Shown: positions 1-64,000 of the stretch, piece by piece
Numbering within the stretch: position 1 is the first letter of the stretch
How the letters are laid out: each line of letters begins with the position of its first letter
NCBI GenBank assembly: GCA_017886875.1
Contig: JAGHIZ010000069.1
Span: 124,001-188,000 of the forward strand
Direction of reading: 5' to 3'
From: Butyricicoccus sp.
GTDB taxonomy: Bacteria; Bacillota; Clostridia; Oscillospirales; Butyricicoccaceae
Length of the DNA: 64,000 nucleotides
Translations under genes and position numbers: made by a program
Notes under the pieces: model-generated
What the model saw: the letters and a program-made list of their open reading frames with translations, nothing else
Told to the model about the DNA's origin: nothing
The model's database searches: none

Positions 1-2
1 TT

Positions 3-302
3 TATGTAAATGGTTCTGGTGTAACAGATGGTAGTTTTTATGCCATAGGTGCAGATGGTAATAAAGCTTATATAGGCTCTGTAAATGGTAAAACTGTGCT
101 TACTGGCTCAGGAACAGAGAAAGTTACTGTTTCCTCAGCTGCAAGAGCGACCACATCAAATACTTATACATTCTCTGGCACTGGCTGGGGACATAATGTA
201 GGTATGAGCCAATATGGTGCAAGGTCAATGGCAAAAATGGGCTTTAATTATACCGATATACTTAAATTTTACTTTACAGGTATTACAATATCTCAAATGT
301 GA
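3..302 (+). CDS. SpoIID/LytB-domain protein, C-terminal end (gene cut by window edge)
   Basis: The reading frame is open from the first bases of the window and ends at TGA 300-302, so only about 99 C-terminal residues are seen. The end carries the typical SpoIID/LytB signature: GTGWGHNVGMSQYGA, then an Ala-Lys-Met-Gly stretch, a Tyr and an Ile-Leu-x-Phe-Tyr-Phe-x-Gly motif. In the family this domain is a peptidoglycan lytic transglycosylase (SpoIID, engulfment) or an amidase enhancer (LytB). The upstream part, which would show a signal peptide or repeats, lies outside the window, so true SpoIID cannot be told from a LytB-like wall protein. It is followed 15 bp later by queA. Confidence 0.75.
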   Translation, partial: YVNGSGVTDGSFYAIGADGNKAYIGSVNGKTVLTGSGTEKVTVSSAARATTSNTYTFSGTGWGHNVGMSQYGARSMAKMGFNYTDILKFYFTGITISQM

Positions 303-317
303 TATAAAGGAGAAAAC

Positions 318-1346
318 ATGAAAAAAAGCGATTTCTATTTTGATTTACCAGAACATTTAATAGCACAGCACCCGCTAGAAAAACGTGATAGTTCAAGGCT
401 TTTAGTTCTTGACCGTAAAAGCGGTGATGTAGAACATAAACATTTTACTGATGTTATTGATTATATGGAAGCGGGCGATTGTCTTGTTATGAATAATTCA
501 AGAGTTATCCCTGCTAGACTTATGGGACAAGCAGAGGGCAGAACCACACCGATTGAGGTTTTACTACTTACTGACCATGGCGACGGTTTATGGGAATGTT
601 TAACACGTCCAGGGCGAAAAACAAGAGAAGGTACAAAATTATCTTTTGGTGATGGACTTTTAACAGCTACCGTTGAAGCAGTAAATCCAGCTGATGGCAA
701 TAGAATGATACGTTTTAAGTATGATGGTATTTTCTTAGAAATTCTTGATAAACTCGGCTCTATGCCATTGCCTCCATATATTCGTGAAAGACTTGATGAC
801 CCAGAACGTTATCAAACAGTATATTCAAAAACACCAGGTTCAGCCGCAGCACCTACTGCCGGACTTCATTTTACAAAAGAGCTTTTACAAAAAATTGAGG
901 ATAAAGGTATAAAGCTTGTATTTGTAACTTTGCATGTTGGCTTAGGCACTTTCAGACCTGTAAAGGCTGATGAAATCACCGACCATATTATGCATTCTGA
1001 ATGGTATACTATGGACGCTGAAACCGCACAAACTATAAATGATACTAAGAAAAATGGCGGTAAAATTTGGGCAGTGGGCACAACTGCAACCCGTACACTA
1101 GAAACTATTGCAGATGAAAACGGATTTGTTGAGCCAAAATCAGGTTGGACTGATATTTTCATTTATCCAGGATATAAATTTAAAATTGTTGACCATCTTA
1201 TAACTAATTTCCATTTGCCAGAGTCCACACTTATGATGCTTATTTCTGCATTTGCAACCCGTGAACAAGTTATGAATGCTTATAAACAAGCTGTGGATAA
1301 TGAATATAGATTTTTTTCATTTGGCGATTCTATGATGCTTTATTAA
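318..1346 (+). CDS. queA: S-adenosylmethionine:tRNA ribosyltransferase-isomerase
   Basis: 342 aa, the normal family length. QueA moves the ribosyl part of SAM onto preQ1 already inserted in tRNA (Asp, Asn, His, Tyr), giving epoxyqueuosine-tRNA. Family landmarks are present: an N-terminal [12 protein letters not shown], the segment [14 protein letters not shown], the [13 protein letters not shown] block and the C-terminal [23 protein letters not shown] at 306-311 lies 6 bp before the ATG. No tgt or queG lies next to it here. It belongs functionally with the riboswitch-controlled salvage pair near 58-59 kb. A strong terminator follows. Confidence 0.97.
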
Positions 1347-1350
1347 ACAC

Positions 1351-1387
1351 AAAAGCCACAGTAAAAATAATACTGTGGCTTTTTTTC
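1351..1387. terminator. Bidirectional Rho-independent terminator between queA and glpK
   Basis: An 11-bp stem (AAGCCACAGTA / TACTGTGGCTT) has a short A/T loop. It is flanked by A's on the left and seven T's on the right, so it can end transcripts from both convergent genes. Confidence 0.9.
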
Positions 1388-2874
1388 TAGTTTTCTGCCC
1401 AATGCATACTGCGAGAAACTGCTTTGTCCCAACCATAAAGCAGTTTTTCTCTTGTATCAGCTTTCATTTGCGGCTTAAATACTTTATCAACTTTCCAAAG
1501 CATTTTTAGCTCATCGGTATTTTTCCAAATGCCAACTGCAAGCCCTGCAAGATATGCAGCACCTAAAGCAGTAGTTTCACGAATTTGAGGGCGATAAATA
1601 TCACAATTTGAAATATCTGCTTGGAACTGCATTAAAAACGCATCTCTACTTGCACCACCATCGACTTTTATTTTCTCAAGCGGTTTTTCAAGTTCTTTTG
1701 TCATAGCCTTTATTAAATCTTGACACTGATATACAATAGACTCTTGAGCTGCACGAATTATATGTTCTCTTGTTGTGCCACGAGTAAGACCTATTAAACA
1801 GCCTCTAGCGTACATATCCCAATGAGGTGCACCAAGTCCAGTAAAAGCGGGAACTAAATAAACTCCACCCGTATCTTCAACTTTAGATGCATAATATTCT
1901 GCGTCTCGGCTTTCGCTAAAAAATCTAAGTTCATCTCTAAGCCATTGAATAACTGCACCACCTACAAATACACTTCCTTCAAGTGCATAATTTACTTTAT
2001 CACCTAATTGTATAGCAATAGTTGTAAGTAGTCCATTAGTGCTATGTATTATTTTTTCACCTGTGTTCATAAGTAAAAAACAGCCTGTACCGTATGTGTT
2101 TTTAACTTCACCAGAAGAAAAACAGCTTTGACCAAATAAAGCCGCCTGTTGGTCGCCTGCAATACCTGCAATAGGTATTTCAGCTTTAGGCATTGATACA
2201 GTGCCATAAATCATGCTAGATGGGCAAACTTTAGGCAGCATTTGCTCTGGAATATCAAGGGCATTAAGTAAAGCTTTGTCCCAACATAAATTATGTATAT
2301 CATAGAGCATAGTGCGTGATGCATTTGTTGCATCAGTAACATGCACTTGTCCGTTTGTGAGTTTCCATACAAGCCAGCTATCAACTGTACCGAAAAGTAA
2401 ATCACCGTTTTCTGCTTGTTTTCGTGCCTCAGGTACATTGTCTAAAATCCATTTTATTTTTGTAGCTGAAAAATAAGCATCTGGTATAAGTCCAGTAGTT
2501 TTTTTAATATGTTCATCAAGACCATTTTCTATAAGCTCATTTACAATAGATGCGGTTCTTCTGCATTGCCACACTATGGCATTATATACAGGCATACCTG
2601 TGTGTTTATTCCAAACAATAGTTGTTTCACGCTGGTTTACAATGCCTATACCTGCAATATCATTTGCAGATATATCAGATGCAGCTATAACTTCCATCAT
2701 AACCGCATACTGAGTGGAATAAATCTCCATAGGGCTTTGTTCAACCCAGCCTTCTTTTGGGAAAATCTGTGTAACTTCCCTTTGAGCAGTTGCAATTATA
2801 TTTTGATTTGTGTCAAAAAGTATAGCACGAGAACTTGTTGTACCTTGGTCAAGTGCAAGTAAATAGCGTTTCAT
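1387..2874 (-). CDS. glpK: Glycerol kinase
   Basis: 495 aa, full length. It phosphorylates glycerol to sn-glycerol 3-phosphate with ATP. The N-terminal phosphate loop [13 protein letters not shown], the substrate block [11 protein letters not shown], the [14 protein letters not shown] region and the C-terminal adenosine segment [15 protein letters not shown] mark a FGGY-family glycerol kinase. It stands alone: no glpF, glpD or glpP lies beside it. It is convergent with queA and divergent from trpS. The Shine-Dalgarno before the ATG is weak. Confidence 0.97.
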
Positions 2875-3041
2875 ATCAAAATCTCATTTCTTCTCATATA
2901 TTTTTAATCATGATAACTCTATTTATATTAGTATGTCAATAGAAGTATAGTTTGTTGCATTATAAATAAAAATATGATATCATAATGAACAAGTATGAGT
3001 ATGTCTATACAATCAATAAGATAAAAAAGGAAGTAAAATAT

Positions 3042-4040
3042 ATGAGTGAAGCTAAAAAAACCATATTTTCAGGTGTTCAGCCATCAGGTAAACTGACACT
3101 TGGTAATTATCTTGGTGCAATTCGTAATTTTCCTATTCTTCAAGAGGAATATAATTGTATTTATTGTGTAGTTGATATGCACGCAATTACAGTGCGTCAA
3201 GACCCTGCACAGCTTAGAAAACAAACTCTTGAAGTGCTTGCACAATATATAGCTTGTGGTTTAGACCCAGATAAAAGCACATTATTTATTCAAAGCCATG
3301 TTCCAGCACATGCAGAGCTTGGTTGGGTGCTAAATTGCTACACAATGTTTGGTGAAGCATCAAGAATGACTCAGTTTAAGGATAAATCCTCCAAACATGC
3401 AGATAATGTAAATGTAGGTTTATTTGATTATCCTGTGCTTATGGCAGCAGATATTCTATTATATCAGACCGAACTTGTGCCAGTAGGTGTTGACCAGCTT
3501 CAGCATATAGAGCTTGCTCGTAATATTGCACAGCGTTTTAATGGTGTATATTCAGATACATTTAAAATGCCAGAGCCATATATACCAAAAGCTGGTGCTA
3601 AAATTATGAGCCTTGCAGACCCAACCCGTAAAATGAGTAAATCAGATGAAAATCAAAACGGTTTTATATTGCTAATGGACAAACCAGAGGATATTATGCG
3701 TAAATTTAAAAGAGCAGTTACCGACTCTGACAGCCGAATTATTATGTCTGAAGATAAAGCAGGTGTATCAAATCTTATCACAATTTATTCTCTTGCAACT
3801 GGTAAAACTGTGGAAGAAGTAGAAGCTGAATTTGTAGGTAAGGGCTATGGAGAATTTAAACCAGCAGTAGGTGAAGCTGTGGTTGAATTACTTCGTCCAA
3901 TTCGTGAAAAAACAGAAGATTTGCTCAAAAACAAAGATTATCTTGAAAGCGTATATAGAGAAGGTGCGAATAAAGCCTCATATATGGCAAGAAAAACACT
4001 TGATAAAGTATATCGAAAGGTTGGCTTTGTTAAGAGATAA
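3042..4040 (+). CDS. trpS: Tryptophanyl-tRNA synthetase
   Basis: 332 aa class I synthetase that charges tRNA-Trp. The HIGH-type motif lies in FSGVQPSGKLTLGNYLGA and the KMSKS motif in KMSKSDENQNG. The frame extends upstream to 2985, but AAGGAAG at 3027-3033 sits 8 bp before the ATG at 3042 and the protein then starts MSEAKKTIFSG as family members do, so 3042 was chosen. I looked for a T-box in the short region before the gene and saw no conserved T-box sequence and no terminator, so tryptophan-dependent antitermination is not evident here. Confidence 0.96.
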   Translation: MSEAKKTIFSGVQPSGKLTLGNYLGAIRNFPILQEEYNCIYCVVDMHAITVRQDPAQLRKQTLEVLAQYIACGLDPDKSTLFIQSHVPAHAELGWVLNCYTMFGEASRMTQFKDKSSKHADNVNVGLFDYPVLMAADILLYQTELVPVGVDQLQHIELARNIAQRFNGVYSDTFKMPEPYIPKAGAKIMSLADPTRKMSKSDENQNGFILLMDKPEDIMRKFKRAVTDSDSRIIMSEDKAGVSNLITIYSLATGKTVEEVEAEFVGKGYGEFKPAVGEAVVELLRPIREKTEDLLKNKDYLESVYREGANKASYMARKTLDKVYRKVGFVKR

Positions 4041-4100
4041 TATGCATTTTTTGTATAGAATTTTTCTATGCCAAATTTGTTAATATAGAGAGGTTAAAAT

Positions 4101-5219
4101 ATGTCAGAATATCAAGTCATTGGAATGATTGTTGGTGCATTTATACTATCTGGTATTCTTTCCTATGCACTTACACCGCTTGTAAAGCGTTTTGCTTATA
4201 AAATCGGTGCGATTGATGTGCCTAAAGATACCAGACGTATGCATAAAAAGCCAACTCCTAGACTAGGCGGTTTAGCAATTTTTATTGGATTTATGGGTGC
4301 AATGCTCGTATTTTTCGAGTTTGATGTGCAAATGCTCAGCGTCTTAATCGGTGCAATGTTAATTGTTGTACTCGGTATATTTGATGACGTTTTAGCACTT
4401 GGTGCAAAATTTAAATTTATTGTTCAAATTATAGCGGCAGCAATACCAGTATGTGTTGGCGGTATGAAAATAGCGTTTTTTTCAAACCTAAATCCATTAT
4501 CATCAGAGCCTTATTTTTCGCTTGGAATTTTTGCAATTCCTGTAACTATTATTTGGATTGTTGGTATTACAAATGCTGTAAACTTCATTGACGGTTTGGA
4601 CGGTCTTGCAGCAGGTGTTTCAGCTATTGCTTCACTTACCATGCTTGCAGTTGCACTTTTAAATTATGAATTTGGTGTTGCTGTAACTATGGCTTGTCTT
4701 ACAGGTGCTTGTCTAGGTTTTATTCCTTATAACTTTAATCCAGCCGAAATTTTTATGGGTGATACAGGTTCTACATTTTTAGGCTATATGCTTGCAACAA
4801 TGTCAATTAGCGGATTTTTCAAGTTTTATGCTGTTGTATCTTTTGCGGTTCCGCTTTTAATTCTTGGACTGCCTATTTTTGATACAGCATCTGCAATTAC
4901 ACGTCGAGTTCTTGAAGGCAGAAGCCCTATGAGCTCAGATAGAGGACATGTACACCATAGATTGGTTGATATGGGCTTTAATGTAAAACAAGCAGTTGCT
5001 ATTTTATATGCAATAAGTGGTACACTTGGGCTTGCGGCTGTTGTGCTAACAACAAACGGTGAAGCTAAGGCAATGCTTTTATTATTAGCGGTTATTTTAG
5101 CTATTGCAGTAGGTGGCTGGATAATTGTAAACAGAAGAAAAGAGTCACGTCAAAATATAGAAAACGTTTTAAATGACTCCGACAAGGAGCAGGAGGACAC
5201 TCAAGATGAGCAAAATTAA
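4101..5219 (+). CDS. tagO: Undecaprenyl-phosphate GlcNAc-1-phosphate transferase (WecA/TagO type)
   Basis: 372 aa polytopic membrane enzyme of the MraY/WecA family. It starts wall polymer synthesis by moving GlcNAc-1-phosphate from UDP-GlcNAc to undecaprenyl phosphate. Visible motifs are DVPKDTRRMHKKPTPRLGG after the first membrane helix, the Asp pair in GIFDDVLALG, NAVNFIDGLDGLAAG, FMGDTGSTFLGY, and the His loop RGHVHHRLVDMG that marks the WecA/TagO branch. The charged C-terminal tail is rich in Asp, Glu and Gln. The epimerase gene overlaps its last 14 bp, so the two are translationally coupled. The exact polymer (teichoic acid or other) is not shown. Confidence 0.92.
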   Translation: MSEYQVIGMIVGAFILSGILSYALTPLVKRFAYKIGAIDVPKDTRRMHKKPTPRLGGLAIFIGFMGAMLVFFEFDVQMLSVLIGAMLIVVLGIFDDVLALGAKFKFIVQIIAAAIPVCVGGMKIAFFSNLNPLSSEPYFSLGIFAIPVTIIWIVGITNAVNFIDGLDGLAAGVSAIASLTMLAVALLNYEFGVAVTMACLTGACLGFIPYNFNPAEIFMGDTGSTFLGYMLATMSISGFFKFYAVVSFAVPLLILGLPIFDTASAITRRVLEGRSPMSSDRGHVHHRLVDMGFNVKQAVAILYAISGTLGLAAVVLTTNGEAKAMLLLLAVILAIAVGGWIIVNRRKESRQNIENVLNDSDKEQEDTQDEQN

Positions 5220-6354
5220 GGTAATGACTGTTTTTGGCACTAGACCAGAGGCGATTAAAATGGCTCCACTTGTTCACGCAGTGGAAAAAAACGAAAATAT
5301 GGAGTCAATAGTTTGCGTTACTGCACAACATCGTCAAATGCTTGACCAAGTGCTTGAAATTTTTGATATAAAGCCAGATTATGACCTTGATATTATGCAG
5401 CCAAAACAGACACTATCTACTATAACAGAAAAATCACTTCATGGTTTAGATGAGGTGTTAAATACTGCTAAACCTGACATTGTTTTAGTGCATGGTGATA
5501 CTTCAACGGCTTTTGCTGGTGCACTTGGTGCATTTTATCATCAAATTCCAGTAGGTCATGTTGAAGCTGGACTTCGTACATTTGATAAGTATTCACCATT
5601 TCCAGAGGAAATGAACAGAAAACTTATTGGTCAAATTGCAGAACTGCATTTTGCACCAACTCCAAGAAATAGCGAAAACTTAAAACGTGAAAATATTTGT
5701 AATGGCGTTTATATTTGTGGTAATACTGTAGTTGATGCAATTCATATGACTGTAAAGCCAGACTATAAATTTAAAGATGAAAGTTTAAATAAGCTTGATT
5801 TTGAAAATAATAGAGTTGTGCTTGTAACTGCTCACCGCAGAGAAAACTATGGCGAGCCAATGGAAAATATTTATAATGCGATTTTAGAGCTTGCAAATAA
5901 ATATACTGATGTACATTTTGTATATCCTGTGCATTTAAGCCCATATGTTCGTGAAACATCGGAAAAAATTCTCGGTGGTCATAATAGAATACATCTTATC
6001 TCACCGCTTTCCGTTGATGAAATGCATAATTTAATGTCACGCTGTTATATGATTATGACAGACTCTGGAGGACTTCAAGAAGAAGCCCCTAGTCTTGGTA
6101 AACCTGTTTTAGTTTTAAGAAAGGAAACTGAAAGACCAGAGGCTGTTGAAGCGGGGACTGTTAAACTTGCAGGTATTCATAAAGAAAATATTTACAATCT
6201 CGCTTGTGAACTTTTTGATGATAAAACTGCTTATGAAAAAATGGCTCATGCAGTAAATCCATATGGTGATGGTCACGCTTGTGAGCGTATTTTACAGGCA
6301 ATAGAACATCATTTTAAACTTAGAGAAGATGCACCACAAGCTTTTATGCCTTAA
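5206..6354 (+). CDS. wecB: UDP-N-acetylglucosamine 2-epimerase (non-hydrolysing)
   Basis: 382 aa. It interconverts UDP-GlcNAc and UDP-ManNAc for wall or surface polymers (the MnaA/WecB role). Family motifs are FGTRPEAIKMAPLV at the N-terminus, HVEAGLRTFD, the TAHRRENYG block and DSGGLQEEAPSLGKP near the UDP site. The open frame begins at 5173, but AGGAGG at 5191-5196 is 9 bp before the ATG at 5206, and MSKIKVMTVFGTRPEA is the usual N-terminus. It overlaps tagO by 14 bp, so polymer initiation and ManNAc supply are made together. Confidence 0.95.
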   Translation: MSKIKVMTVFGTRPEAIKMAPLVHAVEKNENMESIVCVTAQHRQMLDQVLEIFDIKPDYDLDIMQPKQTLSTITEKSLHGLDEVLNTAKPDIVLVHGDTSTAFAGALGAFYHQIPVGHVEAGLRTFDKYSPFPEEMNRKLIGQIAELHFAPTPRNSENLKRENICNGVYICGNTVVDAIHMTVKPDYKFKDESLNKLDFENNRVVLVTAHRRENYGEPMENIYNAILELANKYTDVHFVYPVHLSPYVRETSEKILGGHNRIHLISPLSVDEMHNLMSRCYMIMTDSGGLQEEAPSLGKPVLVLRKETERPEAVEAGTVKLAGIHKENIYNLACELFDDKTAYEKMAHAVNPYGDGHACERILQAIEHHFKLREDAPQAFMP

Positions 6355-6377
6355 ATATTAAAAAGGAGGTGTAAATT

Positions 6378-7127
6378 TTGAAAAAGTTAAATCCTCCTAT
6401 GATTGCAGCACTTGGAACACTATTTATTATAATTGCTCTTGCTGTTGGGCTTTATTTATCAGGTGTTGCATATCAATCGCCAGATGAAATAGTATCTTTA
6501 TCTGATGCAGACCGTTCACCAACTGATTTACAGATGTTTGAACAAAACCTTGCAATAGCGGGCAATGTTCAAATTGATAATACAAATGTAAAACAGGTTA
6601 TATCAAGCCTTGTAAGACCACAAACTTACACAGCGTTAATAACAAATACTTTGTATTATGATGATACATCTGGTAACATTTCATGTAAACAATATGTAAG
6701 AGATAATGCTTCTCGTGTGGATTATCTAAAAACTGATGGTTCTATAGATTATTCACAGATATATTTTGAAGATATATGTTATATGATAATGGGTGATAGC
6801 TTCACACAAATGCCAGTTGGAAATTTTACACTTGATACATCTTCAATGCTTCCCACTTATGAAACCATTTTAGATATGAATGATGAGTATATAACGGGTA
6901 GTAGAATGTATGAACAAAATGGTCAAATGATAATTGAAATTGATACAGATATAGATAAAGCGATTGGAATTTATCGCATATCACTTAAAAATGGTTTGCT
7001 TTATTCAGCAGACTTTTCTAAAGATGGTAAAATGATTAGAAAAGTTGAGGTAGCTGTGACAGATGAAATACCTTCACAGGATAAATTTATTTTACCTAAT
7101 GAGTCAACTCCTATTTACGAAAAATAG
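6378..7127 (+). CDS. Membrane-anchored protein of unknown function
   Basis: 249 aa starting at TTG, with AAAAGGAGGTG at 6361-6370 in good position. Residues about 8-31 form one hydrophobic helix (signal anchor); there is no lipobox Cys. The remaining ~215 residues are acidic, rich in Tyr, Asp, Ile and Thr, and would lie outside the cell. I do not recognise the family. The alternating pattern suggests a beta-rich domain. It follows the epimerase by 23 bp, so it may belong to the same wall-polymer transcription unit, and its stop codon lies inside a terminator-like hairpin. Confidence 0.7.
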   Translation: MKKLNPPMIAALGTLFIIIALAVGLYLSGVAYQSPDEIVSLSDADRSPTDLQMFEQNLAIAGNVQIDNTNVKQVISSLVRPQTYTALITNTLYYDDTSGNISCKQYVRDNASRVDYLKTDGSIDYSQIYFEDICYMIMGDSFTQMPVGNFTLDTSSMLPTYETILDMNDEYITGSRMYEQNGQMIIEIDTDIDKAIGIYRISLKNGLLYSADFSKDGKMIRKVEVAVTDEIPSQDKFILPNESTPIYEK

Positions 7128-7135
7128 GAGTTTAA
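7106..7135 (+). terminator. Terminator-like hairpin over the stop codon
   Basis: Inverted repeat AACTCCTATTT / AAATAGGAGTT (7106-7116 with 7122-7132) followed by TAATTTATT. The T-run is interrupted, so it may be only partly effective. Confidence 0.45.
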
Positions 7136-7160
7136 TTTATTAAAAATGGAGTTATGAAAA

Positions 7161-8408
7161 ATGGAAAATTATCTTGGAATATCCGAGAAAACATATCAGC
7201 TAGGCAAAGAAGCTGAAAAAAAAATTAAACCTTATTTAGAGCGTTTAGATGAAATTTGTGATATAAATACGCAAAGGGTGCTTGCAGCTTTTAGAAAACA
7301 TAGAGTTTCTGACAGTATGTTTGCAGGTACTACTGGTTACGGTTATGATGACCACGGTCGTGATACACTTGATAAAATCTATGCGGATTTATTTGGTGCT
7401 GAAGCTGGTCTTGTTAGAATTGGCTTTGTAAATGGTACACATGCACTATGCTGTGCATTATTTTCTGCTCTAAAATCAGGTGATGTTATTTTAAGCGTTA
7501 CAAGTGCACCTTATGACACACTTTTAGGCACTATAACAGGCGATTATATGGGCAGTATGAAAAATTACGGTATTAAATATCGTCAGGTTGATTTAAAAGA
7601 CGGTTTACCAGATTTAGAGGCAATCAAAGAGGCTGCAAAAGCTGATGATATAAAACTTGTATATATTCAGCGTTCACGTGGTTATGCAGTTCGCCAAACT
7701 CTAAGCTGTGCAGAGATTGGCGAAATTTGCAAAGTAGTTAAGTCAGTAAATAAAAACGCAGTTATCATGGTTGATAACTGCTATGGTGAGTTTACAGAAA
7801 CTATTGAACCAACACATGTTGGTGCAGATTTATGTGCAGGTTCTCTGATTAAAAATATAGGTGGTGGACTTGCACCAACAGGCGGTTATGTTGTAGGTCG
7901 TAAAGACTTAGTGGAAAATGCCGCTTATCGTTTAACTGCTCCAGGCATTGGCGGGGAATGTGGCTGCACAATGGGGCAAAACCGATTATTATATCAAGGC
8001 TTATTTATGGCACCACACACAACCGCACAAGCAATTAAAACAGCTATTTTCTGTGCTCAGGTTATGCTTGATTTAGGTTATGAGGTTGACCCACTGCCTG
8101 AAACTCCTAGATATGATATAATCCAAACAATAGCTTTTGGTGCTCCAGAGCCATTACGCCGTTTTTGTGAAGGTATACAGTCTGGTGCTCCAGTTGACTC
8201 TTTTGTAACTCCAGAGCCTTGGGCAATGCCAGGATATGATGACCCTGTTATTATGGCTGCTGGTGCTTTCGTTCAAGGTGCATCTATTGAGCTTTCAGCC
8301 GATGCTCCAATGCGTGAACCTTATGTTTGCTTTATGCAAGGTGGACTAACATATTCATCTGGTAAAGCGGGTATTTTACTTGCTGCTGAAAAACTTAATT
8401 TAAAATAA
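7161..8408 (+). CDS. Methionine gamma-lyase / aluminium resistance family PLP enzyme
   Basis: 415 aa, full length for the Alum_res family (B. subtilis YnbB type) of fold-type I PLP enzymes. The N-terminus has the family pattern from RVLAAFRKHRVSD to GTTGYGYDDHGRDTLD. An Asp-Asn-Cys-Tyr-Gly-Glu-Phe block at about residue 205-211 is followed by SLIKNIGGGLAPTGGYVVG, whose Lys should bind PLP. The family is annotated as methionine gamma-lyase or cystathionine lyase-like, but the physiological substrate is poorly established. It has its own ATG after AATGGAG. Confidence 0.88.
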   Translation: MENYLGISEKTYQLGKEAEKKIKPYLERLDEICDINTQRVLAAFRKHRVSDSMFAGTTGYGYDDHGRDTLDKIYADLFGAEAGLVRIGFVNGTHALCCALFSALKSGDVILSVTSAPYDTLLGTITGDYMGSMKNYGIKYRQVDLKDGLPDLEAIKEAAKADDIKLVYIQRSRGYAVRQTLSCAEIGEICKVVKSVNKNAVIMVDNCYGEFTETIEPTHVGADLCAGSLIKNIGGGLAPTGGYVVGRKDLVENAAYRLTAPGIGGECGCTMGQNRLLYQGLFMAPHTTAQAIKTAIFCAQVMLDLGYEVDPLPETPRYDIIQTIAFGAPEPLRRFCEGIQSGAPVDSFVTPEPWAMPGYDDPVIMAAGAFVQGASIELSADAPMREPYVCFMQGGLTYSSGKAGILLAAEKLNLK

Positions 8409-8422
8409 CCAAAATTTACATA

Positions 8423-8452
8423 TTATATAATTCTCTAATGCCGCACATAATA
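8423..8452 (+). promoter_or_regulatory. Candidate sigma-G promoter of the SASP gene
   Basis: CATAATA at 8446-8452 fits the sigma-G/F -10 pattern (CATnnTA). A TTATA-type element about 18 bp upstream is a weak -35. No good sigma-A promoter is visible in this 93-bp gap, which suits forespore expression. Confidence 0.4.
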
Positions 8453-8501
8453 CTATCAGCAAATCCCCAATAAACAATTTTAAAAAAGGAGTGTTTGAAC
8501 A

Positions 8502-8714
8502 ATGTCTAATCAGAATAGTTCTAACAAGATGGTAGTACCAGAGGCTCGTGCAGCAATGGAGCGTTTCAAGATGGAAGCAGCTTCTGAGGTTGGTGTAGAC
8601 CTAAAGAAAGGCTACAATGGTGATTTAACATCTCGTCAAGCAGGTTCTGTTGGCGGTCAGATGGTTAAGAAGATGATTCAGGCTTACGAGCAGGATATGG
8701 CTTCTAAGGGCTAA
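8502..8714 (+). CDS. Alpha/beta-type small acid-soluble spore protein
   Basis: 70 aa. SASPs coat and protect DNA in the dormant spore and feed amino acids to the germinating cell. The family core is complete: VVPEARAAMERFKMEAASEVGV, with the GPR protease cleavage area around Phe-Lys-Met-Glu-Ala-Ala-Ser-Glu, and the second block DLTSRQAGSVGGQMVKKMI. AAAAAGGAGTG precedes the ATG. The gene is monocistronic with its own terminator. It is direct evidence for sporulation. Confidence 0.96.
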   Translation: MSNQNSSNKMVVPEARAAMERFKMEAASEVGVDLKKGYNGDLTSRQAGSVGGQMVKKMIQAYEQDMASKG

Positions 8715-8727
8715 TCTGAAATAATAG

Positions 8728-8770
8728 AAGGCACAATGCAATGATAAAAAACTTTGCATTGTGCCTTTTT
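8728..8770 (+). terminator. Rho-independent terminator of the SASP gene
   Basis: 13-bp stem AAGGCACAATGCA / TGCATTGTGCCTT followed by TTTTT. Confidence 0.92.
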
Positions 8771-8820
8771 GATGTTATACTGTTATATAGTAATTTTCGA
8801 GTTAGAGAAAGGCTAAATGT

Positions 8821-9633
8821 ATGGTTATTGAAAAAGTTCTCAATAATAATGTTGTTATCACAAGAAACCTTTCTGGTGTTGAAACGGTTATAATGGGGCG
8901 TGGTTTAGCCTTTGGTCATTCAGCAGGTGATGAAGTAGATGAAAGCAAAATTGAGAAAACTTTCACTATAACAAATTCAAATAATAAAATAGATGAAATT
9001 CTATCTGAAATACCTGTTGAGCATATGCTTATAAGTGAAAAAATTATAAGTAAAGCTAAAATTACACTTGGTAAGCCTATAAATGACAGTATATACATAA
9101 GTTTAAGTGAGCATATATCAGCAGCTATTATGCGTTATAAAAATAATAAGGCTTTGGAAAATCCACTTAAATGGGATATAAAAAGATTTTACCCAAGTGA
9201 GTATAAAACTGCATTAATAGCTGAGAAAATTATATTTGATGACTTAAATATAAAATTAACAGATGATGAAATTGCTATTTTTGCACTTGATTTTGTAAAT
9301 GCACAGCAAGACGGTCAAACACTTGCACTTAAAATGACAGAAATAATGCAAGAAATATGTAATATAGTAAGTCATTGCTTAGATAAAACATTAGATGAAG
9401 ACTCGCTTGCTTTTTATAGATTTATAACTCATTTGAAATTTTTTGCACAGCGTATACTTTCAAATACACATTATGATGATAATATGAATATGGTTTTAAA
9501 ATCTGTTGCAGAACAAAACCCAGTTGCTTATAAATGCACTGAAAAAATAGCAAAACATCTTCAAAATAATTATAATTTTAAAATGACATCAGATGAAATA
9601 TTATATTTATGCCTTCATATTTCAAGATTATAA
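8821..9633 (+). CDS. licT: BglG/LicT-family transcriptional antiterminator
   Basis: 270 aa. The N-terminal ~55 residues match the CAT RNA-binding domain (MVIEKVLNNNVVITR, VIMGRGLAFG). Two PRD modules follow (about 65-170 and 175-270), which PTS proteins phosphorylate. Expected PRD histidines seen: H98 (SEHI), H204 (THLKFFAQR) and H266 (LHISRL). The second PRD1 position, in FALDFVN, is Asp157 instead of His. Proteins of this family bind a RAT hairpin and prevent termination. A near-perfect RAT lies 1 kb downstream before nagB (10651-10679), with no other RAT seen in the window, so nagB is the probable target. It is convergent with the mutarotase gene, overlapping 6 bp at the 3' ends. Confidence 0.93.
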   Translation: MVIEKVLNNNVVITRNLSGVETVIMGRGLAFGHSAGDEVDESKIEKTFTITNSNNKIDEILSEIPVEHMLISEKIISKAKITLGKPINDSIYISLSEHISAAIMRYKNNKALENPLKWDIKRFYPSEYKTALIAEKIIFDDLNIKLTDDEIAIFALDFVNAQQDGQTLALKMTEIMQEICNIVSHCLDKTLDEDSLAFYRFITHLKFFAQRILSNTHYDDNMNMVLKSVAEQNPVAYKCTEKIAKHLQNNYNFKMTSDEILYLCLHISRL

Positions 9634-10500
9634 ATGTGTTTTAATTGTATAGCTTGCATTGAAAACGCCCTTAGGCTCAAGCAAATTTTCAAATGGACGG
9701 TCTTTTATATCGCCAGTGTAGCCTTCTGGGTCACAAACGCCATACCAAGGTTCAATACAGAAAAATGGTGCATTTTTACCTGCTGGTGTCCAAAGAGCTA
9801 AAACAGGGGTATCAAAGCTAACTGTGATATATGGTTTTTTATCTTTATCGCAAAGTGAAACCTCGTTAAGCTGTCCATTTTCAAATAAAATAGTTTGTAA
9901 ATTTATAAGCTCTTTTGTTATATTAATATAGCCGTTTTCTGTGGTTATAGGAATATATTCATTTAGTGTAAGACTATTTTCACTAACCTTAGTTGATTTT
10001 AAATCAGTATATTTATCAAACTTTAGATAACATTCCTCTTGTTTGCATGAATTATCTGGAGGGCAGATAAATGCAGGGTGACCACCTATTGAAAATGGTA
10101 AAATATCGTTAGATGGGTTTATAACACGCCATAAAACTTCAAGTGTATCATCTATGAGTTTGTAACCCACCTCTAAACGAAATTCAAAAGGATAATTTTT
10201 TAGAGTGTTTTCATTGCTTTCAAGATAAAACCAGATTTCATTTTCGGTTTGACTTAAAAGAGAAAATTCGGTATCTCTTGCAAAACCATGGGCTGTCATA
10301 GGATAGCATTTGGAATTTATATGATATTGCATGTTATTTGTTTTACCAATAAAAGGGAATAAAACAGGTGAAACTCTGCCCCAGTATTTAGCGTCACCTG
10401 ACCACATATACTCGGTTTTGCCTTTTAGTGAGCGAAGTTCTGCACCATGACTTTCAAATTGTGCGGTTAGTAATTCGTTTTTTATGGTATATAATGCCAT
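9628..10500 (-). CDS. Aldose 1-epimerase family protein (LacX type)
   Basis: 290 aa of the galactose mutarotase-like superfamily, closest in pattern to LacX-type proteins. The N-terminus ends in the blocks GAELRSLKG and YMWSGDAKYWGRVSPVLFPFIG. The GGHPAF motif, with its His near residue 148, and the C-terminal LWTPAGKNAPFFCIEPWYG are family marks. It should interconvert anomers of a sugar or sugar phosphate in the cytosol. The position between a PTS-type antiterminator and nagB suggests hexose or amino-sugar use. AAGGAAGAG precedes its ATG on the minus strand. Confidence 0.87.
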   Translation of the reverse strand: MALYTIKNELLTAQFESHGAELRSLKGKTEYMWSGDAKYWGRVSPVLFPFIGKTNNMQYHINSKCYPMTAHGFARDTEFSLLSQTENEIWFYLESNENTLKNYPFEFRLEVGYKLIDDTLEVLWRVINPSNDILPFSIGGHPAFICPPDNSCKQEECYLKFDKYTDLKSTKVSENSLTLNEYIPITTENGYINITKELINLQTILFENGQLNEVSLCDKDKKPYITVSFDTPVLALWTPAGKNAPFFCIEPWYGVCDPEGYTGDIKDRPFENLLEPKGVFNASYTIKTHL

Positions 10501-10531
10501 TTTATCTCTTCCTTTCAGGTTTTATATAATA

Positions 10532-10560
10532 ATATAACTATAAATTCTATTAAATTGCAA
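10532..10560 (-). promoter_or_regulatory. Sigma-A promoter of the mutarotase gene
   Basis: On the minus strand: TTGCAA (10560-10555), 17-bp spacer, TTATAT (10537-10532). Back to back with the nagB promoter. Confidence 0.6.
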
Positions 10561-10580
10561 TATGATTTTTTAAAAATCTG

Positions 10581-10609
10581 TTGACATAGATAAAAAGCAG
10601 TGTTATATT
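10581..10609 (+). promoter_or_regulatory. Sigma-A promoter of nagB
   Basis: Consensus TTGACA, 17-bp spacer, TATATT. It starts a ~150-nt leader carrying the RAT and terminator. Confidence 0.85.
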
Positions 10610-10650
10610 TAAATCGTTCTAAAGTGAATAATAAACTTTCTGAAATGTTC

Positions 10651-10679
10651 GGATTGTTACTGGTAATGCAGGCAAGACC
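10651..10679 (+). promoter_or_regulatory. RAT (ribonucleic antiterminator) site for a BglG/LicT protein
   Basis: A 29-nt element beginning GGATTGTTACTG and ending GCAGGCAAGACC, which is the textbook BglG/SacY/LicT RAT layout. The central loop (GTAAT) is variable in the family. Its last six bases (AAGACC) are also the first strand of the terminator stem, so RAT folding and terminator folding exclude each other. Confidence 0.9.
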
Positions 10680-10739
10680 AAGTTTTCAAACAAAGCACAC
10701 CCGCTATAGGTGTATCTGTTTGGGCTTAGGTCTTTTTTT
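10674..10739 (+). terminator. RAT-overlapping leader terminator before nagB
   Basis: Long interrupted stem: AAGACC-AAG (from 10674) pairs with CTT-A-GGTCTT (to 10734), with inner pairs AAACA/TGTTT and ACACC/GGTGT. Seven T's follow. It should end transcription unless the RAT is bound. Confidence 0.87.
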
Positions 10740-10769
10740 GTTGCAATTTTTAAAGGAGTTTGAGTTATT

Positions 10770-11504
10770 ATGAAAATCATCAGAGCAAAAGATTATAACG
10801 ACATGAGCCGCAAAGCAGCTAATATTATTTCTGCACAGGTTATTTTAAAGCCTAATAGTGTATTAGGTCTTGCAACAGGTTCTTCACCAATAGGTATCTA
10901 TCAGCAGCTAATCAAGTGGTATGAAAAAGGCGATATTGATTTCTCTGAAGTTACCACTGTAAACCTTGATGAATACTATGGTCTTAGTCCTGAAGATGAG
11001 CAGAGTTATCATAATTTTATGTATACTAATTTCTTTAATCATGTAAACATTCCTAGAGATAGAATAAATCTGCCAAACGGTATGGAAACAGATGAGGCTA
11101 AAGAATGTGCTAGATATGATGCACTTTTAAATAGCATTGGTGGAGTTGATATGCAGCTTTTGGGTATCGGTAGAAATGGTCATATCGGTTTTAATGAGCC
11201 TAGTGACTGCTATAGCAAAGGTACTCATTGTGTAGAGCTTGCTGAGTCCACAATCGAAGCTAATAAGCGTTTCTTTGCAAGTGCTGATGATGTTCCTCGT
11301 CGTGCTTATTCTATGGGCATACATACCATTATGGCAGCCAAAAAGGTTATTGTTGTTGCAAGCGGTGAAGATAAGGCTTGGGCAATCAAGGAATCCTGTT
11401 TTGGTCCTGTAACTCCTAATGTTCCAGGCTCTATTTTACAGCTACATAATGATGCTATTGTTATAGCTGATGAAGCTGCTCTTTCTCTTGTTGATAAAAT
11501 TTAA
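10770..11504 (+). CDS. nagB: Glucosamine-6-phosphate deaminase
   Basis: 244 aa, the usual length of the Gram-positive form. It converts glucosamine 6-phosphate to fructose 6-phosphate and ammonium. Motifs: GLATGSSPIGIYQ near the N-terminus, NLDEYYGL with the catalytic Asp, and GIGRNGHIGFNEP with the ring-opening His. AAAGGAG precedes the ATG. nagA is not adjacent. The leader shows control by RAT antitermination rather than the usual GntR-type NagR operator. The nearby LicT-like protein (8821-9633) is the likely regulator, which is inference. Confidence 0.96.
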   Translation: MKIIRAKDYNDMSRKAANIISAQVILKPNSVLGLATGSSPIGIYQQLIKWYEKGDIDFSEVTTVNLDEYYGLSPEDEQSYHNFMYTNFFNHVNIPRDRINLPNGMETDEAKECARYDALLNSIGGVDMQLLGIGRNGHIGFNEPSDCYSKGTHCVELAESTIEANKRFFASADDVPRRAYSMGIHTIMAAKKVIVVASGEDKAWAIKESCFGPVTPNVPGSILQLHNDAIVIADEAALSLVDKI

Positions 11505-11537
11505 TTTAACAAATATCTACCCATTCCATTTTACTTA

Positions 11538-11580
11538 TGGCTTATATTTGCTTTTTAATAAGCGAATATAAGCCGTTTTT
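11538..11580 (+). terminator. Rho-independent terminator of nagB
   Basis: 13-bp stem GGCTTATATTTGC / GCGAATATAAGCC, with one mismatch (T opposite G) near the loop end, then GTTTTTATT. Confidence 0.88.
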
Positions 11581-11590
11581 ATTATATGCA

Positions 11591-11620
11591 TTGACTTTTT
11601 GGATATAATATAGATATAAT
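11591..11620 (+). promoter_or_regulatory. Sigma-A promoter of rpiA
   Basis: TTGACT (11591-11596), 18-bp spacer, TATAAT (11615-11620). Confidence 0.7.
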
Positions 11621-11654
11621 GTAAACAGGTATGTTGTAATTTGGAGGAATAGAA

Positions 11655-12329
11655 ATGGACAAGAAAAAAATTGCTGGCGATAAAGCGGCTGAGTTTGTAA
11701 AAGATGGTATGATTATAGGTTTAGGCACTGGCTCGACTGCTTATCATGTTGTAAATGCAGTAGGTGAGATGGTGAAAAATGGTCTTAAAATCAAGGCTGT
11801 ACCTACATCTAAAGCAACAGAGGAACAAGCAAGGTCGCTAGGTATTCCACTGCTTACTATTGATGAAGTGGATTACATTGATATTGATATTGATGGTGTA
11901 GATGAAATTGACCCACAGTTTAATGCAATTAAAGGCGGCGGCGGTGCTTTATACCGTGAAAAAGTAGTTGCTGATATTTCAAAAGAAGTTATTTGGATTA
12001 TGGACGAAAGCAAACTTGTAGATGCTATTGGTGCTTTTCCACTAGCTGTTGAAATAGCTCAATATGGTTATAAGCAAACCATGCAGAAAATGACCGATTT
12101 TGGTTTAAAGCCTGTGCTTAGAATTAGAGATGAAAAACCATATATCACTGATAATGGTAACTTTATCGCTGATTTGCATTTGGGTGCTGGTTTTGATATC
12201 GCTGATGTTGCTGAAAAGCTTAATAATATGGTTGGCGTTTTAGAGCATGGTCTATTTTTAAACACCTGTAAAAAGATTGTTTTAGGTACAGAAAACGGTG
12301 CGGTTGTAACCGAAAATACTGCAAAATAA
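11655..12329 (+). CDS. rpiA: Ribose-5-phosphate isomerase A
   Basis: 224 aa, full length. It interconverts ribose 5-phosphate and ribulose 5-phosphate in the pentose phosphate pathway. The Rossmann-like GLGTGSTAYHVV, the acidic DIDIDGVDEID with the catalytic Asp, and KGGGGALYREK are all present. TTGGAGGAAT precedes the ATG by a good distance. It appears monocistronic, between the nagB terminator and the L21 operon promoter. Confidence 0.97.
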   Translation: MDKKKIAGDKAAEFVKDGMIIGLGTGSTAYHVVNAVGEMVKNGLKIKAVPTSKATEEQARSLGIPLLTIDEVDYIDIDIDGVDEIDPQFNAIKGGGGALYREKVVADISKEVIWIMDESKLVDAIGAFPLAVEIAQYGYKQTMQKMTDFGLKPVLRIRDEKPYITDNGNFIADLHLGAGFDIADVAEKLNNMVGVLEHGLFLNTCKKIVLGTENGAVVTENTAK

Positions 12330-12343
12330 AAAGTAAAAATAGC

Positions 12344-12372
12344 TTGACAAATGTAGAAAGATGTGCTATTCT
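12344..12372 (+). promoter_or_regulatory. Sigma-A promoter of the rplU-prp-rpmA operon
   Basis: Consensus TTGACA, 17-bp spacer, TATTCT. Confidence 0.85.
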
Positions 12373-12378
12373 ACATAA

Positions 12379-12469
12379 AGCCGCATCAAGTGGGGTAAAT
12401 GAAGTTTGCCCATGTGTGGCAACACCCGCAAGAGCGTGACTCTAATAATGAAAGAGAGGTGCTACCGAA
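12379..12469 (+). ncRNA. L21 ribosomal protein leader RNA
   Basis: A ~90-nt structured 5' UTR in the place where L21 leaders occur in Firmicutes. A perfect 7-bp stem GGGTAAA / TTTGCCC lies at 12393-12411. Smaller hairpins follow (GTG TGGCAA CAC, then AGAG CGTG ACTCT) before the AGAGAGGTG ribosome binding site. No T-run is present, so control, if any, should be translational. The call rests on position and structure, not on a covariance search. Confidence 0.6.
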
Positions 12470-12781
12470 ATGTATGCAATTCTAGTAACTGGTGGCAAAC
12501 AGTACAAAGTATCCGAAGGTGACGTTATTTACGTTGAAAAGCTCGGCGTAGAAAACGGCGAAACCGTAACTTTTGACAAGATTTTAGCAGTAGGCAATGG
12601 TGCTGAACTAAAAGTTGGTGCTCCTTATGTTGAAGGTGCAACTGTTACCGCTACAGCTGATAAGACTGGCAAGCAGAAGAAAATTAACATCTTCAAGATG
12701 AAGCCAAAGAAGGGCTACCGTCGTCGTCAGGGTCATCGTCAGCCTTACACAAAGGTAACTATTGGTGCGATTAAGGCGTAA
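12470..12781 (+). CDS. rplU: 50S ribosomal protein L21
   Basis: 103 aa. It starts [18 protein letters not shown] and ends with the basic [19 protein letters not shown] block, both typical of L21, a 23S rRNA-binding protein of the large subunit. The stop codon overlaps the start of prp (TAATG), so the two genes are translationally coupled. Confidence 0.98.
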
Positions 12782-13116
12782 TGACTCGTATTACGTTTTT
12801 TCTGTCGCAAGATAAAATACAGGCAGTCGATTTACTCGGTCATGCAGGTTATGCAGAAGAAGGCGAGGATATCGTCTGTGCGGCAATAACAAGTGCAGTG
12901 CAGTTGACTCACGCTTTATTGTTTGATGTTCAAAAAACAAATGTTGATGCTATTATTGAAGATGATGGTGCTCACATTCGTTTGACTCTGCCTGCAAATG
13001 AGCTTAATAAAGGTCAAGATGGTATGAAAGCTCTTAGAATTTTCTATACCGAACTTGCAGCTCAATATTCTGAATTCGTAAGCGTAATGGAGGTGCAAAA
13101 CGATGCTGAAGATTAG
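12781..13116 (+). CDS. prp: Ribosomal-processing cysteine protease Prp
   Basis: 111 aa, YsxB family. The catalytic dyad is visible as His21 in [16 protein letters not shown] and Cys33 in the same block. Prp removes the short N-terminal extension of ribosomal protein L27 in Firmicutes. The next gene encodes an L27 with exactly that extension, so enzyme and substrate are co-made. It overlaps rplU by 1 bp and rpmA by 14 bp. Confidence 0.96.
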
Positions 13117-13381
13117 TTTACAGTTTTTCGCTCACAAGAAGGGCGTAGGTTCTACCAAGAACGGTCGTGACTCCGAGTCCAAGCGTCTTGGCGTTAAGCG
13201 TGCAGACGGTCAGGTTGTTCCAGCAGGCAACATTCTTGTTCGTCAGCGTGGTACAAAAATTCACCCAGGTACCAATGTAGGTCGTGGCTCTGATGATACC
13301 TTATTTGCAAAGGTTGCTGGCGTTGTTCGTTTCGAGCGTGTTGGCAAGGACCGCAAGAAGGTTTCTGTTTACCCACAGTAA
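13103..13381 (+). CDS. rpmA: 50S ribosomal protein L27 precursor with Prp-cleaved extension
   Basis: 92 aa. The N-terminus [14 protein letters not shown] carries the conserved Prp site, with cleavage expected after Phe9 so that mature L27 begins AHKKG. The mature N-terminus reaches the peptidyl transferase centre. The family core ([31 protein letters not shown]) is complete. It starts inside the end of prp. Confidence 0.98.
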
Positions 13382-13393
13382 TTTTGATTTTTA

Positions 13394-13421
13394 AATCCCA
13401 GACGGCTATGTCTGGGATTTT
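13394..13421 (+). terminator. Hairpin terminator after rpmA
   Basis: Stem AATCCCAGAC / GTCTGGGATT with loop GGCTAT, then TTGC. The T-run is short, so partial read-through to obgE is possible. Confidence 0.6.
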
Positions 13422-13453
13422 GCTATTTAAAACGAAAAAGGAGGCGAAAACAA

Positions 13454-14728
13454 ATGTTTATTGATGTTGCTAAAATTAAAATCGTATCTGGTAAAGGTGG
13501 CGATGGTAAAGTTGGTTTCCATCGTGAAAAATATGTCGCAGCAGGTGGCCCAGATGGTGGCGATGGCGGCAGAGGTGGCTCTGTTGTGTTTAAAGTTGAT
13601 GATAACCTTTCAACTCTATTGGACTTTAGATATAAAAAGAAGTATGTTGCAGCAGCCGGTGAAAACGGTATGAGCAAACGAATGAAGGGTAAAGATGGTG
13701 CTGACCTTGTTATTCGTGTGCCTCGTGGAACTATTATTCGTGACCAGAAAACAGGTCAAGTAATCCATGATATGTCAGATAATGAACCTTTTATAGCAGC
13801 TAAAGGCGGTAATGGCGGTTGGGGTAATACTCATTTCGCTACACCTACTCGCCAAGCTCCACGATTTGCAAAACCAGGTCAACCAGGTGTTGAACGTGAT
13901 ATTATTTTAGAACTTAAACTGCTTGCAGATGTTGGTTTAGTTGGTTTCCCTAATGTTGGTAAATCAACATTACTTTCTGTTGTTTCTGCTGCTAGACCTA
14001 AAATTGCTAACTATCACTTTACAACACTTATACCTAATCTTGGTGTTGTGCGTATTGGTGAAGAACAATCCTTTGTAATGGCTGATATTCCAGGTATTAT
14101 TGAAGGTGCAAGTGAGGGTGCGGGTTTAGGTCATGATTTTCTTCGTCATGTTGACCGTTGCCGATTACTTCTGCATTTAGTTGATGTGTCTGGTAGTGAA
14201 GGTCGTGACCCTGTGCAAGATGTTGAAACTATAAATGCAGAGCTTGCAGGTTATAGTGATTTCCTTGCAGCACGTCCTCAAATTCTGGTTGCAAATAAAA
14301 CAGACTTGTTAAATGAAGATAATAAGGAAAATTTAGAGCGTTTAAGAGCATATGCTAAAGAAAAAGGCTTTGATTTTGTGGAGCTTTCCGCAGCTACTCA
14401 CGGTGGTGTACAGCAGCTTATGCTTAAAACTTGGGACGAGCTTCAAAAGTTACCGCCTGTATTTGTATATGAACCTGAATATGTTGAAGTACAGCCAGAT
14501 GTTACTGAACGTGATATCACAATAGAAAAAGTTGAAGATTATTATGTTGTCGGTGGTGCTTGGATTGAAAAAATTATGGGTTCTGTAAACACTGATGATT
14601 ATGAGTCACGTCAATATATGGATAGAATGCTTAAAAAGGCTGGAGTTTATGATAAACTTGAGCAAATGGGCGTTCAAGAAGGCGATTTTGTCGTTATTGG
14701 CGATATAGAATTCGAGTATGTTCACTAA
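13454..14728 (+). CDS. obgE: GTPase Obg/CgtA
   Basis: 424 aa. The Gly-rich Obg fold (about 1-158) is followed by a GTPase domain with P-loop GFPNVGKST (164-172), DIPGI and NKTD, then a C-terminal OCT domain from about 345. It works in 50S assembly and stress signalling. The position after rplU-prp-rpmA is the classic Firmicute order. AAAGGAGGCG precedes the ATG. The next small gene overlaps its end by 11 bp. Confidence 0.98.
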   Translation: MFIDVAKIKIVSGKGGDGKVGFHREKYVAAGGPDGGDGGRGGSVVFKVDDNLSTLLDFRYKKKYVAAAGENGMSKRMKGKDGADLVIRVPRGTIIRDQKTGQVIHDMSDNEPFIAAKGGNGGWGNTHFATPTRQAPRFAKPGQPGVERDIILELKLLADVGLVGFPNVGKSTLLSVVSAARPKIANYHFTTLIPNLGVVRIGEEQSFVMADIPGIIEGASEGAGLGHDFLRHVDRCRLLLHLVDVSGSEGRDPVQDVETINAELAGYSDFLAARPQILVANKTDLLNEDNKENLERLRAYAKEKGFDFVELSAATHGGVQQLMLKTWDELQKLPPVFVYEPEYVEVQPDVTERDITIEKVEDYYVVGGAWIEKIMGSVNTDDYESRQYMDRMLKKAGVYDKLEQMGVQEGDFVVIGDIEFEYVH

Positions 14729-14921
14729 TATATTTAAAATTTTAGGGCTTGTATGCGTTGCAGTTGTTGTTGCAATTTCACTTTATATGCATTGGCTTGT
14801 AAATAAAAAGGCAGGTCAGGCAGCTGAAAGCGTTGGTAATTTTGTTGTGCGTGGTTCGGCTGTTCGCATGATACTTGTGATTTTAGCAGCAGTTTTTCTT
14901 GTTGCAAGTGAGTTAATATAA
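14718..14921 (+). CDS. Small two-helix membrane protein after obgE, unknown function
   Basis: 67 aa with two hydrophobic helices (about 5-29 and 47-66) joined by a basic loop containing VNKKAGQ and VRGSAVR. It starts inside the last 11 bp of obgE, so it is translationally coupled. I do not recognise a named family. Overlap, strand and a following terminator support a real gene. It could be a membrane tether or accessory for a neighbouring product, but nothing in the sequence proves that. Confidence 0.6.
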   Translation: MFTNIFKILGLVCVAVVVAISLYMHWLVNKKAGQAAESVGNFVVRGSAVRMILVILAAVFLVASELI

Positions 14922-14927
14922 AAGTTT

Positions 14928-14960
14928 AATCCCGTTTCATTTAAGAAACGGGATTTTTTT
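14928..14960. terminator. Bidirectional terminator between the obgE operon and tmcAL
   Basis: Stem AATCCCGTTTC / GAAACGGGATT followed by T7. Confidence 0.92.
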
Positions 14961-16161
14961 ATAATATAAAAGGTGTTTTTCTAAAACTATTGCCTGTAAT
15001 ATGCATATTATTATTAGGCATTGCAAGATAATATAAATCATCTGCAAGGCTATCTTTATTAAGTGCGGATTTTATGCTTTTATCTAGCTTGTTTGCTGCG
15101 ATTGGTTTTGTAATAATAGGTAAAGTACAGGTTTTTTTCATTATTTTTAGCACTTCACGACCTTTTTCACCTATTGCAAGCACTTTAGCATAATTTGCAG
15201 TAACAGGCATATCACAAGGTAAATCAAGCCATGTTCTTAAAATAGCTCGTCTTATTCTTGCAAGTGGATAACGTTTTGTTTGTGCAAAATCGCAAATAGA
15301 ATGAAAATCTGTTTGTGTGCGAATGGCTTCAAAAAGTCTATTTGAAAGCCCATCTGTTCCGCCACAATATAAATTAAGCTCATCAGCCGAAAAACGTCTT
15401 AAATGGGATAATAAAGCGGTATTTAATCGCTCAATTTTTACAGGTGCGGTATTATTTTGCATGGCTTTTGAAAACTCATCAAAAGACTGAGTAGGCATAA
15501 ACTGTTCACATTCTAAATATGAGCTTTGTGAGCTTAACTTTCTTAAAAAAGAGGCAGAGGGCATATTATATTCTGTGCTTTCTGTGTCATGTCCTGCACC
15601 TTTTCGGGTTATAGTTATAGGTTTTATATCGCTTTTTAGTTTATTAAGTGCTAAACAATAGGCAATACCAAGTGTATTATTAGGGCTTGAAAAAAGCTCG
15701 GAAACATTAGGATATATTTTTTGCGTTGCTTTTTGCATGGCTGCTGCATAAGAAAGACCTAATTTTAAATTTTGTTTTAGTTCTTGCTTTACATTTGCAT
15801 CATCTGCAAGAGTAGACGCTTTTAAAATATCATTTATATCACCATGCTCACTGCCAAATGAAATATGTTTTGTGCAGCCAAGTTTATTTAAAAGCTCTAC
15901 ACTTCCAAAAGCAAAACCTTCGGCAGATGAAAGACAAGCTGCAAGAGGGAGTTCTAAAATAAGGTCAGCTCCGCTTTTAACTGCGGCTGCTGCACGGTCA
16001 TATTTTTCATAAATTGCAAGGTCGCCACGCTGTACATAGTTTCCGCTCATAATACACACAATGGCGGTATTATCGCCTAAAAGTTCTTTAGTTTTAGTTA
16101 TATGATGAAAATGACCATTGTGAAACGGGTTATATTCAGCGACAATGCCGCAAATTTTCAT
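14959..16161 (-). CDS. tmcAL: tRNA(Met) cytidine acetate ligase (TmcAL, YlbM)
   Basis: 400 aa nucleotidyltransferase-like protein. The N-terminus GIVAEYNPFHNGHFHHI holds the HxGH-type nucleotide motif. CIMSGNYVQRGDLAIYEK and SGADLILELP are diagnostic of YlbM/TmcAL. In B. subtilis the enzyme makes N4-acetylcytidine in elongator tRNA-Met from acetate and ATP. It is divergent from ackA, whose product handles acetate, across a 183-bp region. GGAGG precedes the ATG on the minus strand. Confidence 0.95.
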   Translation of the reverse strand: MKICGIVAEYNPFHNGHFHHITKTKELLGDNTAIVCIMSGNYVQRGDLAIYEKYDRAAAAVKSGADLILELPLAACLSSAEGFAFGSVELLNKLGCTKHISFGSEHGDINDILKASTLADDANVKQELKQNLKLGLSYAAAMQKATQKIYPNVSELFSSPNNTLGIAYCLALNKLKSDIKPITITRKGAGHDTESTEYNMPSASFLRKLSSQSSYLECEQFMPTQSFDEFSKAMQNNTAPVKIERLNTALLSHLRRFSADELNLYCGGTDGLSNRLFEAIRTQTDFHSICDFAQTKRYPLARIRRAILRTWLDLPCDMPVTANYAKVLAIGEKGREVLKIMKKTCTLPIITKPIAANKLDKSIKSALNKDSLADDLYYLAMPNNNMHITGNSFRKTPFIL

Positions 16162-16191
16162 AATATCCTCCGAAAAATGATAATTTATATG

Positions 16192-16220
16192 TTGTGAAAA
16201 TCTTTTGTGTGGTGTACAAT
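16192..16220 (+). promoter_or_regulatory. Sigma-A promoter of ackA
   Basis: TTGTGA, 17-bp spacer, TACAAT. The resulting leader is ~118 nt and contains a hairpin (TTTGTCCG / CGGAC-T-AAA near 16236-16259). Confidence 0.6.
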
Positions 16221-16344
16221 ATATATGTATATGATTTGTCCGCTAAAGGCTCGGACTAAAGTAATTATAATTGTACTATTTTTTGTACTTTTGTGCAATG
16301 CATGAAAACTTGCAAAAGTAAATTTAAAAGGGAGTTTTGAACAA

Positions 16345-17556
16345 ATGAAGGTTTTGGTTATCAACGCTGGTAGCTCTTCTCTTAAGTATCAGCTCATTGA
16401 TATGGATACCACTGCTGTTATGGCTAAGGGTCTGTGTGAGCGTATTGGTATTGACGGCAAACTAACACATCAAGGAAATAAGTCTGACGAAAAGTATAAG
16501 GCTGATGTTGCAATGCCAACACATGCTGATGCTATTAAGGCTGTTATTGACATTCTGCTTGATAAGGAGTGGGGTGTAATTAATGATATGTCTGAAATCA
16601 ATGCTGTAGGTCATCGTGTGGTTCATGGTGGTGAATATTTCGCAGATTCTGTGCTTATCACTGAAAAGGTTATTAAGGCTATTGAGGATTGTGTGCCTCT
16701 AGCTCCTTTACATAACCCACCAAATCTAGTTGGTATTCACGCTTGTGAAGAAGTTATGGGCAAGGGCGTACCACAGGTTGCTGTATTTGATACCGCTTTC
16801 CACCAGTCTATGCCTCAGCGTAGCTATATGTATGCTATTCCATATGAATACTATCAGAAGTACAAAATCCGTCGTTATGGTTTCCATGGTACTAGCCATA
16901 AATATGTTTCTCAGCAGGCTGCTGAAATGCTCGGTCGTCCAATCGAAAGCCTAAAGCTTATCACTTGTCACCTTGGTAATGGTTCTTCTATTACTGCTAT
17001 TGATGGCGGTAAATCTGTAGATACTTCCATGGGCTTTACTCCTTTGGACGGTCTGCCAATGGGCACTCGTGCAGGTAATATTGACCCAGCTATTATTGAA
17101 TTCTTGGCTGAGCATGAGAATATGAACGCTAATGAAGTTATTAATATTTTAAATAAAAAGTCTGGTATGCTTGGTATTTCTGGAGTATCTTCTGACTTTA
17201 GAGACCTTGACCAAGCTATTGAAGACGGTAATATTCGTGCAGCACTAGCTAAAGATATGTTTAATATTTCTGTTAAGAAGATTATCGGCTCTTATATCGC
17301 TGAAATGGGCGGTGTAGATGCTATTATCTTTACTGCTGGTGTTGGTGAAAATGACCGCTCTGTTCGTTGGGACGTTTGCGAGCATATGGAATATCTTGGT
17401 ATTAAGATTGACCCAGAAAAGAATAAATATCGTGGTCGCCAGATGGATATTTCTGTTGATTATGCACGTGTTCGTGTTTTGGTTATCCCTACCAATGAGG
17501 AGCTTGTTATCGCACAGGATACCGAGCGTCTTGTTAATGAGGCTAAAAATCAATAA
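16345..17556 (+). CDS. ackA: Acetate kinase
   Basis: 403 aa. It interconverts acetyl phosphate plus ADP with acetate plus ATP, the energy-yielding last step of acetate fermentation. Family blocks: [41 protein letters not shown], the [11 protein letters not shown] segment and [10 protein letters not shown]. The Shine-Dalgarno AAAAGGGAG is strong. pta is not adjacent. The codon choice looks more biased than in neighbouring genes, consistent with high expression. Confidence 0.98.
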
Positions 17557-17567
17557 TATATAAGTTT

Positions 17568-17600
17568 AAAAGCGAGATAACAAAGTTATCTCGCTTTTAT
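17568..17600. terminator. Bidirectional terminator after ackA
   Basis: Perfect 13-bp stem AAAGCGAGATAAC / GTTATCTCGCTTT with a 3-nt loop, then TATTT. It also serves the convergent DUF378 gene. Confidence 0.88.
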
Positions 17601-17816
17601 TTAACTGTGTTTTGTGCTTGTCGTTGAATCTGATGGCAGTTTGCTGTAAAAGGTGCATGCCCAAATACCTGCAAGGCCAACTAAACCAAAGATAATTCGG
17701 CTAATAATTGTACCTTGACCGCCAAATAACCAACCTACAAGGTCAATACCTGCAATACTTAGTATGCCCCAGTTTAGTGCACCTATGATTACAAGCGTAA
17801 GTGCCAATTTATTCAT
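17601..17816 (-). CDS. DUF378 family small membrane protein (YuzA type)
   Basis: 71 aa with two membrane helices. The sequence IGALNWGILSIAGIDLVGWLFG and a second helix with IIFGLVGLAGIW fit DUF378. The function of the family is not known. The tail is polar and Ser/Thr-rich. AAGGAG precedes the ATG on the minus strand. Monocistronic. Confidence 0.85.
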   Translation of the reverse strand: MNKLALTLVIIGALNWGILSIAGIDLVGWLFGGQGTIISRIIFGLVGLAGIWACTFYSKLPSDSTTSTKHS

Positions 17817-17920
17817 AATGGTTTCAACTCCTTATACTCTTTGCGGTTATTTTGTGTAGAAAAATTTTTAATATACATTTATTTATGATATAATTTATTA
17901 AAGAATTGGAGGAGTTAAAA

Positions 17921-18724
17921 ATGCTTGTAGATTTACACACACATTCTAAGTATTCATTTGATGCACAAGATGAAATACTAGATTTAACATTATCAGCTAT
18001 AAAAAAAGGTTTTTCATATATAGCAATAACTGACCATAAGGACTATTTTTGGAATAAAGAACCAATAGCACTTGATATAGAAAACGTTCAAAACGATATT
18101 GATAAAATTAGAAAAGAATTTTCAGATAAAATAACAGTTTTGAAAGGCATTGAAATAGGCGAAATATATGCGGATAAAAACGCTTTAGAGCTTACAAAAA
18201 ACTATAATTTTGATATTGTTATAGGTTCACTTCATTCAATGCCTAATGATATAGATTTCTATGATATGGATTATACTAAGCTAGATAGTGATAAACTGCT
18301 TAAAGAATATCTTTTAGAAGTTAAAAACATGTGTGAGTATGGCGGATTTGATGTGCTTGCTCATATAGATTATCCACTTCGTAAAATGGAAAAAGCTAAT
18401 ATTAAACCATCTTTTGAAAATTATATGGAGTTTATAACTCCTGTTTTAAAAACTATTATAGATAGAGAAATTGCACTAGAAATAAATGCAGCAGGTCTTT
18501 TTAGTTTTTTAAATAATGTTGGCCCTGAAAGTTTTGTGCTTGAAGAATATAAAAGATTAGGCGGAAAAATGATTTCCATTGGTTCTGATGCCCATTATGC
18601 AAAGGATATAGGCAGAGGAATAAAGGAATGTATAAATCATGCGATAAATAATGGTTTTGAATATGTAACTATATTTGAAAATAGAAAGCCTAATCAAATA
18701 TATATCGGGAAGGAAAAAATATGA
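17921..18724 (+). CDS. PHP-domain phosphoesterase, histidinol-phosphatase family
   Basis: 267 aa. Metal-binding motifs of the PHP fold: LVDLHTHSKYS at the N-terminus, ITDHKD, KGIEIGE, IGSLHSM, LAHIDYPLR and a C-terminal GSDAHYAKDIG. The set matches the HisK-type histidinol-phosphatase family, but such proteins also act on other phosphates and no his genes are nearby, so the substrate is open. The start was set at ATG 17921 because GGAGG lies 8 bp before it; an in-frame TTG at 17906 lacks a site. Its stop overlaps the ispE start (ATGA). Confidence 0.85.
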   Translation: MLVDLHTHSKYSFDAQDEILDLTLSAIKKGFSYIAITDHKDYFWNKEPIALDIENVQNDIDKIRKEFSDKITVLKGIEIGEIYADKNALELTKNYNFDIVIGSLHSMPNDIDFYDMDYTKLDSDKLLKEYLLEVKNMCEYGGFDVLAHIDYPLRKMEKANIKPSFENYMEFITPVLKTIIDREIALEINAAGLFSFLNNVGPESFVLEEYKRLGGKMISIGSDAHYAKDIGRGIKECINHAINNGFEYVTIFENRKPNQIYIGKEKI

Positions 18725-19587
18725 TTTTAGAAAAAGCATATGCAAAAATAAATTTAACACTTGATGTTACAGGTAAACTCCCAAATGGTTATCATTCGGT
18801 TAAAATGGTCATGCAGTCGGTTGAACTCCATGACGATGTTATATTATCTGAAGGCAGTCAAACTGGTATAAAAATTAAAAGTAATCTTAAATTTCTACCT
18901 AATGATAATACAAATTTAGCTGTTAAAGCAGCAAATGCATTTTTTGAATATACAAAAATACAAAATCCATTGCTTGAAATTGAGCTTGTAAAACGTATTC
19001 CAGTTGCAGCTGGTCTTGCGGGGGGTTCATCAAATGCAGCGGCTGTACTGCGAGGACTTAATAAAATGTATAACACAAATTTAAGTGTTGATACACTTTG
19101 TGAGATTGGTGTTAAAATAGGTGCTGATGTGCCTTATTGTATTAAAGGCGGCTCTATGCTTGCCGAGGGTATAGGTGAGATTTTAACCCCGCTTGCAAAA
19201 ATGCCTGAATGTTTTGTCATTATTTGTAAGCCTGATTTTTCAGTTGTCACAGCTAAAGTTTATGCTAAAATGAATGGCGGCGATTTGCCAGTGCACCCAG
19301 ATACAAATGGTATGATAGATGCACTAGAAAAAGCCGATTATGATGGTATCTGTCACAGACTTTATAATGTTATGGAAGAAGTGACAGGGGCAGAACATGA
19401 AGAAATCTCACAAATAGAGGATATTATGCTTGAATTTGGTTGTGATGGTACTGTGATGAGTGGTTCAGGTCCTACTGTATTTGGATTGTTTAGAGATGAA
19501 AACAAGGCGAAAAATGCAGAAAACAATCTGAAAAAAATATTTGATGAAACTTTCTTAACCAAAATACGCACACAAAATAATTTCTAA
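18721..19587 (+). CDS. ispE: 4-diphosphocytidyl-2-C-methyl-D-erythritol kinase
   Basis: 288 aa GHMP kinase of the non-mevalonate isoprenoid pathway. Motifs: AYAKINLTLDVTGKLPNGYH at the N-terminus, the ATP loop PVAAGLAGGSSNAAA and the C-terminal MSGSGPTVFG. It overlaps the PHP gene by 4 bp. Phosphorylation of CDP-methylerythritol supplies precursors for undecaprenyl phosphate, the lipid carrier used by the wall enzymes in this window. Confidence 0.97.
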   Translation: MILEKAYAKINLTLDVTGKLPNGYHSVKMVMQSVELHDDVILSEGSQTGIKIKSNLKFLPNDNTNLAVKAANAFFEYTKIQNPLLEIELVKRIPVAAGLAGGSSNAAAVLRGLNKMYNTNLSVDTLCEIGVKIGADVPYCIKGGSMLAEGIGEILTPLAKMPECFVIICKPDFSVVTAKVYAKMNGGDLPVHPDTNGMIDALEKADYDGICHRLYNVMEEVTGAEHEEISQIEDIMLEFGCDGTVMSGSGPTVFGLFRDENKAKNAENNLKKIFDETFLTKIRTQNNF

Positions 19588-19603
19588 AAATTATATAATA
19601 ATC

Positions 19604-19633
19604 GTATAAACAAAACAGTCTTTGTCAAAAATT
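19604..19633 (+). promoter_or_regulatory. Candidate sigma-F promoter of spoIIR
   Basis: GTATA (19604-19608), 15-bp spacer, then GTCAAAAATT, partly matching the sigma-F pattern (GYATA, about 15 bp, GGNRANANTR). spoIIR is sigma-F controlled in B. subtilis. Confidence 0.35.
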
Positions 19634-19665
19634 AAATTACAACTATGATGGAGGCTGTTATTATT

Positions 19666-20232
19666 ATGAAAATACGTCGTTTAGAGGTTTGTATTCTGAT
19701 TTTTATAAGTTTAATTTTTACATATTCAGCATTTATAAGTGTAAAACAAGATAATATATCAAATGGTCTGTTAAGGCTTCATGTGCTTGCAAATTCCAAT
19801 ACTTCACATGACCAAGAGATAAAGCTTTTAGTTCGTGATGCGGTTTTAGAGTTTTGTGAGCCTATTTTAAAAAATGCTGATAATAGAAATGAAGTATATG
19901 AAATTATGAATGAAAATATGCAAACTCTTGCAAATATTGCTCAAAAAACACTTTGGGATTTGGGAGAAAATAGAAGTGTTTCTGTAAGCTTAAAAGAAGA
20001 ATACTACCCAACAAGAGATTATACCGATTTTTCTTTACCTGCTGGAGAATACTTAGGGCTTAGAGTTATAATAGGCGAGGGCGAAGGTAAAAATTGGTGG
20101 TGTGTGGTGTTTCCTCCTCTTTGTAATGAACTTGCTGTGAGTGATGAAACCGATTATTTACCTAAAAAATATAGTATAAGATTTAAAACAGCAGAAGTTA
20201 TTGGAGAAATAAGAAATTACATATTGGGTTAA
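19666..20232 (+). CDS. spoIIR: Stage II sporulation protein R
   Basis: 188 aa. SpoIIR is secreted from the forespore and triggers SpoIIGA-dependent processing of pro-sigma-E in the mother cell. An N-terminal hydrophobic signal (about 8-24) is followed by the family signature LLRLHVLANSNTSHDQEIK and later by the ARG/GEY-type block SLPAGEYLGLRVIIGEGEGKN, WWCVVFPPLC. Start set at ATG 19666, 11 bp after GGAGG (19650-19654). Confidence 0.95.
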   Translation: MKIRRLEVCILIFISLIFTYSAFISVKQDNISNGLLRLHVLANSNTSHDQEIKLLVRDAVLEFCEPILKNADNRNEVYEIMNENMQTLANIAQKTLWDLGENRSVSVSLKEEYYPTRDYTDFSLPAGEYLGLRVIIGEGEGKNWWCVVFPPLCNELAVSDETDYLPKKYSIRFKTAEVIGEIRNYILG

Positions 20233-20307
20233 AAAAAGTATTGTGATATAATAAGGCTTGTGGTATGATAAAAAAGTTAATGCTAGATAAAATAAGGATG
20301 TGAAACT

Positions 20308-21621
20308 GTGTCTGAAAAGACTAAAAAGCTAGAAAGATTTTTTTGGTTTTATTTAATTTTAAATCCAATTTTGGATATTGTAAGTGGTTTGTATATCCAA
20401 TTTATAACAGGTGGAGATGTTTATAATGTTAGCATTGCACCTATCACGCCATCACTTGTAATAAGAATGTTTGTTCTTTTAGTAATGGTTGGTTACATAA
20501 TTATGATAAAAGACTGGAAAGCAGTCAAAATTGCGATACCGATGGGCATAGCTTGGATTTTAAGTATGTTGTCTGAGTTTATAACATTTGGTTCAATATC
20601 AGTTTTTATAGATATACAATATTTTTCAAAGTTTGCTTATAATATCGCAGTATTTTTTGTTTACTGTCATTTGATGTATCGTTCTGGTATGTCAAAAGAG
20701 CAAATCATTAAAAAAATAAATAAATATATTATGATTTCACTGTTTTTAATGACAGTTGTTATTGTTATACCTTATATCTTTGGTGCAGGTCATTACACAT
20801 ATGCTGACCGCTTTGGTTATCGTGGATTTCGTGGATTTTACTATTCAGGAAACGATATAACAGGTGCACTGATGATTTTGTTCCCAATCGGCTCATGTTA
20901 TTATCTATCAATTTCTGAAAAAATAGACAAAAAAATGCATATATTCTATGGTCTTACATTAGCTATGACATTGCTTAGTATGCTTATGATAGGCACTAAA
21001 ACAGCTTTTATTGCTATTGTTGTTACTATTTTCGCAGTTGCATTGTATGCTATTATAGAGCTTATAAAACATAATAAGCAAGTGGCTTTAAAAGTTCTTA
21101 TTGTGGTTGTGATTTTTGCTATTTTGTATGCAGTTATATCTGGTCTTGCTATGCTTTATAGTGGTCACGGTATGAGTCAAACATTAGGAGAGACTCTTAA
21201 AGGTATGGAACATGCAAATAATGAATCAACAGAGTCTCTTTTATTTAGTGGTAGATTAAATAAACTTATGCCAACATGGAAAGATTTCCGAGATGGTGGT
21301 TTATTAACTTGGCTATTTGGTGTAGGTCGTGGCTCTCAGCTTGAGACCATAGAAATGGATTTATTTGAAGTAATGTTCTATTACGGTATATTTGGCTTTG
21401 CCACTATGTTATGGCTGTATTTTAAAGAAGGATTTACATTTGTATATAGATTTATTAGAAACTTTAATGTAATAGGTCTTGGTGCATTTCTTTCTCTTGG
21501 ACTTTGCGTTGGATACCTTGTAATAGCAGGTCACGTTTTATTCACTGTTACTTCAGGATTTTATTTTGCCGTTATTTTGGCATATGCTAAGTTTATAACA
21601 ACTTGTGATTTGAAAAAGTAA
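20308..21621 (+). CDS. O-antigen ligase/polymerase-like polytopic membrane protein
   Basis: 437 aa with about eleven predicted membrane helices, starting at GTG. The late segment around FSGRLNKLMPTWKDF and the loop WLFGVGRGSQLE resemble the Wzy/WaaL O-antigen ligase superfamily, which join or polymerise lipid-linked glycans outside the membrane. Its polymer is unknown. It stands alone between spoIIR and an amidase, but it fits functionally with the tagO-wecB pair at 4-6 kb. The call rests on overall topology and weak motifs. Confidence 0.7.
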   Translation: MSEKTKKLERFFWFYLILNPILDIVSGLYIQFITGGDVYNVSIAPITPSLVIRMFVLLVMVGYIIMIKDWKAVKIAIPMGIAWILSMLSEFITFGSISVFIDIQYFSKFAYNIAVFFVYCHLMYRSGMSKEQIIKKINKYIMISLFLMTVVIVIPYIFGAGHYTYADRFGYRGFRGFYYSGNDITGALMILFPIGSCYYLSISEKIDKKMHIFYGLTLAMTLLSMLMIGTKTAFIAIVVTIFAVALYAIIELIKHNKQVALKVLIVVVIFAILYAVISGLAMLYSGHGMSQTLGETLKGMEHANNESTESLLFSGRLNKLMPTWKDFRDGGLLTWLFGVGRGSQLETIEMDLFEVMFYYGIFGFATMLWLYFKEGFTFVYRFIRNFNVIGLGAFLSLGLCVGYLVIAGHVLFTVTSGFYFAVILAYAKFITTCDLKK

Positions 21622-21627
21622 AAATAT

Positions 21628-21660
21628 ATGGGGACAGGTTTATTTTCCTGTTCCCATTTT
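21628..21660 (+). terminator. Terminator after the O-antigen-ligase-like gene
   Basis: Stem ATGGGGACAGG / CCTGTTCCCAT followed by TTTT. Confidence 0.75.
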
Positions 21661-21688
21661 GCTTATAACTGACAAAAGGGGAATTATT

Positions 21689-22384
21689 GTGAAAATTGTA
21701 GGCTTTTCAGTAAAAGATAGTAAATACCCTAGAAAAAGACGTAGAAATATACGAATATTTTTAGTGTTATTAGTTTTTGTTTTAATTATTTCAGCAATAA
21801 CTATGCTTATAAGCTTAATTTTTAACGCTTTTACAAATGATGAAGATGCAGATATAAAATATGTTGGGGATATACCTGTATATGAGGATTTTTTACCAGA
21901 AACAGCTATGGCTAGAACTGGTGAAAAACGAAAAATATTATATGTGGTTATACATGAAACCGATAATGTAAGTGAAGGTGCAGATGCAGAGGCACACAAT
22001 AATTTTATACATACAAATGGTGTTGATAATGAGCTTAGTTGGCATTATACAGTAGATGATCATGAAATATGGCATCATTTACCAGATAATGAAACCGCTT
22101 TTCATGCGGGTGACCATATGGAGGATAAAGGCGGAAATAAAAACGGTATAGGTGTTGAAATGTGTGTTAATGCTGATGGCGATTATGAAAAAACACTTGA
22201 AAATGCCGAACTTTTGGCTGCTCAACTACTTTTTGAATATGATTTAGATATAGATGACCTGAAAAAACATCAAGATTTTTCGGGTAAAAATTGCCCTTCT
22301 AAATTATTAGATGCAGGTAGATGGGACGAATTTGTGGATAAAGTAGAGCAAAATTTAGAGGCATTAAAACTTGCAGAAAATTAA
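21689..22384 (+). CDS. Membrane-anchored N-acetylmuramoyl-L-alanine amidase (Amidase_2)
   Basis: 231 aa starting at GTG 21689, 6 bp after AAAAGGGGA. A basic stretch and one membrane helix (about 21-46) anchor a zinc amidase domain. Zinc and active-site candidates: His89 in YVVIHETDN, the His pair in HYTVDDHEIWHH, HAGDH, and the late KHQDFSGKNCPSK. It should cleave the bond between muramic acid and the stem peptide. An upstream in-frame ATG at 21659 lies inside the preceding terminator and was rejected. Confidence 0.88.
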   Translation: MKIVGFSVKDSKYPRKRRRNIRIFLVLLVFVLIISAITMLISLIFNAFTNDEDADIKYVGDIPVYEDFLPETAMARTGEKRKILYVVIHETDNVSEGADAEAHNNFIHTNGVDNELSWHYTVDDHEIWHHLPDNETAFHAGDHMEDKGGNKNGIGVEMCVNADGDYEKTLENAELLAAQLLFEYDLDIDDLKKHQDFSGKNCPSKLLDAGRWDEFVDKVEQNLEALKLAEN

Positions 22385-22416
22385 AAATTTTTAAATATAG
22401 AAAGGAATAGAAAATC

Positions 22417-23439
22417 ATGATTTTAATTCTCAAACCAAATCCTGATAAGGAAAAAATCGACAAACTAATGCAGCATATCAAGGATAGAGGCTTGTCAATT
22501 AACTATTCTGAGGGTTCAAGAACTACAATTTTAGGTCTTTTAGGTGATACATCTGGTATTGACCAAGCAGATTTTGAAGTTTTTGATATTGTTGAACGTG
22601 TGCAACGTGTATCAGAGCCTTTTAAACAAGTAAACCGTAAAATGCACCCTGAAGATACTATTATAGAGGTTGCAGGTAAAAAAATCGGTGCAGGTTATTT
22701 TAATGTATTTGCTGGTCCTTGCTCTGTTGAAAGTGAGGAGCAAATTCTAGAAGTTGCTGAACGTGTAAAAGCTGCTGGTGCATCTTTCCTCCGTGGCGGT
22801 GCTTTTAAGCCTAGAACTTCTCCTTATTCATTCCAAGGCTTGGAAGCTGATGGCTTAAAGCTTTTATTGGAGGCTAAACGCCAAACAGGTATGCCGATTG
22901 TCACTGAAATTATGAGCGAAAAGCATCTTGATTTATTTGCTGATGTTGATATAATTCAGCTTGGTGCAAGAAATATGCAAAACTTTATGCTTTTAAAAGA
23001 GCTTGGCAGAAGTAACAAGCCTATTTTATTAAAGCGTGGTCTTTCTGCAACTATGGAAGAATTTTTAATGGCTGCTGAATATATTTTTGCAGGCGGTAAT
23101 CATAATGTTATGCTTTGTGAACGTGGTATTCGTACATTTGAAACAATGATTAGAAATAACCTTGATATTTCTGCTGTGCCACTGGTTAAAATGCTTACAC
23201 ATTTACCTATTATTATTGACCCAAGCCATGCAGCAGGTAAACGTGAAATGGTTGCTCCACTTTCTCGTTCTGCTATTGCAGCTGGTGCAGATGGTCTTAT
23301 GATTGAGGTACATAATAATCCGGAATGTGCATTATGTGACGGTGCTCAATCGCTTAATATACCAATGTTCGATGATGTTATGACTGATATTAAACGTCGT
23401 GTAGAGTTTGAAAACCGTAAGCTTGAAACAAGAATTTAA
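22417..23439 (+). CDS. aroF: 3-deoxy-7-phosphoheptulonate synthase (DAHP synthase, ferredoxin-like regulatory domain)
   Basis: 340 aa. An N-terminal ~70-residue ferredoxin-like domain (MILILKPNPDKEKIDKLMQ) precedes the type I-beta barrel, as in Thermotoga DAHP synthase. Barrel motifs: FAGPCSVES, FLRGGAFKPRTSPYSFQG, LLKRGLSAT and IIDPSHAAGKR with metal and phosphate ligands. It catalyses the first committed step of aromatic amino acid synthesis; the N-terminal domain is a known allosteric site in this class. Monocistronic with its own terminator. Confidence 0.96.
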   Translation: MILILKPNPDKEKIDKLMQHIKDRGLSINYSEGSRTTILGLLGDTSGIDQADFEVFDIVERVQRVSEPFKQVNRKMHPEDTIIEVAGKKIGAGYFNVFAGPCSVESEEQILEVAERVKAAGASFLRGGAFKPRTSPYSFQGLEADGLKLLLEAKRQTGMPIVTEIMSEKHLDLFADVDIIQLGARNMQNFMLLKELGRSNKPILLKRGLSATMEEFLMAAEYIFAGGNHNVMLCERGIRTFETMIRNNLDISAVPLVKMLTHLPIIIDPSHAAGKREMVAPLSRSAIAAGADGLMIEVHNNPECALCDGAQSLNIPMFDDVMTDIKRRVEFENRKLETRI

Positions 23440-23446
23440 AAAATTA

Positions 23447-23481
23447 AGCCGCATTATCTAAGTTGATAATGCGGCTTTTTT
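23447..23481. terminator. Bidirectional terminator after the DAHP synthase gene
   Basis: Perfect 12-bp stem AGCCGCATTATC / GATAATGCGGCT followed by T6. Confidence 0.93.
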
Positions 23482-24283
23482 ATGCATTTACAAGCTCATC
23501 AAGTGAGCCAAAACGATAACCCATCTGCTCATATTTGGTTAAAAGTTCATCTAAAATTTCTGCATTTGTGCTTGAGGTTGAATGTAAAAGCACAATAGCA
23601 CCATTGTGAATACGTGGTATAAGCTTTTCAAAAGCTTCATCATGAGTTGGTTGGTTATCTGCATACCAGTCTACATACGCAAGACTCCAAAAAATAGTTT
23701 TATAACCCAATTCCTTAGCCTGTTTTAAATTTTCTTCACTAAATTTGCCCTGTGGTGGACGATAAAATTTAGGAAGGTCTTTACCCGTTAATGTTTTAAA
23801 TTGTTCCTCAACGCCTTTAAGTTCTTTTTCAAAAGCCGCTTTATCAGAAATTTTGGACATATCGGGGTGAGTTGAAGTATGATTGCCCACTATATGCCCT
23901 TCATCTACCATTCTTTTTACAAGCTCTGGTGCAGTTTCAATGTAGTTGCTTACAACAAAAAAACATGCAGGAGCATTATGTTTTTTTAATGCATCAAGTA
24001 TAGCTGCTGTATCACCGCTTTCATATCCAGCATCAAAAGTTAAATAAATTACTGAGTCATTTGTATTACCAACATAATAGGCATCATACTCAGCAAGAGC
24101 ATCACTTGTAGCATTGCCAACTGGTGCAGAACCTTGACTTTGAAAAGATAATCCCCAGTCAGTAACTGCGGCTGCAACAGTAAGCTTATTATGTCCTATG
24201 CTAATAAAAGTGGAAAAAAGCATTACTGCACATATGCCAAGTATAACTGGAACTTTATGTTTTAAAAGCCACAATTTTATCAC
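23480..24283 (-). CDS. PdaA-type polysaccharide deacetylase
   Basis: 267 aa. An N-terminal membrane anchor (about 12-30) leads to a NodB domain. The first metal motif reads YLTFDAGYESGDT, the variant typical of PdaA proteins, followed by GNHTSTHPD with the two His ligands, FYRPPQGKFS, and the late IVLLHSTSSTNAE. PdaA removes acetate from muramic acid so that spore cortex muramic delta-lactam can form. Subfamily assignment rests on the FDAGYE motif and the sporulating context. Confidence 0.88.
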   Translation of the reverse strand: MIKLWLLKHKVPVILGICAVMLFSTFISIGHNKLTVAAAVTDWGLSFQSQGSAPVGNATSDALAEYDAYYVGNTNDSVIYLTFDAGYESGDTAAILDALKKHNAPACFFVVSNYIETAPELVKRMVDEGHIVGNHTSTHPDMSKISDKAAFEKELKGVEEQFKTLTGKDLPKFYRPPQGKFSEENLKQAKELGYKTIFWSLAYVDWYADNQPTHDEAFEKLIPRIHNGAIVLLHSTSSTNAEILDELLTKYEQMGYRFGSLDELVNA

Positions 24284-24338
24284 CGCCTAAACTTATTTAT
24301 TTTAATATATTAGACGATAATAAAAAATATGATTATAT

Positions 24339-24677
24339 TTAACTACCATAATCTTCTAAAAAATTGTTTATAGCCATTTCATCACTTAAAATTATGCCTT
24401 GTTTTAAAAGCTTTTGGTCAGCTTCAGGTAATGTTCTAATATCTATATCTGTAGTTAACATTGGCTCTGTATCACCATCTTTATAAATTACAACATAATT
24501 TCCTATAACAGTGGCATAATATGTTGGTGTAGTGGGTTGTTCACTTACAGGTGCAGCCGTAGTTTGTGTTTTAGGAGAAGTATAAACCGAGTGGACAGAC
24601 AGGCATGTGCTTGCGATTGCTGTTAAAATAAAGGGATATAAAATAATTTTTTTTATAGGTGATAATTTGGTATACAT
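24339..24677 (-). CDS. Secreted or anchored protein with BofC-like C-terminal domain
   Basis: 112 aa. One hydrophobic helix (about 9-27) is followed by a Thr/Pro-rich linker and then YATVIGNYVVIYKDGD, TDIDIRTLPEADQKLLKQGI and a final NNFLEDYGS. This C-terminal pattern recurs in clostridial proteins annotated as BofC C-terminal-domain-like; their role is not established. AGGAGG precedes the ATG on the minus strand. It is co-directional with the deacetylase (55-bp gap) and may share its transcript. Confidence 0.65.
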   Translation of the reverse strand: MYTKLSPIKKIILYPFILTAIASTCLSVHSVYTSPKTQTTAAPVSEQPTTPTYYATVIGNYVVIYKDGDTEPMLTTDIDIRTLPEADQKLLKQGIILSDEMAINNFLEDYGS

Positions 24678-24790
24678 AGAAATGACCTCCTTTTATATGC
24701 AATATAATGCACAAAAAAACTATGAAACATACAAAAAAAGTTTATAATGTATAAAAAATATACTAATATGTGGTCAAAGCTTAAAAATAT

Positions 24791-24819
24791 TTGGCTTTTG
24801 AATTTGATTATGGTATAAT
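24791..24819 (+). promoter_or_regulatory. Promoter of the class A PBP gene
   Basis: TTGGCT, 17-bp spacer, TATAAT. A leader hairpin begins about 14 bp downstream. Confidence 0.55.
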
Positions 24820-24832
24820 AAATAGGCTTATT

Positions 24833-24866
24833 GGATATATGCAGGCTGCTTGACTGCGATATATCC
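24833..24866 (+). other. Strong leader hairpin just before the PBP ribosome binding site
   Basis: GGATATAT-GCAG and CTGC-G-ATATATCC pair around a 9-nt loop, with one G bulge. No T-run follows. It ends 4 nt before AGGAGG at 24871-24876, so it could protect the mRNA 5' end or tune translation. Confidence 0.55.
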
Positions 24867-24886
24867 CACAAGGAGGTATATAATAT

Positions 24887-27169
24887 ATGGCAAATCGAAA
24901 GAAAGGAAATGTCGGTACTATTTTTAGACGAATTCGTTTTTTCTTGGTTTCCCTGATATTAGTTGGTGTAATGTGTGCAAGTATTTGCGGTGTTGCACTG
25001 GCTATATACCTGCGTGTGTATATTGAACCAAACTCTAAGCTTGATATGAATGAGCTTGTTTCAGGTATGAACATGACAAGTATGGTTTATGCTTGGGATA
25101 ACACACAACAAACTTATGTTGAATATGAAGTGCTTCGAGGTCTTCAAAACCGCATATGGGCAGATTTAGATGAAATACCAAAAAATTTGCAAAATGCTTT
25201 TATTGCTATTGAGGATAAACGCTTTTATGAACATAAAGGTGTTGACTGGGCAAGAACTGCAAACGGTGTTTTAAACTGGATTACGGGCAGAGAAGGCGGC
25301 GGTTCAACTATTACACAGCAGCTAATTAAAAATGCAACACAGTTTGATGATTATTCGGTTAAACGTAAGCTTACAGAAATATTTAGAGCTTTACAGCTCG
25401 AAAAGGATTTAAATGATAAAGATATGATACTGGAAATGTATCTTAATATTATCAATTTAGGTCAAGGTGCTTATGGCGTAAATACTGCTGCTACTACTTA
25501 TTTTGATAAGGAACTTAGTGAGCTTAATCTGGCTGAATGTGCAATTATAGCGGGTATTACTAAAAACCCGTCGCTTTATGACCCATTTAACCACCCAGAG
25601 AATATAAAAGAACGTCAAGAAGTTATTCTGGATGAAATGTGCAAGCAGGGCATGATTACAGAAGCTGAAAGAGATGCTGCAAAAGCTCAGCCACTTGAAT
25701 ATAAATATGAAGAAGCTCAGAATGCTTTAAATAACACATATTCTTACTTTACTGACACAGTAATTCAAGATGTTATAGATGACCTTGTTGAGAAAAAGGG
25801 TTATTCTAAGGAAATGGCAAGCTGGAAAGTAACTTCTGGCGGCGTTCAGATTTATACAACTGTAGACCTTAATGTTCAAAGCATACTTGAACAGGTCTAT
25901 GAGGAACAAACTAATTTCCCTAATGTATCTAAAAATGGCTCTGTGCCTGAAAGTGCAATGGTTATCTGTAATAAAGCAGGTGATGTTGTTGGTATAGTTG
26001 GTGGACGAGGTGCTAAAACAGGAAATCGCGTGCTTTTACGTTCTGAAACCGCACGTCAAGCAGGTTCATCTATCAAGCCGCTTTCAGTTTATGCACCAGC
26101 AATGGACGCTGGTATAATTACACCATATTCAGTTATGGATAATGAACCTTTTATGAAGCTTGACGGTAAAGACTGGCCTAGAAATGACAGCGGCGGATAT
26201 ACTGGCCCTATGGTTATACGTACTGCTGTTGCAAAATCTGTGAATGCAGTTGCTGTTCGAGTGGTAGATGCATTAACACCTCAAGCCGCTTTTGAGTTTT
26301 TAACAAATGATTTAAACTTTACTCATCTTAACTATCCAGAAGATGTTGACCTTAGCCCTATGGCACTAGGCGGCATGAATGGTGGTGTAACCGTTAGAGA
26401 AATGGCAACAGGCTATTCTATTTTCTTAAATGATGGCATATTCAATGGCGGAAGAACATATACAAAGGTTCTTAATTCTGATGGTACTGTGCTACTTGAA
26501 AACGAGCCACTTAACAGACAGGTTTTTGAAAAGCAAAGCACTGTTTATTATATGCGTGAAGTAATGCGTGCGGTAACTACTGAAGGTACTGCAACTCGTA
26601 TAAATATCCCTGGTATTGAAACCGCTGGTAAAACTGGTACTTCACAGAATAAACGTGACCTTTGGTTCTGTGGCTATACTCCATACTATGTAGGTGCTAC
26701 TTGGTTTGGTTATGATAGCGACTATAATTTAACGGGTGTAAGTGGTAACCCTTCTGTCACTGTCTGGAATGAAGTTATGAATAGAATTCATGAAAATTTA
26801 CCTTCAGCTGATTTAGACCGCGGGGATAGCAGCAATTTTGAAACCGCTTCATATTGTAAAATAAGCGGTCTTGCTCCTACGTCCGCTTGTAGGTCGAGAG
26901 GCAATGTTGCTACAGGTCGTTTTTGGATTGGTGATGCTCCAACAGAATATTGTGATGAATGTAGTTATTATAGACCAAGCACAAATAAAAAAAATAATAA
27001 TAGCAGTAGCAATAATAATAATGATGATGAACCAGAAACCGAGACACCAAACACTTCTGAAAATAACAATAATAACAACAATGGCGATAATAACAATCAG
27101 ACAACTGAAAACAACAATTCCAACACAGGTGAAACCACTGCACCTGTAGACCCTGAAACCGCAGCATAA
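24887..27169 (+). CDS. Class A penicillin-binding protein (glycosyltransferase plus transpeptidase)
   Basis: 760 aa. A basic cytoplasmic tail and one membrane helix (about 17-43) lead to a GT51 domain with catalytic Glu109 in FIAIEDKRFYEHKGVDW, then GGSTITQQLIKN. The transpeptidase domain has Ser394-x-x-Lys397 in AGSSIKPLS, an SVN motif in AKSVNAVAV and Lys582-Thr-Gly in AGKTGTSQNK. It polymerises and crosslinks peptidoglycan. The last ~60 residues are Asn-rich low complexity (poly-AAT/AAC), a common variable tail in PBP1A-like proteins. Confidence 0.96.
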   Translation: MANRKKGNVGTIFRRIRFFLVSLILVGVMCASICGVALAIYLRVYIEPNSKLDMNELVSGMNMTSMVYAWDNTQQTYVEYEVLRGLQNRIWADLDEIPKNLQNAFIAIEDKRFYEHKGVDWARTANGVLNWITGREGGGSTITQQLIKNATQFDDYSVKRKLTEIFRALQLEKDLNDKDMILEMYLNIINLGQGAYGVNTAATTYFDKELSELNLAECAIIAGITKNPSLYDPFNHPENIKERQEVILDEMCKQGMITEAERDAAKAQPLEYKYEEAQNALNNTYSYFTDTVIQDVIDDLVEKKGYSKEMASWKVTSGGVQIYTTVDLNVQSILEQVYEEQTNFPNVSKNGSVPESAMVICNKAGDVVGIVGGRGAKTGNRVLLRSETARQAGSSIKPLSVYAPAMDAGIITPYSVMDNEPFMKLDGKDWPRNDSGGYTGPMVIRTAVAKSVNAVAVRVVDALTPQAAFEFLTNDLNFTHLNYPEDVDLSPMALGGMNGGVTVREMATGYSIFLNDGIFNGGRTYTKVLNSDGTVLLENEPLNRQVFEKQSTVYYMREVMRAVTTEGTATRINIPGIETAGKTGTSQNKRDLWFCGYTPYYVGATWFGYDSDYNLTGVSGNPSVTVWNEVMNRIHENLPSADLDRGDSSNFETASYCKISGLAPTSACRSRGNVATGRFWIGDAPTEYCDECSYYRPSTNKKNNNSSSNNNNDDEPETETPNTSENNNNNNNGDNNNQTTENNNSNTGETTAPVDPETAA

Positions 27170-27176
27170 AATTTGC

Positions 27177-27205
27177 TTGCTATTTTAAAAATGTTATAGT
27201 ATAAT
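27177..27205 (+). promoter_or_regulatory. Promoter of the SRP RNA
   Basis: TTGCTA, 17-bp spacer, TATAAT, 7 bp before the first helix of the RNA. Confidence 0.65.
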
Positions 27206-27211
27206 AATCCT

Positions 27212-27531
27212 ATCTGCAAAACAGCATCGCACAAGGCCGTACTAGTCGGGGAGGTAGCGGTGCCTTGTAACCTGCAATCCGCTCTAGCAGGGATTATGCT
27301 AAGGGCAAGGGGCGGCATCTTGATGTGTGCAGCCAGTCAAATAATGATGACAGATTGGTACTACGCAACGGAGGACTGTGAACCATGTCAGGCGGGGAAC
27401 CGAGCAGCATTAAGCAGAAACCATCGTGTGCCGTAGAACTGCCGATTTCGAGTTATTTCATCGGACACGCCGTTGGGAGCGTCGTTTCAAACCTTTGGCG
27501 TACGGTCTTGTGGGGTGCTGTTTTACAGCAA
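27212..27531 (+). ncRNA. ffs: Signal recognition particle RNA, large Gram-positive type
   Basis: About 320 nt between the PBP gene and dnaX, the usual Firmicute place. The ends pair (5' AAAACAGCA with 3' TGCTGTTTT). An Alu-type part contains TGTAAC at 27266-27271. Domain IV contains GTCAGG (27387-27392), the GGAA tetraloop (27396-27399) and AGCAGC (27403-27408), the Ffh-binding core. The bases closing the tetraloop are CGG/CCG where many species have TCC/GGA, so base pairing is kept. It scaffolds co-translational membrane targeting with Ffh. Ends are estimated. Confidence 0.93.
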
Positions 27532-27544
27532 AAAAGGATAACTA

Positions 27545-27580
27545 AGCAGGCAGATATTATTTCTGTCTGCTTTTTCTTTT
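27545..27580 (+). terminator. Terminator of the SRP RNA gene
   Basis: Stem AGCAGGCAGA / TCTGTCTGCT, then TTTTCTTTTTT. Confidence 0.88.
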
Positions 27581-27601
27581 TTAGAAAAGAGGGAAACGAT
27601 A

Positions 27602-29167
27602 ATGTATCAAGCATTATATCGTAAATGGCGACCGTTAAAGTTTGCCGATGTTATCGGTCAAAAGCATATAACCGATACTCTAAAAGCTCAAATAACTACA
27701 AACAGACTATCTCATGCTTATTTATTCTCAGGAACTAGAGGCACTGGCAAAACAACATGTGCAAAAATTTTAGCTCGTGCTGTAAACTGCCAAAATCCTA
27801 AAGATGGTGACCCTTGCGGAGAGTGTGAAGCGTGTAAAAGTATTTTAGATGGTTCTGTGCTTGATGTAGTGGAAATAGATGCTGCATCTAATAATGGTGT
27901 TGATAATATTCGTGATATTCGTGAAGAAACTCGTTATGCACCCGCAGCAGTTAAAAAACGTGTGTATATTATAGATGAGGTGCATATGCTTTCAGTAGGT
28001 GCTTTTAATGCATTGCTGAAAACACTTGAAGAACCTCCAAGCCATGTGTTATTTATTTTGGCTACAACCGAAATTCACAAAGTGCCTGCAACCATTCTTT
28101 CTCGTTGTCAACGATTTGATTTTAGGAGAATTACTCCAGATGATATTGCAAAGCGTCTTTGTGAAGTGGCTAATGCCGAAAATATAAATCTCACTGATGG
28201 CGGTGCTAAACTTATTGCAAGGCTTGCTGATGGTGCAATGCGTGATGCTCTTTCTATGCTTGACCGTACAGCTGAATGTGAAACAGTTGATGAAGATGCT
28301 GTTAGCCGCTGTATTGGCATTTTAGGCTCTGATGATGCTATTTCACTTATGAAAGCTATAGAGCAAAAAAATCTTGCTGAGGCTGTTCAAATTATTGGTA
28401 ATGCGTATGATGCAGGTAGAGAACTTTCTGGCGTGTTTGACCAGCTTTTAGGACTTATTCGTGATATGTTGCTTGTTAAAACATCAAAACAAGATGTATC
28501 TAGTATGATTTCTCCAGCTTATACTATTGACAATATTAATGTTTTAGCTGAGCCTGTGGCAGCGTCAACGCTAATAGCTTGGTCAAATATTTTACAGCAA
28601 AGTCAATCAAGGCTTAAAACGGCTGCAAATCGCAGAGTAGAAGCAGAACTTACAATAGTAAGACTTTGTAATATGGGTGGTGAAAATTATGACACGCTCA
28701 CAGGCAGAGTTGAAGCTTTAGAGAAAAGCATACAAAGTGGTGTTGTAGTATCCAAACCAGTAGCTATCAAACCAGAGAAAAAGCAAATGCCAAAAACTGA
28801 GAAACCGCAACAAAAGCCACAGCAAAAAGCAGGTCAGCCTTGGCAACATTGGGCGAAGCTTTTAAATCAGCTTGCAGGTAAAATAAATATAGGCACTTTA
28901 ACTTGTATGAAATCTGGTTATGTTAGTGCACAGATAGACGGTGATAAACTGCTTTTATTCTGTGATGATGATATAACTGCTGGTCTTTTGAAAGCTGAAC
29001 CTACAAAAACAAGAGTGCAAACGGCTGCAAGTGAACTTGAAGGCAGTCAGTTAAGGCTTAGAATTTATGAACCTAATCAAAAACAGGTAAAACAAGAGGA
29101 TAATAAAAGTGTAGATGAAATCCTGCAAAAAGCACAGGATTTAAATATTGAAATTACAGAACTTTAA
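27602..29167 (+). CDS. dnaX: DNA polymerase III subunits gamma/tau
   Basis: 521 aa clamp-loader ATPase. It starts MYQALYRKWRPLKFADVIGQ, with Walker A GTRGTGKTT, a four-Cys zinc site (CQNPKDGDPCGECEAC), Walker B YIIDEVHML and sensor ATILSRCQRF. The tau part is short and includes a Lys/Gln/Pro linker around residues 385-420. I see no obvious slippery run with a downstream hairpin for making gamma by frameshift. First gene of the dnaX-ybaB-recR set. Confidence 0.97.
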   Translation: MYQALYRKWRPLKFADVIGQKHITDTLKAQITTNRLSHAYLFSGTRGTGKTTCAKILARAVNCQNPKDGDPCGECEACKSILDGSVLDVVEIDAASNNGVDNIRDIREETRYAPAAVKKRVYIIDEVHMLSVGAFNALLKTLEEPPSHVLFILATTEIHKVPATILSRCQRFDFRRITPDDIAKRLCEVANAENINLTDGGAKLIARLADGAMRDALSMLDRTAECETVDEDAVSRCIGILGSDDAISLMKAIEQKNLAEAVQIIGNAYDAGRELSGVFDQLLGLIRDMLLVKTSKQDVSSMISPAYTIDNINVLAEPVAASTLIAWSNILQQSQSRLKTAANRRVEAELTIVRLCNMGGENYDTLTGRVEALEKSIQSGVVVSKPVAIKPEKKQMPKTEKPQQKPQQKAGQPWQHWAKLLNQLAGKINIGTLTCMKSGYVSAQIDGDKLLLFCDDDITAGLLKAEPTKTRVQTAASELEGSQLRLRIYEPNQKQVKQEDNKSVDEILQKAQDLNIEITEL

Positions 29168-29182
29168 GGAGGACTTTTTATT

Positions 29183-29527
29183 ATGGCAAAGGGTAAATTT
29201 GGTGGCATGGGCGGTATGAACATGCAAGCAATGATTAAGCAAGCTCAGAAAATGCAACAAGATATGTTAAAGGCTCAAGAAGCTATTTCTGAGATGGAAA
29301 CAGAAGCTAGTGCTGGCGGTGGTGCTGTTAAGGCTGTTGTACAAGGTACAAACACACTAAAGGCTCTTGAGATTAAACCAGAAGTTGTAGACCCAGATGA
29401 TGTTGAAATGCTACAAGATTTAGTGCTTGCTGCAATTAATGAGGCTTTCCGATTAGCTAGTGAGAAGTCTGAGCAATCTATGAAGCAGGTAACTGGTGGC
29501 ATGGGCAATATCCCAGGACTATTTTAA
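29183..29527 (+). CDS. YbaB/EbfC family nucleoid-associated protein
   Basis: 114 aa. A Gly/Met-rich start ([20 protein letters not shown]) leads to the family core with [19 protein letters not shown] and [16 protein letters not shown]. These small dimers bind DNA and sit between dnaX and recR in most bacteria. TAAGGAGGA precedes the ATG. recR starts 3 bp after its stop. Confidence 0.95.
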
Positions 29528-29529
29528 AA

Positions 29530-30135
29530 ATGCAGTTTTTTGCACCACCTGTAGAACGTCTGATAGAGGAGTTTGCTAAACTCCCCGGAATAGGTCAGAA
29601 AACTGCACAACGTCTTGCATTTTACATTATGAACCAGCCAAAAGAAACCGCAGAAAGTTTTGCTAAGGCTCTTTTAGATGCAAAAAGTAATGTTTGCACT
29701 TGTAAAATCTGTCAAAACTTAACCGATAATGAAATCTGTCCGATTTGTAAAAATCCTAATCGTGACAGAAGTGTTATCTGTGTTGTGACAGACCCAAAAG
29801 ATGTTATCGCTTTTGAAAAAACTAGGGAATTTCGTGGGCTTTATCATGTATTGCATGGCACGATTTCACCGCTTAATGGTATAGGTCCTGATGATATTCG
29901 CATAAAAGAGCTTTTAAAACGTGTTGCAGATGAAAATGAAGATGTCAAAGAGGTTATTATTGCTACTAATCCAGACACAGAAGGCGAAGCTACTGCTATG
30001 TATTTATCCCGTATTTTAAGACCTTTTGGTATTAAAATAACCCGTTTGGCTTATGGTATGCCTGTTGGTGGTCATCTTGAATATGTAGACGAGGTAACTT
30101 TAATGCGTGCTTTAGAAGGCAGACGTGAAATTTAA
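29530..30135 (+). CDS. recR: Recombination protein RecR
   Basis: 201 aa. Helix-hairpin-helix [14 protein letters not shown], a four-Cys zinc finger ([18 protein letters not shown]), a Toprim domain with [12 protein letters not shown] and the late [15 protein letters not shown], and the C-terminal [14 protein letters not shown]. With RecF and RecO it loads RecA at gaps. It has no clear Shine-Dalgarno of its own, so coupling to ybaB (3-bp gap) is likely. Confidence 0.97.
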
Positions 30136-30140
30136 AAAAC

Positions 30141-30170
30141 ACCGCACAATAATATATTTGTGCGGTTTAC
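30141..30170 (+). terminator. Terminator after recR
   Basis: Stem ACCGCACAA / TTGTGCGGT, then TTACTTTT; an interrupted T-run. Confidence 0.65.
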
Positions 30171-30209
30171 TTTTGAAGTTTAAAGTGTATAAAAAATGGA
30201 GGTATTATT

Positions 30210-31808
30210 TTGTCTGATTTAAGACAGGAAATTGGCAATAGACGTACATTTGCCATTATTTCTCACCCTGACGCAGGTAAAACTACAATTACAGAAAAAT
30301 TCTTGCTCTATGGTGGAGCAATTCAAGAAGCAGGTATGGTTAAAGGTAAAAAAAATAGCCGACATGCTGTTTCCGACTGGATGGAAATTGAAAAACAACG
30401 TGGTATTTCAGTAACATCTTCCGTTTTACAGTTTAGATATGGTGATAAATGTATCAATATCCTTGATACCCCTGGACACCAAGATTTCTCAGAGGACACT
30501 TACCGCACACTTATGGCGGCAGACTCTGCTGTAATGGTTATTGACGCATCTAAAGGTGTCGAAGCACAGACAAGAAAATTATTTAAAGTTTGTGCTATGC
30601 GTGGTGTGCCTATCTTCACTTTTATTAACAAGATGGATAGAGACTCAAGAGACCCTTATGAACTGCTTGAAGAAATTGAAAATGAACTTGGTATTGGTAC
30701 TTTTGCAGTCAACTGGCCTATTGGCTCAGGTAAACAGTTCAAGGGTGTATATGATAGATTAGATGATGAAGTTATTGCATTTGATGGCGTAGATGCTCGC
30801 CATGAAGTTGCAGCAACTCATTTAAAATTTGACTCTCCAGAGCTAAAGGAATTATTAACCGATGAGCAATATAACACTTTATCTGATGATATTGAGTTGC
30901 TCAGTGGTGCGGGTGATGAATTTGATTTAGAAGCTGTACATCATGGTAAATTATCACCTGTTTTCTTTGGTTCTGCTCTTACTAACTTTGGTGTAGAGCC
31001 ATTTCTAAAAAAATTCCTTGTTATGACACCTCCACCAACTGCTAGACAATCTGATATTGGAGTTATTGACCCATTTGATGATAATTTCTCTGCATTTGTA
31101 TTTAAAATTCAAGCTAATATGAATAAGGCTCATCGTGATAGAATTGCATTTATGAGAATTTGTTCAGGCAAGTTTGAACGTGGCAAGGAAGTTTGGCATG
31201 TTCAAGGCGGTAAAAAAATGCAGCTTGCACAGCCTCAACAGCTTATGGCTCAAGACCGTTCTATTGTTGATGAAGCATATGCAGGTGATATTATTGGTGT
31301 ATTTGACCCAGGAATTTTTTCAATCGGTGACACTGTATGTTCTCCAGCGAAAAAATGCACATTCTCAGGTATTCCTACTTTTGCACCTGAGCTTTTCGCA
31401 AGAGTTCGCCAAAAGGACACTTTAAAGCGTAAGCAATTTGTTAAGGGTGTAGAACAGATTGCTCAGGAAGGTGCAATTCAGATTTTTAAAGAGCCTAATT
31501 CTGGTATGGAAGAAGTTATTGTTGGTGTTGTAGGTCAGCTACAATTTGAAGTGATAGAATACAGACTGAAAAATGAATATAATGTTGAAATTATTCGTGA
31601 AATGCTACCTTATGAGCATTTACGCTGGATTGAAAATGTAGATGAAGAAACATTTGATTATCATAGATTGACACTGACAAGTGATACTAAGGTTGTTCAA
31701 GATATGAGAAATAATTATCTTCTGCTATTTACTAGCCCTTGGAATATCACTTGGGCACTTGATAGAAATGAAGGCTTAGAACTCGCTGAATTTTCCGAAA
31801 ACACATAA
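30210..31808 (+). CDS. prfC: Peptide chain release factor 3
   Basis: 532 aa translational GTPase that recycles RF1/RF2 after termination. It starts at TTG (TGGAGG 8 bp upstream). G motifs: SHPDAGKTTITEK, DTPGHQDFSEDTY and FINKMDRDSRDP. The family-specific block KGKKNSRHAVSDWMEIEKQR separates RF3 from EF-G and TetM-like proteins. Monocistronic. Confidence 0.97.
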   Translation: MSDLRQEIGNRRTFAIISHPDAGKTTITEKFLLYGGAIQEAGMVKGKKNSRHAVSDWMEIEKQRGISVTSSVLQFRYGDKCINILDTPGHQDFSEDTYRTLMAADSAVMVIDASKGVEAQTRKLFKVCAMRGVPIFTFINKMDRDSRDPYELLEEIENELGIGTFAVNWPIGSGKQFKGVYDRLDDEVIAFDGVDARHEVAATHLKFDSPELKELLTDEQYNTLSDDIELLSGAGDEFDLEAVHHGKLSPVFFGSALTNFGVEPFLKKFLVMTPPPTARQSDIGVIDPFDDNFSAFVFKIQANMNKAHRDRIAFMRICSGKFERGKEVWHVQGGKKMQLAQPQQLMAQDRSIVDEAYAGDIIGVFDPGIFSIGDTVCSPAKKCTFSGIPTFAPELFARVRQKDTLKRKQFVKGVEQIAQEGAIQIFKEPNSGMEEVIVGVVGQLQFEVIEYRLKNEYNVEIIREMLPYEHLRWIENVDEETFDYHRLTLTSDTKVVQDMRNNYLLLFTSPWNITWALDRNEGLELAEFSENT

Positions 31809-31812
31809 AAAT

Positions 31813-31846
31813 AAAGGGTATGGATTTTGATTTCCATACCCTTTTA
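31813..31846. terminator. Bidirectional terminator after prfC
   Basis: Stem AAAGGGTATGGA / TTCCATACCCTTTT around TTTTGAT. Confidence 0.85.
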
Positions 31847-31853
31847 TGTTTTT

Positions 31854-32432
31854 TTAAATCTGATTGTTTTCTTTTTCATTAACCGCTTGTAAATACTCAT
31901 AAAGTAGCCATAATGAGCATACACTACAAACTGTACCAATAATTAAAGCCTGCACGATTGCACCTGTATTTACAAGAGAACCTGAAATTAAAGCATTGAT
32001 AATACTAAACCAAAATATCCATTTAATTTTTCCTTGCGGATAGTTATAGCCATTTTTAACTATAAGCTCATCAAGTCCCCATATAAGTTGGAAATCTGCA
32101 ACAATAGAAAAACATGCAAAAACAATCATTATAATAACTGAAAATAATGCCAGTTGTATATTTTGTTTGAAAACACTTAAAATGGTTATTATAAGCGTCA
32201 TAATCATGCCAACAAGGCTTATTATAAAAAAGTTAAATGATTTTCTTATACGTTCACAAGAATTACGCATAGCGTATATGGATTGAATTTGGATAATAGT
32301 AAAAATTATAGATGCAGCCGAAATAACTATTGCTACGATATTATTTAAAATTACATATGAAATAAGAGACAATGCAAGTGTAAAAAATAAAGAAAGAAAA
32401 TAACGTTTTAATGGTGCATAAATGTTTGTCAT
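31854..32432 (-). CDS. Polytopic membrane protein of unknown function
   Basis: 192 aa with about six hydrophobic helices and few charged loops, one of which reads KNGYNYPQGKIKW. I do not recognise the family. The open frame could start at 32468, but that falls in the ireB terminator; GGAAAGG lies 10 bp before the ATG at 32432 (MTNIYAPLKRYF). It sits downstream of ireB on the same strand, beyond a terminator. Confidence 0.65.
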   Translation of the reverse strand: MTNIYAPLKRYFLSLFFTLALSLISYVILNNIVAIVISAASIIFTIIQIQSIYAMRNSCERIRKSFNFFIISLVGMIMTLIITILSVFKQNIQLALFSVIIMIVFACFSIVADFQLIWGLDELIVKNGYNYPQGKIKWIFWFSIINALISGSLVNTGAIVQALIIGTVCSVCSLWLLYEYLQAVNEKENNQI

Positions 32433-32455
32433 AAAAACCATACCTTTCCAGATAG

Positions 32456-32491
32456 AAAAAATCCCCATGCCATAAAGACACAGGGATTTTT
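32456..32491 (-). terminator. Terminator of ireB
   Basis: On the minus strand: AAAAATCCC ... GGGGATTTTTTC around a 16-nt loop. Confidence 0.7.
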
Positions 32492-32500
32492 AACATATTC

Positions 32501-32746
32501 TTAGTTATCTAGATAGTAAGAAACAAGTTCCTGCATCAGTTCATCACGGTCAATCTTGCGAATAAGACTTCTCGCATTATTGTGATTGGTGATGTAAGTT
32601 GGGTCTTCAGAGAGAAGATAGCCAACAATTTGATTGATTGGATTATAACCCTTTTCTTTAAGAGCATCATAAACTGTGGTCAGAATTCGCTTCATTTCAA
32701 CATTGGAATCGTCCACAAGATTAAACTTTCTAGTGCCGTCTAGCAT
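32501..32746 (-). CDS. ireB: IreB family regulatory phosphoprotein (UPF0297)
   Basis: 81 aa with the family start [13 protein letters not shown] and the core [34 protein letters not shown]. In Enterococcus, IreB is phosphorylated on N-terminal threonines by the PASTA kinase IreK and modulates cephalosporin resistance. Thr5 is the matching candidate here. In most Firmicutes it is followed by ruvX and a DUF1292 gene; here neither is present, so it stands alone with its own terminator. Confidence 0.95.
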
Positions 32747-32860
32747 ATATCCCGTCCTCCTTATATCATTATATGCTTACTATTGATATAATAATACAGA
32801 AATTACAAAATGTAAAGGGGAAAACTTCGGAAATACTGCAAAAAACATTCAAAAAACACT

Positions 32861-35272
32861 TTAGCTTCTAAGAGTTGCACCAAACTTTTCTTCTAAAGCC
32901 TTAATTGCCTTTTGCATTGCGTTGTCACATTCCTCGTCCTTTAAAGTGCGGTCAGCAGCACGAAGACTCATAGAATAAGCAACTGATTTTTTACCTTCTG
33001 CAATACCTTTACCCTTATATACATCAAACAGTTTAACAGACTCTAAAATATTGCCTGCTGCTTGCTCGATTGCTTTTTGCATATCTGCTGCTGGGATAGC
33101 ATCATCAACAATAACTGCAATATCACGAGTAGATGCAGGGAATTTTGGAAGTGGCTGATATAGTTTTACTGAATTAGCACATTCAGCTAATTTATCCATA
33201 GCAAGTTCAGCTGCTAAAACTTCAGTGTTAAAGCCGTATTTTTTAGCTACAACTGGGTGAATAGTACCAAATGTACCAAGCAGAGTTTGACCAGAATAAA
33301 CTTTTGCACATCTACCTGTGTGATAAGATGGGTTTTCCTTATCTGCTGTAAAACTAATATCTTTAATATTTAGTTTTGTACAAATAGCCTCAATTAATCC
33401 CTTGAGTTGGAAGAAATTAAACTTGCCATATGTGCCAATAGTTAAAATCTTTTCCTCATGTGGCAGTTTATCAGCATCAACAGTATTATCTTCCTTTAAT
33501 ACTGGTGTGTAAATGGTGCCAAGCTCATAAAGTGAAGCAGTAGCGTTTCTATGTGCATTGTTATGAGCAAGTGAATCAAGCATACTTGGTAGTACAGTGG
33601 TTCTCATAACAGAGAAATCCTCACCAAGTGGATTTAAAATGGTAGTTGAAATTCTACGCTTGTCATCTTCTGGCATATTGATATTATCATAGAATTTAGG
33701 ACTGATAAAAGAATGACTCATAGACTCATCAAAACCAGCGGATAAACATACATCAGTTGCCATACGCTCTAATAGCTGACGAGGGGAAAGACCGCCTTGT
33801 GTTGTATCGCCTGCATATAGACGCACTGGGATATTATCATAACCATAAATACGGGCAACTTCTTCTGCAAGGTCACACATACGTTCAATATCAATACGGA
33901 AAGATGGAATGATAACTTTATCGCCCTCAACCTTAAATTCTAAACGCTCTAAATATTCCTTTTGAGTTTCGGCAGATAAATCAGTACCAAGTAAAGCATT
34001 GATTTTTTCAGGCTCAAAAGGCAGAGTTTTTGGAGTTAAATCAGCAGAGCAAACATCAACTACACCATCAATAACTTCACCTGCACCAAGCATTTCAACA
34101 AGCTCACAAGCACGTTCAAGTGCTGGCATAGTTAGGGAAGCATCTAGTCCCTTTTCAAAACGACCAGAAGCCTCTGTACGCATACCAAGAGCCTTTGCGG
34201 TAAGTCTAACAGTAGTGCCATGGAAACAAGCGGACTCAAATACAACAGTTTTTGTATTTTCAGTGATTTCAGAGTTAGCACCACCCATTACACCCGCAAT
34301 AGCAACTGGTTTAGAACCGTCGCAAATTGCAAGCATTTCATCAGTGATTGCTCTATCTTGACCATCAAGAGTTTGTATAGCCTCGCCCGCTTGTGGACGT
34401 CTTACAACAATCTTTCCATCAGACAAACATGCATAATCAAAAGCATGCATTGGCTGACCATATTCAAGCATTACATAGTTTGTAATATCAACAATATTGT
34501 TAATTGGGCGTACACCTGCTGCAAATAGACGTTCACGCAGCCAAGCAGGGGAAGGCTCAATTTTAATATTTTTAACAATTCTAGCTGTATAACGTGGGCA
34601 AAGCTCTGGCTCATCTACACGAACAGATACATAATCATTGATATTTTCACCGCAGCCCTTAACAACTGGAGTTTTAACATTAAATGGACGATTAAAAGTT
34701 GCAGCGGTTTCTCTTGCAAGACCAATAACACTTAAACAGTCAGGGCGGTTTGAAGTGATTTCAAATTCTGCAACATATTCATCAAGACCAAGTACAGTTT
34801 TAATATCTACACCAACAGGAGTGCCCTTAGGTAAGAATAGAATACCATTGTCACAAGCGTAAGGTACACAGCCATGGTCTAGCCCTAACTCTTGGAATGA
34901 ACACATCATACCATTAGATACTACACCACGTAATTTACCTTTAGTGATTTTTACACCGTTTGGAAGTGTAGATTTGTGCAGACACACAGGACAAATTTCA
35001 CCAATAGAGCTTTCAGTTACATTTGGTGCACCTGTTACAATCTGTACAGGTTCTTCTTTGCCAACATTGAGTTGACATATAACTAAATGGTCGGAGTCTG
35101 GGTGCTTTTCTACAGATAGAATTTCACCTGTTACTACATTATTGATTTCCTCGCCAAGATATTCCACACATTCAACTTTTGAACCGGACATTGTTAGGCG
35201 AGCATCATATTCTTTATTGCTAATACCTTCTATATCGGTATAATCTTTGAGCCAAGAAAGAGGCAGCTTCAT
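32861..35272 (-). CDS. pheT: Phenylalanyl-tRNA synthetase beta subunit
   Basis: 803 aa, full length. Domains in order: the N-terminal core with KLPLSWLKDY, a tRNA-binding OB fold (about 40-150, KHPDSDHLVICQLNVG), the B3/B4 editing region, a B5 domain, a catalytic-like core and a C-terminal anticodon-binding FDX-ACB domain (FPASTRDIAVIVDD). It forms an alpha2-beta2 enzyme with PheS, whose gene lies 19 bp upstream. Expression is governed by the T-box before pheS. Confidence 0.98.
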   Translation of the reverse strand: MKLPLSWLKDYTDIEGISNKEYDARLTMSGSKVECVEYLGEEINNVVTGEILSVEKHPDSDHLVICQLNVGKEEPVQIVTGAPNVTESSIGEICPVCLHKSTLPNGVKITKGKLRGVVSNGMMCSFQELGLDHGCVPYACDNGILFLPKGTPVGVDIKTVLGLDEYVAEFEITSNRPDCLSVIGLARETAATFNRPFNVKTPVVKGCGENINDYVSVRVDEPELCPRYTARIVKNIKIEPSPAWLRERLFAAGVRPINNIVDITNYVMLEYGQPMHAFDYACLSDGKIVVRRPQAGEAIQTLDGQDRAITDEMLAICDGSKPVAIAGVMGGANSEITENTKTVVFESACFHGTTVRLTAKALGMRTEASGRFEKGLDASLTMPALERACELVEMLGAGEVIDGVVDVCSADLTPKTLPFEPEKINALLGTDLSAETQKEYLERLEFKVEGDKVIIPSFRIDIERMCDLAEEVARIYGYDNIPVRLYAGDTTQGGLSPRQLLERMATDVCLSAGFDESMSHSFISPKFYDNINMPEDDKRRISTTILNPLGEDFSVMRTTVLPSMLDSLAHNNAHRNATASLYELGTIYTPVLKEDNTVDADKLPHEEKILTIGTYGKFNFFQLKGLIEAICTKLNIKDISFTADKENPSYHTGRCAKVYSGQTLLGTFGTIHPVVAKKYGFNTEVLAAELAMDKLAECANSVKLYQPLPKFPASTRDIAVIVDDAIPAADMQKAIEQAAGNILESVKLFDVYKGKGIAEGKKSVAYSMSLRAADRTLKDEECDNAMQKAIKALEEKFGATLRS

Positions 35273-35291
35273 TGTTTATAACCCTCCTAAA

Positions 35292-36311
35292 TTAAAACTG
35301 ATGTAAGAAACGTACATCATTTTCATAGAATAGACGAATGTCATCAATCTTAAATCGTCCCATTACAGTACGCTCAAGACCGATACCGAATGCATAACCA
35401 GAATAAACTTCTGGGTCAATATTACATGTTTCAAGCACCTTAGGGTGTACCATACCACAACCAAGAATTTCAATCCAGCCTTCACCCTTACACAGACGGC
35501 AGCCTTCACCATGACATTGATAGCATTGTATATCCATTTCAGCAGATGGTTCAGTAAATGGGAAATGGTGTGGGCGGAAACGAACCACAGTGTTTTCGCC
35601 ATAAAGACGTTTTGCAAATAGCTCTAAAATTCCCTTTAAATCGCTCATAGTGATGTTTTTATCAACTACAAGACCTTCAATCTGGTGGAATAGTGGGGAA
35701 TGAGTAGCATCAACCGCATCAGAACGGAATACACGTCCAGGGGCAATAATTCTGATTGGAGGTTTTTGGTTTTCCATAACACGAACCTGCACAGGAGAGG
35801 TCTGTGTACGAAGTACAACATTATCAGAAATATAGAAAGTATCCTGAGTATCACGAGCAGGGTGTTCCTTAGGAATATTTAATGCTTCAAAGTTGTAATG
35901 GTCATATTCAACTTCTGGGCCTTCTGCAATTTGGAAACCAAGACCGATAAAAATATCCTTGATTTCATCAAGCACAACAGATAGCGGGTGCTTATGACCT
36001 AATGTGATTTGTTCAGCAGGCATTGTAACATCTAAAGCTTCACTTTTCAGCTTTTCTTCAAGGGCAGACTGTTCAAGTTTTTCGCCTTGCTTTTCAAGAG
36101 CTGCTTCAAGTTCTGCACGAACATCATTTACCAGTTGACCTATTACAGGACGCTCCTCTGGTGCGACATTTTTCATACCTTTTAAAATTGCAGTCAGTTC
36201 GCCCTTTTTACCCAGATACTTTACACGAACAGCGTCAAGTTCACGGGCATTTTGGGTTTCGCTGAGTTCGTTCTTTGCATTTGAAAGAATCGCTTCCAGC
36301 TGTTGTTTCAT
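35292..36311 (-). CDS. pheS: Phenylalanyl-tRNA synthetase alpha subunit
   Basis: 339 aa class II synthetase. The N-terminal coiled coil has [17 protein letters not shown], motif 2 is around [14 protein letters not shown] and [20 protein letters not shown], and the Phe-site region is [16 protein letters not shown]. The longest frame begins at 36491 inside the T-box and was rejected. AAGGAG lies 8-9 bp before the ATG at 36311 and gives the family N-terminus MKQQLEAIL. First gene of pheST. Confidence 0.98.
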
Positions 36312-36334
36312 AGTTTTAACACTCCTTAAAATAA

Positions 36335-36372
36335 TAAAAAAGGTTTTCGCCCTAATTATAGGACGAAAACCG
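36335..36372 (-). terminator. T-box terminator before pheS
   Basis: On the minus strand: CGGTTTTCGTCC pairs with GGGCGAAAACC, followed by TTTTTTATT. Confidence 0.9.
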
Positions 36373-36604
36373 AAATTTCCGTGGTACCACCTATGTTCAT
36401 TGCGTAAAAAACGCAATGCACTTAAAAGCCTTGTAACGTAGGCAAAACGGACACGCCTACTAGAAAAAATTTTTTCAGCATGTCTGCTCACAGGGGAACT
36501 TCATATATTTACCTTTGAGGCAGCTTTCAGCCGATGACTGCCAATCTCTGACAAAGAAAAAATATACTACTTTTCCTGCTCATCGCAGATGACATATAAA
36601 CACA
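36335..36604 (-). ncRNA. T-box leader of pheST (phenylalanine)
   Basis: About 270 nt on the minus strand. The conserved T-box AGGTGGTACCACGG lies at 36392-36379, directly followed by the terminator. A Phe codon TTC is positioned at 36498-36496 in a stem I-like region and is the likely specifier. Uncharged tRNA-Phe pairs with the T-box and prevents the terminator from forming. Confidence 0.93.
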
Positions 36605-36610
36605 TACTTA

Positions 36611-36639
36611 TATATAACATGTAAATATAAAAATTTCAA
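36611..36639 (-). promoter_or_regulatory. Promoter of the pheST T-box transcript
   Basis: Minus strand: TTGAAA (36639-36634), 17-bp spacer, TATATA (36616-36611). Confidence 0.65.
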
Positions 36640-36677
36640 GCACAAAAAATATTTTTTTAAAAAATATAAAAAAATAA

Positions 36678-36706
36678 TTGACAAAAGCGGCGAAAGTGGT
36701 TATACT
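36678..36706 (+). promoter_or_regulatory. Promoter of tRNA-Cys
   Basis: Consensus TTGACA, 17-bp spacer, TATACT, 16 bp before the mature tRNA. Confidence 0.88.
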
Positions 36707-36722
36707 ATAAAGGCACTGATAC

Positions 36723-36796
36723 GGTACCATAGCCAAGCGGTAAGGCGTGGGACTGCAACTCCCTGATCCTCAGTTCGATTCTGAGTGGTACCTCCA
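36723..36796 (+). tRNA. tRNA-Cys (GCA)
   Basis: 74 nt including encoded CCA. The acceptor stem GGTACCA / TGGTACC, the D-loop AGCGGTAAGGC, the anticodon loop GACTGCAACT (GCA), the TTCGATT T-loop and discriminator T73 all fit tRNA-Cys. It is a single tRNA with its own promoter and terminator. Confidence 0.96.
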
Positions 36797-36803
36797 GAGC
36801 GTC

Positions 36804-36837
36804 AATGCCGTCGGATATAGTTCCGACGGCATTTTTT
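36804..36837 (+). terminator. Terminator after tRNA-Cys
   Basis: Stem AATGCCGTCGGA / TCCGACGGCATT followed by TTTTTC. It also lies upstream of cbiET, for which no other promoter is obvious. Confidence 0.92.
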
Positions 36838-36891
36838 CATTATTTTTAAATTTTTTTGGGGCTAAATTTAGAAAGGAAGGCGAGTGCGTTT

Positions 36892-38085
36892 ATGAAAAAA
36901 CGTGTATTTTCCATTATCGGTGCAGGCAGTGGACAGCCTGACGGTCTTACAAGAGAAGCATTAGATACTATAAAACTTTGTGATGCTCTTGTATCAACCG
37001 AGCGTTTAGCAAAAGATTTATCTTCTATTGCTAAAATATCTGTGCATGAAACCTCTAAGCTTGCACAGGCTGCAATGTCAATAAAAGAAGAACATATAGG
37101 AATTTTGGTTTCTGGTGATACAGGATTTTTTAGCGTTGCAAGTAGTTTAAATGAAAAACTCAAAGACCATGGAAAAGTTGAAATGATTTGTGGTCTTAAT
37201 AGTATGCAAATGATTTGTGCAAAGTTTGGTATAAGTTATCAAGATGCCAAATTTTTAAGTTTACATGGTAGAAATGGTAGTTTGCTTGGTGCAGTTAGCT
37301 ATAATAAAAAAGTAATCGCCTTAACAGGTGGAGAACAAAATGCACAAAAGCTATGTCAAACATTATCTGCTGCTGGTCTTGGGGATATAACTGTATCAAT
37401 AGGTGAAAATATAGGTTCTAAATCGGAAAGAATTTTAACAGATACAGCTGAAAGTCTATCTGAACAAAAGTTTGCTGATTTATCAGTTATGCTTGTTTTA
37501 AATCCAAATGCTGCTGACCGTCATTTAGCTGTTTTAGATGCTGAAATGGAGCGTGGAAAAGTTCCAATGACTAAACAGGAAGCTCGTTGGACTGCTGTTA
37601 GAATGTTGGATTTAAAGCCATCAGATACAGTTTTCGATATAGGTGCGGGAACTGGTTCTATATCTATGGAAATGGCAAGGAAAGTATATAATGGTATGGT
37701 TTATGCTATTGAGCAGAAAGAAGAAGCAATAGAGCTTATAGAAAAAAATCGTAAAAATTTAGGTAGTTTTAATGTATTGCCATTTGAAGGACAAGCTGCA
37801 AGTATTATTGATAAACTTCCTATACCTGATGCCGCTTTTATAGGTGGAAGTGATGGTCAAATGCAAGAAATAATAAAAAAATTGCTAAATAAAAATCCAA
37901 AAATAAAAGTTATTATTTCTGCGGTATCACTTGAAACACTTTTAGAAGCTAAAAATGCGATAAAAAACTTTGATAACCAAAATATAGTTCAAATTCATTC
38001 TATTCGTGGTTGTAGAATAAATGATACAACTGAATTTACAAGCAACAATCCTATTTATTTGATTTATGGTGGAACTAAAGCGTGA
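36892..38085 (+). CDS. cbiET: Fused precorrin-6Y C5,15-methyltransferase / decarboxylating C15-methylase (CbiET)
   Basis: 397 aa. The N-terminal CbiE half (about 1-195) has VFSIIGAGSGQPDGLT and the SAM-pocket SGDTGFFSVAS. The CbiT half has PMTKQEARWTAVRMLDLKP, then the Rossmann motif VFDIGAGTGSISMEMA. The two activities methylate C5 and C15 and decarboxylate the ring in cobalamin synthesis. Start at ATG 36892, 11 bp after AGGAAGG. No other corrin-ring gene lies alongside except cbiB. Confidence 0.93.
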   Translation: MKKRVFSIIGAGSGQPDGLTREALDTIKLCDALVSTERLAKDLSSIAKISVHETSKLAQAAMSIKEEHIGILVSGDTGFFSVASSLNEKLKDHGKVEMICGLNSMQMICAKFGISYQDAKFLSLHGRNGSLLGAVSYNKKVIALTGGEQNAQKLCQTLSAAGLGDITVSIGENIGSKSERILTDTAESLSEQKFADLSVMLVLNPNAADRHLAVLDAEMERGKVPMTKQEARWTAVRMLDLKPSDTVFDIGAGTGSISMEMARKVYNGMVYAIEQKEEAIELIEKNRKNLGSFNVLPFEGQAASIIDKLPIPDAAFIGGSDGQMQEIIKKLLNKNPKIKVIISAVSLETLLEAKNAIKNFDNQNIVQIHSIRGCRINDTTEFTSNNPIYLIYGGTKA

Positions 38086-38109
38086 TTTACCTTTGGAGGT
38101 GAATTTATT

Positions 38110-39072
38110 ATGATGCTAATTTTAGCTATAGCTTTGGGTTTCTTTCTTGATGCACTTATCGGTGACCCAGAGGGAGTATGGCACCCCGTTTGCTTAATGG
38201 GGGCTATGATTTCTAAAATAGAAAAGTTTTTTAGAAGTTTACCTTTATCAAAATCTGGTCAGCGTTTTGCTGGGGTTTTACTTTGGATAGCTGTTTGTAG
38301 TGTCAGTTTTTTAGTGCCTTATATTATTTTAGAGTTTTTATTCCGCATACACCCTTGGATACATTTTGTAGTAAATGTTATATTTTGCTATCAGATTTTC
38401 GCAAGAAAATGCTTAGCAGATGCGGGCAGATATGTAAGAAAAGAACTTAAAAAATCACTTGAAGATGGTAGAAAAGCTGTCGCTCGTTATGTTGGGCGTG
38501 ATACAAGCGAACTTTCAGAAGAAGGAGTTATAAAAGCTGCTGTGGAAACAATAGCCGAAAATACCACAGATGGAGTTGTTGCACCATTTATTTTTATGTT
38601 GATAGGCGGTGCACCACTTGGATTTTTATATAAAGCTGTAAATACTCTCGACTCTATGGTTGGTTATAAAAATGAAAAATATAGGTATTTAGGCTGGTTT
38701 TCAGCCAAAATGGACGATATATTCAATTTTTTACCTGCTAGAATAGCAGCTGTCTGCATGATGGCGGCGGCTGGTATGCTTAAATTTGATACTGTAAACG
38801 CTAAAAGAATATTTCAGCGTGATAGATTTAACCATAAAAGCCCAAATTCTGCACAAACTGAGTCAGTTTGTGCAGGTGCACTTCATATACAACTTGGTGG
38901 AGATGCTAAATATTTCGGTGAATATGTGAAAAAACCAACTATTGGCGATAATGATAGAAAAATAGTGTCAAGCGATATAGAAAGAGCGTCTGATTTAATG
39001 ACGACTACAAGTGTTTTTGTTATTCTTTTAGGAATAGCAATTAAGCTTGCACTTACAGGCACAAGCATATAA
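38110..39072 (+). CDS. cbiB: Adenosylcobinamide-phosphate synthase
   Basis: 320 aa membrane protein. It attaches aminopropanol phosphate to cobyric acid in cobalamin synthesis. Family blocks: GFFLDALIGDPEGVWHPVCLMG at the start, VSRDT-like YVGRDTSELSEEGVIKAAVETIAENTTDGVVAPFIF, and the late SPNSAQTESVCAGAL. TTTGGAGGTG precedes the ATG pair at 38110/38113. It forms a two-gene unit with cbiET. Confidence 0.95.
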   Translation: MMLILAIALGFFLDALIGDPEGVWHPVCLMGAMISKIEKFFRSLPLSKSGQRFAGVLLWIAVCSVSFLVPYIILEFLFRIHPWIHFVVNVIFCYQIFARKCLADAGRYVRKELKKSLEDGRKAVARYVGRDTSELSEEGVIKAAVETIAENTTDGVVAPFIFMLIGGAPLGFLYKAVNTLDSMVGYKNEKYRYLGWFSAKMDDIFNFLPARIAAVCMMAAAGMLKFDTVNAKRIFQRDRFNHKSPNSAQTESVCAGALHIQLGGDAKYFGEYVKKPTIGDNDRKIVSSDIERASDLMTTTSVFVILLGIAIKLALTGTSI

Positions 39073-39104
39073 AAAAGGTCTGAGATTAATTCTCAGACCT
39101 TTTT
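39073..39104. terminator. Bidirectional terminator between cbiB and the helicase gene
   Basis: Stem AAAAAGGTCTGAGA / TCTCAGACCTTTTT. Confidence 0.9.
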
Positions 39105-40851
39105 AGCGTTTACGACCACTTTTTGAATGTTTATTTCCTTTACCACGTCCATGACCATGGCTAGGTGGTGTTCTATGACCGTTTCTATGATGATTTCTAC
39201 CTGTTTGTGATGATTTTTTATTAGAAGAATGTCTTGCACCTTCTTGATACATTCGGATATCAGCATTAAATCCACCAACAGGCATACCCACCATATCTTT
39301 GACTATACGTTTTGATATTTCTTCTGGTACTTCTACAAGAGAATAATCACCAAAACACTGAATTTTACCAATTCGCTTTCCAGAAATGCCAGTGCCTTCT
39401 GCAATCGCTGCAACAATATGATTAGGTGCTACTTTTTGATTTCGACCAACAGAAACTCTTAAACGTACACAGCCTTCCTTGAGTGCTGCAAGTGGCTTTT
39501 GTTTTTGCATTTTTGGTGCTTTAACCTCTGGAATTCTTGCCATTTCTTGAGTTAATAAATGCTCAAGTGCGGCTTCAGCAATTTGTTCATGTGAATAACC
39601 ATTTTGACCAAGCTTTTCAAGTATAGAATGAACACAAAAACGCTGTTCACTACCGTTTGCTTTTTCAAGCAGTACACCTTCAATTACATCACCCAAAGTT
39701 TGGCTACGCTGATTTGCAATAGTTTGATAATCTGGAAGTGGTAATTGCTCAATTTTAGCTTTGGTAAAGCGTTCAATGCTACGCACAACAGCCGCTTGTC
39801 TTGGTCCATCTATAAGGGTATATGAGCAACCGCTTCTACCTGCACGACCAGTACGACCAATTCTATGAATATAATATTCAAAATCTTGTGGAATATCAAA
39901 GTTATAAACAGTATCAACATCATCAACATCAATACCTCTTGCTGCTACATCAGTTGCAATAAGTATAGGCGTTCTGCCTGATTTAAAGCTATTCATAACA
40001 GCAGTACGCATATCCTGTTTCATATCGCCATGAAGTGCAGACGCTTGAAAACCATGCTCACCAAGATATCTCACAAGCTCATCTACCATTTTTTTAGTGT
40101 TACAGAAAATAATAGATAATTTTGGCTGATGTGCATGAAGTAAAAGTGTTAAAGCTCGCTCTTTTTCACCTCTAGGCACTTCAGAATAATATTGCTTGAT
40201 TGTATCCATTGTGCGTTCGGTTTGACTGCCTGCTTCAATAAGCACAGGCTCTTTTTGATATTCGCCTGTGATTTCCATAATTTCTGGTGGCATGGTTGCA
40301 GAAAACAGAATTGTTTGACGCTCATTAGGTGTGGACTGTAAAATAGTTTCTATATCCTCTCTAAAGCCCATATTTAACATTTCATCAGCTTCATCAAGAA
40401 CTGCAATTTTAAGTCCTGTAAGGTCTAATGCATGTCTACGCATTAAATCCATAACTCGTCCTGGAGTGCCAACTACAATTTCAATTCCACGCTTTAACTG
40501 TCTTATTTGGCTTGTTATTGGGTCGCCGCCATAAACTGCAAGCACTCTAATTCCTTCTAAGTATTTGCATATTTTACGGATTTCGCCCTCTGCTTGTTGT
40601 GCAAGCTCACGAGTTGGGCATAAAATTAAAACCTGTGTTTCACCAGTTGGCTCAGTGCACATAACGCTAGGCACACCAAAAGCCACAGTTTTACCTGTAC
40701 CTGTATGACTTTTGCCAATTACATCTGGCCCTGCTAAAATTGCAGGAATTGCACGAGCCTGTATTTCAGTTGGTGCGGAAAATCCCATATCTTTTAAAGC
40801 ACGTAAAATAGGCTCAGAAAGGTTTAAATCGGAAAATGTCGTAATACTCAA
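39103..40851 (-). CDS. DEAD-box ATP-dependent RNA helicase with DbpA-type RNA-binding domain
   Basis: 582 aa of the CshA/DeaD group. Motifs: the Q motif FSAPTEIQARAIPAIL, Walker A SHTGTGKTVAFG, DEAD (as VLDEADEMLNMGF), SAT in LFSATMPP, and HRIGRTGRAGRSG. A C-terminal DbpA-like RNA-binding fold follows (about 455-530), then a tail rich in His, Arg, Lys, Gly and Ser. It should remodel rRNA or mRNA. No ATG fits; AGGAGG lies 7 bp before a TTG at 40851, giving LSITTFSDLNLSEP, so a TTG start was chosen. Confidence 0.93.
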   Translation of the reverse strand: MSITTFSDLNLSEPILRALKDMGFSAPTEIQARAIPAILAGPDVIGKSHTGTGKTVAFGVPSVMCTEPTGETQVLILCPTRELAQQAEGEIRKICKYLEGIRVLAVYGGDPITSQIRQLKRGIEIVVGTPGRVMDLMRRHALDLTGLKIAVLDEADEMLNMGFREDIETILQSTPNERQTILFSATMPPEIMEITGEYQKEPVLIEAGSQTERTMDTIKQYYSEVPRGEKERALTLLLHAHQPKLSIIFCNTKKMVDELVRYLGEHGFQASALHGDMKQDMRTAVMNSFKSGRTPILIATDVAARGIDVDDVDTVYNFDIPQDFEYYIHRIGRTGRAGRSGCSYTLIDGPRQAAVVRSIERFTKAKIEQLPLPDYQTIANQRSQTLGDVIEGVLLEKANGSEQRFCVHSILEKLGQNGYSHEQIAEAALEHLLTQEMARIPEVKAPKMQKQKPLAALKEGCVRLRVSVGRNQKVAPNHIVAAIAEGTGISGKRIGKIQCFGDYSLVEVPEEISKRIVKDMVGMPVGGFNADIRMYQEGARHSSNKKSSQTGRNHHRNGHRTPPSHGHGRGKGNKHSKSGRKR

Positions 40852-40917
40852 ATGAAACCTCCTAAAAATTAAAAGCGACACATATGCTGTGCCACCTAGA
40901 TGTATAAAAAATCCAAA

Positions 40918-40955
40918 TAAAAACGCAGGGAACATTGTGCGTCCCTGCGTTTTGT
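40918..40955 (-). terminator. Terminator of fabD
   Basis: On the minus strand: AAAACGCAGGGA / TCCCTGCGTTTTT, then ATTT. Confidence 0.88.
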
Positions 40956-41018
40956 AATGACTTGAAATGCACCAAATAAGTATATCACGATGATTGCGTG
41001 CAAGTCAAAGAAAAGGTT

Positions 41019-41936
41019 TTATTTTGCTGCACTTTCCACATTTTCCATGGTTTCAACAGGTAAAATGGAAAGTTCTTTGTCGATTTTTTTAGCAAAACCA
41101 ATCAAGGTTTTACCAGTTCCGATTTCACAACCAGTTTTAAGACCAGCCTTGATACCATTTGACATAAGAGTTTTCCAGCGAACAGGTGAAATCATATGCT
41201 GTTCTAAATGTGCAGGCATATCATCTGTCTTTAGAATATCACCAGTTACATTGGTGTAAACAGGCATAGTTGGCTCATTAAACTTAATATCAGATAAAAA
41301 TTCACGAAGTTCAGCAGCGGCTTCTTTAAGAAGTGGGGTGTGGAATGCACCACTTACAGCAAGAGGTAAAGCTCTCCTTGCACCTGCCGCCTTACAAAGT
41401 TCAATAGCATCATTTAATGCTTGACGCTCACCAGCGATTACAAGCTGATTAGGACAGTTATAGTTTACAGGGATAACAACACCACTTGTAACTTCAGCAC
41501 ATGCTTTTTCTACAACTTCATCATCAAGCCCTAAAATAGCAGCCATACCGCTGTCCATAGCGTCAGCAGCTTTTTGCATAACCTGTCCACGCTTACGGAC
41601 AATTTTTATACCATCTTCAAGTGAAACGATGCCAGAGGCTGCAAGTGCGGTATATTCACCAAGAGAAAAACCAGCACAAGCAGAAAAACTAACTCCTGCT
41701 TCTTTTAATGCTGCATAAGCTGCCATTGAATGGGTGAAAATTGCAATCTGAGAGTTAACAGTTTTAGAAAGCTCCTCCATGCTGCTTTCAAAACAAAGTT
41801 TAGCGACATCAAGTCCTGCTGTATCTGATGCACACTCAAAAACCTCACGAGCTGCCTTGCTTCCTTCATAAACTTCTTTGCCCATACCCTCATGCTGAGC
41901 ACCCTGACCAGGGAAAAGTGCAAAACCATAGGTCAT
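41019..41936 (-). CDS. fabD: Malonyl-CoA:ACP transacylase
   Basis: 305 aa. It charges ACP with malonate. FPGQGAQHEGMG at the N-terminus and the nucleophile elbow GFSLGEYTALAASG (catalytic Ser) with the late GAFHTPLL (His) are present. AGGAGG lies 9 bp before the ATG at 41936; an upstream in-frame TTG at 41942 is too close to the site. It is divergent from the fabH operon across ~260 bp, which likely holds shared control. Confidence 0.97.
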   Translation of the reverse strand: MTYGFALFPGQGAQHEGMGKEVYEGSKAAREVFECASDTAGLDVAKLCFESSMEELSKTVNSQIAIFTHSMAAYAALKEAGVSFSACAGFSLGEYTALAASGIVSLEDGIKIVRKRGQVMQKAADAMDSGMAAILGLDDEVVEKACAEVTSGVVIPVNYNCPNQLVIAGERQALNDAIELCKAAGARRALPLAVSGAFHTPLLKEAAAELREFLSDIKFNEPTMPVYTNVTGDILKTDDMPAHLEQHMISPVRWKTLMSNGIKAGLKTGCEIGTGKTLIGFAKKIDKELSILPVETMENVESAAK

Positions 41937-42031
41937 CGTCAAAATCCTCCTAAAAAGACTAAAAAAGTATATTTATGTACAAAGTTTCTCAGTTAGCAAT
42001 GTGTATCTTTGCATAGATATATAGGAAACTA

Positions 42032-42060
42032 TTGACATATAGATATGGCTTTATTATAAT
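42032..42060 (+). promoter_or_regulatory. Promoter of the fab-acc operon
   Basis: Perfect TTGACA, 17-bp spacer, TATAAT, upstream of fabH. Confidence 0.92.
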
Positions 42061-42070
42061 ATTAGCGAGT

Positions 42071-42090
42071 TACTTTGTCAATCAAACCTA
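42071..42090 (+). promoter_or_regulatory. Candidate FabT-type operator at the fabH promoter
   Basis: Imperfect palindrome whose centre reads TTTGTCAATCAAA, starting 10 bp after the -10 box. It shares TTTGTCAA-NN-AAAC with the site at the MarR promoter (50404-50422), and resembles the TTTGATTATCAAA-like FabT sites of streptococci. Confidence 0.6.
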
Positions 42091-42195
42091 CTTATTTGGG
42101 CGATTATACCCCACATTGGTTGAACGAGGTTTTATTTTTTAGTATTTTAGTTAGGCTTTCAAAATAATTGCGGATCTGACAGGAGGTCGAGCAAA

Positions 42196-43176
42196 ATTTT
42201 TAGCAAGATTATTGGAATGGGTGCCTATACACCAGAGTACCGTCTGACAAATAGCAGATTGGAACAGCTGGTTGATACCAGTGATGAATGGATTGTAAAA
42301 AGAACAGGTATCCGTGAGCGTAGAATAGCTCAAAATGAAACAACATGGCAAATGGCTCTTTCAGCAGCTGAAAAAGCATTAAATGATGCCAAAATATTAG
42401 GTGAAGAGCTTGATTTAATAGTTGTAAGCACTGTAACACCAGATAGCTATACACCAACTGTTGCTTGTGTTCTTCAGGACAAGCTAGGTGCTAAATATGC
42501 TATGGCTTATGATATGAATGCAGCTTGTTCTGGCTTTGTATATGCAACAGATGTTGCTGATAGTTATATTAAAGCGGGCAAGGCGAAAAATGTGCTTGTC
42601 GTTTCTGTAGAACGTCTTAGCAGTATTATTGATTATACTGATAGGTCAACTTGTGTTATCTTTGGTGATGGTGCAGGTGCAGCCGTTTATGCTGCAAGCG
42701 AGGAAAAATGTGGCATACTTTCCACATATATGCGTGCTGAAGGTGCGTTAGGTCATTCGCTTTTTGCTGGTGCTCTGCCAGCAGAGCAAGACCCAATTAC
42801 AGGCGATAGAAAAGTTGATGAAAAACGTCGTTTTCTAAAAATGGCAGGCAGTGAAGTATTTAGATTTACTGCAAATGCTGTGCCTGATTCTATTGATAAT
42901 TCGCTTAAACGTGCAGGATTAAACGCTTCAGATATTGACTGGTTTGTGCTTCATCAAGCAAATCTTCGTATTCTTAAAATGGTTGCTGAAAGATATGGTC
43001 TTGATAAAGAAAAGGTTTATGTAAATATTGACCGTTTCGGTAACACTTCTTCGGCTTCCATTCCTATTTGTTTAGCAGAAATGAAAGAAAAAGGTCTTTT
43101 AAAATCAGGTCAGAAAATTTTAATTAGTGGCTTTGGCGGCGGACTTACTTATGGTGCAGCCGTAATTGAATTATAA
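42196..43176 (+). CDS. fabH: 3-oxoacyl-ACP synthase III (KAS III), probable ATT start
   Basis: 326 aa if read from ATT 42196. It condenses acetyl-type CoA with malonyl-ACP to start fatty acid synthesis. AGGAGG (42181-42186) lies 9 bp before ATT. From the upstream in-frame stop (42148-42150) to the first ATG (42217) there is no ATG, GTG or TTG. Starting at ATT gives MFSKIIGMGAYTPEYRLTN, the expected N-terminal strand, and puts the catalytic Cys at 111 (E. coli 112). Other active-site residues are His253 in LHQANLRI and Asn283 in GNTSSASIP. The ATG at 42217 would delete the first beta strand and lies 30 bp from the ribosome site. Confidence 0.93.
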   Translation: MFSKIIGMGAYTPEYRLTNSRLEQLVDTSDEWIVKRTGIRERRIAQNETTWQMALSAAEKALNDAKILGEELDLIVVSTVTPDSYTPTVACVLQDKLGAKYAMAYDMNAACSGFVYATDVADSYIKAGKAKNVLVVSVERLSSIIDYTDRSTCVIFGDGAGAAVYAASEEKCGILSTYMRAEGALGHSLFAGALPAEQDPITGDRKVDEKRRFLKMAGSEVFRFTANAVPDSIDNSLKRAGLNASDIDWFVLHQANLRILKMVAERYGLDKEKVYVNIDRFGNTSSASIPICLAEMKEKGLLKSGQKILISGFGGGLTYGAAVIEL

Positions 43177-43196
43177 AATAAAGGGGTAAGTTGTAT

Positions 43197-44144
43197 ATGA
43201 AAACCAAAATTACCGAACTACTTGGAATTGAATATCCAGTTATTCAAGGTGCTATGGCTTGGATTGGTGATGGTGGACTTGCTGCAGCAGTAAGTGAAGC
43301 TGGCGGTCTTGGTATTATCTCAGGTGGTGCAGCACCAGCTGAATACATAAAAGAACAAATTCATAGAGCAAGAAGTATTACTAAAAAGCCTATCGGTTTA
43401 AATATTATGCTTTTAAGCCCTAATGCAGATGATTTAGCTCAACTTGCAATAGATGAAAAAATCGAGGTTATTACAACTGGTGCAGGTAACCCAGGCAAAT
43501 ATATGGAAAAATGGAAGGCTGCTAATATCAAGGTTATGCCTGTTGTAGCTTCTGTTGCACTTGCAAAGCGTATGGAAAGAGCGGGTGCTGATGCGGTTAT
43601 CGCTGAAGGCACTGAGTCTGGTGGTCATATCGGTGAAACCACTACAATGGCACTGCTTCCACAGGTTGTTGATGGTGTATCAATTCCTGTTATTGGTGCT
43701 GGCGGTTGTGCTGATGGTCGTGGTATGGCAGCGATGATGATGCTTGGTGCTGAAGGTGTTCAGTGTGGTACTATCTTCCTAAGTGCAGAGGAATGCCCAA
43801 TTTCTGATAAATATAGAGAGCTTATTTTAAAGGCTAGTGATATTTCAACCGTTGTTACTGGTAGACCAAGCGGTCACCCAGTAAGAGCTATTAAAACTCC
43901 TCTTGCTCGTAAATGTATGCAGCTTGAAAAATTCCCAACTAATGAGTCTCTTGAGGAACTAGAAGCTGCTACCGCTGGTGCACTTCGCAAGGCTGTACAA
44001 GATGGCAACTATGAAGAAGGCACATTTATGTCTGGTCAGATTGCAGGTCTTGTAAATGAAAAGTCTAATTGCCATGATATCGTTCGTAAAATCACAAATG
44101 GAGCAGAAGAACTTCTAAAAAATGCTACTTCTCGTATCGGATAA
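43197..44144 (+). CDS. fabK: Enoyl-ACP reductase II (FMN-dependent)
   Basis: 315 aa of the nitronate monooxygenase-like TIM barrel family. IEYPVIQGAMAWIGDGGLAAAVSEAGGLG and the FMN/His region GTESGGHIGETTTMALLPQ fit FabK, as do position and absence of fabI or fabV here. It reduces trans-2-enoyl-ACP with NAD(P)H. ATG 43197 is 10 bp after AAGGGG; an in-frame TTG at 43191 is too close. fabG follows with overlapping signals. Confidence 0.95.
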   Translation: MKTKITELLGIEYPVIQGAMAWIGDGGLAAAVSEAGGLGIISGGAAPAEYIKEQIHRARSITKKPIGLNIMLLSPNADDLAQLAIDEKIEVITTGAGNPGKYMEKWKAANIKVMPVVASVALAKRMERAGADAVIAEGTESGGHIGETTTMALLPQVVDGVSIPVIGAGGCADGRGMAAMMMLGAEGVQCGTIFLSAEECPISDKYRELILKASDISTVVTGRPSGHPVRAIKTPLARKCMQLEKFPTNESLEELEAATAGALRKAVQDGNYEEGTFMSGQIAGLVNEKSNCHDIVRKITNGAEELLKNATSRIG

Positions 44145-44154
44145 GGAGAAATTT

Positions 44155-44883
44155 ATGTCAGTTGCAGTTGTAACAGGTGGCTCTCGTGGTATCGGTGCCG
44201 CAATAGCAAAGCGTCTTGCAAAAGATGGTTATGATGTTGTAATTAACTGTGCATCTTCAGTAGAAAAGGCTGAAAATGTTGCAAAAGAATGTCGTGAATT
44301 TGGTGTAAAAGCTGTGGCAATGCAGTGGGACGTGTCCGACCATGCAGCTTGTAAACAGGCACTAGATAAAATTAAAGAGGATATGGGCGTGCCATATGTT
44401 CTTGTAAATAATGCAGGTATCACTAAAGATGGGCTTATGGTTCGTATGAAGGAAGAACAATTTGATGATGTTATAAGAATTAACCTAAAAGGTGCTTATA
44501 ATATGCTTCAGTTGTGCGGTAGCATGATGATGCGTGCTAAACAAGGTAAAATTATCAATATTTCATCAGTTTCTGGTATCGCTGGCAATATGGGACAGAT
44601 TAACTATTGTGCAGCTAAAGCGGGATTAATTGGTATGACCAAAACCGCTGCAAAGGAACTAGGTGCAAGAGGTATTACTGTAAATGCAGTAGCTCCAGGG
44701 TTTATTGATACTGATATGACAGCTATTTTAAGTGATGATGTCAAAGAGGGTGCAAAAAAGCAAATCTCACTTGGCAGATTTGGCAAGCCAGAAGAAATTG
44801 CAGCAGCAGTTGCATTCCTTGCATCTGATGAAGCTTCATTCATCACAGGTCAGACACTTGTTGTGGACGGCGGTATGATTTAA
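44155..44883 (+). CDS. fabG: 3-oxoacyl-ACP reductase
   Basis: 242 aa short-chain dehydrogenase. The NADP loop VTGGSRGIGAAIA, NNAGITKDGL, catalytic Ser in ISSVSGIAGNMGQ and Tyr-x-x-x-Lys in NYCAAKAG are present, as is the C-terminal ITGQTLVVDGGM. AAGGAG (44143-44148) overlaps the fabK stop and lies 6 bp before the ATG. Confidence 0.97.
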   Translation: MSVAVVTGGSRGIGAAIAKRLAKDGYDVVINCASSVEKAENVAKECREFGVKAVAMQWDVSDHAACKQALDKIKEDMGVPYVLVNNAGITKDGLMVRMKEEQFDDVIRINLKGAYNMLQLCGSMMMRAKQGKIINISSVSGIAGNMGQINYCAAKAGLIGMTKTAAKELGARGITVNAVAPGFIDTDMTAILSDDVKEGAKKQISLGRFGKPEEIAAAVAFLASDEASFITGQTLVVDGGMI

Positions 44884-44898
44884 GGAGGATTTACCAGA

Positions 44899-46128
44899 AT
44901 GGAAAAAGTAGTAGTTACAGGTATGGGTGCTGTTACCCCTGTTGGTAACGATGTTGATAGCTTTTGGCAGTCCTTAAAGGCTGGTAAATGCGGAATTGAT
45001 AAAATCACCCGTTTTGATACAACTGATTTTAAGGTAAAATTAGCAGCAGAATTAAAAGATTTTGATGTTACAAAATATGTTGATAAACGTGAAGCTCGCA
45101 GAATGGACGCAAACTGTCATTTTGCAATCGCAGCAGCTCAACAGGCAGTAGACCAAGCAGGCTTAAAAGAAGGCAACTTTGACCCATTTAGAACAGGTGT
45201 TATATTTGGCTCTGGTGTGGGCGGTCTGCATATTGCAGAAGAAGAAATTGTAAAGCTTGAGCATAAAGGTCCTAGCAGAGTTTCTCCTCTGGCTATTCCA
45301 GAAATGATTGCTAATATGGCGGCTGCTTATATTTCCATGCGTTTTGGATTTAAAGGCGAAAACTATTGTCCTGTTTCCGCATGTGCAACTGGTAACCATG
45401 CAATCGGCGAGGCTATGAGAGCTATTCGCCATGGTTATCAAGATGTTGTTATTTGTGGCGGTACTGAAAATGCTATTATTCCTATCTCTATGGCAGGTTT
45501 CCAAAATATGAAGGCTGTACATACTGGTGAAGACCCAGCATGTGCATCTGTGCCTTTTGATGCTAGACGTTCAGGCTTTGTTATGGGTGAGGGTGCAGGC
45601 TGTCTTGTGCTTGAGAGTTTATCTCATGCTAAAGCTCGTGGTGCAACTATACTTGCTGAGGTTGCAGGCTATGCTGCAAGCGGTGACGCTTACCATATCA
45701 CTAGCCCAGACCCAGAAGGCGAGGCAGCGGCTCGTGCAATTTTAGGTGCAATTACAGATGCTGGTTTAACTCCTGCTGATGTAGATTATATCAATGCACA
45801 TGGTACCTCTACACCAATTAATGAAAAATATGAAACCATTGCTATTAAAAAAGCATTTGGTGATGAAGCTTATAATGTAAATATATCTTCTACTAAGTCT
45901 ATGACTGGTCATTTACTTGGTGCAGCTGCTGCTATTGAAGCAATAGCTTGTATTTGTGCTATAAATGATGGTATTATTCCACCAACAATCGGATATGTAG
46001 AAAAAGACCCAGATTGTGATTTAAATATCACTCCAAACAAGGCAGTAGAAAAGAATGTAAATGTTGCTATTTCAAACGCTCTTGGCTTTGGCGGTCATAA
46101 CGCTACTGTACTGTTTAAGAAGGTGTAA
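44899..46128 (+). CDS. fabF: 3-oxoacyl-ACP synthase II (KAS II)
   Basis: 409 aa elongating condensing enzyme. VVVTGMGAVTPVGND at the start, catalytic Cys in PVSACATGNHAIG, His in NAHGTSTPINE and in STKSMTGHLLGAAAAIEA complete the Cys-His-His triad. TAAGGAGGATT overlaps the fabG stop. It carries chains from C4 upward. Confidence 0.98.
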   Translation: MEKVVVTGMGAVTPVGNDVDSFWQSLKAGKCGIDKITRFDTTDFKVKLAAELKDFDVTKYVDKREARRMDANCHFAIAAAQQAVDQAGLKEGNFDPFRTGVIFGSGVGGLHIAEEEIVKLEHKGPSRVSPLAIPEMIANMAAAYISMRFGFKGENYCPVSACATGNHAIGEAMRAIRHGYQDVVICGGTENAIIPISMAGFQNMKAVHTGEDPACASVPFDARRSGFVMGEGAGCLVLESLSHAKARGATILAEVAGYAASGDAYHITSPDPEGEAAARAILGAITDAGLTPADVDYINAHGTSTPINEKYETIAIKKAFGDEAYNVNISSTKSMTGHLLGAAAAIEAIACICAINDGIIPPTIGYVEKDPDCDLNITPNKAVEKNVNVAISNALGFGGHNATVLFKKV

Positions 46129-46131
46129 GTT

Positions 46132-46605
46132 ATGGAATTAAATGAAATCAAAGATATTGCCATTGAGCTTATGGACGCTGTAAAATCAAAAGGACTTGCA
46201 GAACTGTCTATTGATACTAAGTATGTAAAAATTAAAATTAGGGGTAATGAACCAGCTCCAGTTGTAGTTGCAGCACCTGCAGCCGCTGCTCCAGCGGCTG
46301 CACCAGTGCCAGCTCCTTCTTCTGCACCACAGGCAGCAGCTCCTACTGCTCCTGCAGAAGAAGAAATCGTTGGTACAAAAGTAACTGCTCCACTTGTTGG
46401 CACATTTTATTCAACTCCATCTCCAGACGAACCTCCTTTTATTGAAGTTGGTCAGTCTGTTAAAAAGGGCGACACCCTGTTTATTATAGAGGCTATGAAA
46501 ACTATGAATGAAATTGTAGCTCCTTGTGATGGTACAGTAAGCCGTATTATGGCTCAGTCAGGTGATATGGTTGAATATGACCAGACTATTGTTGTAATCG
46601 TTTAA
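46132..46605 (+). CDS. accB: Biotin carboxyl carrier protein of acetyl-CoA carboxylase
   Basis: 157 aa. The N-terminal ~38 residues are followed by an Ala/Pro linker (about 41-75) and a biotinyl domain with the biotinylated Lys123 in [10 protein letters not shown]. It carries carboxybiotin from AccC to the carboxyltransferase AccAD. It starts 3 bp after the fabF stop. The linker gives a GC-rich stretch unlike its neighbours. Confidence 0.97.
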
Positions 46606-46621
46606 TAGGAGGGTACATAAA

Positions 46622-47044
46622 ATGCTTAATAAAGAACAAATTATGGAGATTTTACCTCATAGACCTCCAATGCTTCTTGTAGATGAGATTATTGAAATGG
46701 ACGAAGAACATGCTGTTGGCACTTTGCACCTAACTGGTGATGAGTTTTTCTTCCAAGGTCATTTTCCAAATAATCCAATTATGCCAGCTGTTTTCCGCTT
46801 AGAAGCACTAGCTCAAGTTGGTGGTGTTGCACTTTTAAGCATACCTGAATTTAGAGGTAAAACCGCTGTTTACACTGGTATTGACAATGCAAAGTTCCGT
46901 TCTATGGTAAAGCCAGGTGATACACTGCGTATGGAAATTAAATTTGTAAAGCGTCGTGGTAAGTTGGCTGTAGCTCAAGGCGTAGCTTATGTTGGCGATG
47001 AAAAAGCCGCAGAAGCTGAAATTAAATGTATGGTTGTTGACTAA
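46622..47044 (+). CDS. fabZ: 3-hydroxyacyl-ACP dehydratase
   Basis: 140 aa hot-dog fold enzyme. ILPHRPPMLLVDEI, then the active-site helix region FFQGHFPNNPIMPAVFRLEALAQ with His and Glu. It dehydrates 3-hydroxyacyl-ACP. No fabA or fabM is seen here, so how unsaturated chains arise is not shown. GGAGGGT precedes the ATG. Confidence 0.97.
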   Translation: MLNKEQIMEILPHRPPMLLVDEIIEMDEEHAVGTLHLTGDEFFFQGHFPNNPIMPAVFRLEALAQVGGVALLSIPEFRGKTAVYTGIDNAKFRSMVKPGDTLRMEIKFVKRRGKLAVAQGVAYVGDEKAAEAEIKCMVVD

Positions 47045-47060
47045 TGCAGGGGGCAAATTT

Positions 47061-48419
47061 ATGTTTCGTAAAGTGCTGATTGCAAACCGTGGTGAGATTG
47101 CTGTGCGTGTTATTCAAGCATGCCGTGATTTAGGTGTAATCTCAGTTGCGGTATATTCACAGGCTGATAAAGATGCACTTCATGCACAAATTGCTGATGA
47201 AGCGGTATGTATTGGCCCAGCTCCTGCAAAGGATAGCTATTTAAATATGGAAAATATAATTTCCGCTGCCATTTCAACAGGTTGCCAAGCAATTCACCCT
47301 GGATTTGGTTTTCTTTCTGAGAATGCTGAATTTGCAAATATGGTAGAGCAAAACGGTCTTGCATTTATAGGCCCTAAAGCTGAAACCATTAGAAAAATGG
47401 GCGATAAATCTGAGGCAAAACGCACTGCAATAGCGGCAAATGTACCAGTTGCACTTGGTACAGATGGTGCAGTTGCTGATTTTGATGAAGCTAAACGTGA
47501 AGCCGATAGAATAGGCTATCCTATTATGTGCAAGGCGGCAGCAGGCGGTGGCGGTAAAGGTATTAGAGTTGCATTTACTGCCGATGAGCTTAAAAACGCT
47601 TATGATGCGGCAAGCAGTGAAGCTCAAGCAAATTTTGGCGACTCAAGAGTTTATCTTGAAAGATATGTACATAATCCACGTCATATTGAAGTGCAAATTT
47701 TAGGCGATGGTCAAGGTAATGTAATTCATCTTTTTGAGCGTGAATGTTCTATTCAGCGTAGACATCAAAAACTAATTGAAGAAGCTCCATCTTTCTTTGC
47801 TGATGATGACTTTAGACAGCGTATTTGTACAGCGGCTGCAAATCTAGCTCGTGCTGTAAATTATCGTGGTGCAGGTACAGTTGAATTTTTAGCTGATGAA
47901 CAGAAAAATTTCTATTTCTGTGAAATGAACACTCGTATTCAAGTTGAGCACCCTGTAACCGAACAGGTAACAGGTGTAGACCTAGTATGTGAACAGCTTA
48001 AAATCGCATCAGGTGAAAAGCTTTCTTTTAAACAAGAGGATATAAAACTCCGTGGTCATGCGATTGAATGTCGTATCAATGCTGAAGACCCAAATAGAAA
48101 TTTTGCACCATGTCCAGGCACTATTAAATCTATGCATCTTGCAGGTGGTGCGGGTGTTCGTATTGATACCGCAGCATATCAAGGCTATACAATTCCGCCA
48201 TATTATGATAGTATGATAGGGAAGATGATAGTTTATGGTGCAGACCGTAATCAAGCTATTGCACGAATGAAACGTGCACTCGCTGAAACTCTATTTGAGG
48301 GTATACAGACTACAACAGACTATCAAATGAATATTCTGTCATCTGAAGCTTTTGCAACTGGTAATTTTCATACAAATTCTATTGCAAATGGTGATTTTGA
48401 CAAAAAAGATGATGAATAA
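47061..48419 (+). CDS. accC: Biotin carboxylase subunit of acetyl-CoA carboxylase
   Basis: 452 aa ATP-grasp enzyme. MFRKVLIANRGEIAVRVIQACRDLG, the Gly-rich lid AAGGGGKGIRVAF, and the catalytic region EMNTRIQVEHPVTEQVTGVDLV are complete. It carboxylates the biotin on AccB. GCAGGGGG lies 8 bp before ATG 47061; a longer frame from 46989 lies inside fabZ and was rejected. Confidence 0.98.
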   Translation: MFRKVLIANRGEIAVRVIQACRDLGVISVAVYSQADKDALHAQIADEAVCIGPAPAKDSYLNMENIISAAISTGCQAIHPGFGFLSENAEFANMVEQNGLAFIGPKAETIRKMGDKSEAKRTAIAANVPVALGTDGAVADFDEAKREADRIGYPIMCKAAAGGGGKGIRVAFTADELKNAYDAASSEAQANFGDSRVYLERYVHNPRHIEVQILGDGQGNVIHLFERECSIQRRHQKLIEEAPSFFADDDFRQRICTAAANLARAVNYRGAGTVEFLADEQKNFYFCEMNTRIQVEHPVTEQVTGVDLVCEQLKIASGEKLSFKQEDIKLRGHAIECRINAEDPNRNFAPCPGTIKSMHLAGGAGVRIDTAAYQGYTIPPYYDSMIGKMIVYGADRNQAIARMKRALAETLFEGIQTTTDYQMNILSSEAFATGNFHTNSIANGDFDKKDDE

Positions 48420-48431
48420 GGAGGTGTTCGC

Positions 48432-49289
48432 TTGTTAATCGATTTATTTCAGAAAACCCGTGACAGCTCTATGCGTATGAAGGGTGAGGAGGAAAAAAAG
48501 CCGACTAAGGTTTGTAAAGGCTGTGGGGCAGAGCTTAAAGCTCTAACATTTGGTAAAAACCTTTATGTTTGCCCTGTTTGTGGTCGTTATAGCCGTCTGC
48601 TTGCAAGAACTCGTATTCGATTTACAGCGGATACAGATAGTTTTCATGAACTGTTTAATGGTCTTAAAACTTTAAACCCATTAGAGTTTGAAGGTTATAC
48701 CGAAAAGGTTCGTGAGCTAGTTAAGAAAACTGGTATGAATGATGCTGTTGTAACAGGTGTTTGTACAATCGGTGGTATTCAAACCTGTTTAGGTGTTATG
48801 GATAGCCATTTTATGATGGCATCTATGGGCAGTGTTGTTGGCGAAAAACTAACAAGACTTTTTGAATATGCAACTGAGCATGAACTACCTGTTGTATTAT
48901 TCACTTGCTCAGGCGGTGCAAGAATGCAAGAAGGTATGTTTTCACTTTTACAAATGGCTAAGGTTTCTGGTGCAGTTCGCAGACACTCTGATGCAGGACT
49001 TCTTTATATAACTGTGCTTACAGACCCTACAACTGGCGGTGTTACTGCAAGTTATGCATCTTTAGGTGATATTATTTTAGCAGAACCACACACAACTATT
49101 GGTTTTGCAGGCAGACGTGTTATTGAAGGCACTATTGGCGAAAAATTGCCAGATGATTTCCAAACTTCAGAATTTTTGCGTGACCATGGTTTCTGTGACA
49201 AAATTGTGCCAAGAAACCAAATGAAGCAAACCCTTACTGCTCTGCTTTCTATGCACCAAAATTCAGCTAAAGGTAAAAAGGGCAGGTGA
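48432..49289 (+). CDS. accD: Acetyl-CoA carboxylase carboxyltransferase beta subunit
   Basis: 285 aa. A four-Cys zinc ribbon (CKGCGAEL and CPVCGRY) precedes the crotonase-like carboxyltransferase domain with PVVLFTCSGGARMQEG and the GGVTASYASLGDIILAEP block. It starts at TTG 48432, 7 bp after AAGGAGG. Its stop overlaps the region of the accA start signals. Confidence 0.97.
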   Translation: MLIDLFQKTRDSSMRMKGEEEKKPTKVCKGCGAELKALTFGKNLYVCPVCGRYSRLLARTRIRFTADTDSFHELFNGLKTLNPLEFEGYTEKVRELVKKTGMNDAVVTGVCTIGGIQTCLGVMDSHFMMASMGSVVGEKLTRLFEYATEHELPVVLFTCSGGARMQEGMFSLLQMAKVSGAVRRHSDAGLLYITVLTDPTTGGVTASYASLGDIILAEPHTTIGFAGRRVIEGTIGEKLPDDFQTSEFLRDHGFCDKIVPRNQMKQTLTALLSMHQNSAKGKKGR

Positions 49290-49294
49290 TACAT

Positions 49295-50080
49295 ATGGCT
49301 TCAGTAAAAGAAAAATTACAGATTATTCATGACCCTAAACGCCCAACTATTGATGATTATGTAAACACTTTATTTGATAATTTTATCGAGCTTCATGGCG
49401 ACAGAGCTTATGGTGAAGATAGTGCAATTTGTGCAGGTATAGCAACTTTTGCAGGTATGCCCGTCACTGTAATCGGTCATAGAAAGGGTAAAACCACTGA
49501 GCAAAATATTTCAGCAAACTTTGGTATGCCACACCCAGAAGGCTATAGAAAAGCACTTCGTTTAGCTCATCAAGCGGAAAAATTCGGCAGACCTGTTATA
49601 TGTTTTGTTGATACACCAGGTGCATTTTGTGGTGTAGGTGCGGAAGAACGTGGTCAAGGTGAGGCTATCGCTAAATGTCTTTATGATTTTATGGCACTTC
49701 GTACTCCTGTTGTAAGCATTGTAACAGGTGAAGGCGGTTCTGGTGGTGCACTCGCTCTTGCTGTTGCTGATAGAGTGCTTATGCTTGAAAATGCTTTATA
49801 TTCGGTTATTTCTCCTCGTGGCTGTGCTTCTATCCTTTGGAAAGATGCAAGCCGAGAAATTGAAGCGGCTGAATGTCTAAAAATAACTGCTCAAGACCTT
49901 TATAATTTTGGTATGATTGAGGGTATTATTCCAGAAAACTCAATTATGAAAAATGTGAAAAAAGCATTGACTTTTGTTTTGCGTGAACTTAATTTGCAAA
50001 ATGATATTGACGAAATGCTTCAAAAACGTTATGATAAATTCCGTAAGATCGGAGTTTTTCAAGAAATAAATCAGATCTAA
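49295..50080 (+). CDS. accA: Acetyl-CoA carboxylase carboxyltransferase alpha subunit
   Basis: 261 aa, the short Gram-positive form. DYVNTLFDNFIELHGDRAYGED, the GHRKGKTTEQNISANFGMP segment, FVDTPGAFCGVGAEERGQGE and TGEGGSGGALALAVADRVLM are typical. With AccD it makes malonyl-CoA. ATG 49295 is 8 bp after GGCAGG; an in-frame GTG at 49286 overlaps the accD stop and is a less likely start. Confidence 0.97.
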   Translation: MASVKEKLQIIHDPKRPTIDDYVNTLFDNFIELHGDRAYGEDSAICAGIATFAGMPVTVIGHRKGKTTEQNISANFGMPHPEGYRKALRLAHQAEKFGRPVICFVDTPGAFCGVGAEERGQGEAIAKCLYDFMALRTPVVSIVTGEGGSGGALALAVADRVLMLENALYSVISPRGCASILWKDASREIEAAECLKITAQDLYNFGMIEGIIPENSIMKNVKKALTFVLRELNLQNDIDEMLQKRYDKFRKIGVFQEINQI

Positions 50081-50105
50081 AAAAATAGTAAGGAGAGTAA
50101 TACTT

Positions 50106-50330
50106 ATGTTCGAGAAAATTTGCGAGCTTTTAGCTGACAAGTTTGACGCTGATGCTTCCACAATGACAATGGAAACTTCTATCAAGGAGGATTTAAACGC
50201 TGATTCACTAGACGTTGTTGAGCTGATGATGGACCTTGAAGAAAACTTCGGCATAACTATTAGCGATGAAGAGGCTATGAAGATGTCAACTATCGGTGAT
50301 ATCGTTAAGTATATCGAAGATAATCAGTAA
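50106..50330 (+). CDS. acpP: Acyl carrier protein
   Basis: 74 aa acidic protein. The phosphopantetheine Ser34 lies in NADSLDVVELMMDLEE. It is the last gene of the fab-acc operon and carries the growing chain. AAGGAGAG precedes the ATG. acpP at the operon end, rather than next to fabD or plsX, is an arrangement seen in clostridial fab clusters only in part. Confidence 0.97.
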   Translation: MFEKICELLADKFDADASTMTMETSIKEDLNADSLDVVELMMDLEENFGITISDEEAMKMSTIGDIVKYIEDNQ

Positions 50331-50340
50331 TTTAATAAAG

Positions 50341-50368
50341 GCTGCCGCTTAGTTTAGGCAGCTTTTTT
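50341..50368 (+). terminator. Terminator of the fab-acc operon
   Basis: Stem GCTGCC / GGCAGC around a 10-nt loop, followed by T7. It closes the operon before the regulator gene. Confidence 0.8.
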
Positions 50369-50374
50369 TATATA

Positions 50375-50403
50375 TTGTGTATCTATAGTGCTTATGATAT
50401 AAT
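50375..50403 (+). promoter_or_regulatory. Promoter of the MarR/FabT-like gene
   Basis: TTGTGT, 17-bp spacer, TATAAT; the operator palindrome begins at the next base. Confidence 0.75.
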
Positions 50404-50422
50404 TAGTTTGTCAAATAAACTA
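50404..50422 (+). promoter_or_regulatory. Candidate FabT-type operator, autoregulatory
   Basis: TAGTTTGTCAAATAAACTA, an inverted repeat (TAGTTT / AAACTA) directly downstream of the -10 box. It matches the site at the fabH promoter over TTTGTCAA-NN-AAAC. Confidence 0.65.
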
Positions 50423-50440
50423 TTGAACAGGAGAACTATA

Positions 50441-50878
50441 ATGAATGAATATGAAATCATTAATACGTTCCTTGTTGATATCTGGGGACGAATAAACAAA
50501 ATAGAAGAACGTTCATTAACCACTGCTCTTGGTGAGGATATATCAGTAACTGAAATACATATTATAGAAAAAATCGGTGATGATGAGCCTAAACGCATGA
50601 GCCAAGTATCAAGAGCTTTAGGTGTTACTATGGCAACTCTTACTGTCGCTTGTGATAAGCTTGAATATAAAGAACTTGTAAACCGTGAAAGAGATAACAA
50701 AGATAAACGAGTTGTTAATGTAAGCCTTACCCCAAGAGGTAGAGCAGTCTATGAGTGTCATAAAAAATTCCATGAACGTATGGTATCTGCCGCACTTGCC
50801 GATTTTACACCAGAGGAAACAGAAATTTTAGCTCAAAGTTTGCTTAAATTACAAAAGTTTTTATTATCTGAGGCATGA
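50441..50878 (+). CDS. fabT: MarR-family repressor, FabT-like
   Basis: 145 aa winged-helix protein. The HTH part reads MSQVSRALGVTMATLTVACDKLEYKEL, then the wing RERDNKDKRVVNVSLTPRG. The start MNEYEIINTFLVDIWGRINKIEE resembles streptococcal FabT, which represses fab genes when loaded with long-chain acyl-ACP. Position just after acpP and matching palindromes at its own and the fabH promoter support this. Family identity is certain, the FabT role is inference. CAGGAG lies before ATG 50441; the longer frame from 50375 crosses promoter and operator. Confidence 0.88.
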   Translation: MNEYEIINTFLVDIWGRINKIEERSLTTALGEDISVTEIHIIEKIGDDEPKRMSQVSRALGVTMATLTVACDKLEYKELVNRERDNKDKRVVNVSLTPRGRAVYECHKKFHERMVSAALADFTPEETEILAQSLLKLQKFLLSEA

Positions 50879-50925
50879 TACATATTAATCTGTGATGTGT
50901 TAAGCACAGGAAAGGAGCTAAATAC

Positions 50926-51786
50926 ATGCAAGATATTGTTGTTATAACCGATTCAAGCTGTGACTACTCACCAGAACAGGCGGCTAATGCTGGATTTTCT
51001 ATGGTTCCGCTTACAGTTTCTTTCGGTGAGGAGAATTTTTTAGAAGGTCTTGAAATAACACCTAGTCAGTTTTATAGTCGTTTAGCTAAAGAGACTGAAC
51101 TTCCAAAAACATCTCAGCCAAGCCCTGAAATGTTTTGTAGTGTTTTTAAAAAATATAAAGATGCAAAACATATTATATGTATAACCATTTCAAGTGGTCT
51201 ATCTGGCACTATAAGAAGTGCTACTATTGCCGCTCAGATGCTAAAAGAAGAAAATTTTGCACCTAAAATTCATATTGTAGACTCACTTAACGGCTGTACT
51301 GCAACTGGTCTTATGGCTGAAATCGCTGCAAAAATGGTCAGTGATGGTAAAAATATAGATGAAATTTTAGCTAGACTGGAACAAATGCAAAAAACAGTAA
51401 GTATTTATTTTGTGCCTGATACTCTTGAATACCTTAGAAAAGGCGGAAGAATTGGGAATGTTCGTGCAGCGGTTGGAAGTCTTTTGGGCATTAAGCCAAT
51501 TTTAACTGTTATTAATGGTAAAGCAACTGATATTGGTAAATGTCGTGGTGCGGCTCAGGTTCGCCAAAAGCTTGTGCAAAAATTCCTTGAATGTGCAAAA
51601 AGCTTAAAAGAAGTTATTGTTATACACACTGATGCACCTATTGCAGCACAAGAGCTTGTAAAAGAGCTTAAAAAATCAGTGCCAGAAATTAAAATTCATC
51701 TTCATATAGTAGGCTCTGTTATTGGTACTTATATCGGTGCGGGTGCTATAGGTCTTGCTTTTGAAGAAAAACAGCCTAGATGGTAA
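50926..51786 (+). CDS. DegV family fatty acid-binding protein
   Basis: 286 aa. The DegV N-terminus VVITDSSCDYSPEQAANAG, the TSQPSPEMF block, the ligand region TISSGLSGTIRSA and DTLEYLRKGGRIG are present. DegV proteins bind one fatty acid; some (FakB) present it to the kinase FakA for use in phospholipids. The place directly after the FabT-like gene suggests use of host or environmental fatty acids, but FakA is not in the window. AAAGGAG precedes the ATG. Confidence 0.93.
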   Translation: MQDIVVITDSSCDYSPEQAANAGFSMVPLTVSFGEENFLEGLEITPSQFYSRLAKETELPKTSQPSPEMFCSVFKKYKDAKHIICITISSGLSGTIRSATIAAQMLKEENFAPKIHIVDSLNGCTATGLMAEIAAKMVSDGKNIDEILARLEQMQKTVSIYFVPDTLEYLRKGGRIGNVRAAVGSLLGIKPILTVINGKATDIGKCRGAAQVRQKLVQKFLECAKSLKEVIVIHTDAPIAAQELVKELKKSVPEIKIHLHIVGSVIGTYIGAGAIGLAFEEKQPRW

Positions 51787-51794
51787 AAATGCTA

Positions 51795-51823
51795 TGAGCG
51801 GCAAAAAATGCTGCTCTTTTTTA
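51795..51823 (+). terminator. Terminator after the DegV gene
   Basis: Stem GAGCGGCA / TGCTGCTC (one G-T pair) followed by T6. Confidence 0.82.
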
Positions 51824-51858
51824 TTGAAATTAGAGAAAAAGAATAGGAAAATTTTAAA

Positions 51859-52806
51859 ATGGATAGTTTAATTTATAGTTTAAATGCAACGGTGCCTATA
51901 TTTGCAGTTATATTTTTAAGTTATTTGCTAAAACAGCGTGGATTTTTTAAGGAAAGTTTTATAAGCGGTGCAGATAAAGTTATTTTTCAGCTTTTTTTGC
52001 CTGTTTTGCTTTTTCGTGATATAGCAGAGGGCAGAATAACAGAAACTTTTGATTTAACTTTCTTTTTATTCTGTATGATATCAACCGTTATTTATGTCTT
52101 CGCTATTTGGGGCGGTGCAGAGCTATTTATGAAAGATAAAACTATGATTGGTGCTTTTACTCAAGGTGCTTTTCGTGGTTCACTTGCGGTTTTAGGTGTA
52201 GCTTTTATTCAAAATATATATGGTGACGCTGGTCTTGCACCTCTAATGATAGTTGCAACCGTTCCACTTTATAATATTTTTGCGGTTATTGTGCTAACTG
52301 TTCGCTCAAATGAGCCAGTAGCAGGCGGTGATAGCATGATTAGAGCAACATTAAAAGGTATTTTAAGAAATCCTATAATTTTAGGTATAATTGCAGGACT
52401 TCCTTTTTCACTTCTTGAAATTGAGTTTCCAACAATGATAAATAAAACACTTGATATGATTGCAGCCCCTGCAACTCCACTTGCACTTGTTACAATCGGT
52501 GCGGGCTTTGAAGGTGCAAAGGCAATTAAAAAAATAAAGCCTACTGTTATAGCATCGGTTATTAAACTTGTTATTTTACCAGCTATATTTTTGCCAATAG
52601 CCGTTTTTATGGGATTTAGAAATCAAGCTTTAGTGTCAATTCTTATTATGACAGGTGCACCAAGCACAGTAAGCGGCTATATTATGGCTAAGAATATGAA
52701 TGCTGATTATGTGCTTTCATCATCAATTATTGTACTTACAACAGCAGTTTCGGTTTTCACTATGACGTTTGCACTTTATATAATGAGAAGTTTAGCACTT
52801 ATTTAA
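51859..52806 (+). CDS. AEC-family (auxin efflux carrier-like) transporter
   Basis: 315 aa with about ten membrane helices in two inverted halves. The N-terminus AVIFLSYLLKQRGFF and the late MTGAPSTVSGYIMAKNMNADYVLSSSIIVLTT (Ser/Ala-rich helix) are typical of the AEC family, which includes malate and other carboxylate or amino acid transporters. The substrate is unknown. The MocR regulator follows 14 bp later, so they are likely one operon. The Shine-Dalgarno is weak. Confidence 0.87.
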   Translation: MDSLIYSLNATVPIFAVIFLSYLLKQRGFFKESFISGADKVIFQLFLPVLLFRDIAEGRITETFDLTFFLFCMISTVIYVFAIWGGAELFMKDKTMIGAFTQGAFRGSLAVLGVAFIQNIYGDAGLAPLMIVATVPLYNIFAVIVLTVRSNEPVAGGDSMIRATLKGILRNPIILGIIAGLPFSLLEIEFPTMINKTLDMIAAPATPLALVTIGAGFEGAKAIKKIKPTVIASVIKLVILPAIFLPIAVFMGFRNQALVSILIMTGAPSTVSGYIMAKNMNADYVLSSSIIVLTTAVSVFTMTFALYIMRSLALI

Positions 52807-52820
52807 AAAGAGGTTTTATA

Positions 52821-54245
52821 ATGCTCACTTATCATATAAATAGTAAGGGCATTTTGCCAATGTATGAACAGTTATACCGTTCAATTAGAGAAGATATAAT
52901 AAATGGTGTGATAAAAGGCGGTGAAAAACTTCCGTCTAAACGTAGACTTGCTGAACATCTTAAAATAAGTCAAATAACAGTTGAAAATGCTTACAGTCAG
53001 CTATTAGCCGAGGGTTATATAATTTCTAAACCTCGCTCTGGTTATTATGCTCAGCAAATTATAAAACATAATAAAAAAACTGAGCTTATAAACTATGAAA
53101 TTCCAAAGCCAAAAGCTGAGAATTATTTATATGCTTTTCATACAAATACAGTTGACACAGAATGTTTTCCATTTTCATCATGGGCAAAGCTTTTACGCTC
53201 TGAACTTACAGAAAAAGCAAGTAAATTGTTAATTGCTGCACCCAATCAAGGAGTTTTGGAGTTAAGACAGCAAATTTGCAAATATTTAGCTGAGTTTAGA
53301 GGTATATATGTTATACCTGAACAAGTTATTATTGGTGCAGGTTCAGAATATCTTTTAATGCTTTTAATTCAGCTTTTAGGCAGAAACAGAATTTATGCAC
53401 TTGAAAACCCTTGTTATCCCAAATTAAACAATGTTTTTAAGGCAAATGGTGCAAATGTACAGCCGATTACGCTTGATAAAGACGGTTTACAAATAGAGAA
53501 ATTAGAAAAAACTAATGCAAGTGTTGTATATTTAACACCGTCACATCAATTCCCGCTAGGGGTTGTTATGCCTGTTGCAAGAAGAATAAAAATGCTTAAA
53601 TGGGCAGAACAAACAGGGGATAGATATATTATAGAAGATGATTATGATTCGGAATTTCGTTATACATCTCGTCCTATTCCTGCTATGAAAGAGCTTGACC
53701 ATGCAGATAGAGTTATTTATTTAAACACTTTTGCAAAAAGTCTAGCCCCATCACTTCGTATAAGTTATATGGTTTTACCTAAAAGTCTTTTAAAAAAATA
53801 TCGTGATGAGTTAAGATTTTATTCTTCAACTGTGCCAAGTTTTGAACAGTATACACTTGCAAAGTTTATTAAAACTGGTATGTTTGAACGTCATATATCA
53901 CGAATTAGAAATTTATATAAATCAAGACGTGATATTTTAATTGAGCTTTTAAATAAAAGTGCATTTGCAAAGGATATGAAAATATCAGGAGAAGACGCAG
54001 GACTTCATTTGATGCTTACACTTAAAAATGGACTATTAGAAAGTGAGATGGTCGAGCTTGCCGCACAAAATGGGGTGCATTTGCATGGAATTTCTGATTA
54101 TTATATAGCCGAATGCGAAAAAAAGCCTAATTCAACCGTTGTACTAGGTTATGCAGGTCTTAATGAGGATATAATGAAAAAAGCAGTTATATGCCTTGAA
54201 AATGCGTGGACAAAATTCGCACTTTGCAATTATGACGAATTATGA
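52821..54245 (+). CDS. MocR/PdxR-type GntR regulator with aminotransferase domain
   Basis: 474 aa. An N-terminal GntR winged helix (about 1-75: PMYEQLYRSIREDIINGVIKGGEKLPSKRRLAEHL) joins a fold-type I aminotransferase domain. The PLP Lys should be in NTFAKSLAPSLRISYM, with an upstream IIEDDYDSEFRY. MocR proteins use PLP or an amino compound as effector. Pairing with an AEC transporter suggests control of export or uptake of an amino or carboxylic acid. No pdxST is nearby, so a PdxR role is not supported. Confidence 0.92.
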   Translation: MLTYHINSKGILPMYEQLYRSIREDIINGVIKGGEKLPSKRRLAEHLKISQITVENAYSQLLAEGYIISKPRSGYYAQQIIKHNKKTELINYEIPKPKAENYLYAFHTNTVDTECFPFSSWAKLLRSELTEKASKLLIAAPNQGVLELRQQICKYLAEFRGIYVIPEQVIIGAGSEYLLMLLIQLLGRNRIYALENPCYPKLNNVFKANGANVQPITLDKDGLQIEKLEKTNASVVYLTPSHQFPLGVVMPVARRIKMLKWAEQTGDRYIIEDDYDSEFRYTSRPIPAMKELDHADRVIYLNTFAKSLAPSLRISYMVLPKSLLKKYRDELRFYSSTVPSFEQYTLAKFIKTGMFERHISRIRNLYKSRRDILIELLNKSAFAKDMKISGEDAGLHLMLTLKNGLLESEMVELAAQNGVHLHGISDYYIAECEKKPNSTVVLGYAGLNEDIMKKAVICLENAWTKFALCNYDEL

Positions 54246-54300
54246 TAAAATAATTAGTATCGTATATGGAAAAATTTAATTTTTTTGGAGAAATGATTTT

Positions 54301-55956
54301 ATGATGGATTATACCTATCTTGCGGATAAGCTATTTCCGCATATTACTGAAACCCCAGAACAGGTAGAAGCTCGCTATCCAAAACGTGAACTTCCAGAGG
54401 GTGCTAAAGTTACTCGTATGGGCCCTAGTCCAACAGGTTTTATGCACCTTGGTAACTTATATGGTGCATTAGTTGATGAGCGTTTGGCACATCAATCTGG
54501 CGGTGTATTTTATCTGCGTATAGAGGATACTGACCGTAAACGTGAGGTTGAGGGCGGTGTACAGACAATTATTGACGCTTTTTCCGCTTTCGGTCTGCCT
54601 TTTGATGAAGGTGCAACTTTGGACGGTGAAATCGGAGATTATGGTCCATATCGCCAATCACAAAGAGCTGAAATCTATCAAACTTTTGTAAAATGGCTTA
54701 TGAAGCAAGGTATGGCTTATCCTTGTTTTTGTACAGAAGAAGAACTTGCAAATGCTCATGCTGAACAAGAGGCTAATAAAGAAAATTTCGGCTATTATGG
54801 TAAATATGCTGTATGGCGTGACCGTACATTAGAGGAAGTTGAAGCACAACTTGAAAAGGGTATGCCTTATGTTATTCGTTTCCGTTCACAGGGCAGCATT
54901 GAAAATAAAATAAAGCATGAGGATTTAGTTAAGGGTAAAATGGAAGTTACCGAAAATGACCAAGATATTGTTATTTTAAAATCTGACGGTATTCCAACTT
55001 ATCATTTTGCTCATGTTGTTGATGACCATTTAATGGGTACTACTGTTGTAGTTCGTGGTGAAGAATGGCTTGCAACATTGCCTGTACATCTTCAGCTGTT
55101 TAGAGCTATGGGCTGGAAAGCTCCTAAATATGCACATACTGCACAGCTTATGAAAATCGATGAGGAAACAGGCGGTAAGCGTAAGCTATCCAAGCGTAAA
55201 GACCCTGAATTAGCACTTACTTTCTATGCTAAACAGGGTTATCCAGCAGCTTGTGTACTTGAATATCTGATGACACTTCTAAATTCTAACTTTGAAGAAT
55301 GGCGTCGTGCAAATCCTGAACTACCTATGAACGATTTCCCATTCTCTACAAAAAAGATGAGTGGTTCTGGTGCATTATTTGATATTGACAAGCTAACAGA
55401 TGTATCTAAAAATGTTATATCTCATATGAAGGCTGAAGATGTTTACAATCAAGTAGACGCTTGGAGCAAAGAGCATGATAGCGAATTTAATGCACTCTTT
55501 ACAAGAGATAAAGAAAAAAGTATTGCATTTTTACAGATTGGTAGAGGCGGCAAAAAACCTCGTAAGGATATAGCTGTTTGGACTGATGTAAAGCCTTATA
55601 TGGATTTTATGTTTGATGAGCTATTTAATCCAGATTATACAATGCCTGAGCGTGTAAGTAAGGAAGATGCTATTTCTATGCTTAGTGAGTTTGCTCAGAT
55701 GTTTGATGAAAATGATACTCCAGATGGTTTCTTTGAAAAGATGAAAACTATTGCTGAAAAGCATGGTTATGCAGCTGAAACCAAGGCTTATAAGCAAAAC
55801 CCAGAACAGTATAAAGGTGCTGTTGGTGATGTATCAATGGTTATTCGTATTGCGGTTGCTGGTCGTCAAAATGCTCCAGACCTGCAAAGTGTGATGCACA
55901 TTATGGGCAAAGATATGGTTTTAAAGCGTTTAGAGGCTTGTAAAAACGCATTATAA
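54301..55956 (+). CDS. gltX: Glutamyl-tRNA synthetase
   Basis: 551 aa class I synthetase. The HIGH-type motif is in GPSPTGFMHLGNLYGAL, KMSKS-type in KRKLSKRKDPE, with LRIEDTDRKREVEG in the active site. Length exceeds the usual ~480-490 because of extra C-terminal sequence after GRGGKKPRKDIAVW. It is followed 23 bp later by glnS. The start could be either ATG of the pair at 54301/54304; GGAG lies 10 bp before the first. Confidence 0.95.
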   Translation: MMDYTYLADKLFPHITETPEQVEARYPKRELPEGAKVTRMGPSPTGFMHLGNLYGALVDERLAHQSGGVFYLRIEDTDRKREVEGGVQTIIDAFSAFGLPFDEGATLDGEIGDYGPYRQSQRAEIYQTFVKWLMKQGMAYPCFCTEEELANAHAEQEANKENFGYYGKYAVWRDRTLEEVEAQLEKGMPYVIRFRSQGSIENKIKHEDLVKGKMEVTENDQDIVILKSDGIPTYHFAHVVDDHLMGTTVVVRGEEWLATLPVHLQLFRAMGWKAPKYAHTAQLMKIDEETGGKRKLSKRKDPELALTFYAKQGYPAACVLEYLMTLLNSNFEEWRRANPELPMNDFPFSTKKMSGSGALFDIDKLTDVSKNVISHMKAEDVYNQVDAWSKEHDSEFNALFTRDKEKSIAFLQIGRGGKKPRKDIAVWTDVKPYMDFMFDELFNPDYTMPERVSKEDAISMLSEFAQMFDENDTPDGFFEKMKTIAEKHGYAAETKAYKQNPEQYKGAVGDVSMVIRIAVAGRQNAPDLQSVMHIMGKDMVLKRLEACKNAL

Positions 55957-55979
55957 TACAAATAGGGGAGAAAAAATAA

Positions 55980-57635
55980 ATGGAAAATGTAAGCAATTTT
56001 CTAACAGAAATTATTGATGCGGATATAGCTGCTGGTCTTTCAGAGCAAATTCATACCCGTTTTCCACCAGAGCCAAACGGCTATTTGCATATTGGCTCTG
56101 CTAAGGCGATTTACATTAACTGGTCTATCGCTAAAAAATATAATGGTAAATTTAATTTACGATTTGACGACACAAACCCAGTGCGTGAAGATGATGAATA
56201 TGTACAGTCCATTCAAAAAGATATAGCGTGGCTAACTGGTGAACAGCCAAATGGCGGTATTTTCTATGGTTCTGATTATTTTGAAACCTGTTATGATTGT
56301 GCGGTTGCACTTATCAAAGCGGGTAAGGCTTATGTATGTGATTTAACACAGGAAGAAATGCGTGCTCAACGTGGCACACTAACACAGGCAGGTCAAAACA
56401 GCCCATATCGTGACCGTTCAGTTGAAGAAAATCTTAAATTATTTGAGGCTATGAGAAACGGTGAATTTCCAGACGGTTCTAAAACACTTCGTGCTAAAAT
56501 TGATATGGCATCACCTAATATGAATATGCGTGACCCTGCTATTTACCGTATTGTTCGTGCTCATCACCATAGACAAGGCGACAAGTGGTGTATTTATCCT
56601 CTTTATGACTTTGCTCACCCAATTCAGGACGCTATAGAGGGTATTACTCATTCTATGTGTTCTATTGAGTTTGAAAACCATAGACCACTCTATGAATGGG
56701 TTGTTGATAACTGCCCGCTGCCACACCACCCAAAACAGCGTGAATTTGCAAGACTTAATGTTACTCACACTGTTATGAGTAAGCGTTATCTGCGTGAACT
56801 TGTATTTGAAAATCATGTTGAGGGCTGGGACGACCCTCGTATGCCTACTCTTTGTGGTCTGCGTCGTCGTGGCTATACTCCAAGTGCTATTTTAGATTTT
56901 GTAAAACGTGCAGGCATTGCAAAAGCTAATTCTCTTGTTGATATTAGACTGCTTGAACACTGTATCCGTGAGGAGCTTAACGAAACCGCACTTCGCAGAA
57001 TGGCAGTTACTGAGCCTATAAAACTGGTTATCACTAACTATCCAGAGGATAAAGTGGAGTATTTTGAAATTCCAAACAATCCAAGAGATGAACAGGCAGG
57101 CACTCGTAAAGTTCCATTTACTGGCACTGTTTATATTGAAAAGAGCGATTTTGCAGAAGTTCCACCTCCAAAGTTCCAGAGATTAAAGCCAGATGGTGAA
57201 GTTCGCCTGATGGGTGCTTATATTGTTAAGTGCAATGAGATTATTAAGGACGACAATGGCGAAATTATAGAAATTCGCTGTACTGCTGATATTGAAACAG
57301 CAAACGGTATGCCAGCGGACGGTCGCAAAGTTAAAGGTACTATTCATTGGGTATCTGCAAAACATGCTATTGATGCGTCTTGCTATCTATATGACCATCT
57401 GTTTACTCTTGAGGATACAGGTAGTGTTCCAGAAGGTACAAACTATTTAGATTATTTAAATCCTAATTCACTTACTAAGTTAGAAGGCTGTAAACTAGAA
57501 CCATCTATTGCAGATGTTCCAGTTGGTACTAGAATGCAGTTTGTAAGAATGGGTTACTTTATTAAAGATAGTGAAAATAGATTTAATAGAATTGTAACTC
57601 TAAAAGATAGTTTTGCAAAAACTCTGAATAAGTAA
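55980..57635 (+). CDS. glnS: Glutaminyl-tRNA synthetase
   Basis: 551 aa. EPNGYLHIGSAKAIYINW (HIGH), FNLRFDDTNPVREDDEYV, YDFAHPIQDAIEGITHSMCSIEFENHRPLYEW and VMSKRYLRELV (KMSKS) are diagnostic of GlnRS rather than GluRS. The C-terminal anticodon-binding beta-barrels follow from about residue 340. Many Firmicutes lack GlnRS and use GatCAB; this one sits in tandem with gltX, so tRNA-Gln is charged directly here. Confidence 0.97.
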   Translation: MENVSNFLTEIIDADIAAGLSEQIHTRFPPEPNGYLHIGSAKAIYINWSIAKKYNGKFNLRFDDTNPVREDDEYVQSIQKDIAWLTGEQPNGGIFYGSDYFETCYDCAVALIKAGKAYVCDLTQEEMRAQRGTLTQAGQNSPYRDRSVEENLKLFEAMRNGEFPDGSKTLRAKIDMASPNMNMRDPAIYRIVRAHHHRQGDKWCIYPLYDFAHPIQDAIEGITHSMCSIEFENHRPLYEWVVDNCPLPHHPKQREFARLNVTHTVMSKRYLRELVFENHVEGWDDPRMPTLCGLRRRGYTPSAILDFVKRAGIAKANSLVDIRLLEHCIREELNETALRRMAVTEPIKLVITNYPEDKVEYFEIPNNPRDEQAGTRKVPFTGTVYIEKSDFAEVPPPKFQRLKPDGEVRLMGAYIVKCNEIIKDDNGEIIEIRCTADIETANGMPADGRKVKGTIHWVSAKHAIDASCYLYDHLFTLEDTGSVPEGTNYLDYLNPNSLTKLEGCKLEPSIADVPVGTRMQFVRMGYFIKDSENRFNRIVTLKDSFAKTLNK

Positions 57636-57640
57636 AAAAA

Positions 57641-57675
57641 TAATGGCTTAGAGAATTAAAACTCTAAGCCATTTT
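57641..57675. terminator. Bidirectional terminator between glnS and yhhQ
   Basis: Stem AATGGCTTAGAG / CTCTAAGCCATT followed by TTCTTATT. Confidence 0.87.
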
Positions 57676-57676
57676 C

Positions 57677-58381
57677 TTATTCTTTAATCATATTTCTTTC
57701 TTTCATTGCTCTTGCAAGATATACAATAGGTGTATCTGCAAGTGATGTAACAATGAAAATTACATAACTACTTAATGCAATAGAAACAAGTGTTGGTATA
57801 TCATAAGTTCCCCAGAAAGCAAAGCCTGTGAAAAGTAATGTGTTAAGTAGCTGTGAAATAAGTGTAGAACCGTTGTTTCTTAGCCATAAAAAACGGTGAT
57901 GGTCACCGAATTTTTTATCGGTCAGTTGCCACCAGAAATGATACATATAAACATCAAACGCTTGAGCAATAGCATAAACTGCAAGTGATGCAAACATCAT
58001 TCGAGGTGTGTTAGAGAAAATTGTTTGGAAAGATGAAAACGCAAAATCGTTTGCACTTACTGTATATTGCAGCCATGACTGTGACACCACAATAAACAGC
58101 AGAGAAGTGCCAATACCTATCCAAACCGCTTTTTGTGCAGCGGCTTTTCCCTCAGTTTCCGATAAAATATCAGTTACTAAAAATGTTGTTGCAAATAAAA
58201 TATTGCCTAGTGTCATTTCCATGCCAAAGGCATCAACTAAAAGCAAAACTTCAATATTTGCTGCAATAGTTGCAAACACCGTATAACAATACATACCAGT
58301 TTTACCAAATAGCTTATACCATAAAAGTACAGATGCATAAAGCACAACTAGCGATACAATTAGTAAAACTTCATTTGTCAT
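57677..58381 (-). CDS. yhhQ: Queuosine precursor transporter, YhhQ family
   Basis: 234 aa with about six to seven membrane helices. LGNILFATTFLVTDILSETEGKAAAQKAVWIG and the SLLDTPIVYLAR-like end (SLADTPIVYLARAM) mark the Vut_1/YhhQ family, which brings in queuosine precursors (preQ0/preQ1 or queuine). It is the second gene of a riboswitch-headed operon with the radical SAM gene, 22 bp downstream of it. Start at 58381, where AAAGGGGA lies 8 bp upstream; the longer frame starts inside the radical SAM gene. Confidence 0.93.
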   Translation of the reverse strand: MTNEVLLIVSLVVLYASVLLWYKLFGKTGMYCYTVFATIAANIEVLLLVDAFGMEMTLGNILFATTFLVTDILSETEGKAAAQKAVWIGIGTSLLFIVVSQSWLQYTVSANDFAFSSFQTIFSNTPRMMFASLAVYAIAQAFDVYMYHFWWQLTDKKFGDHHRFLWLRNNGSTLISQLLNTLLFTGFAFWGTYDIPTLVSIALSSYVIFIVTSLADTPIVYLARAMKERNMIKE

Positions 58382-58403
58382 AAAATTTGTCCCCTTTTTT
58401 GCT

Positions 58404-59105
58404 TTAACCCACTCCAAAATCAGTGTTTTCTGTCAAAATATCAACACGAGGATTTTTAATATAAAGCGGGTAAAGCTCTTTCATAAATATTTGCAATACT
58501 TCATTATCAGGACGAATATCTGTTGTATTTTCTACCATTAAATTAATGCAAATACGCTCGAAATATTTAAGACCGATTTCTATATCGTTTTTCATACTTT
58601 CAAGGGTTTGACCTTTTATTCCAAAAAGTAAACAACATTCATCAAATGGTTCAGAAATTATAGCAGGATTAGTTTCTCCTATGCCTTTTTTTAGCACTGT
58701 TTCTCTAAAATCTCGGTCAAATGTTTCTATGCCCGATTTTATTTTTACTGTAACACCTATTTTTGAAAAACGTGCTTTAAATGCTGGGATTTCCTTTCTA
58801 TGTATCCAATGACATTCAAAGTGGAGAGTTTTAATATTCTTATCTTGACATACTTTTTCAATAAGATTAATAGTTTTTTTATCAAGGTCACAAAAAGAAC
58901 CAGAATTTATTACCTCTAAGTGATTATATATACCTGTAACTTTGTTAAGCTCTTTTGAATTTAATTCAAAATTTGCGTTTTCATCTTCACTAAAATCTGT
59001 GTGATAGTCACAAAATGCACAGCGTTTCCATTTACAGCCTGAGCCACGAAGTAACACAATCTCACGAGGGTTTTTGTCATTTATAACAGAATATCGTACC
59101 AACAT
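58404..59105 (-). CDS. Radical SAM protein, candidate queuine lyase (QueL-like)
   Basis: 233 aa. An N-terminal RGSGCKWKRCAFCDYHTD gives Cys24, Cys29, Cys32, a CX4CX2C spacing unlike the usual CX3CX2C, likely to hold the [4Fe-4S] cluster. Later segments (VINSGSFCDL, LHFECHWIHRKEI, KSGIETFDRDFRE) follow a partial radical SAM barrel. In Clostridioides difficile, QueL is a radical SAM lyase turning queuine into preQ1 next to transport and QueK genes. Co-transcription with yhhQ under a preQ1-I-like riboswitch suggests the same role. Start at ATG 59105, 7 bp after AAGGAG. Confidence 0.75.
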   Translation of the reverse strand: MLVRYSVINDKNPREIVLLRGSGCKWKRCAFCDYHTDFSEDENANFELNSKELNKVTGIYNHLEVINSGSFCDLDKKTINLIEKVCQDKNIKTLHFECHWIHRKEIPAFKARFSKIGVTVKIKSGIETFDRDFRETVLKKGIGETNPAIISEPFDECCLLFGIKGQTLESMKNDIEIGLKYFERICINLMVENTTDIRPDNEVLQIFMKELYPLYIKNPRVDILTENTDFGVG

Positions 59106-59128
59106 AGTATATCTCCTTAAATCAAAAT

Positions 59129-59153
59129 AAAAAAAAGTGCTAAAAATTAGCAC
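59129..59153 (-). terminator. Leader terminator upstream of the queuosine salvage operon
   Basis: Minus strand: GTGCTAA / TTAGCAC with a 3-nt loop, followed by T8, ending 24 nt before the radical SAM start codon. Confidence 0.85.
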
Positions 59154-59206
59154 CATCAAAAAGCCCATGACCTTCAAAAGCGAAAAAGCTTTTGACGCAT
59201 GGTTGT

Positions 59207-59246
59207 CCTAGTTTTGTTTAAAGACAGGATGGTTACGAACTGTCTG
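59207..59246 (-). ncRNA. preQ1-I-like riboswitch aptamer
   Basis: Minus strand: stem AGACAG / CTGTCT closes a loop starting TTCG and containing TAACC. After TTTAA comes the A-rich tail ACAAAACTAGG. This is the preQ1-I plan (one short stem, C-containing loop, A-rich tail ending in (C)AAGG or CTAAGG), closest by eye to the Thermoanaerobacter example. The P2 pseudoknot pairing is not obvious. A hairpin (59202-59163) and a terminator follow, then the salvage operon. Confidence 0.72.
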
Positions 59247-59267
59247 ATTAAATTGTATTGCCAAACC

Positions 59268-59295
59268 ATTATAACATGTAAAAAAATAAAATCAA
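59268..59295 (-). promoter_or_regulatory. Promoter of the queuosine salvage operon
   Basis: Minus strand: TTGATT (59295-59290), 16-bp spacer, TATAAT (59273-59268). Start near 59261, giving a ~155-nt leader. Confidence 0.7.
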
Positions 59296-59367
59296 GAGCA
59301 AGTATAAACAAAAATAAAAGTTTATTTGGTAAAATAAAGAAAATAATTGTAAATATCACAAAAATAC

Positions 59368-59396
59368 TTTTCAAAACAAGTAAAATACTGTATAAT
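59368..59396 (+). promoter_or_regulatory. Promoter of the phosphohexomutase gene
   Basis: TTTTCA, 17-bp spacer, TATAAT. Between 59296 and 59367 I see only AT-rich DNA. Confidence 0.55.
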
Positions 59397-59450
59397 ATTT
59401 CTAAGACAACAGGAGTTTTGTTGTCCAATGATTTTTCCGAGGTGAGTCCA

Positions 59451-61184
59451 ATGTCCAATTATATGAATGAATATGAACGCTGGGTTGCAAGTGATGCTCT
59501 AAATGATAAAGAGCGTGAAGAACTAAAGGCAATCGCTGGCGATGAAGAAGCTATCAAAGACCGTTTTTATGCACCACTGTCATTTGGTACAGCTGGTCTA
59601 CGTGGTATACTAGGCACAGGTCTTTTCCGCATGAACCGCTTTACTGTTGGTGCTGCTACTCAAGGTTTAGCTAACCTTATTATTAGCAACGGTCAAGAGG
59701 CTATGAAAAAAGGCGTGGCTATCGCTTATGACTCTCGTCACTTCTCTGATGAATTTGCAAAACAAGCTGCTTGTATTTTAGCTGCAAATGGTATAAATGT
59801 AAAGCTATATGATGAACTTCGCCCAACTCCTGAACTCTCTTTTGCAATCCGCTATTATGGCACTATTGCTGGTATCAATATCACCGCATCTCATAACCCT
59901 AAGGAATACAACGGATATAAGGTATACTGGGAAGATGGTGCTCAACTGCCACCAGCAGAAGCTGATGTAGTTGCTAAAGAAATGGGTGCTCTTGATTACT
60001 TCACCGATGTTAAAACTATGGACTTTGACAAGGCTCTTGCTGATGGTCTTATCAAAATGATGGACTGGCAGACCGATGAAGCATATCTAAAACAAGTGCT
60101 TGCAGTTTCAATAAATCGTGATTGTGTAAAACAGGTTGCAGATGAGTTTAAACTCATTTATACACCTTTCCATGGTGCAGGTTATCGCCTAGTACCAGAA
60201 ATTTTAAAGCGTCTTGGTTATAAGCACATTCTATGTGTTAAAGAACAAATGGTTATTGATGGCGATTTCCCAACTGTTAAAAGCCCTAACCCAGAAAATA
60301 AAGAAGGCTTTAACATTGCAATCGAAATGGCAAAGCAAAATGATGTTGATTTAATTATCGGTACTGACCCAGATGCTGATAGAACTGGTGTTGTATTAAG
60401 AGATAAAACAGGTGAGTACATAACACTGTCTGGTAACCAAGTTGGTGTACTGCTGACCGATTATATTATTCAGGCTAAAAAGCTAACTGGCACTATGCCA
60501 AAAAATGCTGCTGTGCTTAAATCTGTTGTTACAACCGAAATGGCTCGTGTTGTTGCAGAGAAAAACGGTGTTGCTTGTTTTGATACATTCACTGGCTTTA
60601 AATTCTTAGCTGAAAAGATTAAGAAGTTTGAAACAAGTGGTTCTCATAGCTATATCTTTGCTTTTGAGGAGTCTTATGGCTATCTAGCAGGCGATTATGC
60701 TCGTGATAAGGACGCTGTTACTGCTTCTATGCTTATTGCTGAAATGGCGGCTTATTACCGCACAAAGGGCATGACACTATATGATGCAATGCAGACTATG
60801 TACGAAAAATATGGTTATTATGCAGAGCAGACCATTTCTATTACTATGCCAGGTGTATCTGGTTTAGAGCGTATGCAAGAGCTTATGAAAGAACTTCGCA
60901 CAACAAACCCATTGACTAAGGTTGGTGAAGATGCAGTTGCTTATGTAAGTGATTTACAGTCTGGTACTAAAACTGAACTTGCAACTGGTAAAACTGAGCA
61001 GGTTGAGCTTAGCGGTCAAAATGTGCTTTACTATGAACTTGCAGATGGAACCATTTTCATTATACGTCCATCTGGCACAGAGCCAAAGGTAAAAGTTTAT
61101 ATTATGGCTAAAGGTGAAAACAAACAGGCTGCTGAAAGTAAAGTTGAGGCTCTTGTTAACGCTGCAAAGGAAATTGTAAAATAA
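59451..61184 (+). CDS. Phosphoglucomutase / phosphomannomutase family enzyme
   Basis: 577 aa, the length of the PgcA-type alpha-phosphohexomutases. Metal/sugar motifs: FGTAGLRGILGTG near the start, active Ser in GINITASHNPKEYNGYK, metal loop GTDPDADRTG, sugar loop FEESYGYLAGDY and phosphate loop RPSGTEPKVKVY. It interconverts hexose 1- and 6-phosphates for glycogen or wall sugar nucleotides. The open frame reaches back to 59199, but CGAGGTGAG lies 8 bp before ATG 59451 and the start MSNYMNEYERW is typical. Confidence 0.95.
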   Translation: MSNYMNEYERWVASDALNDKEREELKAIAGDEEAIKDRFYAPLSFGTAGLRGILGTGLFRMNRFTVGAATQGLANLIISNGQEAMKKGVAIAYDSRHFSDEFAKQAACILAANGINVKLYDELRPTPELSFAIRYYGTIAGINITASHNPKEYNGYKVYWEDGAQLPPAEADVVAKEMGALDYFTDVKTMDFDKALADGLIKMMDWQTDEAYLKQVLAVSINRDCVKQVADEFKLIYTPFHGAGYRLVPEILKRLGYKHILCVKEQMVIDGDFPTVKSPNPENKEGFNIAIEMAKQNDVDLIIGTDPDADRTGVVLRDKTGEYITLSGNQVGVLLTDYIIQAKKLTGTMPKNAAVLKSVVTTEMARVVAEKNGVACFDTFTGFKFLAEKIKKFETSGSHSYIFAFEESYGYLAGDYARDKDAVTASMLIAEMAAYYRTKGMTLYDAMQTMYEKYGYYAEQTISITMPGVSGLERMQELMKELRTTNPLTKVGEDAVAYVSDLQSGTKTELATGKTEQVELSGQNVLYYELADGTIFIIRPSGTEPKVKVYIMAKGENKQAAESKVEALVNAAKEIVK

Positions 61185-61197
61185 AGAAAATGCATTG

Positions 61198-61225
61198 GGC
61201 AGGGGAGAACCTCTGCCCTGTGTTT
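61198..61225 (+). terminator. Possible terminator after the phosphohexomutase gene
   Basis: GC-rich stem GGGCAGGGG / CCTCTGCCC (61198-61219) followed by TGTGTTTTA; a poor T-run. Confidence 0.5.
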
Positions 61226-61245
61226 TATAAATAAAAGGGGATTAT

Positions 61246-61836
61246 ATGAGTAAAAAAACTGTTAGATGGATTGTTTATTTATGTTCAATGTCTGTTTTAT
61301 GGCTTATAGGTGCGGCTTTAGCAGCAACATTTACATATAGCTCTGCTTTTAGACCAAGCAAAATAATGAGCATAATTTCAGGTATATATCTTTTTATTTT
61401 GTTTTCTGTTATTATGGTTGGAAATATAGCAAAAGTACGTATGTTAATGTTTATGACTTCTTTATACTCTATAGGAGTGTGTATAAGAAGTGTATTTGGT
61501 GTGCTTATTTCTATACTTATTATAGATAAACCTGAAAATAAACTATGGTTTTCTATTTTAGATGTTTTGACACTTCCATTTACAGGTTTTTACTATATTT
61601 CCTCATTACTTACATCACATTTTGTCACAGAAATATATTGGATTGGTCTTGGGTGTATATCAATGATTGTGTTGTGTTTTTCTATTCTAGGATTTATGGC
61701 TGTGACTGCTAGAAATAAAAAAAGTGAAAATAAAAATAAACAATATATAGATGATATAATAAAGCTCAAAAAAGAGAGAATAGAGGAAAACAATAAATTT
61801 CTTGAAAAAATATCTTATAGTGATAAAAAAGAATAA
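61246..61836 (+). CDS. Membrane protein of unknown function with charged coiled C-terminus
   Basis: 196 aa. Four hydrophobic helices (about 8-30, 42-62, 68-92, 128-155) with a short FRPSK loop after the first. The last ~35 residues are Lys/Glu/Asn-rich (KKSENKNKQYIDDIIKLKKERIEENNKFLEKI) and likely helical in the cytosol. I do not recognise the family. AAAAGGGGA precedes the ATG. A terminator follows. Confidence 0.68.
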   Translation: MSKKTVRWIVYLCSMSVLWLIGAALAATFTYSSAFRPSKIMSIISGIYLFILFSVIMVGNIAKVRMLMFMTSLYSIGVCIRSVFGVLISILIIDKPENKLWFSILDVLTLPFTGFYYISSLLTSHFVTEIYWIGLGCISMIVLCFSILGFMAVTARNKKSENKNKQYIDDIIKLKKERIEENNKFLEKISYSDKKE

Positions 61837-61870
61837 ATGCCTTGAAAAAAGAAATTCAAGGCATTTATTT
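61836..61870 (+). terminator. Terminator after the 196-aa membrane protein gene
   Basis: Stem AATGCCTTGAA / TTCAAGGCATT followed by TATTTTG. Confidence 0.78.
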
Positions 61871-61973
61871 TGTTTCATTGACAAAAATATAACAAGCGGA
61901 ATTGTTAAAAATATAACTTTTAAGGGGTTATAAATGTTTTGCAAGAAATCATGCAAAAGTTATATAAAAATAT

Positions 61974-62066
61974 AAAAACGCAGCTTCAGGCCGCACTATT
62001 GCACAGCCCCGCTGCGTATTTGACAAATTTAAGACTCAGTCGATATCGTTTATGACCGAGTTGATG
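61974..62066 (-). ncRNA. Candidate small RNA, about 90 nt
   Basis: Minus-strand unit in a 540-bp gene-free gap. A good promoter lies upstream. A first hairpin pairs CTCGGTC with GACTGAG (around 62063-62034). A terminator stem ACGCAGC / GCTGCGT (62017-61978) encloses a second G/C-rich hairpin and ends in T5. There is no start codon with a ribosome site or open frame inside. The plus strand lacks a T-run. I cannot name the RNA family. Confidence 0.6.
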
Positions 62067-62072
62067 TATAAA

Positions 62073-62101
62073 ATTATAACCTTTGAAGGCTAATCCTGCA
62101 A
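62073..62101 (-). promoter_or_regulatory. Promoter of the candidate small RNA
   Basis: Minus strand: TTGCAG (62101-62096), 17-bp spacer, TATAAT (62078-62073). Confidence 0.7.
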
Positions 62102-62110
62102 GGTGAATAT

Positions 62111-62153
62111 TTCATAAAAATTCTATGAATTTTTTGTAAACAAATTTACAAAA
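62111..62153. repeat. Two adjacent inverted repeats
   Basis: TTCATA / TATGAA at 62111-62129 and a perfect 9-bp repeat TTTTGTAAA / TTTACAAAA around a 4-nt loop at 62132-62153. They lie between the small RNA promoter and the rpsO promoter and could be operators. The rest of 62154-62228 is AT-rich with nothing recognised. Confidence 0.5.
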
Positions 62154-62228
62154 TGCATAATTCGACGGCAAATGCAAAATAATGGTAGTAATATAGTTTT
62201 TTTATTTAAAACTTTGTGATAAAAACCC

Positions 62229-62257
62229 TTTACAATGTTTTTATAATATGTTAAACT
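62229..62257 (+). promoter_or_regulatory. Candidate rpsO promoter
   Basis: TTTACA, 17-bp spacer, TAAACT. An alternative TATAAT at 62242-62247 has no matching -35. Confidence 0.4.
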
Positions 62258-62270
62258 AACTTTAGTTTTG

Positions 62271-62376
62271 CCCCATGTTTCGTTTCGGGATACAAGATGT
62301 GTTTAGCACACCATTTCACCAACCCTTTACGCAGCATGTAGGGGACTACAAAAATATTTTTTATGAGGTGAATCAA
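62271..62376 (+). ncRNA. Structured 5' leader of rpsO (S15 leader candidate)
   Basis: CCCC-ATG at 62271-62277 pairs with CATG-TA-GGGG at 62335-62344, closing a ~70-nt domain that contains a small hairpin TGTG / CACA (62298-62310). The GAGGTG ribosome site follows. S15 represses its own translation through such leaders in several phyla, including Firmicutes. No Rfam model was run. Confidence 0.55.
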
Positions 62377-62643
62377 ATGATTCGTAAGGAAGTTAAGACC
62401 TCTGTTATTGAGGCAAACAGAACACATGAAACAGATACTGGCTCTCCAGAAGTACAGATTGCTATTTTAACTGCTCGTATTCAGGAGCTAACTGAGCATC
62501 TAAAGGTTCATAAGAAGGATAACCATTCTCGTCGTGGTCTTTTAAAGATGGTTGGTAAGCGTCGTAGCATGCTTGCTTATCTACAGAAGAAGGACGTTAA
62601 CCGTTATCGTGAACTCATCAAGAAGCTGGGTATCCGTAAGTAA
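62377..62643 (+). CDS. rpsO: 30S ribosomal protein S15
   Basis: 88 aa, the canonical length. [26 protein letters not shown] and [24 protein letters not shown] carry the 16S rRNA-binding residues. The frame extends back to 62275, through the leader, but TATGAGGTG lies just before ATG 62377. rpsO followed by pnp is the common bacterial order. Confidence 0.98.
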
Positions 62644-62652
62644 TTTAGTCTA

Positions 62653-62680
62653 TAAGGGGGGCGAACTATGCCCCCCTTTT
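62653..62680 (+). terminator. Terminator between rpsO and pnp
   Basis: Stem AAGGGGGGC / GCCCCCCTTTT around GAACTAT. Confidence 0.88.
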
Positions 62681-62802
62681 GCACATTGTAAAATATGTGT
62701 TATGCAGACATAGTGCTTAGCAGTTGAAGGACAGGCTGTTGATAAGTACGGCAAGTGCTTCAAGTGCTAATAACTTGTTTGCAAACACAAAGGAGGATAT
62801 TT

Positions 62803-64000
62803 ATGAGTAATATAAAACATTTTGAGTTTAAAAACTATCGTAAATTTGAAACCACCTTTGCAGGTCGTCCTCTGGTTGTTGAAACTGGTAAAATGGCTCA
62901 GCTTGCAAACGGTTCTTGTCTGGTAACTTATGGCGAAACCGCTGTTTTAGTAACAGCTACCGCTTCTGCTAAACCTCGTGATGGCATTGATTTCTTCCCT
63001 CTGAGCGTTGACTTTGAAGAACGTCTATATGCTGTTGGCAGAATTCCAGGTTCTTTTACACGTCGTGAAGGTCGTCCTTCTGAAAAGGCTATATTGTCTT
63101 CTCGTCAGATTGACCGCCCTATGCGTCCACTTTTCCCTAAAGATTTAAGAAATGATGTGTCTATTGTTTGTACTGTTATGCAAACAGACTATGATAACTC
63201 CCCAGAAGTTGTAGCTCTTTTAGGTGCATCTATTGCTGTTTCTATCTCTGATATTCCATTTGATTATGTTGTAGGCGGCTGTCAAGTTGGTATTGTTGAT
63301 GGTAAAACTGTAATTAACCCAACTGTTGAACAACGCAAGGTTAGCGAAATGGACGTTACTCTTTGTGCAACCGCTGATAAAATCGTTATGATTGAAGCTG
63401 GTGCTAATGAAGTGCCAGAAGAGCAAATGTTTAATAGCTTAATGGAAGCACATGAAGAAATTAAAAAGATAGTTGCATTTATCGCTGATATAAAGGCTCA
63501 AATTGGCAAGCCAAAGTTTGAGTATGAGCAACATGATATTGACCATGATTTATTTGATAAGCTAGAAGCTGAATGTAATGATAAGTTTGAAGCTGCTATG
63601 GATACAGATGATAAAACTGTACGTGATGCAGGTGTTCGTGAAATTGTAGATGCATTTGAAGCTACTCTATCCGAAGAATATCTGGAAGAACATGGTGCAA
63701 ATCTACCTGAATGTGTAGACAAGCTACAAAAGAAGATTGTTCGTCGTTGGCTGGCAAATGGCAAGCGTGTTGATGGTCGTGGCATGGAGGAAATACGTCC
63801 ACTTGCTTCTGAAGTTGGTGTGCTTTCCCGTGCTCATGGCTCTGGTATGTTTACACGTGGTCAGACACAGGTATTAACCATCTGTACTTTGGGTACTATG
63901 GGCGATGCTCAAGAGCTTGACACTATTTTTGAGGACAAAGAAAAGCGTTATATTCATCATTATAACTTCCCATCTTTCTCAGTTGGTGAAACTCGTCCAT
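62803..64000 (+). CDS. pnp: Polyribonucleotide nucleotidyltransferase (PNPase), N-terminal part
   Basis: ATG at 62803, 8 bp after AAGGAGG; open to the window end, 399 codons seen of about 700 in the family. The first RNase PH domain has FAGRPLVVETGKMAQLANGS, then FFPLSVDFEERLYAVGRIPG and REGRPSEKAILSSRQIDRPM. An all-helical linker follows, and the second RNase PH domain begins with KRVDGRGMEEIRPL and SGMFTRGQTQVLT. KH and S1 domains lie beyond the window. It degrades RNA 3' to 5' with phosphate. A 122-nt leader precedes it with repeated AAGTGCT elements. Confidence 0.97.
   Translation, partial: MSNIKHFEFKNYRKFETTFAGRPLVVETGKMAQLANGSCLVTYGETAVLVTATASAKPRDGIDFFPLSVDFEERLYAVGRIPGSFTRREGRPSEKAILSSRQIDRPMRPLFPKDLRNDVSIVCTVMQTDYDNSPEVVALLGASIAVSISDIPFDYVVGGCQVGIVDGKTVINPTVEQRKVSEMDVTLCATADKIVMIEAGANEVPEEQMFNSLMEAHEEIKKIVAFIADIKAQIGKPKFEYEQHDIDHDLFDKLEAECNDKFEAAMDTDDKTVRDAGVREIVDAFEATLSEEYLEEHGANLPECVDKLQKKIVRRWLANGKRVDGRGMEEIRPLASEVGVLSRAHGSGMFTRGQTQVLTICTLGTMGDAQELDTIFEDKEKRYIHHYNFPSFSVGETRP

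Follow-up and report, generated by a model that had tools for sequence, protein, structure and literature searches.

Identification of the leader

The question raised by this locus of Butyricicoccus sp. is whether the leader in front of a radical SAM gene is a riboswitch and, if it is, what it senses and through which pairing it acts on the genes behind it. The leader occupies 59261-59106 on the minus strand of the window (the whole stretch of 64,000 nucleotides analysed here), and a direct reading gives an aptamer, a middle hairpin (H2) and an intrinsic terminator, in that order (Table 1). The earlier note, made from the letters alone, took it for a preQ1-I-like riboswitch with a terminator, heading a queuosine salvage operon that preQ1 turns off. 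The top Rfam match and the downstream genes agree with that prediction. Going by sequence and fold models, the leader is very probably a preQ1-I type I riboswitch that works as a transcription-attenuation OFF switch, in which the aptamer loop seems to pair with the terminator foot as antiterminator. From the same sources we infer which ligand is bound and in how many copies, that termination occurs, and in which direction the genes respond.

Table 1. Features of the leader and its operon, other features of the window, and operons under the same motif in other genomes
Feature	Position	Strand	Evidence or remark
Promoter, TTGATT-16-TATAAT, extended -10 (TG)	59295-59268	-	Consensus scan, 10/12 matches
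preQ1-I type I aptamer (probable)	59245-59207	-	RF00522 25.6 bits, E 0.0026; near-invariant in 27 distinct relatives
ACCAUC in aptamer loop, proposed antiterminator strand, including preQ1 specificity C (59228)	59233-59228	-	Predicted pairing with foot
Middle hairpin H2	59202-59165	-	Apical stem compensation at three pairs, 15 leaders
GAUGGU foot, predicted partner of aptamer loop	59157-59152	-	Shares three bases with terminator base
Intrinsic terminator, stem 59154-59136 plus T8 run	59154-59129	-	Terminator scan; 8 pairs, -7.7 kcal/mol
queL, queuine lyase (radical SAM)	58404-59105	-	PDB 6p78, E 3.9e-52 over 231 residues
yhhQ-type queuosine precursor transporter	57677-58417	-	TIGR00697 161.5 bits (cut-off 51); Vut_1 in Pfam
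Terminator-like hairpin, operon end	57673-57642	-	12-pair stem then ATTTTTTT
queA	about 327-1340	+	Same 64-kb window
HGD-D operons	L127:5874-10051 (G264), L129:587-5041 (G182), L130:8056-10496 (G379); also L115 (G327), L116 (G286)		

All of the elements that had been read from the letters were recovered, among them the minus-strand promoter, whose -10 region is retained in the close relatives L002-L005. The stem AGACAG/CTGTCT and its A-rich tail are also present: the stem is P1, with 6 pairs between 59245-59240 and 59227-59222, and it encloses a 12-nt loop, TTCGTAACCATC (59239-59228), with the A-rich strand and tail following at 59221-59207 and ending 3' in ACAAAACTAGG. The middle hairpin, described before as a 40-nt element at 59202-59163, does exist, but it is 38 nt long and ends at 59165. 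The terminator expected just before the radical SAM gene is there, ending about 23 nt short of the queL ATG (59105). Terminator-like sites number seven in the scanned region against 1.2 expected from shuffles, and the leader folds better than 200/200 of its dinucleotide shuffles (z -3.87). A leader peptide starting from an ATG at 59200, after the AGGA of the aptamer tail, was rejected, as the corresponding frames of the relatives vary in length and sequence and, by eye, encode no conserved peptide.

Class assignment of the aptamer

The earlier note would have counted the lack of a significant score to any preQ1 model against its reading, and the search did not show such a lack. PreQ1 (RF00522) is the top match among 4227 Rfam families for the 301 nt searched, at the E value given in Table 1, and its bit score is below the gathering cut-off of 39 bits, hence the aptamer is not reported at that cut-off, which is a database threshold and no structural feature of the preQ1-I class. 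The preQ1-II and preQ1-III models gave no match in 59050-59350 even at E up to 10. Weak matches to SAM-II, freshwater-2, STnc630, DLEU2_4 and tmRNA, all far below their cut-offs, were discarded.

Compared with the published description (PMC11625349), the hallmarks of type I are present: the P1 3' strand is preceded by UC, the P1 5' strand is followed by UU, and the 3' tail contains a C. The type I pocket and ceiling are made up of residues U6, U7, C8, A12, U16, C17, A30, C31 and U32 in the Carnobacterium antarcticus structure (PMC8752633; PMC11625349). All nine of these residues, reported for the two-ligand form, are found here and are invariant in 27 distinct relatives, the numbering being transferred by loop length and motif rather than taken from a solved structure. 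At 12 nt, the loop, UUCGUAACCAUC, is as long as that of the type I structure. Its CC can pair with the GG of the tail, which would give the P2 pseudoknot; both are nearly fixed in the relatives, which makes covariation uninformative for this helix. In the alignment of relatives 99.4% of P1 cells are paired and two of its pairs have changed on both sides, and the A-rich tail motif AAACAAAACUA is retained. The aptamer is near-invariant upstream of queL in 29/30 same-family loci examined and is also found in many other Clostridia, which argues that it is not a chance resemblance.

H2 has the form CCAUGCG...AGGUCAUGG, with both strands nearly fixed in the leaders compared. The compensatory changes in its apical stem indicate that it is a real hairpin, and it is present in both of the states predicted below. 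The ACCAT just after the aptamer normally pairs with CATGG inside this hairpin, one of the two partners that the earlier note had offered for it. The 2-by-4 internal loop of H2 (CG with AGGU) and the flanking CCAUG/CAUGG are almost unchanged, and the same hairpin occurs in L002-L012, L023, L076 and L093.

Downstream genes

The radical SAM gene is queL, which is overlapped by the gene of a TIGR00697/Vut_1 transporter, and the operon is thus one of queuosine salvage, as had been supposed. The TTG listed for the transporter may be upstream of its annotated start. Tgt, QueA, QueC and QueF are also encoded in this genome, and a search of it for QueD returned no match, which makes dependence on salvaged precursors plausible. 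The close relatives of the genome are Butyricicoccus genomes. Two further structured RNAs of the window score above their Rfam cut-offs, a T-box leader at 36356-36592 (-) and a large SRP RNA at 27237-27505 (+).

Predicted switching mechanism

In the proposed mechanism, when preQ1 is absent and the 5' arm of the terminator has been made, the aptamer would refold so that the ACCAUC of its loop pairs with the GAUGGU foot. The P1 3' strand would then pair with the tail (UGUCUU/AGGACA), and H2 would form the third arm of a three-way structure. With the antiterminator occupying the base of the terminator, RNA polymerase would continue into queL and the transporter gene. When preQ1 is bound, probably at two molecules per RNA as with type I RNAs elsewhere, the loop and tail would be retained by P1 and the pseudoknot, the foot would be freed and the terminator would form; precursor import and the conversion of queuine to preQ1 would then cease.

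The folding predictions concern nested structures, with the energies of the pseudoknot and the ligand lying outside the model. Within these bounds, the forced ON fold (loop-foot) comes to -30.0 kcal/mol and the OFF fold to -29.6 kcal/mol, values so nearly equal that a bound ligand could decide between them. The ligand-free ensemble predicts a loop-foot pairing probability of at least 0.99 as long as the 3' arm of the terminator has not been transcribed; once this arm is complete, the predicted probability drops to 0.20 and that of P1 rises to 0.59. The minimum free energy structure of the longer, full-length leader, again ligand-free, is a third fold in which the terminator is kept and the aptamer broken, suggesting that switching is kinetic rather than at equilibrium. 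Since the foot overlaps the terminator by three bases only, the loop-foot ON fold leaves room for 5 bp of the terminator to persist. A tail-type antiterminator was also tried for this leader and did no better than shuffles.

The same folds bear on the switch proposed in the earlier note, in which the ACCAU that follows the aptamer (59203-59199), rather than the loop, is the antiterminator of the same riboswitch and pairs with the AUGGU of the terminator foot (59156-59152). The complementarity is real, and in this leader exact, but it does not make the best antiterminator: the forced fold reaches -22.0 kcal/mol, 8 kcal/mol worse than loop-foot pairing, and its probability is 0.00 at all lengths tested. 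Moreover, CCAUG is taken up by H2 in 15/15 H2-bearing leaders, and several relatives have changed the post-aptamer motif (CCCAUG, UCCAUG) while retaining loop and foot. We therefore consider this version of the switch very improbable.

An ON switch, in which preQ1 prevents termination, would accord with the third fold, where the full-length RNA without ligand keeps its terminator at the expense of the aptamer. However, the aptamer and the terminator are compatible with each other, whereas the ON fold consumes the aptamer loop and the P1 3' strand. Known preQ1-I riboswitches repress (PMC11625349), as fits feedback on an operon that produces preQ1, and a reversed response is accordingly given little credence here.

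Predicted loop-foot pairing in relatives

For the loop-foot antiterminator, the relatives offer a comparison. A foot of the form GRUGGYG before a T run is present within 240 nt in 23/29 queL leaders of the family; 200 shuffles gave 0.34 on average and never more than 3. In three further leaders of the family the foot lies farther away than 240 nt, and the standard foot is missing from L010, L021 and L027. Of the leaders whose label places them outside the family, 47 in all, only one has the foot, and that one comes from the same order. Pairing between the loop and downstream sequence averages 0.91 in the 33 foot-bearing leaders and 0.13 in shuffles, a figure that describes energetics and is no independent test, as the leaders were selected for the foot; nor are the leaders independent samples, given their shared ancestry. 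In L004, L016 and L092 the loop-foot fold is weak or is not the favoured one. G-U changes in L004, L013, L022 and L023 preserve the pairing, and with a loop that barely varies these pairing-preserving changes are the only ones seen, which leaves covariation between loop and foot not demonstrable.

In other clades the role of antiterminator seems to fall to the aptamer tail. Tail pairings read by eye are CUACGG/CCGUAG in L041 and L057 and CUAAGGG/CCCUUAG in L064, a by-eye pattern for which the individual shuffle fractions are mostly 0.03-0.3.

For the Butyricicoccaceae, the modelled folds lead us to propose, with moderate confidence, that the ligand-binding loop doubles as the antiterminator strand, so that ligand and antiterminator would compete for the same bases, the specificity C included. 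The ON structure, three-way and containing the conserved internal loop of H2, would then represent a kind of preQ1 expression platform that has not been described.

Distribution of the aptamer

A second copy of the aptamer is found in the same genome at L060:1495-1541 (G000:C108:15164-15205), ahead of queT-queF, with queC divergent on the other strand. No strong terminator was found at this copy. Both copies were missed by a family-level Rfam search of the genome. The gene context is that of the preQ1-I class, with queL and the transporter at the locus studied, queT-queF at the second copy, and queT, yhhQ or queC elsewhere. This range of contexts, together with the retention of every reported preQ1 contact, makes it most improbable that the RNA is a variant which senses not preQ1 but queuine or some other derivative of queuosine, even if its position before an enzyme that consumes queuine (the substrate of QueL) and its score below the Rfam cut-off would suit such a variant.

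A large clostridial preQ1-I group lies below the Rfam cut-off. R1, a covariance model built from the relatives of this aptamer, has matches in 64/87 same-family genomes and 149/391 Clostridia genomes, and RF00522 at its cut-off in 0/87 and 10/391, respectively; the ratio of the two models is approximate, the sets not being identical and the filters of the genome-scale search being stricter. At 22 of the 28 class-search loci examined, the next gene downstream is queT, queL, yhhQ or queC (ten of the 22 checked with Pfam, the rest read by eye). Of the remaining loci, five have an HGD-D operon and one has no downstream gene in the stretch at hand. Three Clostridia leaders, L052:2272-2337, L054:2374-2427 and L055:2339-2424, have additional sequence in the strand that links P1 to the A-rich tail, in an aptamer that is otherwise intact; the insert of L055 is about 40 nt long and capable of forming hairpins.

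The HGD-D operons, found in five genomes (Table 1), place the preQ1-I motif before a double-cubane-like HGD-D protein and an ATPase activase of the BadF/HgdC type. The HGD-D protein belongs to PF06050, with 6eno and 7yyl as the nearest solved structures, and is below the cut-off of the NCBIfam double_cubane model. Two of the operons continue with genes taken to be queD-queE-folE-queC, where an NCBIfam check identified all four genes in L127 and QueD only in L129, and one continues with a QueT-like gene, by eye. QueF had no match in 5/5 of the genomes with such an operon; some genomes without the operon are also QueF-negative. Hypothetically, HGD-D and its activase might form an ATP-driven preQ0 reductase, an alternative to QueF, or another reductive enzyme of queuosine synthesis. 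A literature search found no paper joining the HGD-D/activase pair and queuosine.

Comparison with known preQ1-I riboswitches

The antiterminator of Bacillus subtilis queC uses the aptamer tail, whereas in the Butyricicoccus leader this strand would be the ligand-binding loop. The two also differ in type, the queC aptamer being type II, with AC preceding the P1 3' strand, and that of Butyricicoccus type I. They are alike in the logic of the response, as in queC a pseudoknot stabilised by the ligand favours an intrinsic terminator and turns expression OFF (PMC11625349). The type I aptamer of C. antarcticus (RF00522, PMC8752633) resembles the present one in its 12-nt loop, the UU after the P1 5' strand, C8 and A12, the UC before the P1 3' strand, the A-rich strand, the tail ACUA and the queuosine genes downstream. 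However, the type I examples reviewed act on translation (PMC11625349), while the Butyricicoccus leader has a terminator and scores below Rfam gathering.

The nearest precedent for the operon is in Clostridioides difficile, where a preQ1-I riboswitch precedes queK-qrtT-queL (PMC11477304). By description, the two share the aptamer class and the control of queL along with a precursor transporter; the Butyricicoccus operon differs in having no queK and a transporter of another family. As control of queL by preQ1-I has already been reported in C. difficile, the locus adds a member to an established class with an established regulatory role, and what is likely to be new is the large group below the Rfam cut-off and the probable loop-type antiterminator. 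A literature search found no paper linking preQ1 with Butyricicoccus.

The Rfam cut-off thus hides a large clostridial preQ1-I group (10 versus 149 genomes), and the leader described here is a compact system whose single loop seems to be contested by ligand and antiterminator. For the organism, the prediction is that preQ1 regulates an enzyme which consumes queuine in a lineage of gut Clostridia, a point of relevance to the competition for queuine in the gut.
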